Source: Thermoproteota archaeon (lineage in GTDB: Archaea; Korarchaeota; JAOZGF01; JAOZFZ01). Taken from it: DNA of 25,982 nucleotides. This document shows positions 1-25,982 of this stretch, one piece after another (within the stretch, counting starts at the first letter, position 1; the number at the start of each line of letters is the position of its first letter). The notes under the pieces were generated by a model. That model did not search any database and was not told the origin of the DNA. It saw only the letters and a list, made by a program, of their open reading frames with translations. The stretch is taken from NCBI GenBank assembly GCA_027492035.1, contig JAOZFT010000037.1, positions 1 to 25,982 on the forward strand. The letters run 5' to 3'. A program made the translations under genes and the position numbers.

Positions 1-934
1 ATCTACCTTTGTTCGTGCTATACCTCGCTTCTATATCACCTTTATGACCCATCAGGAATTGAAGGTATGGATGGGAGATCTTACCCTTAGATTCAGCTAT
101 TATCATGTTTGTATCGAAATATGCTCTGAGAACATATGGCCTCCAACTAAACCCAGCCTTCAATATAGCTTCCTTTACATCCCTAGTTATCAACGTAGTC
201 CTAAGAAACCTATTCTTCCTAACTCCTCTAGCGTCAAAACCTAGTAGAGGAGAATTTTTAGTAAGTTTCTCGCCAGCTTTAATCCTCCTCTCTAAATATT
301 CCTTGATATACGTTGTCGTCTGCTCTGGAACGAATGTAAAGTATTGATTTCTCGTCTTGCTCAAGCTCTTCCTTATAACAAGCATTGTAGGAACTTTAGA
401 AAATTCCATTTCCCTATCGCTTATCTCAGCTTCTGTAAAGTCACCAAGCCTGATGCCATCTGTACCCATATAGTTTCCCAAACTCTGTGGTCTCAAACCG
501 CTGAAAGCCATCAAAGCTATAGCAACTCTAGCTCTAGGTGTAGCCATCCTAATTATCTTATCCAACTCAGCTTTACTTGGAACCCTCTCATCAGCTATAG
601 TAGGCGTCTCATACTCCTTAGCAATGTTAACCTTAAGCTTAACATCCAACCCATTAAAAGAAAACCAGGAACGTAAAACTTTCTTAAACCTAGCTATATA
701 TGATCCTGCCTTACCCTTCTTCTCTAGCTCCCTAACAAAATCCATAAACTTATCTCTAAAAGCTTTGGTCTCAGCCACCTTAAGCAATTCCTTAGGATCA
801 GTGTTATTTAATTCGCAGAAATATCCTAAAGTCCTAAGATAAACTGTGGCTGTAATAACCGATTTGGCAGCTAAATTATCAAACCAGCGTTTAATATCCT
901 CGTCATTGAGCAGATAAGCATACTTGCTTTTCAA
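1..934 (-). CDS. Tyrosine recombinase/integrase, C-terminal tail cut by window edge
   Basis: Site-specific recombinase of the archaeal XerCD/integrase type, cutting and rejoining DNA through a 3'-phosphotyrosine. The minus frame is open from a stop just upstream of 934 to the left edge (311 codons seen). The first plausible start is TTG at 934, about 12 bases after the transcript start predicted from a TATA box. A helical SAM-like core-binding domain covers roughly residues 10-105. The catalytic domain follows, with Arg148 in SGLRPQ, Lys193 in SLSKTRN, a YVLR motif (Tyr267, Arg270) in place of the usual HxxR, His297 in MGHKG, and the probable nucleophile Tyr305 in EARYSTNKGR. All catalytic positions are therefore present and only a short tail should be missing. 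The His to Tyr change is unusual for the wider family, though archaeal integrases do vary here. It could be a mobile-element integrase or a housekeeping Xer protein; no attachment site was identified. Family assignment is confident. Confidence 0.88.
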   Translation of the reverse strand, partial: MKSKYAYLLNDEDIKRWFDNLAAKSVITATVYLRTLGYFCELNNTDPKELLKVAETKAFRDKFMDFVRELEKKGKAGSYIARFKKVLRSWFSFNGLDVKLKVNIAKEYETPTIADERVPSKAELDKIIRMATPRARVAIALMAFSGLRPQSLGNYMGTDGIRLGDFTEAEISDREMEFSKVPTMLVIRKSLSKTRNQYFTFVPEQTTTYIKEYLERRIKAGEKLTKNSPLLGFDARGVRKNRFLRTTLITRDVKEAILKAGFSWRPYVLRAYFDTNMIIAESKGKISHPYLQFLMGHKGDIEARYSTNKGR

Positions 935-969
935 TCTGTTCTCACTAAAAATAGGAAAAGCTTAGCTTG

Positions 970-977
970 TATATAAA
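970..977 (-). promoter_or_regulatory. TATA box for the integrase gene
   Basis: On the minus strand TTTATATA lies about 40 bases before the TTG start at 934. An archaeal transcript starting about 25 bases downstream would begin near 947 and have a leader of roughly 12 bases. This supports the TTG start. Confidence 0.5.
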
Positions 978-1240
978 GGATTCACTTAAAAAATTTAGTG
1001 GGCCGGGTGGTATTATGGAATTCTGAACTTCTCTTTTTTAAATCAAGTTAATTATTTAAAAGGTTAAAAGTATTGAAGAAGTTGAAAAGAGCTATACTTC
1101 AGTTTAAAAAGTAAAGTTTACACGTGAAAGAAGGAATTGCTGGTGGCACTGAAGGGGTTAAGAAAAAAGTTTTATTTAAAAAGCAGTAAATTGGTAAAGT
1201 AACATTGAGAGATTATGGGAATATTGAGTTAGTTTGGTTT
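978..1240. other. Intergenic region between integrase and rbcL; no convincing gene
   Basis: This gap holds only short protein-like stretches in several frames. An example is a plus-strand piece starting GTG at 1122 that reads VKEGIAGGTEGVKKK and stops within 25 codons. They look like worn gene remnants. A short GC-rich island (about 1000-1012) stands out from the AT-rich surroundings, but I could not fold it into a tRNA. Confidence 0.4.
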
Positions 1241-2527
1241 TTATTTAGGTTTTGTAAATCCCCATTTCTCTAAAGCTGTCTTTAGTTCTTTATGTTCTTC
1301 TGCATAGGTTTTTAGGGATATGTTGGAAATTGTAGCATTTATTGCTTGTCTAAGTGCAGCTGCCCCGCTTTTAGGTCCATCAGGGTGGCCAAGTACTCCT
1401 CCTCCTGCCTGTATTAGGACTTCTTTACCGAAAATTTCTATTATTTTAGGGATTAAGCCTGGATGAAGCCCTCCAGAACTTACTGGGAGTACTGGTTTTA
1501 GTTTGAAAAATTTCTTTTTTAAAATGGTTAATTCAGAGTTTTCATGTGCCTCTTCTTCTCTTAATATTTTAATTAAGGCTTTTACTTCTTGTAAAGGGGA
1601 CTCCAGTTTACCAACTACTGTTCCAACATGTAATTGGTCAACTCCTATTAGGCGTGAGATTTCTGCGATTACTTTCATTGAGACCCCATGTTTTGGGTTT
1701 CTTGTAAAAGCAGCGTGAAAAGCCCTGTGAGCATGAATTGCTAATCCTAGTTCTTCAGTTTTTTCCCTTAATGTTTGAAGTGAAGCCCACCCAGTTGTTA
1801 AAATATCAATCATGACATATTCTCCCCCTTCTTCAGCAACTTTTTCTGCTCTCTTAATCATTTCTTTCGTTTCTGAACTTATGTTTGGTAAGTAACCTTT
1901 TTTTTCACCTGTTTCATTTTCTGCTTTATCTCTCATTTTCAAGGTTTCCTTTATTCTCTCCTCGAATCTGTTAAATTTTTGTGATGAGAGATTTTCATCG
2001 TCTTTAACAATATCTACACCTCCTGTCCAGATTTGGTACGCAACTTGCGCATGTTCTTTAGAAGTCATTCCAACTTTAGGTTTAGGCACAGTAGCTGTTA
2101 AGGGTCTGTTGTAGATTTTAAACATTTTCCTTATTCCGCTAATGCCTAGTTTAGGCCCTTTAAAAGAAATGACAATTTGTTCAGGCCAGTAGACGTCTTC
2201 TAAACGTAGATTTTTCACAGCTTTCATTCCGAAAACATTACCAGCTATGGAGCTGACAATTTGAGGCATATTACCTGGTTCAAACAATTCAATAGGGTAA
2301 GCTATTTTCACCAGGTTTCCTTTGATTTCAAAAACTTTAGCACTTAATTTTCTTATTTCTTCAGTCATTGTTGTGAGATCTGTCCATGTGCCATTAGAAC
2401 TTTCAGAAGCTACTCTAGCAGCTGCTTCTTCAATAGAGAACCCTTTTTCAGGTTCAATTTTGAAGAGACAAATTAAATCTTCTTCTTTCGGTTGATAGTT
2501 TAAATTTAAAAAATTGGAGTAAGCCAA
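1241..2527 (-). CDS. rbcL: Ribulose-1,5-bisphosphate carboxylase, archaeal form III
   Basis: Adds CO2 to ribulose 1,5-bisphosphate, giving two 3-phosphoglycerates. In archaea form III normally works in the AMP/nucleoside salvage pathway. I choose the TTG at 2527 (428 residues) because a GAGGTG Shine-Dalgarno lies 7 bases upstream; a TTG at 2542 overlaps that site. Visible active-site features: KPKVG at residues 149-153, the carbamylated lysine motif GGVDIVKDDE with Lys175, Asp177 and Glu178, HAHRAFHAAF with His267, loop 6 GTVVGKLESP with Lys307, SSGGLHPG near 350, and QAGGGVLGHPDGP for the distal phosphate. Length is normal for form III (about 420-445), and no small-subunit gene is present. 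No phosphoribulokinase, AMP phosphorylase or R15P isomerase gene lies in the window, so the source of RuBP cannot be settled here. The neighbouring HxlA/HxlB and RpiA supply ribulose 5-phosphate, so a phosphoribulokinase-dependent cycle remains possible. Confidence 0.96.
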   Translation of the reverse strand: MAYSNFLNLNYQPKEEDLICLFKIEPEKGFSIEEAAARVASESSNGTWTDLTTMTEEIRKLSAKVFEIKGNLVKIAYPIELFEPGNMPQIVSSIAGNVFGMKAVKNLRLEDVYWPEQIVISFKGPKLGISGIRKMFKIYNRPLTATVPKPKVGMTSKEHAQVAYQIWTGGVDIVKDDENLSSQKFNRFEERIKETLKMRDKAENETGEKKGYLPNISSETKEMIKRAEKVAEEGGEYVMIDILTTGWASLQTLREKTEELGLAIHAHRAFHAAFTRNPKHGVSMKVIAEISRLIGVDQLHVGTVVGKLESPLQEVKALIKILREEEAHENSELTILKKKFFKLKPVLPVSSGGLHPGLIPKIIEIFGKEVLIQAGGGVLGHPDGPKSGAAALRQAINATISNISLKTYAEEHKELKTALEKWGFTKPK

Positions 2528-3047
2528 AAGGAGACACCTCAAAAAAATTGAACATTTTTAATTCAAAAATTTATTGTTTACTTAAGCATGTGCTTTAAAT
2601 TTAAGGAGAGAAAGGGAAGGGGTCTGGTTTATGGATATAAACGTTTTAGTTGAACTTGAAAAACATGTTTTCTAAATTACTTCTTTTTTAACTCCTGAAA
2701 AAAGAAGTAACCAGTTTGAGGGAGTATGGTAGAATAATTTCGACACCTAAGCCTTTAATCTCTACAGAAATGAAAACAAAAATAGACATGAACTTGGAGG
2801 AACTGACCAAGTTTTTGAAAAGATTGATTCACAAACAAGGAAAATAAGGGCTTTAATAACTTAAATTGTTAATTGTTAAATGATTCAGGAAATACAGGCT
2901 CACCTGCGAAAAATAAACAACGAAAAAATTTGAAGGTAACTTGGAGGAATTGTGTATGACTCAGAGGGATAAACCAGTACATGAACACTTTACCTAAAAA
3001 GTAAAAAAATCCCTGGTTTCCTGTTAAGTAAAAAGAGAAAGGAGGGT
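2528..3047. other. Gene-poor region upstream of rbcL with fragmentary ORFs
   Basis: No gene I trust. It contains the rbcL promoter region on the minus strand (TATA-like candidates around 2567-2604). On the plus strand are short peptides: a 14-codon ATG ORF at 2631-2675 and a frame at 2692-2853 that reads like protein (KKEVTSLREYGRIISTPKP, later EELTKFLKRLIHKQGK) but has no ATG near its start. The pieces lie in different frames and look like a decayed plus-strand gene. Confidence 0.35.
2677..2710. repeat. Perfect 13-bp inverted repeat (hairpin)
   Basis: TTACTTCTTTTTT at 2677-2689 and its exact complement AAAAAAGAAGTAA at 2698-2710 are separated by 8 bases. It lies about 150 bases before the rbcL start, inside the fragmentary-ORF region. 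It could be an RNA hairpin, a regulator site or the scar of a small element. Low base complexity makes chance more likely than the length alone suggests. Confidence 0.45.
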
Positions 3048-3182
3048 GTGTCAAATAAAATCCTAGAATACCAAGAAAAAATGAACAATACCCTAAACAA
3101 TATAAAACAAAGTGAAGGAGTTAAGTTTAGTGATTTTAAACTTGAAAATTTAAAAAGTAAATTAGAACCATGCTCTAAATAG
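3048..3182 (+). CDS. Possible 44-residue hypothetical protein
   Basis: A GTG-initiated frame of 44 codons with a GGAGG motif immediately upstream (3041-3045). That spacing is too short for this GTG, so the ATG at codon 12 is an alternative start. The peptide is polar and helical (NNTLNNIKQSEGVKFSDFKL), with no recognised domain, signal or membrane segment. It ends 50 bases before the ACT-domain regulator on the same strand. Equally likely to be a remnant of the decayed region before it. Confidence 0.25.
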   Translation: MSNKILEYQEKMNNTLNNIKQSEGVKFSDFKLENLKSKLEPCSK

Positions 3183-3232
3183 TTAAGTGTTTTGGCTCTT
3201 CCCTAAGAGGGAGAAAGTTTAGGTGTCATATT

Positions 3233-3739
3233 TTGTTTAATGAAATATTTCGATTTTTTGGGGAGGGAGATAAAAGAGCCAGAGTTGCAGAGACTTTGCT
3301 TAAGTATGGTTTAAAAGTGAAAGACGGAAAAATTTGGCTTGATGAAATAGAAATTTCAACTTCAAAATTGGCTAAAGCCCTAAATGTGGATCGGCGGACA
3401 ATCCAGAACACTGTTAAACTCATAGAGTCTAATCAAAAACTGAAAAGGGTGTTTGAGAATTTGGAAACTGCTGGTTTATCTTTAAAGAAAGCTGCCAAAT
3501 CTTTAGGGTTAGGAGTTATTGAAATTTTTGTGAAGGATCCAAGCTCCCCAGGAGTAATAGCTACTGTTTCAAGCTTAATAGCTAATGAAAAGATAAGTAT
3601 AAGACAAATAATTGCTGAAGATCCTTATTTGCACCCAGAGCCTAAGCTTATCGTAATCACTGAAAAAAGACTTCCAGGGATATTAATTGATGACATATTG
3701 AGAATTAAGGGAATAGAGTACGTGAAAGTTTCTTCCTAA
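3233..3739 (+). CDS. Predicted regulator of amino acid metabolism, HTH plus ACT domain (COG2150 type)
   Basis: A 168-residue protein with a helix-turn-helix-like segment (about residues 42-64, STSKLAKALNVDRRTIQNTV) followed by an ACT domain (about 94-166, beginning GVIEIFVKDPSSPGVIATVS). This arrangement and length match the archaeal COG2150 family, predicted to control amino acid metabolism through ligand binding to the ACT domain; the ligand is unknown. The start is TTG, supported by AGGTG at 3221-3225 seven bases upstream. It is a lone plus-strand gene, convergent with guaA and followed at once by a T-run. ACT ligands are often amino acids, so the ilvBN-leuA-cimA operon in this window is a conceivable target, but nothing here shows that. 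I am confident of the domain layout and not of the role. Confidence 0.82.
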   Translation: MFNEIFRFFGEGDKRARVAETLLKYGLKVKDGKIWLDEIEISTSKLAKALNVDRRTIQNTVKLIESNQKLKRVFENLETAGLSLKKAAKSLGLGVIEIFVKDPSSPGVIATVSSLIANEKISIRQIIAEDPYLHPEPKLIVITEKRLPGILIDDILRIKGIEYVKVSS

Positions 3740-3749
3740 ATCCTTTCTC

Positions 3750-3756
3750 TTTTTTT
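3750..3756 (+). terminator. Oligo-T transcription terminator after the ACT-domain regulator
   Basis: Seven T residues, preceded by TTTCTC, begin about 10 bases after the stop codon at 3739. Archaeal RNA polymerase commonly terminates at such tracts without a hairpin. Confidence 0.45.
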
Positions 3757-3816
3757 CCATAGAGTATTTTTGTTTGGGAAGAAAAATAAAATTTCTCAAT
3801 TGATTCTGGTTAAGTC

Positions 3817-5580
3817 TTAAATTAGTTCTATTGTGGCTGGAGGTTTTGAAGTGACTTCATAACCAATAAAGCCTACTTCTAACTGTTTATTAGCTATATT
3901 TAACGCTAGTTCACTTAAATGTTTAAAGGAGATTTCTGTAGGTATTGCAGTCATGAAATCTAAAGTATCTACAGCCCTCAATATTACACCGTATTTCTTT
4001 GTTGAGGGGCTGTTTAAGAAAATCACTACTCTACATATGTCTTTAAAAACACCGGTAATTTTATTCTGCATCTTAAGTATGTTTAGCCATTTTGTTTTTA
4101 TCCAGGTTTCAATTTCATCCTTTATTCCTAAAATATTTCCAAGAATCCTCTGATCTCCTTTAACACCTACTGCTTTGTTTTTAAAAATAAAACATTGAAC
4201 CTCCTTTTTCAGCAATGAAGAAACTTTTTCTGAAACTACACTGCTAAGTTTTAGGTTGTTATCTACTAAAGCTGCGAAGTATTGTGAAGGTTTATACTTC
4301 TTAAGTTCTTTTTCAACTACGTCCGTTATTTCTCTCAATAATTCAATTTTTTCTTTATTTACTTCCCCTAAAATTCTGCAGGCTAAACCTGGACCTGGAA
4401 ATGGTTGTCTCCAAATTATTTTTTTTGGAAGACCTATTTTCTTACCTAATTCTCTGACTTGATACTTGAAAAGGGTGGATAATGGTTCAATTAATTTAAG
4501 TTCCATGTTTTTAGGTAAGCCCCCTACATTGTGGTGGATTTTTATGAAACCTCCATGTTTAATTCCCTTTCTTGCTTCAGCCATTCCTCTCGTGCTTTCA
4601 ATGATGTCAGGGGCAATTGTTCCTTGAATAAGCCATTTCGCACCTTCTTCCTTAGCTATTCTTTCAAATTCCTTAATAAAAATTTTTCCTATAAATAACC
4701 TTTTTTCGTTAGAGTTTTTAATTTCCTTTATTTTCTTTAAAACCTTTTTTGATATATCTACATACTTTACTTTTAAACCTACTTCTTCCAATTCTCTTAT
4801 AACGTTTTCACTTTCATTTTTCCTTAGTAAACCTGTGTTTACATGGACACATATTAATTTGTTGTTTAATGCTTTACTAGCTATAACTGCAGCTAATGTG
4901 GAGTCAACTCCACCGCTGACGGCTGTAACAGCTTTTCCGTCTACAACTAAATTTTTTATTTCCAGTATTTTATTTTCAAGAAAGTTTTCAATTTCCCACT
5001 TCTTCTCTTTGCATCCGCAAATATTTGAAGCAAAGTTTTTCAGGATTTTGTGGCCGTTCGGTGTATGGAAAACTTCAGGATGGAACTGTAAACCAAAAAA
5101 TTTTCTTTCACAACTGAAAGCAGCTATTTTAGACTCTTCAGTTGAAGCAAGAACTTCACAGTTTTCACTTAATTCGTTAACTAAGTCTTTATGGCTCATC
5201 CAACAAATTTCTTTATTGTTTAAGCCTCTAAATAAGGGGTTTCTCTTTAAAATTTCAAGTTCAGAGAAACCGTACTCACCCTTTAACCCTTTCGCAACTT
5301 TACATCCTAGAAAATAAGCCAGTAATTGGTGGCCGTAACATATTCCGAGAACAGGCACATTTAGTTTAAGTATTTCTCTACTGCATTTAGGAGAATTGTT
5401 TTCATAAACAGAATAAGGGCCTCCGGATAAAATTATTCCTTTCGGATTTATTTCTTTAATTTTCTTAATTGAAACATTGAAGGGAACTATTTCAGCTTTA
5501 AAACCTTGTTCAAGTAAACATCTTCTAATATTAAAAACGTATTGACCTCCGAAATCAAGAATTAAAATAATGTCTTGCAT
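3817..5580 (-). CDS. guaA: GMP synthase (glutamine-hydrolysing), fused amidotransferase and ATP pyrophosphatase
   Basis: Converts XMP to GMP using glutamine and ATP. The N-terminal class I amidotransferase domain has Cys81 in GICYGHQ and His167/Glu169 in QFHPEV. The ATP pyrophosphatase domain has the PP-loop SGGVDS at 222-227 and the GMP synthase signature RQPFPGPGLA at 391-400. The C-terminal dimerisation domain ends in the expected KPPATIE. Many archaea carry the two halves as separate subunits, so the single polypeptide is notable. At 587 residues it is longer than typical fused enzymes (about 510-540). The extra length seems to lie in the C-terminal domain, around residues 484-530, between VGVKGDQR and VILRAVDTLDFMTA. 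The ATG at 5580 lies 1 base after the stop of the upstream phosphoribosyltransferase gene, so the two are co-transcribed and probably translationally coupled. Confidence 0.95.
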   Translation of the reverse strand: MQDIILILDFGGQYVFNIRRCLLEQGFKAEIVPFNVSIKKIKEINPKGIILSGGPYSVYENNSPKCSREILKLNVPVLGICYGHQLLAYFLGCKVAKGLKGEYGFSELEILKRNPLFRGLNNKEICWMSHKDLVNELSENCEVLASTEESKIAAFSCERKFFGLQFHPEVFHTPNGHKILKNFASNICGCKEKKWEIENFLENKILEIKNLVVDGKAVTAVSGGVDSTLAAVIASKALNNKLICVHVNTGLLRKNESENVIRELEEVGLKVKYVDISKKVLKKIKEIKNSNEKRLFIGKIFIKEFERIAKEEGAKWLIQGTIAPDIIESTRGMAEARKGIKHGGFIKIHHNVGGLPKNMELKLIEPLSTLFKYQVRELGKKIGLPKKIIWRQPFPGPGLACRILGEVNKEKIELLREITDVVEKELKKYKPSQYFAALVDNNLKLSSVVSEKVSSLLKKEVQCFIFKNKAVGVKGDQRILGNILGIKDEIETWIKTKWLNILKMQNKITGVFKDICRVVIFLNSPSTKKYGVILRAVDTLDFMTAIPTEISFKHLSELALNIANKQLEVGFIGYEVTSKPPATIELI

Positions 5581-5581
5581 T

Positions 5582-6223
5582 TCATCCCTTTTCCTTTCTT
5601 AAAGTCTTAACTTTCAAACTTTCCTGCCTAAAAAAACTGAAAGCTTTTTCAACAGTTTCTTTCGGAAAAGGGAAAAACTTGATCACTGCCTCAAACATTT
5701 CATTCTTAGTTAAGCCTTCCTTTTCAAGTTTTCCAAAAATAAGTTTTAAGGATTCTATTCTGCTCCATGGGTAAATTATCCAGCCATTAATTTCCCTAAC
5801 GAAGAAGTCAGGAGTGAAACGTGTCCAAGGCTTAATATGCAAAGTGGAAGTGTATACTTTGTAGGGGTGAAGTTTTTCAATTAAGGACTTAACTTTCCGG
5901 AGTGTTTTACCTGTATCTGAAACGTCGTCAGTAATGAGCACTACCTCCCCCTTCAATGAAGGTAAACTTAAAGGTTGATAGATGTCTACTTTTTGTTTGG
6001 TTTCTTCTAAACCAATGTAAAGTTTACAGCCTAAGCTGTAAATGTTGCTCATGTTTAAGTAGTCAGAAAGAAGACCTGCCACAACAGCCCCCCATCTTAA
6101 AGGGCCGACAAGCACGGTAGGTTTTATATTTTGAACTTCTTCACTTAACTTTTCAACATCTGAAACTATATCTTCCCAATCTAAAATGTAGTAATTAGAA
6201 TCAGCGAAAAATATTTCCTCCAT
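5582..6223 (-). CDS. Purine-type phosphoribosyltransferase (COG2236-like)
   Basis: Type I phosphoribosyltransferase fold. The PRPP-binding motif EVVLITDDVSDTGKTL lies at residues 93-108, and an earlier conserved PTVLVGPLRWGAVVAGLL segment at about 35-52. The pattern and length (213) fit archaeal COG2236 proteins, annotated as hypoxanthine/xanthine/guanine-type transferases; the purine used cannot be read from the sequence. The C-terminal 50 residues are a charged helical extension (KNEMFEAVIKFFPFPKETVE). It is the first gene of a two-gene operon with guaA, one base apart, which fits purine salvage or IMP/XMP supply to GMP synthesis. The ATG start at 6223 lies about 28 bases after a TATA-like box, so the mRNA is probably leaderless. 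Confidence 0.85.
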   Translation of the reverse strand: MEEIFFADSNYYILDWEDIVSDVEKLSEEVQNIKPTVLVGPLRWGAVVAGLLSDYLNMSNIYSLGCKLYIGLEETKQKVDIYQPLSLPSLKGEVVLITDDVSDTGKTLRKVKSLIEKLHPYKVYTSTLHIKPWTRFTPDFFVREINGWIIYPWSRIESLKLIFGKLEKEGLTKNEMFEAVIKFFPFPKETVEKAFSFFRQESLKVKTLRKEKG

Positions 6224-6246
6224 ATGAACCGGATTTACATGTTTGT

Positions 6247-6254
6247 TTTAAAAA
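6247..6254 (-). promoter_or_regulatory. TATA box of the phosphoribosyltransferase-guaA operon
   Basis: TTTTTAAA on the minus strand is centred about 28 bases before the ATG at 6223. No Shine-Dalgarno lies between them, as expected for a leaderless archaeal transcript. Confidence 0.45.
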
Positions 6255-6413
6255 TTTTTCCATTTCCAGAACAGAAGGAAGTTGGGTAGATTTGAAAATG
6301 TTAAATAAAGAGCTGTTCTAAAAAGTTTTATCACTTACCTACTTCACCTTCTTTATACATGCCTCTCAATCTTTTTGGGACTTTGCAGTATTGCACGGAA
6401 AAAAAGGGGTGAA

Positions 6414-6482
6414 GTGAAATCGATACAAGGATTCATTAATGAACTATGGAGAAGAGGGAAAAAGAAGAAAGGCAAGGAGTAA
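6414..6482 (+). CDS. Possible 22-residue basic peptide
   Basis: A GTG frame reading KSIQGFINELWRRGKKKKGKE, between a TATA-like TTTATACA at about 6352-6359 and a pyrimidine-rich tract from 6483. The nearest GGGGTG is too close to the GTG to be an ideal ribosome site. The amphipathic, Lys/Arg-rich sequence could be a small protein or chance. It is the only candidate on the plus strand in the 6224-6500 gap. Confidence 0.2.
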   Translation: MKSIQGFINELWRRGKKKKGKE

Positions 6483-6500
6483 TTTTCTTCCCCTTTTTGC

Positions 6501-7214
6501 TTAAATGAATTTTAGAGGAGAAATTTTAATTGTTTCTACACCTTCCTTTCTTCCAACATAGATTTCATTTGGTTTTTTGGTAAATATTCCGTTCTCAATT
6601 ACTCCAGGAACATTGTTTAGTTCCCTTTCCAGTTTTTCAGGTTCCTGTATTGAACTAAAGTAGACATCAACTATGTAATTGCCGTTATCAGTGACAAATA
6701 CTTCATCATTCTTTACTCTCAGCTTTGCTTTAACCCCTTTCTCCCTGAAGAAATTAATTGTTTTCTTCCAGCCGAATTTCAAGATTTCTAAAGGAACAGG
6801 TTTGCCTCCCAAAGAGTTAACAAGTTTTGTTTCATCCACAACAATTACGTAGTTTTCACTGTAGAAAGCAACTATTTTTTCCCTTGTTAAAGCCCCTTTC
6901 CCGCCTTTGACCATGTACCCTTCTTTGGTTACTTGATCAGCTCCGTCAATGGTTAAGTTTATCTTTTCAACGTCATTTAAGTCAATGATTTCTAGACCTA
7001 GCTCTTCAGCTAAAGCTTTTGTTTCTTTTGATGTAGCAATCACTTTAACTTTTAAACCCCTCTTTACTTTTTCAGAAAGTTTTAGTATGGAGTAGTAAAC
7101 TGTTGACCCTGTGCCTAATCCTATAATTTGTCCATTTTTTATTTTTTCAACAGCTTTGAAGCCGGCTCTCTTTTTCTGGTTCTCTATCTCCGGAAACAAT
7201 TTTAAACCCTTCAA
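6501..7214 (-). CDS. rpiA: Ribose-5-phosphate isomerase A
   Basis: Interconverts ribulose 5-phosphate and ribose 5-phosphate in the cytoplasm. Hallmarks of RpiA are the phosphate-binding GLGTGSTV at residues 32-39, IDGADQV with DGAD at 90-93, and KGGKGALTREK at 103-113 carrying the catalytic glutamate (Glu112). The length (237) is typical. The start at 7214 is TTG; a second TTG at codon 6 with AAGGGT upstream is an alternative. It is the last gene of the hxlA-hxlB-rpiA operon, 20 bases after hxlB, so ribulose 5-phosphate made by HxlA/HxlB would be passed on for PRPP and nucleotide synthesis. Confidence 0.95.
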   Translation of the reverse strand: MKGLKLFPEIENQKKRAGFKAVEKIKNGQIIGLGTGSTVYYSILKLSEKVKRGLKVKVIATSKETKALAEELGLEIIDLNDVEKINLTIDGADQVTKEGYMVKGGKGALTREKIVAFYSENYVIVVDETKLVNSLGGKPVPLEILKFGWKKTINFFREKGVKAKLRVKNDEVFVTDNGNYIVDVYFSSIQEPEKLERELNNVPGVIENGIFTKKPNEIYVGRKEGVETIKISPLKFI

Positions 7215-7234
7215 AAATTTAAGAAAGAAGTAAA

Positions 7235-7822
7235 TTAAGCTATTTCTATATCGAAATGTGCGGTTCTTAGGTCTTTCTCTTTTTTGCCGAGTACATGCAT
7301 TAATTCAACAATTATTCCGTCGAGGAAAACTAGGCAGGTATCTTCGAAAAGAGTTCCTAATGGAGTTAATGGTTCATGTCTGCCTAGAATTTGATCTTGG
7401 ATATAGTCCTTTTTTTCACTTTTAGTTCTTCCCTTAACAACAACTACTACATCTGCCTCTTTAGCTAGAGATGAATCTTTGTGGCTGGTTATAGCTATTA
7501 TTTTAGCTTGAACCTTTTTCGCGCTTGAACAAACCAAAATGACGCTTTTTGTTTCACCTGACCCTGAAATACAAATCAATACGTCATCTCTCCTTATTGC
7601 AGGGGTTATTGTTTCACCTATTACATAAACTTCTAGACCTAAGTGCATAAGCCTCATAGCGAATGCTTTCCCAACTAAACCTGAACGGCCTGTCCCGTAA
7701 ATAAAGACTCTTCTTGCTTTTTTAAGCACTTCAACCATGTTGTTTACGTCTTCTCCCTTTATTTCTTTAATTACTGTTTGAAGGTTAGCTACTATTTCTT
7801 TCATTGCATCTTTAGCCAACAA
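7235..7822 (-). CDS. hxlB: 6-phospho-3-hexuloisomerase
   Basis: SIS-domain enzyme interconverting D-arabino-3-hexulose 6-phosphate and fructose 6-phosphate. Diagnostic stretches are IYGTGRSGLVGKAFAMRLMH from residue 41, CISGSGETKS (SGSGET at 86-91) and TPLGTLFEDTCLVFLDGIIV near the C-terminus. At 195 residues it has the normal size. The TTG start at 7822 lies 6 bases after an AGGTGA Shine-Dalgarno that includes the stop codon of hxlA, so the two are translationally coupled. In archaea without the oxidative pentose phosphate pathway the pair runs in reverse to make ribulose 5-phosphate. Confidence 0.95.
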   Translation of the reverse strand: MLAKDAMKEIVANLQTVIKEIKGEDVNNMVEVLKKARRVFIYGTGRSGLVGKAFAMRLMHLGLEVYVIGETITPAIRRDDVLICISGSGETKSVILVCSSAKKVQAKIIAITSHKDSSLAKEADVVVVVKGRTKSEKKDYIQDQILGRHEPLTPLGTLFEDTCLVFLDGIIVELMHVLGKKEKDLRTAHFDIEIA

Positions 7823-7828
7823 GGTTTT

Positions 7829-8461
7829 TCACCTTTTGAGTAATGATTTCAGTTTTCTTGTCATTTCTTCAGGATTGCTGGATTTAGTTATTGCACCACC
7901 GACAATTACAAGGTTAACTGGGTAATCTAGGATTCTAGGTATTTTTTCTTCGTTTAATCCACCAGCAACAGCTATAGAGGCACTTGAGATTTTAGAGAGG
8001 ACGTTTAAATCTTGAACAGGGAATTCTCTCTTTTTTTGAACATCTACACCTAAATGGATCAGTAAGTAGTCTGGATTAAACCTATCAATTTCTTCAGCTC
8101 TCTCCTTTATTTTCTTCACACCTATGAAATCTACTACTGTCTTTCCACCGTAATCATTACTTGCCTTAACAACTTCTTTAATTGTTTCATTTTCAGCCGC
8201 AGCAAGCACAGATGTTAAATCAGCTCCGTTTTTAAAGGCTAACTCAGCTTCTAAATATCCTGTATCAACTGTTTTCATATCAGCAAAAACCTCCCTCCCT
8301 CTAGAAATGCTTTTTAGTTTCTTTATCGAGTCAACACCTGCAACTTTAATTAGAGGAGTTCCCGCCTCCAAAACATCAATACCTCCCTTTAAACACTTTA
8401 AAGCAATTTCTTCAGCCTTCTTTAAATCAACTAGATCCAAAGCCACCTGAAGCTTCAACAA
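7829..8461 (-). CDS. hxlA: 3-hexulose-6-phosphate synthase
   Basis: Aldolase that condenses formaldehyde with ribulose 5-phosphate, or cleaves hexulose 6-phosphate in the reverse direction to release formaldehyde. Single (beta/alpha)8 domain of the OMP decarboxylase superfamily. The sequence begins LKLQVALDLVDL as expected and has the catalytic ADMKTVDTG with Asp61, Lys63 and Asp66, followed by GADLTSVLAAA. A frame open to a TTG at 8482 would add seven residues. I prefer the TTG at 8461 because a GGTGGT site is correctly spaced upstream and family members start at this point. First gene of the operon with hxlB and rpiA. It is a separate protein rather than the Fae-Hps fusion seen in many methanogens, and no fae lies in the window. 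Confidence 0.94.
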   Translation of the reverse strand: MLKLQVALDLVDLKKAEEIALKCLKGGIDVLEAGTPLIKVAGVDSIKKLKSISRGREVFADMKTVDTGYLEAELAFKNGADLTSVLAAAENETIKEVVKASNDYGGKTVVDFIGVKKIKERAEEIDRFNPDYLLIHLGVDVQKKREFPVQDLNVLSKISSASIAVAGGLNEEKIPRILDYPVNLVIVGGAITKSSNPEEMTRKLKSLLKR

Positions 8462-8836
8462 CCTGAAACACCACCCTAACAAATGAGCCTGTAAAAGAGA
8501 AACCAGTAAAGTAAGTATTAAATTTTTCTTTTACGGAAGCATCTTATAAAAGCATTTTCCACTTAACATCTTCTTCAAAAAAGTTTTTGGGAAGAGGATT
8601 CAAGAAGAGAAAGTTTATAACATGTAAATTTTTAGAAATGAAGCAGTAATTCATGTAAATCATGTCCACTTTTTGTCTAGGAGAGTTTTTAAATACGTTA
8701 AAGGATAAGTTTACTAAAGGTTCAGAATTGCTTTGGAGAGGTAAAAACAAAAACCTTTTTTAATTTTTCAAGAAATCTTCCTTTCCACATGAAATTCTTT
8801 TCTTGTAAAAGCTAAGTAATACAGGTGAGAAAGGCT
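8462..8836. other. Divergent intergenic region between hxlA and the DUF1464 gene
   Basis: Holds the promoters of both divergent units. On the minus strand TTTATAAG (about 8543-8550) and TTTAATAC (about 8517-8524) are TATA candidates for hxlA. On the plus strand TTTTTAAATA at about 8685-8694 and a T-rich tract near 8755-8768 bracket about 50 bases that could be a short RNA. They partly overlap a 33-codon ATG frame (8662-8763) without a ribosome site. I do not call a gene. Confidence 0.4.
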
Positions 8837-9979
8837 GTGGTTAAAGTTTTAGGTATTGACCCTGGCACCCGCAGCTTTGACCTCTGCGGTTTAGAGGATG
8901 GAGTTGTGAATTATGAAGAAATCGTTGACACTTTGGAAGTTGCTTCTAAACCTTATAAGCTTATAGAGGCTGTTGAGAAAGATTTGCCTCTGGACCTTAT
9001 AGCAGGGCCTTCAGGTTACGGTGTTGAACTTACTTACCTAAAAAATCTTGACTTAAACATGTTGAAGAATTGGTACTTAACCTATATTTTGCTTTTGAAA
9101 AGGGAAGATTTAGAAAAGGCTTTGAAGAAGAGGGAAATAGGGATAATGGTTTATTCAGCAATGACTGAAACAGCTTTGGAAATGAAGAGGAGAAACTGGC
9201 CTGTCGTCTATATTCCAGGCGTAATTAACTTACCCACTGTACCTAAACATAGGAAAGTGAATAAAATGGACATGGGAACAGCTGACAAGATGTGTATAGC
9301 TGTGTTAGGTGTCCATGACCAAGCATCCAGGCTGGGGTTAAGTTATAGAAACGTTTCATTCATTTTGGTGGAAATGGGTTTCGGTTACAACGCTGTAATA
9401 GGTGTCGATAAGGGAAGAATAGTCGACGGTGTAGGAGGGACAACAGGTGGGCCTGGTTTCTTAACTTCAGGTGCTTTAGATGCTGAAGTTGTTCAATTAA
9501 CCGGTTCATGGAGTAAAGTAGATGTTTTCACTGGTGGAGGGGCTTCTATTGCAAACAAAAAAAGCCCTGAAGAAATAGTTTCACAGACAAGTAAAGATGA
9601 AATGAGTAGAATAGCGTGGGAGGCAATGATGGAGTCAATAGTGAAAGAGGTTTACTCTGTTAAGGCTTCAGTTAAATACCCTAAAGAAATTCTTTTTTCG
9701 GGAAGGTTAACCAGGATAAAGGGGGTTGAAGAAGAATTAAAGCGGAGACTAAGCAGTTTAGGAGATGTTAGAAGGATAGGTTTCCTAGAAGGGGCAAATA
9801 AAACAAAAGAAGCAGCCCAAGGATATGCAATGGTGGCTGACGGCTTGGCAGGAGGAAAATTTAAAGAGCTGATCGATTGGATGAAAATAAGGGAAGCTAA
9901 AGGAACGTCAATAGATTTTGTTTACCACCCAAGAGCTAAAAAGGCTGTTGAGGAAATAAGGAGGAAAGTACCCTTCTGA
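8837..9979 (+). CDS. DUF1464 / COG2441 ASKHA-fold protein (predicted butyrate kinase)
   Basis: Member of an archaeal family annotated as predicted butyrate kinase but with no established reaction that I know of. The N-terminal GIDPGT (residues 6-11) is the phosphate-1 loop of the actin/sugar-kinase ATPase fold. Glycine-rich segments further on (GGTTGGPGFLTSGALDAEVV, then VDVFTGGGASIANKKS) and FSGRLTRIKGVEEEL are the likely second phosphate and adenosine regions. Length 380 is normal for the family. I place the start at the GTG at 8837 because AGGTGA lies eight bases upstream; the GTG at 8825 is inside that Shine-Dalgarno. It is followed after 43 bases by the HerA-like ATPase gene on the same strand. 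The fold assignment is firm and the substrate is unknown. Confidence 0.83.
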   Translation: MVKVLGIDPGTRSFDLCGLEDGVVNYEEIVDTLEVASKPYKLIEAVEKDLPLDLIAGPSGYGVELTYLKNLDLNMLKNWYLTYILLLKREDLEKALKKREIGIMVYSAMTETALEMKRRNWPVVYIPGVINLPTVPKHRKVNKMDMGTADKMCIAVLGVHDQASRLGLSYRNVSFILVEMGFGYNAVIGVDKGRIVDGVGGTTGGPGFLTSGALDAEVVQLTGSWSKVDVFTGGGASIANKKSPEEIVSQTSKDEMSRIAWEAMMESIVKEVYSVKASVKYPKEILFSGRLTRIKGVEEELKRRLSSLGDVRRIGFLEGANKTKEAAQGYAMVADGLAGGKFKELIDWMKIREAKGTSIDFVYHPRAKKAVEEIRRKVPF

Positions 9980-10022
9980 AAAGTTTTAAGGATTTTATGG
10001 CAAAAACATAGGAAGTTTAAAA

Positions 10023-11855
10023 ATGCCTGAAATATTTGTAGGCTTTGAATGGGTTCCTGAAAAAGGACTAACCTCCAACCCTGTTTACCTCAAAACTGAA
10101 GATTTAGATTTATCTGTTTCGATTTGGGGAAGAAGCGGAAGCGGTAAATCCTACTTGTTTTTTTACTTAATTGAAAACCTGGTTTTAAATTGTGGAGTAC
10201 CTGTTGTGGTTTTAGACAGAACAGGACAGGCTTTGGGATTATCCAAACCAAACACTGAAATATCTGAGGAATGGAAGAAATACATATTTCCCTCCCCTGT
10301 TCCCTTTCAATACTTCAACCCTTTAGCTCCTGAAGAAAGCACTTTCAAATTCGGTTTACAATACGATGAATTATTAAAGGACAACCCTCATTTTACAGTG
10401 AAAACATTGTCTAATCACTTCAGTAAGTATTTTTCGCTTACTAAAAGGGAAACCAGGAAACTTGAAGCCTTACTTACAAAGAAATTAATTATTGAGGGGA
10501 ATCATTTCTCCATTGAAAACCTTGGAGAATGGTTAACAACCGAGAAAGTTTTTAGCAAAAGCACTAACGAAATAGAATACCAAGTTAAATTGTTTAAGGA
10601 ATCAAGGATATCAACCATTTTTAGTTACAGTGCACCTAACTGGGACAAATTACTCAGTAAGGCCAAGGTTTACATTGTAGATGTCAGTCAACTGCCTGTT
10701 CCACAACAAAGACTAATTTCTAATTATCTCTCCGATTCAATCCTTCACTGGGCTAAAAAGAAAGGGGAACCTTCAATTACAGAACTTAAAAAGTTGAAAA
10801 AAGAAGGGAAACCTTTAAGAGCTGTTTTCGCTATTGACGAAGTTCACGACGTAGCGCCTTCCAAGACTTTCCCTCCATCAAAAATTTCACTTGAAAGACT
10901 AATTAGGGAAGGGAGAAAATACAAGGTTTCAACTCTTCTAGCTACTCAAACATTTATAGGTACAAGTTCCGTTGTAAGATCTACAGGGGTGAAATTCTTT
11001 TTTAGAATGAACCCTGAAGAAACAGAGTACATAGTTAAAGAAACAGGGCTTCCTAAACAATGGAAGAAGATAATACCTAAACTGCCAATAAAAAAGAAGT
11101 CAGTTGCACTCCTTTCTTCACCCAGTACCGAAGGGTTGAAGTTCACAAAAATACCTGAGAGAATGTCTACTCACGGTAAAGTAGCTTTACCTAAAGTAAA
11201 AAAGAAATTTGAAAGAAGAAACAGGGAAAGAATGGAAATCTCTTTCAGATTGCCTGTAGGAAAAATTACAGCAGTTGTTTATGGAGGAAAGGGTGAATGG
11301 AAACTTAGAAAAGGAGAAAAATTTCAAATAAAGAAAATTTTTTACCCAGTTTACGTGGCTGATTTCTCATTTAAGAAAAAGAAACACTTTTTGGAAAAGG
11401 AAGTGGAGATAGGGGTTCGAAAAATTCCAATTTGTGGTTTAACAGGTAAAGTATTAACGGAGCTAAACTTTGAAAAAATTGAAGCCAGCTCAATAAACGA
11501 GGAAAAAGAAGAGGGGGATATTAAGGAAATAAAACCTAAAATAAAAACTAACAAAGTATCTGTTATCATAATGGAGTACTTCAAAAAAGATTTACCGGTA
11601 AAGAAAACCTTTAAATTCTTCACTACAAGGTTTAGCGAGTTTTTTTCACTTGAAGATTTAGAAGAACCACTTGGTGTCGTTAACATAAAACTTTTACTAT
11701 ACCCTGCCTATATTCTAAAATACGCCAAAAAGGAAGAATTGAGAGAAAACATAAGATTGAAAGTGGTTGATGGAGCAGCTGAAAAACTTAGAAACCTGAA
11801 ACAAATAAAGGATATATTAGTTAATAAAACCCCATACATTCTTTTAGAGGAGTAA
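10023..11855 (+). CDS. HerA/VirB4-like P-loop ATPase with an unrecognised C-terminal region
   Basis: DNA-pumping-type ATPase of the FtsK-HerA superfamily, 610 residues. Walker A GRSGSGKS is at residues 36-43, Walker B AVFAIDE at 267-273 followed by VHD, and LERLIREGRKYKVSTLLATQ at about 290-309 holds the sensor glutamine and a likely arginine finger. Between the Walker motifs is a helical insertion (residues 115-215). From about 395 to the end is a Lys/Glu-rich region with beta-strand-like stretches that matches no domain I recognise. No signal peptide or clear membrane helix is visible. No NurA nuclease gene is adjacent, so it is probably not the canonical end-resection HerA. A weak TTTTAAG box just before 9990 could give it its own promoter. 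It could act in DNA or protein translocation, or in defence, but the sequence does not decide. Confidence 0.78.
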   Translation: MPEIFVGFEWVPEKGLTSNPVYLKTEDLDLSVSIWGRSGSGKSYLFFYLIENLVLNCGVPVVVLDRTGQALGLSKPNTEISEEWKKYIFPSPVPFQYFNPLAPEESTFKFGLQYDELLKDNPHFTVKTLSNHFSKYFSLTKRETRKLEALLTKKLIIEGNHFSIENLGEWLTTEKVFSKSTNEIEYQVKLFKESRISTIFSYSAPNWDKLLSKAKVYIVDVSQLPVPQQRLISNYLSDSILHWAKKKGEPSITELKKLKKEGKPLRAVFAIDEVHDVAPSKTFPPSKISLERLIREGRKYKVSTLLATQTFIGTSSVVRSTGVKFFFRMNPEETEYIVKETGLPKQWKKIIPKLPIKKKSVALLSSPSTEGLKFTKIPERMSTHGKVALPKVKKKFERRNRERMEISFRLPVGKITAVVYGGKGEWKLRKGEKFQIKKIFYPVYVADFSFKKKKHFLEKEVEIGVRKIPICGLTGKVLTELNFEKIEASSINEEKEEGDIKEIKPKIKTNKVSVIIMEYFKKDLPVKKTFKFFTTRFSEFFSLEDLEEPLGVVNIKLLLYPAYILKYAKKEELRENIRLKVVDGAAEKLRNLKQIKDILVNKTPYILLEE

Positions 11856-11947
11856 AGCTCTTTCTTAACTTTTAATAAAGAAACAGAAGCTACCTGCAAA
11901 ACAAGTTTACTTTTCCTTCTTAAAAAGGGGGTAATGTGTTAACTGAA

Positions 11948-13504
11948 CTATGTATTGTTTTTTGAAAGAGATTTCGAGTTTAACCTATTTAAGTAGAACA
12001 TGTACCCATCAATTAAAGCCTCTTCTGAAGCTTTAAGTATGTTTTTGTCGACCCCCACCGTAGACCATTGACGTTGACCACTTGAAAACTCCGTAAAAAC
12101 TTCTACTTTGGAAGCGGTACCTTCCTGATTTATTACTGAAACTTTGAAGTTAATAAGTTTTACTTTCTCCATTTCAGGATAATGTTTTTGAAGAATTTTC
12201 CTTAAAGCTAAGTCGAAAGCATTTACAGGCCCAACACCTTTCGAGAATTCTTTTTCCTGCTTACCATTAACCTTGATTCTTACCCAAGCCATGGACCATA
12301 CTGAACTGAGAGAAACAACTTTCCACTCTACCACTTCAAAGAATTTCTTCATCACACCTAGTTTTTCTGCATAGAGTAACCAAAGTTTCCCGTCAGCGTT
12401 TTCTAAGTGGTAGCCTTTATTTTCTAGTTCCTTAACTTTTTTAAGTATCTCTTGCGTTTTTAAACCTTTTTTTAGGTTGAAACCCAGTTTCTCCCCTATT
12501 TTCAGCACTGTAGTTTTACCTGCTTGGTTTGAAAGCACTATTTGCCTAAAATTGCCCACTTGGGAGGGGTTTATGTGTTCATAAGCCTTTGGGTTTTTTG
12601 TTACTGCGTAAATATGAACTCCTCCTTTATGGGAAAAAGCGTAGTCACCAACGTAAGGTTGATATTTATTGACATGCAAATTTGCAAGTTTATAGATGTA
12701 CTGAGACGTTTCCCTTAAATTTTCCAGTTTAACATTAACTTGGTAACCTAGTTTTAAGGCAAGGTTTGGTATTATGGTTGTTAAGTCGGCGTTTCCACAT
12801 CTCTCCCCTAAACCGTTGATTGTACCTTGAACATGGGACGCTCCTGCTTCAACAGCTGCTAAAGTGTTTGCAACAGCCAATCCTGAATCGTTGTGGCAGT
12901 GAATCCCTATTTTTGCATTAAGAACGGAAAATGCTTCATGGACAGCTCCCTGTACCTCTTTAGGAAGTGATCCACCATTTGTGTCGCACAAAACTATTGT
13001 TTCAGCACCTGATTTTTCAGCTATTTTTAAACATTCTAAAGCGTATCCTTTGTTGTCTTTGTACCCATCGAAAAAATGTTCAGCATCAAAAATAACTCTT
13101 TTCCCTTTGCTTGTTAGGTATTTTATTGTTTCCTCTATTATTTTAAGGTTTTCTTTTCCAGAAATCCCCATTAAACTTGTGTGAAGCTTCCATGTTTTTC
13201 CAAACACTGTCACTGTATTTGTCCCGGCTTCAACTAAAGCTTTTAAGAGTTTGTCACTGGTTAAGCCTGTGCCTGGTTTTTTAGTGGAACCGAAAGCAAC
13301 TATTTTTTCATGTTTAAGTTTTTCAAAGAAAAGGGTGTCCGTAACATTTGCACCCGGCCATCCTGCCTCTACATAGTCAAAACCTATTTCTAAAAGTTTT
13401 TTAGCTATATCCACTTTATCTCTTAGTGTGAAGTTAATGCCTCTTGATTGATTTCCATCCCTTAAAGTTGTATCATAAAGTTCAATTTTTAATAAAACGT
13501 TCAC
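11948..13504 (-). CDS. cimA: (R)-citramalate synthase (Geobacter/TIGR00977 type)
   Basis: Condenses pyruvate with acetyl-CoA to (R)-citramalate, the first step of the threonine-independent isoleucine route. The HMG-CoA-lyase-like barrel starts ELYDTTLRDGNQSRGINF and contains EAGWPGAN and TDTLFF, which mark the long citramalate synthase family and not LeuA. Metal-binding HCHND and NGLGERCGNADL follow. The C-terminal LeuA-type allosteric domain (about 390-505) contains FSKGVGPVNAFDLAL. Length 518 fits. The GTG start at 13504 overlaps the leuA stop by 4 bases. Last gene of the ilvB-ilvN-leuA-cimA operon. A 38-base stretch is identical to leuA. Homocitrate-synthase-like activity is a less likely alternative. 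Confidence 0.9.
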   Translation of the reverse strand: MNVLLKIELYDTTLRDGNQSRGINFTLRDKVDIAKKLLEIGFDYVEAGWPGANVTDTLFFEKLKHEKIVAFGSTKKPGTGLTSDKLLKALVEAGTNTVTVFGKTWKLHTSLMGISGKENLKIIEETIKYLTSKGKRVIFDAEHFFDGYKDNKGYALECLKIAEKSGAETIVLCDTNGGSLPKEVQGAVHEAFSVLNAKIGIHCHNDSGLAVANTLAAVEAGASHVQGTINGLGERCGNADLTTIIPNLALKLGYQVNVKLENLRETSQYIYKLANLHVNKYQPYVGDYAFSHKGGVHIYAVTKNPKAYEHINPSQVGNFRQIVLSNQAGKTTVLKIGEKLGFNLKKGLKTQEILKKVKELENKGYHLENADGKLWLLYAEKLGVMKKFFEVVEWKVVSLSSVWSMAWVRIKVNGKQEKEFSKGVGPVNAFDLALRKILQKHYPEMEKVKLINFKVSVINQEGTASKVEVFTEFSSGQRQWSTVGVDKNILKASEEALIDGYMFYLNRLNSKSLSKNNT

Positions 13505-15072
13505 CTGGCACTTTTCAACACCTCTTTCTCTTTTGCTTGGAAGGCCTTATTTATTGCGTTTATTACTGCATTAACTGAAGCAACAACTATGTCACCATTT
13601 ACTGCTTCAGACCTGAAAATTCTTCCTTCCTTATCTTCCACAATTATTGATACATGGGCTAAGGCGTCTGTTCCCCCTGTTAAAGCTTTTAAGCTGAATT
13701 CTTTAAGTTTAAGCTGAGTTAAGGGGTCTAGTATTTTCTCAATTGCTTTAGCTGCAGCATCTACTGGACCCACACCTATACTGTGCCCTATTTTTTCTTC
13801 ACCGTTAATCAGCAGTTTAACGGTGGCGGAAGGGGTTATTGGGAAACCTGTGACTATCACTAACTCCTTCAGTTTAACCTTTTGCTCATAAATATTAAGT
13901 TTTAAAGCCTCTTGAACCAGCGCTATGAAATCTAGGTCTGTCAAAATCTTTCCTTTAGCGGAAATATCCTTCAGTTTCAGCGTCAATTCTTTAATCATGT
14001 TGTCTGGAATATTTCTTATTCCAAGTTCTTCCAACGCCTTTTTCACAGATGATTTACCCGTGTGTTTACCTATCACTATTCTTCTTTTCTGGCCTACGTC
14101 TTCAGGGTTTATTGGTTCAAACGTAGATGGTTTTGAAATTATTCCGTCCACATGGATTCCGCTTTCGTGTGTAAATGCGTTTTCCCCGATTATTGGTGTA
14201 CAGGGGCTTAAAGTTACTCCTGTAAGCCTTGTAACTAAATTTGAAGTTTCAGCCAAGTATTTGTGGTTAATATTGGTTTTTACACCGTAAACTGTTTCTA
14301 AAGCAACTGTTACAGGTTCCAATGCTGCGTTACCTGCCCTTTCTCCCAAACCATTAACTGTTACTTGTACCTCTTCAGCTCCTGCTTCAACAGCTGCTAA
14401 AGTGTTTGCAACAGCTAACCCGTAATCGTTGTGACAATGAATGCTCAATTTAGTTTTTAGCTTGGATGTAATTCCTGAAACAAATTTTTTCATGGAGGAA
14501 GGGATCATGACTCCCACAGTGTCAGCAATATTTATTACATCTGCACCAGCTGCTTCAACATTTCTGTAGATTTCCAGGAGGTAGTTAATGTTAGACCTTG
14601 TTGCGTCCATTGCTGAAAAGACGCATTTTACACCGTGATCCTTTACATAATTAACTGCTTCAATTGTGGAGTTTATAATTTCCTCGGGTTCCTTCCCTAT
14701 TTGGTACTTTAATTGAACCTGCGATGTAGGAACAAATACATGAATTATATCTACGTCACAGTCCAAGCATTCATTTATGTCTTTCTTTATAATCCTCGCC
14801 AAAGCTGCAACTTCACAGTTTGAAACTTCTTTTGAAATCAACGTCACAGCTTCTTTTTCATTTCCACTGTTTACAGGGAAACCTGCCTCTATAACATCAA
14901 CACCTAATTTTTCCAGTTGTTTAGCTATTTTTAATTTGTCACTTGCCTGTAAAGTAACTCCGGGGGTTTGTTCTCCATCTCTTAAAGTACAGTCATAAAT
15001 AGAGACTGAATTAGGTAGGTTCATGTTTTCAAAGGAAACGTTAAGGAGGTTGCTTTCATGTCTCCTTATCAA
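13501..15072 (-). CDS. leuA: 2-isopropylmalate synthase, archaeal type
   Basis: Condenses 2-oxoisovalerate with acetyl-CoA, the first committed step to leucine. The catalytic barrel has YDCTLRDGEQTPGV, EAGFPVNS, HCHNDYGLAVANT and NGLGERAGNAALE. The regulatory leucine-binding domain lies at about 385-515, with GHSIGVGPVDAAAKAIEKIL and ALTGGTDALA. Length 523 is usual. The TTG start at 15072 overlaps the ilvN stop by 4 bases with a G-rich site just upstream; the ATG at 15024 is a later alternative but has no Shine-Dalgarno. It shares an operon with ilvBN and cimA, so valine, isoleucine and leucine entry steps are co-expressed. ilvC, ilvD and leuBCD are not in this window. Confidence 0.93.
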   Translation of the reverse strand: MIRRHESNLLNVSFENMNLPNSVSIYDCTLRDGEQTPGVTLQASDKLKIAKQLEKLGVDVIEAGFPVNSGNEKEAVTLISKEVSNCEVAALARIIKKDINECLDCDVDIIHVFVPTSQVQLKYQIGKEPEEIINSTIEAVNYVKDHGVKCVFSAMDATRSNINYLLEIYRNVEAAGADVINIADTVGVMIPSSMKKFVSGITSKLKTKLSIHCHNDYGLAVANTLAAVEAGAEEVQVTVNGLGERAGNAALEPVTVALETVYGVKTNINHKYLAETSNLVTRLTGVTLSPCTPIIGENAFTHESGIHVDGIISKPSTFEPINPEDVGQKRRIVIGKHTGKSSVKKALEELGIRNIPDNMIKELTLKLKDISAKGKILTDLDFIALVQEALKLNIYEQKVKLKELVIVTGFPITPSATVKLLINGEEKIGHSIGVGPVDAAAKAIEKILDPLTQLKLKEFSLKALTGGTDALAHVSIIVEDKEGRIFRSEAVNGDIVVASVNAVINAINKAFQAKEKEVLKSAR

Positions 15073-15572
15073 CTTGTACCCCCTTCTTTTTTATCTCTTT
15101 CAAGAGCTGTTATTCCTGTTCTAGCGATTTCTTTTACACCATAGGGTTTAACCAATTCAATAAATGCATTAATTTTGTCAGGTGTCCCTGTAATTTGAGC
15201 TATTAAAGATTTTCTGGAGACATCTACAACTTGGCCCCTGAAAACCTCTATGCAATGAATTACGTCTGACCGGGAAATTCTGTCTTCAACTTTAATTTTT
15301 ATTAGGGCAAGTTCTCTTTTCACAGTGTTTTGGGGATTTAGTTCACGGATATTTATCACTTCAACTAAATTGTTCAGTTGCTTTATAACTTGTTCCCTGA
15401 CTTCTCCGTCATCATTTAAAGTAATTATTATTCTTGCGGTTTTTCTATCAATCACACCTACAGTTAAGGTTTCAATGTTGAAGTTTCTTCTCCTAAGTAG
15501 GTTTGAAACCTTAAACAGCACTCCTGGCTTATGTTCAGTTACTACTTCAATTATGTTTTTTCCATTTGTCAT
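15069..15572 (-). CDS. ilvN: Acetolactate synthase regulatory (small) subunit
   Basis: ACT-domain regulatory partner of IlvB that raises its activity and confers feedback inhibition, usually by valine. The N-terminal ACT domain (about residues 6-77) contains TEHKPGVLFKVSNLLRRRNF. The C-terminal small-subunit domain (about 84-157) contains ELALIKIKV and ARTGITALERDK. The 167 residues match archaeal and many bacterial IlvH/IlvN proteins. The ATG overlaps the ilvB stop by 4 bases (ATGA), and its own stop overlaps the leuA start by 4 bases, so translation is coupled on both sides. Confidence 0.95.
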   Translation of the reverse strand: MTNGKNIIEVVTEHKPGVLFKVSNLLRRRNFNIETLTVGVIDRKTARIIITLNDDGEVREQVIKQLNNLVEVINIRELNPQNTVKRELALIKIKVEDRISRSDVIHCIEVFRGQVVDVSRKSLIAQITGTPDKINAFIELVKPYGVKEIARTGITALERDKKEGGTS

Positions 15573-17296
15573 GTTTCATCAACCTTCATGATTAATTTCT
15601 CAAGTTCTTTTCCTGGAGGCACCATTGGAAAAACGTTCTCCTCTTTAGGAATAGGTACGTCAATAACTGTTGTAACTTCGTTTGACAACCCTTCCCTTAT
15701 TGCTTGTTTAAAGTCTTCATATGACTCAACTTGTATGCCTTCAGCACCGAATGATTTTGCGTACTGTACGAAGTCAGGTACCTTGTTTAGGTAGGTGTGG
15801 GAGTATCTTCTGTTGTAGAAAAGTCTTTGCCATTGGGCAACCATGCCAAGCGCCCTATTGTCAAGAATTATCACTATTACAGGAATCTCTTCGGTTACAG
15901 ATGTGGCTAAGTCTTGGGAAGTCATTAAGAAACTTCCATCTCCAGCTATGTCTACAACTGGAACCTCAGGCTTAGCCACTTTAGCACCTAAAGCTGCTGG
16001 GAAACCGAAACCCATTGTACCTAACCCACCTGAAGTAATGAATGTTCTAGGATGATAAATTTTGAAGTATAGCGCGGCCCATGCTTGATTTTGGCCTACT
16101 TCAGTTACAGCTATTGCTTTTTTAGGTAGAATAGTTCTGAGGATCTTTAACAGCTGAGGAGGATAAATTTTGCCTTTACTTTTCCCGAAATTGAAGATTC
16201 CCTTTTCCTTAAACTTTGAAACTAACTCTTTCCAATCCTTTCTTTGTTTAGGTTTATTTAATGCCTTGATTTGTTTACAGATTTCTTTCAAACCCCTTTT
16301 TGCATCTGCAATGACTGAAACCTCAACCTTTATGTTCTTGTTTATTTCTGCTTCGCTTATGTCTAAATGTATTATCTTTGAATCTGGAGCGAATGCTTCA
16401 AAATTACCCACTGTCCTGTCTGAAAACCTCATGCCCACAGCCAAGATCACATCTGACCTTGAAACAAGTAAATTGGCAGGATAGGTTCCATGCATCCCTA
16501 TCACACCTAGAGACAATGGATGATTTTCTGGAAAGCATCCCTTACCCATCAAAGTTGTTGCAACAGGCGCATTTAAGTGTTCAGATAATTCAAGAAGTTC
16601 TTTCGAAGCATTTGAAATTATAACCCCTCCCCCAGCTAAAATGAAAGGTTTTTCAGCTTTGTTTAAAAGTGTCGACGCCTCTTTTACGCTGTTTAAGTTA
16701 ATTTTTAATTTATCAGGTTTATACCCTCTTAAAGACACTTTTCCAGGGAAATGCACATCTTCAACATTAACCTGCACATCTTTCGGCATATCTATGAGAA
16801 CAGGGCCTGGCCTCCAAGTGGAGGCAACATAGAAAGCTTCCTTAACAGCTGCAGGAACCTCTTTTGGGCTTCTAGGTTGAAGGCTATGTTTTGTTATGGA
16901 AGCAGTTATACCTACTATGTCTGTTTCTTGAAATGCATCTTTACCTATCATGTTTGTTGGAACTTGACCTGTTATAGCTACTAAGGGAGAAGAGTCCATA
17001 TAAGCAGTTGCTATCCCTGTTACCAAGTTTGTTGCACCTGGTCCAGAAGTAGCTATACAAACTCCAACTTTACCTGAAGCCCTTGCGTAACCATCAGCCA
17101 TGTGAGCGGCACATTGTTCATGTCTAGCTAAAATATGCCTAATTCCTTCAAAATCGTAGAGTACGTCATAGATAGGTATGGTAGCTCCACCAGGAATGCC
17201 GAAAATCACTTCAACACGTTCTTTTTTAAGAGATTTCAGGAGCGCTTCGGCTCCATTGATTCTTTCAACAATAGAACTCACCTTTGATAAAGCCAT
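15569..17296 (-). CDS. ilvB: Acetolactate synthase catalytic (large) subunit
   Basis: ThDP- and FAD-dependent enzyme joining two pyruvates (or pyruvate and 2-oxobutyrate) for valine/leucine and isoleucine synthesis. The N-terminal pyrimidine-binding domain carries the catalytic Glu60 in LARHEQCAAHMADGYARASG. The central FAD-binding domain follows. The C-terminal domain has the ThDP/Mg motif AGDGSFLMTSQDLATS and LDNRALGMVAQWQ. Length 575 is normal. The ATG at 17296 is the only ATG available. A GAGGTG Shine-Dalgarno at about 17315-17320 lies 18 bases away, too far for it but well placed for an out-of-frame ATG at 17303. First gene of the operon; the promoter is near 17355-17362. Anabolic acetolactate synthase is favoured over other ThDP enzymes by the adjacent ilvN. 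Confidence 0.96.
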   Translation of the reverse strand: MALSKVSSIVERINGAEALLKSLKKERVEVIFGIPGGATIPIYDVLYDFEGIRHILARHEQCAAHMADGYARASGKVGVCIATSGPGATNLVTGIATAYMDSSPLVAITGQVPTNMIGKDAFQETDIVGITASITKHSLQPRSPKEVPAAVKEAFYVASTWRPGPVLIDMPKDVQVNVEDVHFPGKVSLRGYKPDKLKINLNSVKEASTLLNKAEKPFILAGGGVIISNASKELLELSEHLNAPVATTLMGKGCFPENHPLSLGVIGMHGTYPANLLVSRSDVILAVGMRFSDRTVGNFEAFAPDSKIIHLDISEAEINKNIKVEVSVIADAKRGLKEICKQIKALNKPKQRKDWKELVSKFKEKGIFNFGKSKGKIYPPQLLKILRTILPKKAIAVTEVGQNQAWAALYFKIYHPRTFITSGGLGTMGFGFPAALGAKVAKPEVPVVDIAGDGSFLMTSQDLATSVTEEIPVIVIILDNRALGMVAQWQRLFYNRRYSHTYLNKVPDFVQYAKSFGAEGIQVESYEDFKQAIREGLSNEVTTVIDVPIPKEENVFPMVPPGKELEKLIMKVDET

Positions 17297-17303
17297 CCCT
17301 CAT
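17265..17303 (-). CDS. Possible 12-codon leader minicistron overlapping the ilvB start
   Basis: ATG at 17303 opens a 12-residue frame (MRDGFIKGEFYC) ending in TGA at 17265, out of frame with and overlapping the first 11 codons of ilvB. It has better Shine-Dalgarno spacing (GAGGTG, about 8-10 bases) than the ilvB ATG. It is not enriched in Leu, Val or Ile codons, so it is not a classic attenuator peptide. It could be accidental. Confidence 0.25.
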   Translation of the reverse strand: MRDGFIKGEFYC

Positions 17304-17354
17304 TTCTGTTTCACACCTCACAAGAAAGATGACTTTAGACTGCACACTTAAAGA

Positions 17355-17362
17355 TATTTAAA
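17355..17362 (-). promoter_or_regulatory. TATA box of the ilvB-ilvN-leuA-cimA operon
   Basis: TTTAAATA on the minus strand within an A/T-rich block. A start about 25 bases downstream (near 17333) gives a leader of roughly 36 bases that still contains the GAGGTG motif. Confidence 0.5.
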
Positions 17363-17456
17363 TTTTGCGTTTTTTTGCTTTTATAAATCATAAAAAAGTA
17401 CATTTGTTTAAAACTACGCACAAATACAAGGTACAATTTTTAAACTTTTTCCTCTT

Positions 17457-17664
17457 TTGAAAAAGGAGAGCTTCAGAATATCGAAATTGAACAATGGAAA
17501 AACAAGGGATAAGCGTTTGAGTTTTGAACAAGTTAAGGGCACTGCCTAAAGAAATTCGATGAATATGTAAAGCTGAAGAAAAGGGAGTCATAAATAAGGA
17601 AAAATTAAATGGACAAGTCATTCATGAACTTTTAAAAGGGTCTAACCTTTTCCTCACAACCTAA
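17457..17664 (+). pseudogene. Decayed plus-strand gene of unknown family
   Basis: Protein-like sequence runs through two frames. A TTG-started frame reads KKESFRISKLNNGKTRDKRL and FEQVKGTA to a stop at 17549. The adjacent frame reads LRALPKEIR, a stop, then ICKAEEKGVINKEKLNGQVI and HELLKGS to a stop at 17664. Restoring one shift and one stop would give a single reading frame. No family recognised. It may never have been a full gene, so confidence is low. Confidence 0.3.
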
Positions 17665-17709
17665 ACATTAAAAGGAGATAAACAGGTTTCTATGAGGAAA
17701 AGGCCATGG

Positions 17710-18235
17710 TTAACGATTTTCTAAATCTTTAAATGCCTCCTTTAGTTCCTTAATATCCACAGGCTCCTTAACTTGTTTGTAGTACTCCTCGTAGAGTTTT
17801 ACTTGTACCTGTTTCTCTTTCCCTCCCCTAGTATTTTTTCATAGATGACCTTTCGGTCCCTGTTCAATTTAGACAGTAAGTATGGTTTCCTGGGATTCTT
17901 AGCCCCCCTTAAAGCTCTTATGAGCCCATCCACTATAACTCTTTCAGATTCCTTCTCCTCAAGCCTTCCTCCCAGTTCTCCTGAATATCTTCAAGCTTAT
18001 CTTTGCAGCATCCCTAGCGACCTTGGAGGTGGCCCTATCAATTCTTCGGGCATGGAATCTAATTGAAGGAGAGATCAATCTTGCCTCTCAGTATGTGGAA
18101 GAGCTAATTTGGTTTGTAATCTAGGGACTCTGTCTCGGTTAATGCCAACCGACAACACCCTTCCCTGGCGAGCACATACAAGGCATCTAAGTCGCTCAGT
18201 TGGTCCAGATATATGAAAGCTATAAAGACAAATTT
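17710..18235 (-). pseudogene. Degraded gene with several frameshifts and stops; family not recognised
   Basis: The minus strand holds a run of good protein sequence broken into at least five pieces: FIYLDQLSDLDALYVLAREG, then LFHILRGKIDLSFN, IRFHARRIDRATSKVARDAA, KLEDIQENWEE, ERVIVDGLIRALRGAKNPRK and YLLSKLNRDRKVIYEKILGE, ending EYYKQVKEPVDIKELKEAFK with a TAA at 17710. The order is collinear, as expected of one gene that lost its frame. The first piece resembles a Walker B strand with following helices as in AAA+ proteins of the Orc1/Cdc6 kind, but I would not name it. Base composition is visibly more GC-rich than the flanking genes, which suggests a foreign origin. No Walker A segment is visible upstream, so the 5' end may be gone. 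Confidence 0.6.
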
Positions 18236-18263
18236 TCAGTTACTTTGCTTGTCACTAGTTTAA

Positions 18264-18279
18264 GGCGCCGGGCTCATAA
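18264..18279 (+). other. Scrap resembling the anticodon arm of tRNA-Met(CAU)
   Basis: GGCGCCGGGCTCATAA matches the D-stem end, anticodon stem and CTCATAA loop typical of archaeal tRNA-Met. Upstream GCTT (18247-18250) could pair with AGGC as a D-stem. The 3' side of the anticodon stem is wrong and no T-arm follows, so this is not a working tRNA. Confidence 0.3.
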
Positions 18280-18436
18280 ACCCTAAACCTAAGTAAGTTG
18301 AGTGGCAAAATGATGGGGTGGAGATGTATGGGGGTGCCCTATGAAACATAGAGTAAATATAAAGCTGTTTCTATGACTTCTAGGGCTAGGCATTTGTTGG
18401 AAACTTTTTAAAATAGGGAAAACTGTGAAATTCTTT
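18280..18436. other. Intergenic sequence between the tRNA-like scrap and livF
   Basis: Part of the gene-poor 17297-18436 stretch. A G-rich patch lies near 18308-18345. No ORF, T-loop consensus or C/D-box pair was found. Confidence 0.4.
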
Positions 18437-19144
18437 TTAAATGGCTAGGTATGCTTTTCTCACTTTTTCGCTTTTAAGTAAGTCCTTCCCCCTTCCTTCA
18501 AGTGTTATTTTACCGTTTTCAAGTATGTAGCCTCTGTCAGCTATTTCTAAACCTTTTGCAACGTTTTGTTCAACCAGTAAAATAGTTGTCCCTCTTTCTT
18601 TAAGGTTTTTTATTGCTTCGAAAACTTCTTCAACCAGTACAGGTGCTAAGCCGAGGGAGGGTTCATCAAGCATTAACAGGGATGGTTTAGACATTAAGCT
18701 TCTGGCTATGGCAAGCATTTGAGCTTCACCGCCGCTCAATGTCCTTGCAACTTGTTTCTTTCTTTCTTCTAGTCTAGGGAAGAGTTCAAACACTTCTTTT
18801 AAGGTTTCAAACCTTTGTTCTCTGGCTCTTTGGTTATATGCCCCCATTAAAAGATTTTCTGTAACTGTTAAGTTGGGAAATAAACGTCTACCTTCCGGAA
18901 CCAGAGAAATTCCTCTTTTAGATATTTCATGGGAAGGGAGGTTGGTGATTTCTTCGTTTTTAAAAAATATTTTTCCAGATTTAGGTTTCAAAACACCGGA
19001 TATGGTTAGTAGGGTTGTGGTTTTACCTGCTCCATTGGAGCCTATGATTGTCACCATTTCCCTTTCTTCAACTTTAAAGGATACGTCCCAAAGTACTTGA
19101 ACCATTCCGTAATAAACGTTGAGGTTACTTACTTCCAGAAACAA
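18437..19144 (-). CDS. livF: Branched-chain-type amino acid ABC transporter ATP-binding protein LivF
   Basis: Second ATPase of a LivFGHMK-type importer, acting at the inner face of the membrane. Walker A GSNGAGKTT is at residues 35-43, the intact signature LSGGE at 136-140, and Walker B LLMLDE ending at Asp160/Glu161. YYGMVQVL and VPEGRRLFPNLTV are typical of LivF. The TTG at 19144 gives 235 residues, the usual LivF size, with a GGAGGT Shine-Dalgarno overlapping the livG stop; an in-frame TTG or ATG-like extension to 19198 would overlap livG by 47 bases and is unlikely. Last gene of the livKHMGF operon. Substrate cannot be told from the ATPase. Confidence 0.93.
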   Translation of the reverse strand: MFLEVSNLNVYYGMVQVLWDVSFKVEEREMVTIIGSNGAGKTTTLLTISGVLKPKSGKIFFKNEEITNLPSHEISKRGISLVPEGRRLFPNLTVTENLLMGAYNQRAREQRFETLKEVFELFPRLEERKKQVARTLSGGEAQMLAIARSLMSKPSLLMLDEPSLGLAPVLVEEVFEAIKNLKERGTTILLVEQNVAKGLEIADRGYILENGKITLEGRGKDLLKSEKVRKAYLAI

Positions 19145-19151
19145 TTCCTTT

Positions 19152-19874
19152 TTACCTCCTTCCAAGATATGCTTCAATAACTTTTTCGTTGGAAGCAACT
19201 TCTTCAGGTTTTCCTTCAGCTATTTTTTCACCATAATGTAAAACAACTATGTAGTCTGAGATCCCCATTATGAAATGCATCACATGTTCAACCAGGCACA
19301 AAGTAATTTTCTTTTCTTCATTAACTTTACGAAGTAAAGCAATTAAGTTATCGATTTCTGTAGGAGTTAAACCGGCAGCTAATTCGTCTAACAGCAAAAG
19401 TTCAGGTTTAGCAGCTAAGGCTTGAGCTAAGGTGGTTAGCTTCATTTCCACAAGGTTAAGGTCTTTACATAAACGTTTCCTTAACTTAGATAAGCCTAAG
19501 AAATTAAGGGTTTCACTAATTATTTCTTCAACTTCTACCTCGTTTAGAGCATGGTTGTAGGCACCAACCCTTACTGCTTCTTCCACTGTTAATCCAAGGA
19601 AAGGCTTCACCACCTGAAAAGTTCTCCCTATACCTAGTTTAGCTATTTTGTGAGGAGGCTTTCCCGTTATTTCTTCATCTCTAAAATAAACTTTCCCTTC
19701 TTCTGGTTCATAAAAGCCGGTTATGACATTGAACAATGTTGTTTTACCTGCTCCGTTGGGACCTATTAAACCTAAAATTTGTCCTTTGCTTATCTCCATG
19801 TTTACTTTGTTTAAAGCCACTAAGCCTGCAAACTTCTTAGTGACATTCTCAACTTTTAATAGAGTGTTATTCAT
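19152..19874 (-). CDS. livG: Branched-chain-type amino acid ABC transporter ATP-binding protein LivG
   Basis: First ATPase of the importer. Walker A GPNGAGKTT is at residues 38-46, and GIGRTFQVVKPF provides the Q-loop. The signature position reads LNLVE (139-143) instead of LSxGQ, followed by MKLTTLAQALAAKP, and Walker B is LLLLDEL (159-165) with Leu for the usual Pro. Divergent LivG signatures of this type exist, and the partner LivF keeps a canonical LSGGE, so the dimer may hydrolyse ATP asymmetrically. Length 240 is normal. The ATG overlaps the livM stop by 4 bases behind GGAGG. Operon member between livM and livF. Confidence 0.92.
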   Translation of the reverse strand: MNNTLLKVENVTKKFAGLVALNKVNMEISKGQILGLIGPNGAGKTTLFNVITGFYEPEEGKVYFRDEEITGKPPHKIAKLGIGRTFQVVKPFLGLTVEEAVRVGAYNHALNEVEVEEIISETLNFLGLSKLRKRLCKDLNLVEMKLTTLAQALAAKPELLLLDELAAGLTPTEIDNLIALLRKVNEEKKITLCLVEHVMHFIMGISDYIVVLHYGEKIAEGKPEEVASNEKVIEAYLGRR

Positions 19875-20878
19875 TTTTTTTCCTCCTTTTTCAAGGAAAA
19901 TAACCCAATTTTTGCGTAGACTTTGTTAAGTATGGCTGAAAGACCTTCAGGGAAGAAAAGAACAATAATCATTAAAATTGCTCCATAAAAAATTAAGTGT
20001 ATACCTGGAATCCACCCTCCTAAAACTGTTCTTAGGTACTCTGAAGCTGACTGCAAAATAAAGGTGGTGATAACAGGTGAATAAATCGACCCTAAGCCTC
20101 CAACTATTCCTAAAATAGCTATTTGTAAACTTATGTCAGTGTTGAACTGTGTAGGGTGGATGTAACCTGAAATCAAAGCAAAAAATGAACCTATAGTTCC
20201 TGTAATGAAGGCATAAATCATTAAACCCTTTAATTTAGTCATTCTTACATCTACACCAAGCATTTCGGCAGCATCTTCGTTCTCTCTTACAGAAAACAAA
20301 TAGTACCCGAGTTTACTCATTTTAACTTTAACATTTAAAAAGAGGACAATTGCTAAAGCAACCACTAAAATGTAGTAATAGTAGGAGTAGGGTAGTTTTA
20401 AGTAGTAAAGGGAACCATAGGTTCCTGGTAAATACCTTTCTTCAGGGCCTCCAACTTGTTCCCATACAGTGAAAAACTGCTTCAAAACAACCACTAAAGC
20501 TATTGTTGCTAAAGCGTACCAGACATCCTTCAAGCCAAACCTAAATGAGGGGTAACCAATAATGAAACCAAAAGCTGCAGCAATTAACCCTCCCGCAAAA
20601 ACACCTATTACTGGAGGAATGTTCCACCTTAGAAGTAAAGTTCCCATTGTGAAACAGCCTAAACCTGTAAATGCACCTGCTCCAAGATCAAGTTGGCCAC
20701 CGAACCCACCAATAATGTTCCAGGCACTCACAATTACCGCGTAAAGAAGAATATAAGTTAACACTAGAAGAAAGTAATTGTTGAATTGAAGAATGGGGGG
20801 AATTAAAGCTAAACCAACTGAAATTATAACTATAGACCGTAACTGCTTATATATTTCTCTTTTCATTGAAGATTTCAT
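19871..20878 (-). CDS. livM: Branched-chain-type amino acid ABC transporter permease LivM
   Basis: Integral membrane permease of 335 residues with about eight to ten hydrophobic segments. LivM hallmarks are the AWNIIGGFGGQLDLGAGAFT segment near residue 52, FRFGLKDVWYALATIALVVV, and the cytoplasmic coupling loop FSVRENEDAAEMLGVDVRMT that contacts the ATPases. The N-terminus is short and basic (KSSMKREIYKQLR). ATG start with AGAGGTAA 6 bases upstream, the Shine-Dalgarno overlapping the livH stop. Pairs with LivH to form the channel. Confidence 0.93.
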   Translation of the reverse strand: MKSSMKREIYKQLRSIVIISVGLALIPPILQFNNYFLLVLTYILLYAVIVSAWNIIGGFGGQLDLGAGAFTGLGCFTMGTLLLRWNIPPVIGVFAGGLIAAAFGFIIGYPSFRFGLKDVWYALATIALVVVLKQFFTVWEQVGGPEERYLPGTYGSLYYLKLPYSYYYYILVVALAIVLFLNVKVKMSKLGYYLFSVRENEDAAEMLGVDVRMTKLKGLMIYAFITGTIGSFFALISGYIHPTQFNTDISLQIAILGIVGGLGSIYSPVITTFILQSASEYLRTVLGGWIPGIHLIFYGAILMIIVLFFPEGLSAILNKVYAKIGLFSLKKEEKK

Positions 20879-20884
20879 TGGAAA

Positions 20885-21751
20885 TTACCTCTTTCCGAAA
20901 AGTCCTTTGGGTTTAAACCAAAGGAGCAGTATAAACAAAAGGTATACTATAGCTAAACTTGCTCTAGGGTCCCAGAAAGTTATTTCAATGCCTTGAGCGA
21001 TTCCAACAATTAAACCTGCAGCTAATACACCTGACAAACCTCCAAGACCACCCATGGCCACTATAACCCAACTTAAAAGCCCCCACGTCATACCTGACAT
21101 AGGCTCAACCTGTTGAAAAGTCATAATGAAACTGGCTGCTATAGCTATAATTGCACAACCTAAACCGAAAACTAAGGTATACATTTTTTTAACATTTACA
21201 CCTAACAAAGCTGCAGCAACTTTGTCATCGCTTGTAGCCCTTATAGCAATTCCGAAATAAGTCTTGGTTAAAATTAAATGTAAAACAATAAGCACAACTA
21301 AACTTACAATAGCTGTAGCTAACCTGGAAATTGAAATAACATAGTCTCCTACTTTAAACCCTCCCACGAGAACTTGGTACTGTAAACCTTTGGGTTCAGC
21401 ATGCCAGGCAGCTAAAGCAAAGTTACGGAGCAAAATAAGCAAACCTATGGTCACAGCTATTTGTGAAAGAGGTTGAGCCTCAATCACTTTATCTATAACT
21501 AACTTGTAAATAATAATTCCGAAAACAAAGAAGATAGGCGCCGTCAAAACAACAGTTGCAGAACCAGGAATAGCTAAAAACAAACTTATCCAGAAAGTTA
21601 GATACATAGCTACCATAACAAATTCTCCATGGCCAAAATTTATTATATCCATTACGCCAAACTGTAAAGCTAAACCTAAAGCCACTAACGAATAAACAAA
21701 CCCTAAAAGTGTACCATTTATCAAGTTTTGAATAAATAATTCTAAAGACAC
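20885..21751 (-). CDS. livH: Branched-chain-type amino acid ABC transporter permease LivH
   Basis: Integral membrane permease with about eight hydrophobic segments. Family hallmarks are LINGTLLGFVYSLVALGLAL at the N-terminus, DIINFGHGEFVMVAMYLT, and the coupling loop GIAIRATSDDKVAAALLGVN. I choose the GTG at 21751 (288 residues): GGTGG lies 6 bases upstream and LivH proteins normally start just before xLFIQxLING. A TTG at 21781 would add ten residues but has no properly spaced ribosome site. It follows livK after a 107-base gap that contains oligo-T runs, so expression may be lower than that of the binding protein. Confidence 0.92.
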   Translation of the reverse strand: MSLELFIQNLINGTLLGFVYSLVALGLALQFGVMDIINFGHGEFVMVAMYLTFWISLFLAIPGSATVVLTAPIFFVFGIIIYKLVIDKVIEAQPLSQIAVTIGLLILLRNFALAAWHAEPKGLQYQVLVGGFKVGDYVISISRLATAIVSLVVLIVLHLILTKTYFGIAIRATSDDKVAAALLGVNVKKMYTLVFGLGCAIIAIAASFIMTFQQVEPMSGMTWGLLSWVIVAMGGLGGLSGVLAAGLIVGIAQGIEITFWDPRASLAIVYLLFILLLWFKPKGLFGKR

Positions 21752-21831
21752 GGAAAGCCACCGTTTCAAAGGAAATTTCAAATTTTAAATCTGAAAAACC
21801 TCAAAGGAAAACTGCAAACTCAAAATGGCAC

Positions 21832-21845
21832 AAAAAAAGAAAAAA
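21832..21845 (-). terminator. Oligo-T partial terminator between livK and livH
   Basis: On the minus strand TTTTTT and TTTTTTT runs separated by one C occur 14-27 bases after the livK stop. In archaea such runs cause termination. Within an operon they would let some transcripts end after livK, giving more binding protein than permease. Confidence 0.45.
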
Positions 21846-21858
21846 GGAAGGGAAAGTT

Positions 21859-23181
21859 TTACTTAGATGGCATTGGGAATATTGGCTTAGTTGTTCTAAG
21901 TGCACGAGGCCAAACAAGTACAGGTTGGCCATTTTGCACCTGCAAAACCACAGCTTCAGCAAATTCATTGTCCCCGTGTGCATCGAACCTTATGTGCTGC
22001 GAAGGATAAAGTTCAGCAGCTGGACCACTTGTTATGTCGAGGGACAGGAATGCCTGTTTCAACACGTCAGGATTTAATGGATCTGAAGGGTTTATTTCTC
22101 CTGCTTTCTCAAGTGCTTCCTTAACCGTCCATAGAGAGTAAGCTATGATCCCACCTGCTTCTGTAGGCATTTTACCGTATCTCTTCTTGAATTCATTAAC
22201 AAACCATTTATTGTAAGGAGTGTTCAGCATAGGGTTGTAACTGTATGTTTGGGTGAATCCTTCAACGGCAGCCCCTGCAGCTTCTATTGAGCCAGGGTCA
22301 CAGTAGCCACATGCCCCTGAACCTGCAACAAGTAAGGGATGCCAACCCATTTCCCTCATTGTTTTAGCAATTAACACTCCATCATCGAAGTACGGAACAG
22401 AAACCACCACTTGAGGATTTTCAGATTTCAATTTACTAACTATGGGTGAAGCGTCTGAAATGTCATAAGGGTACTCAATATGATCTAGAACAGTTACTCC
22501 GTAAGTGTAGGCTTGATGTATAGCTCCTTCAGAAGTGTATTTCCCGAAAACTGAATCTTCATTTATAACTGAAATGTTTTTGAGTTCTACACCGTTTTCT
22601 TTAGCTGTTTCATAAGCAAACTCCATCGCTGTTTTTCCGTGAGCTGAGGATTTAGGACAAACCCTGAAAAAGTATTTGTAACCCTTCTCTGTCAAAAAGT
22701 CAACTAATGCATCACCTACAAGTATTACTTTCTCTCTCTCTGTAACTTCAGCCATAGCGGCTGTGTGCCTACTTATGTAGGCTCCAAGTATCACCACAGG
22801 GTGCTCACTTGAAATAAGTTGTTCAGCTGCTAATTTAGCCCCTTCATTGTCACTTTTAGTGTCTCCAACAACCAATTTTATTTTAGCTCCTCCAAGAGAT
22901 TTTATTCCCCCTTTAGCGTTGATGTCTTCAACAATTAATTCAGCAGCCTGCTTAGCTTCTGTACCGAACACTGCATGGGTACCTGTTAAAGGCTCTATCA
23001 AACCAATCTTGACTTCCTTTATTGCTGGTACTGTAGGGCTTGGTGAAGCTGTTGCAGTAGGTGAAGGTGTCGGTGTTGGACTTGGAGGCTGACCTACACA
23101 ACCAACTAAAAGAAATAAAGAAACTAGAAAAGTCACTGACAATATTTTAAATTTTTTGTCGAATCCCGTCTTAAAATTCAT
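21859..23181 (-). CDS. livK: ABC transporter substrate-binding lipoprotein, LivK family
   Basis: Extracellular type I periplasmic-binding fold protein (Peripla_BP_6) that captures the solute. An ATG at 23181 (440 residues) is chosen over an upstream in-frame start because AGGTGAT at 23189-23195 is spaced 7 bases from it. The N-terminus is basic, then has a hydrophobic stretch (residues 11-27) and a lipobox LVGC with Cys28. A Pro/Thr/Ser-rich linker (about 30-52) typical of archaeal surface lipoproteins follows. The binding domain starts KVGLIEPLTG-like and contains GGIKSLGGAKIKLVVGDTKS. The usual branched-chain ligand motif with paired Ser/Thr is not clear (GAYISRHTAAM), so the substrate may not be Leu/Ile/Val. 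First gene of livKHMGF, next to a methyltransferase operon. Confidence 0.9.
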   Translation of the reverse strand: MNFKTGFDKKFKILSVTFLVSLFLLVGCVGQPPSPTPTPSPTATASPSPTVPAIKEVKIGLIEPLTGTHAVFGTEAKQAAELIVEDINAKGGIKSLGGAKIKLVVGDTKSDNEGAKLAAEQLISSEHPVVILGAYISRHTAAMAEVTEREKVILVGDALVDFLTEKGYKYFFRVCPKSSAHGKTAMEFAYETAKENGVELKNISVINEDSVFGKYTSEGAIHQAYTYGVTVLDHIEYPYDISDASPIVSKLKSENPQVVVSVPYFDDGVLIAKTMREMGWHPLLVAGSGACGYCDPGSIEAAGAAVEGFTQTYSYNPMLNTPYNKWFVNEFKKRYGKMPTEAGGIIAYSLWTVKEALEKAGEINPSDPLNPDVLKQAFLSLDITSGPAAELYPSQHIRFDAHGDNEFAEAVVLQVQNGQPVLVWPRALRTTKPIFPMPSK

Positions 23182-23237
23182 TGATGTAATCACCTTTCTT
23201 CTGCACAGATTATTACTTATCTCCAAAAATAAACTGC

Positions 23238-23245
23238 TTTTTAAA
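23238..23245 (-). promoter_or_regulatory. TATA box of the liv operon
   Basis: TTTAAAAA on the minus strand in AGATTTAAAAAGC. A start near 23215 gives a 34-base leader containing the AGGTGAT Shine-Dalgarno of livK. Confidence 0.5.
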
Positions 23246-23669
23246 TCTTTTCAAAAATGAAAATTCAATTTTTAAGAGGAGATACGTGAATCAGAAATAA
23301 ATAAAATCAAGGTTTATTCCCTAAAAAGTCAATTATAAACTCTTCACAAAGCTTAGATTTAACCGAAATCTTTACAAGGAAAAGTTTGGAAAAGAAAAAT
23401 CTTTTCTTTAAAAAGGTAGAAATTTACTGTTATTAAAGAAAAGGGAATTTGATAATTATAAGATGCTTCAGGTAAAAAAATTAGTTGCTACGAAACTCGA
23501 AAAAAGTAATTTATTAGTTGCTTTTTAAGTTTCTGTTTTTCCTTTGCAATAATTGATTTTTAACAGGGGAAAGAATACTTTTTGTGACAAAGCTTTAGAA
23601 ACTTTCAGAAACTATTGTTTTCCAGAAAAGACGAAATTAAAGGGCTTGTACACTTTTCAGAAAATTTTT
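23246..23669. other. AT-rich intergenic region between livK and the methyltransferase gene
   Basis: No gene found. It contains a short direct repeat (TTAGTTGCT twice, near 23481 and 23515) inside a 21-codon plus-strand frame starting at 23462, which I do not regard as real. The 3' end of the methyltransferase transcript probably lies here. The separation means livK has its own promoter. Confidence 0.4.
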
Positions 23670-25052
23670 TCAGTAAAGGAATGGGAAACCTAAATCCATT
23701 AATTCGCTCTTTATTTTATTGTAGAGTTCTGTGTACTCTTTTGATGGCTTTACTTTTTTCACATCGTAACATTCTTGGAATGTTTTCCCTAGAGGTGGGT
23801 TGTACCATTTATTTTCATACTTTATAATAACTTCTTTAACTAATTCATTCACGTCGTCACGCTTTATTTGTTCCTTAGCTGCACCCCAACCAACTTCGCA
23901 GGCCATTCTAGCTTCCATTGGAGTTGTTCTGTTTTTATGTTTGTTGCAGGCAACCCCTATTTCCCAAAGATTGCCCCCTGAAACTACACTGACTAATCCG
24001 TGGACCGCTGATTCATATAACACCATGGGTGTGCAGGGGCCTGCAGCAGCAAAACCGTTAGATGTTGAAATAAAGGAGCTGTTCCTGGCTATTGCTTGAT
24101 AAGTTAAACTAACTACCCATAAAAGTTCACGGGAGGTATTTGAGTTATTTCTTATATCTATGGGGAAGTAGTTTGACCAGTGAGCTTGGTTAACCATTAA
24201 ACCCTGTAAAAAGTGAGCAATACCAACTACAGCTGTACCTTCAGGCCCGCCGCAGTATCCTCCTTTCATGGGGCCGAAAAGTGCACCTACGTAGCAGCCG
24301 TATTCATGAAAATGCACCATTTTGTTAAGGAGGGAGAAATCGGTTTTTAATTCAGCTATGGAAGCAACGAAACGGGTATCTGTCAATCTTTCACCCCATT
24401 CTTGGTTGCTGGCAGCTATTTGGGCGGTGTCACTTATTGCGGTACCAACACTTTTCAGGAATAAACCGGGTCTACCCACTCTCCTAGCTGTTTCTCTGAA
24501 CATCATGGCATGCGCTATAGCTCCTTTAACCTCGAAAGGAGTATTTGCTTCTATGGGTCTTCCTTCAATTTCTTCCAATATTGGGGCACAAACTCCATCT
24601 GCAATAGGTTCTTGTAAGTAAGCCATGGTCATAGGTACAAAAATTTCTTCGTCGCAGGTTATGTCTGGACTTAAAAGACAGAAGGGCCTCCTTTTATCCT
24701 CTACTTTTCTATGCCACATTTCACTTGAATCTTTTCCAAATCCTGTTTTTATTTTTCCAGGGTGTAAAGCTAAGGCTTCCTTTACTTCATCCTCTTCAAA
24801 CGTTATTCTTCTATTGGTGGATTTACAGAAGGTTCCAGTTTCTAAATAGAGTTCATACCCTGCCCTCCATAAGTCGTCAGCTAATGAGTTGTCGTTTGGA
24901 ACAATGTTGTCAGGGTCAAATTTTATTCCATACTCTTTAATAACCTCTCTGAGCTTAGGCCAAAGTATTCTTAGATCGAAGTCTTTCTCCCTACAAAAGG
25001 GGCCTTTCTTGGCTTTGTCAAGAACTTCATTTATCCGCCATGGAGGAACCAT
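23670..25052 (-). CDS. mtmB: MtmB-family corrinoid methyltransferase with lysine at the pyrrolysine position
   Basis: Homolog over its whole length (460 residues; methanogen MtmB about 458) of monomethylamine:corrinoid methyltransferase, which moves a methyl group from methylamine to a Co(I) corrinoid protein. Family landmarks: RPGLFLKS around 194-201, FGPMKGGYCGGPEGTAVVG, NNSNTSRELL, AAGPCTPM, PMEARMACEVGW and near the end GKTFQECYDVKKVKPSKEY. In MtmB the segment RPGxGV is followed by pyrrolysine encoded by TAG. The matching residue here is Lys200 with codon AAA at 24453-24455, and the gene has no internal TAG. The true substrate is therefore uncertain; non-pyrrolysine members of the related MttB family use other methylated compounds. 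ATG start with a GAGGGAG site, 2 bases after the corrinoid protein gene, so the two form an operon. Confidence 0.87.
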   Translation of the reverse strand: MVPPWRINEVLDKAKKGPFCREKDFDLRILWPKLREVIKEYGIKFDPDNIVPNDNSLADDLWRAGYELYLETGTFCKSTNRRITFEEDEVKEALALHPGKIKTGFGKDSSEMWHRKVEDKRRPFCLLSPDITCDEEIFVPMTMAYLQEPIADGVCAPILEEIEGRPIEANTPFEVKGAIAHAMMFRETARRVGRPGLFLKSVGTAISDTAQIAASNQEWGERLTDTRFVASIAELKTDFSLLNKMVHFHEYGCYVGALFGPMKGGYCGGPEGTAVVGIAHFLQGLMVNQAHWSNYFPIDIRNNSNTSRELLWVVSLTYQAIARNSSFISTSNGFAAAGPCTPMVLYESAVHGLVSVVSGGNLWEIGVACNKHKNRTTPMEARMACEVGWGAAKEQIKRDDVNELVKEVIIKYENKWYNPPLGKTFQECYDVKKVKPSKEYTELYNKIKSELMDLGFPFLY

Positions 25053-25054
25053 TT

Positions 25055-25723
25055 TTATTCTCCCTCATTGACAAGTTTAAGGGCTACTTTAACAGCTTTT
25101 TCAGCTGTTTCAGCCCATCCATCAGCTCCTATTTCTTCAGCCCATTCTTGAGTTGTTGAACCTCCACCTACTATTACGATAAACTTATCCCTCACTTTCA
25201 TTTCTTTCAGTAAATCTATCACCTCCTTCTGCGAACGCATTGTAGTTGTCATTAATGCTGATAAAGCTATTATGTCAGCTTTTGACTCTAAAGCAGCGTC
25301 AACAATATTTAGTGAAGATACGTCAGTTCCTAGATCTATTACTTCGAAACCGTTGACGTTTAGCAACAGTTTCACGATATTTTTACCTATGTCATGAATA
25401 TCGCCAGCCACGGTGGCTATAACAACTTTCCCCTTTTTATTAATGCTTCTTTCAATTTTACTCTCTTTTAACTTCTTCAAAAAAACTTCATTAGCTGCCT
25501 GTATAGCTTCAGCTGAAAACATTAAATCTGTTAAGAAGAAATCCCCCCTCTCAAATTTTTCCCCGACTTCTTTAGCTGTAGAAGTGACAACTGTATTAAT
25601 GGCTTCCAATGGGTCAAAACCCTCCTTAAGCAGCGAGTTTGCTATACGTTGTGCTTTTTCAGAGTCGCCTGCAATTATGCTTCTCCTTAATTCTTGAGTT
25701 AAGTCTTTCTTTAAATTAGACAC
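25055..25723 (-). CDS. Corrinoid (B12-binding) methyl-carrier protein, MtmC/MtbC/MttC type
   Basis: Carries the methyl group on cobalt between a substrate methyltransferase and a downstream acceptor enzyme. The N-terminal four-helix cap (about residues 5-85) contains GFDPLEAINTVVTSTAKEVG and FLTDLMFSAEA. The Rossmann B12 domain has DIHDIGKN with Asp108, His110 (lower cobalt ligand) and Gly113, then SALMTTTM at about 155-162 and GGGST at 186-190. I prefer the GTG at 25723 (222 residues) because AAGGTG lies 6 bases upstream; the GTG at 25732 is part of that site. First gene of the operon with the MtmB homolog. No corrinoid-reducing RamA-type activator or second methyltransferase lies in the window. 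Confidence 0.92.
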   Translation of the reverse strand: MSNLKKDLTQELRRSIIAGDSEKAQRIANSLLKEGFDPLEAINTVVTSTAKEVGEKFERGDFFLTDLMFSAEAIQAANEVFLKKLKESKIERSINKKGKVVIATVAGDIHDIGKNIVKLLLNVNGFEVIDLGTDVSSLNIVDAALESKADIIALSALMTTTMRSQKEVIDLLKEMKVRDKFIVIVGGGSTTQEWAEEIGADGWAETAEKAVKVALKLVNEGE

Positions 25724-25780
25724 TTCCCACACCTTTTTCCCAAGTTTTTACTTTTACACAAGAAAGTTTGCCTAAAAACC

Positions 25781-25797
25781 TTCCAAAGATTTTGGAA
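25781..25797. promoter_or_regulatory. Palindromic operator candidate between the divergent methyltransferase and LarA-like genes
   Basis: TTCCAAA GAT TTTGGAA is a perfect 7-base inverted repeat with a 3-base spacer. It lies 58 bases upstream of the corrinoid gene start and about 108 bases upstream of the LarA-like start. The size and position suit binding of a dimeric helix-turn-helix regulator. Confidence 0.45.
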
Positions 25798-25834
25798 AGA
25801 AAAAAAGATTTACTTTTAGATTTTTCAACTTATT

Positions 25835-25842
25835 TTTTTAAA
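25835..25842 (+). promoter_or_regulatory. TATA box of the LarA-like gene
   Basis: TTTTTAAA on the plus strand. A start near 25865 would give a leader of about 40 bases that includes the strong GGAGGTG Shine-Dalgarno at 25893-25899. Confidence 0.4.
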
Positions 25843-25904
25843 CCTTTCAACTAAAAGAAAGGAAGGGATGTGCAATGTAATGCCTCTAAATGGGAGGTGT
25901 TTAA

Positions 25905-25982
25905 TTGAAAAAGATTATAATTCCTTACGGAGATAAAAAAAGTAGAGTTTAGAGTTCCTGAAAAGAATTTTAGATGTTTTTT
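25905..25982 (+). pseudogene. Start of a LarA (lactate racemase)/DUF2088-like gene, frameshifted, cut by window edge
   Basis: TTG at 25905 follows GGAGGTG with a 5-base gap and encodes KKIIIPYGDKK, then reads into a stop (TAG) after SRV. Shifting frame at the run of seven A residues (25935-25941) gives VEFRVPEKNFRCF to the window edge. IPYG, then VEF.VPE.N, is the N-terminal pattern of LarA-family proteins (nickel-pincer lactate racemase and relatives). One A too many in the run explains the break: a real frameshift, a programmed slip or a sequencing error. Transcribed divergently from the corrinoid-methyltransferase operon. The identification rests on about 25 residues. Confidence 0.55.

Follow-up and report, generated by a model that had tools for sequence, protein, structure and literature searches.

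The monomethylamine methyltransferase MtmB carries its pyrrolysine, Pyl202, anchored to a strand of a TIM barrel (PMC9842639). Homologues of MtmB that lack pyrrolysine have long been known, and an MtmB tree of 1,061 sequences has been published (PMC13044021). The sole Pyl-free member assayed, MtqB, is a tetramethylammonium/choline methyltransferase that retains slight monomethylamine activity; docking placed a quaternary nitrogen at the position of the Pyl adduct, and Pyl-free MtmBs occur in Asgard archaea as well (PMC13044021). The Sifarchaeia MtmB was reported in 2021 to be without Pyl recoding, unlike MtbB (PMC9723677), and a Pyl-free MtmB-superfamily protein showed the highest fold change in the proteome of strain DCMF on dichloromethane (PMC9768040). 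For MtgB, Arg/His were proposed to hold the carboxylate, with aromatic residues around the ammonium (PMC6855144). A preliminary description of the locus studied here regarded a Pyl-free MtmB with its own corrinoid protein as little known, but many are known, and the feature, although real and correctly read, is not rare in its family and was over-interpreted.

The window, by which we mean the whole stretch of 25,982 nucleotides that was analysed, is one entire contig (C1) of a 1.87 Mb archaeal genome in 42 contigs that is about 93% complete. Its methyltransferase gene (Table 1) starts with ATG and contains neither an internal stop nor a TAG in frame. The product matched PF05369 with 363 bits (cut-off 25, E 2.9e-108) and covered positions 3-449 of the 450 in the profile, and its residues 10-458 aligned with M. 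barkeri MtmB1 (1l2q/1nth/1tv2; E about 1e-70 against 1tv2/1l2q) at about 30% identity, confirming the homology from end to end that had been claimed for it. The AlphaFold (AF2) model, with a mean pLDDT of 91.7, superimposed on 1l2q with a TM score of 0.94-0.95 and an rmsd of 1.5 A, and thus has the MtmB TIM-barrel fold. The Pyl-free MttB superfamily (MtgB and relatives, COG5598), which likewise joins a Pyl-free barrel to a corrinoid protein, is in contrast another protein family, with a Foldseek TM of only about 0.5. No RNA elements or tRNAs were found when these were sought in the window.

Table 1. Positions of the methyltransferase gene, its pocket codons and the neighbouring genes in the window.
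Feature	Position	Strand	Evidence
MtmB-superfamily (PF05369) methyltransferase gene without pyrrolysine, 460 aa	23670..25052	-	Pfam, MtmB1 structure match, AF2 model
Cognate corrinoid protein gene, 225 aa, DIHDIG cobalamin-binding motif	25055..25732	-	Pfam B12-binding_2 and B12-binding
Lys200 codon AAA, opposite Pyl202 of M. barkeri MtmB1	24453..24455	-	Alignment, residue survey, codon check
Phe228 codon, opposite Glu229 of MtmB1 (Glu in 18/18 Pyl-MtmBs)	24369..24371	-	Alignment, survey
Leu258 codon, opposite Glu259 of MtmB1 (Glu in 18/18 Pyl-MtmBs)	24279..24281	-	Alignment, survey
Asn332-Gly-Phe334 codons, opposite Gln333 and Tyr335 of MtmB1 (Gln, Tyr in 18/18 Pyl-MtmBs)	24051..24059	-	Alignment, survey
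LIV-type substrate-binding protein gene, downstream of methyltransferase	21859..23226	-	Peripla_BP_6
LIV-type ABC transporter, two permeases and two ATPases	18437..21781	-	BPD_transp_2 x2, ABC_tran x2

The stretch RPGLFLK200 aligned without gaps with RPGMGV-Pyl202 of MtmB1, placing Lys200 at the Pyl position as had been proposed. Misalignment was ruled out by this gap-free alignment, and sequencing error by the closest homologue, an 86% identical orthologue that has the same Lys and likewise a corrinoid gene beside it. We surveyed 110 distinct homologues (18 Pyl-MtmBs and 92 Pyl-free) at five pocket columns, namely residues 200, 228, 258, 332 and 334 of the window protein and 202, 229, 259, 333 and 335 of MtmB1. 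The combination Pyl-E-E-Q-Y was present in all 18 Pyl-MtmBs and in none of the 92 Pyl-free homologues; in the window protein it is K-F-L-N-F, such that E229, E259, Q333 and Y335 of MtmB1 are replaced by F228, L258, N332 and F334. On the basis of the MtmB structure work of Hao et al. 2002 and of their conservation, we take these four MtmB1 residues to be handlers of the Pyl-ammonium adduct; a search of the open literature for Pyl-pocket residues by number found no confirming paper. In the AF2 model strands 254-259 and 328-334 have Leu258 and Phe334 at their ends, Lys200 likewise ends a strand, and Phe228 is inside strand 226-230, a predicted placement that is consistent with one common pocket within the barrel. 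With the partners of Pyl replaced in this way, the methyl donor is probably a new one, as the preliminary description had suggested, and monomethylamine is probably not the substrate.

We collected homologues from the genome itself, from about 690 other archaeal genomes and from a named genome collection. The 86% identical orthologue comes from a MAG that falls in the same family and was deposited as Thermoproteota archaeon Flange_M5_B4; the next homologues, 64-69% identical, come from Sifarchaeum, Borrarchaeum, Heimdall- and Hodarchaeota, a Hadesarchaea MAG and Bathyarchaeota MAGs. At the Pyl column the 110 homologues have K (15), Q (2) or, in the rest, M, V, I, L, N, G, T, H, C, F, Y or Pyl. 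The 17 members of the K/Q set, 15 of them with Lys, keep the signature K/Q-F-L-(N/A/G)-(F/Y) over about 65% identity, including K-F-L-A-Y in four Heimdall/Hodarchaeota members and Q-F-L-N-F and Q-F-L-G-F in the two Gln members. These relatives share the site and the pocket signature with the window protein but differ from it in their neighbouring genes, and an adjacent corrinoid gene is not found in all of them. Judged from these alignments, K or Q at the Pyl site appears to mark a subfamily of Asgard archaea, Bathyarchaeota, Hadesarchaea and the window lineage; in the open literature searched, the five-column signature and this subfamily with its distribution are new.

In the tree the Pyl-MtmBs formed one clade, and the Lys members formed two well-supported groups, one being the window pair (100/100) and the other Asgard sequences with one Bathyarchaeota MAG (13 rows, 100/99). 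When the pocket columns were masked, both Lys groups fell together with the two Gln members and with a Val branch from bacteria in one group (support 89/95); a first, smaller tree had grouped K and Q alone (SH-aLRT 95). Two more PF05369 genes in the same genome are 41% and 33% identical to the window gene and have Met and Leu at the site. A paralogue in the nearest relative's genome (L106), 61% identical, has V-F-L-K-K at the five columns, with Val at the Pyl site and Lys at both 332 and 334. Its lysines would lie on another strand, as if the pocket charge had moved, a single case that fits a pocket wanting positive charge.

The corrinoid protein gene, which had also been claimed for this locus, lies 2 bp upstream of the methyltransferase gene on the same strand, and the best NCBIfam matches of its product are of the MtgC/MtbC type, below their cut-offs. 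The genome search also found one RACo gene, on contig C20, so that both a cognate corrinoid protein and a reductive activator are present; MtmB, too, has a corrinoid protein of its own. A corrinoid gene also neighbours the closest orthologue and relatives of Hodarchaeota-like, Bathyarchaeota and Hadesarchaea origin. In one relative (L053), C-type and Q-type genes are clustered with RACo and further corrinoid genes, and in another (L054) a gene for a pterin-binding methyltransferase of the methyltetrahydrofolate:corrinoid type directly follows the MtmB homologue; both clusters directly support a corrinoid pathway. The neighbourhoods of the Asgard relatives vary, some being without a transporter, aminotransferase or corrinoid gene. 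In Sifarchaeum and Borrarchaeum (L043, L048, L151 and L154) the Lys-type gene stands, with no adjacent corrinoid gene, in a conserved cluster with a class V aminotransferase, a cupin, an MR/MLE enolase, a methyltransferase, a TPP enzyme and a DtxR-like regulator.

No PylS was found above the cut-off in the genome, the best match scoring 24.7 bits against a cut-off of 178, and weak matches of this kind occurred in 13 of 14 control genomes as well. Neither methyl-CoM reductase (MCR alpha) nor a URO-D-type MtbA/MtaA was found in the genome search, setting this genome apart from the setting of Pyl-dependent MtmB. It does contain one MtrH gene, adjoining an MttB gene, three MttB-superfamily genes in all, and genes for CdhC, CdhD and CdhE (CODH/ACS), which adjoin the third MtmB homologue. 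As MtrH, RACo and CODH/ACS are present and MCR and MtbA/MtaA were not found, the methyl acceptor is most likely tetrahydromethanopterin (H4MPT).

Two other regions of the genome carry related genes. On contig C8 (about 27-61 kb; L112 and L015) the three MttB-superfamily genes, all Pyl-free, lie with MtrH, corrinoid proteins and the second MtmB homologue, whose site residue is Met. CoA transferases, thiolase-like genes, an HpaB-family enzyme and IorA/B are located there too, making this region a candidate betaine-degradation island. On contig C9 (about 77-89 kb; L016) the third MtmB homologue (Leu site) and a corrinoid gene lie beside CdhC/CdhD/CdhE and an aldehyde ferredoxin oxidoreductase, a layout that suggests a short route of the methyl group into acetyl-CoA synthase.

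We consider it likely that the gene pair of the window encodes a Pyl-independent corrinoid methyltransferase and its corrinoid protein, which act on a donor other than monomethylamine and feed the H4MPT/Wood-Ljungdahl route. The TIM-barrel enzyme would bind a methylated substrate where the Pyl-bound methylammonium sits in MtmB and would pass its methyl group to the Co(I) of the adjacent corrinoid protein. From there the methyl group would most likely go to H4MPT through the genome's single MtrH, and then enter the Wood-Ljungdahl pathway, while the cobalt of the corrinoid protein would be reduced again by RACo.

As to the substrate, the pocket chemistry and the aminotransferase-rich neighbourhoods lead us to propose, tentatively and as the leading candidate, a carboxylated N-methyl or quaternary compound (a betaine or an N-methylated amino acid). 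Its carboxylate might be held by Lys200, by extension from the MtgB proposal and the MtqB docking, and its N-methyl would face the hydrophobic/aromatic pocket of Phe228, Leu258 and Phe334. This carboxylate clamp is not strictly conserved, Lys200 being replaced by Gln in two close relatives and by Val in others. A broader and more speculative proposal is that the K/Q subfamily as a whole comprises uncharacterised corrinoid demethylases, in which Lys or Gln might anchor a betaine or N-methyl amino acid by its carboxylate and the substrate would replace the Pyl-methylammonium adduct; the demethylated amino acid would be transaminated and, in non-methanogenic archaea that include Asgard lineages, the methyl group would enter the Wood-Ljungdahl pathway.

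The aminotransferases were counted with Pfam among mid-sized neighbouring ORFs. They made up 8 of 60 in the K/Q and sister group, while the other Pyl-free MtmBs had no more than 3 among 124; the excess was seen before being tested, in related loci that are not independent, and the eight come from about five lineages. Four were of class I/II, three of class V and one of class III, the class V proteins scoring best on cysteine-desulfurase-type models, below the cut-offs of those models. Around the other Pyl-free MtmBs no aminotransferase family reached the two-member listing. An earlier version of this test (8 of 26 against 2 of 58 loci) had used profiles built from the loci themselves and was redone with Pfam to guard against bias. 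As a clue to the substrate, the excess is suggestive only. ABC transporters of amino-acid type were also seen, a LIV-type one beside the window gene, a polar amino-acid one beside its closest orthologue and others beside several of the sister genes. A gene similar to the LIV-type binding protein adjoins the Hadesarchaea relative (L045). A functional link of the LIV-type binding protein and transporter to the methyltransferase is conceivable from their position. As a substrate clue the LIV transporter was rejected as unspecific, being also common near other Pyl-free MtmBs with no enrichment (Fisher p 0.30).

Among other substrates, the quaternary amines of MtqB come into consideration, as MtqB (ACT9XH_RS04775) and its corrinoid protein MtqC (Methanococcoides methylutens Q3c, PMC13044021) resemble the window pair in that a Pyl-free MtmB homologue of the same superfamily, with a hydrophobic/aromatic pocket, adjoins a dedicated corrinoid protein, and Asgard archaea have Pyl-free MtmBs too (PMC13044021). 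However, the host of MtqB is a methanogen, whereas the window host is no methanogen by gene content, and the genome search gave no MtbA, MCR or PylS by which trimethylamine, the product expected from tetramethylammonium, could be used. Furthermore, two candidate counterparts of MtqB, the corrinoid-paired Pyl-free methanogen proteins L089 and L091, are only 29-33% identical to the window protein and branch on the Pyl-MtmB side of the tree, and their pocket reads V/I-L/T-C-Y-F rather than K-F-L-N-F. We therefore regard an MtqB-type tetramethylammonium/choline methyltransferase as unlikely.

We likewise give little credence to a methyl donor that is not an amine, such as an O-methyl, S-methyl or halomethyl compound. 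The response of the DCMF protein to dichloromethane (PMC9768040) speaks for such a donor, as do the lack of any acid among the five pocket residues and the wide variation of the pocket between subfamilies, but identity between the DCMF protein and other members of the superfamily is only about 30%, and the aminotransferases and amino-acid-type ABC transporters nearby point to nitrogen-containing compounds.

Lysine forms the backbone of pyrrolysine, and its amine is unable to serve as the electrophilic imine of Pyl. That Lys200 takes over the chemistry of Pyl in an enzyme that is still a monomethylamine methyltransferase, the other possibility raised in the preliminary description, is thus very improbable, even though Lys stands at exactly the Pyl position in most of the K/Q set and Pyl-free MtqB keeps slight monomethylamine activity (PMC13044021), as the site is K, Q or V in the closest relatives and the Glu, Glu, Gln and Tyr partners are lost.

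The preferred reading, a Pyl-independent methyltransferase with another donor, bears on how metagenomes are interpreted, as studies often take an mtmB match as monomethylamine use. Our results suggest that mtmB matches in archaea like the window host should not be so taken, and that Pyl-E-E-Q-Y as against anything else separates true MtmB from its Pyl-free homologues at sight. The family points to an unassigned metabolism of methyl compounds in Asgard archaea, Bathyarchaeota, Hadesarchaea and related archaea, and its natural pocket variants on one scaffold could serve to ask whether an older enzyme without Pyl acquired pyrrolysine or a Pyl enzyme lost it.

Two further observations were made in the course of this work. 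Heimdall- and Sifarchaeia-type genomes contain another Pyl-free MtmB subfamily, with His at the site and the signature H-L-V-E-I (L144, L146, L147, L148, L152 and L153). In the window itself, a RuBisCO large-subunit gene is located at 1241-2542, and the contig carries, not far from it, genes for a ribose-5-phosphate isomerase and for a protein with a phosphoribosyltransferase domain.
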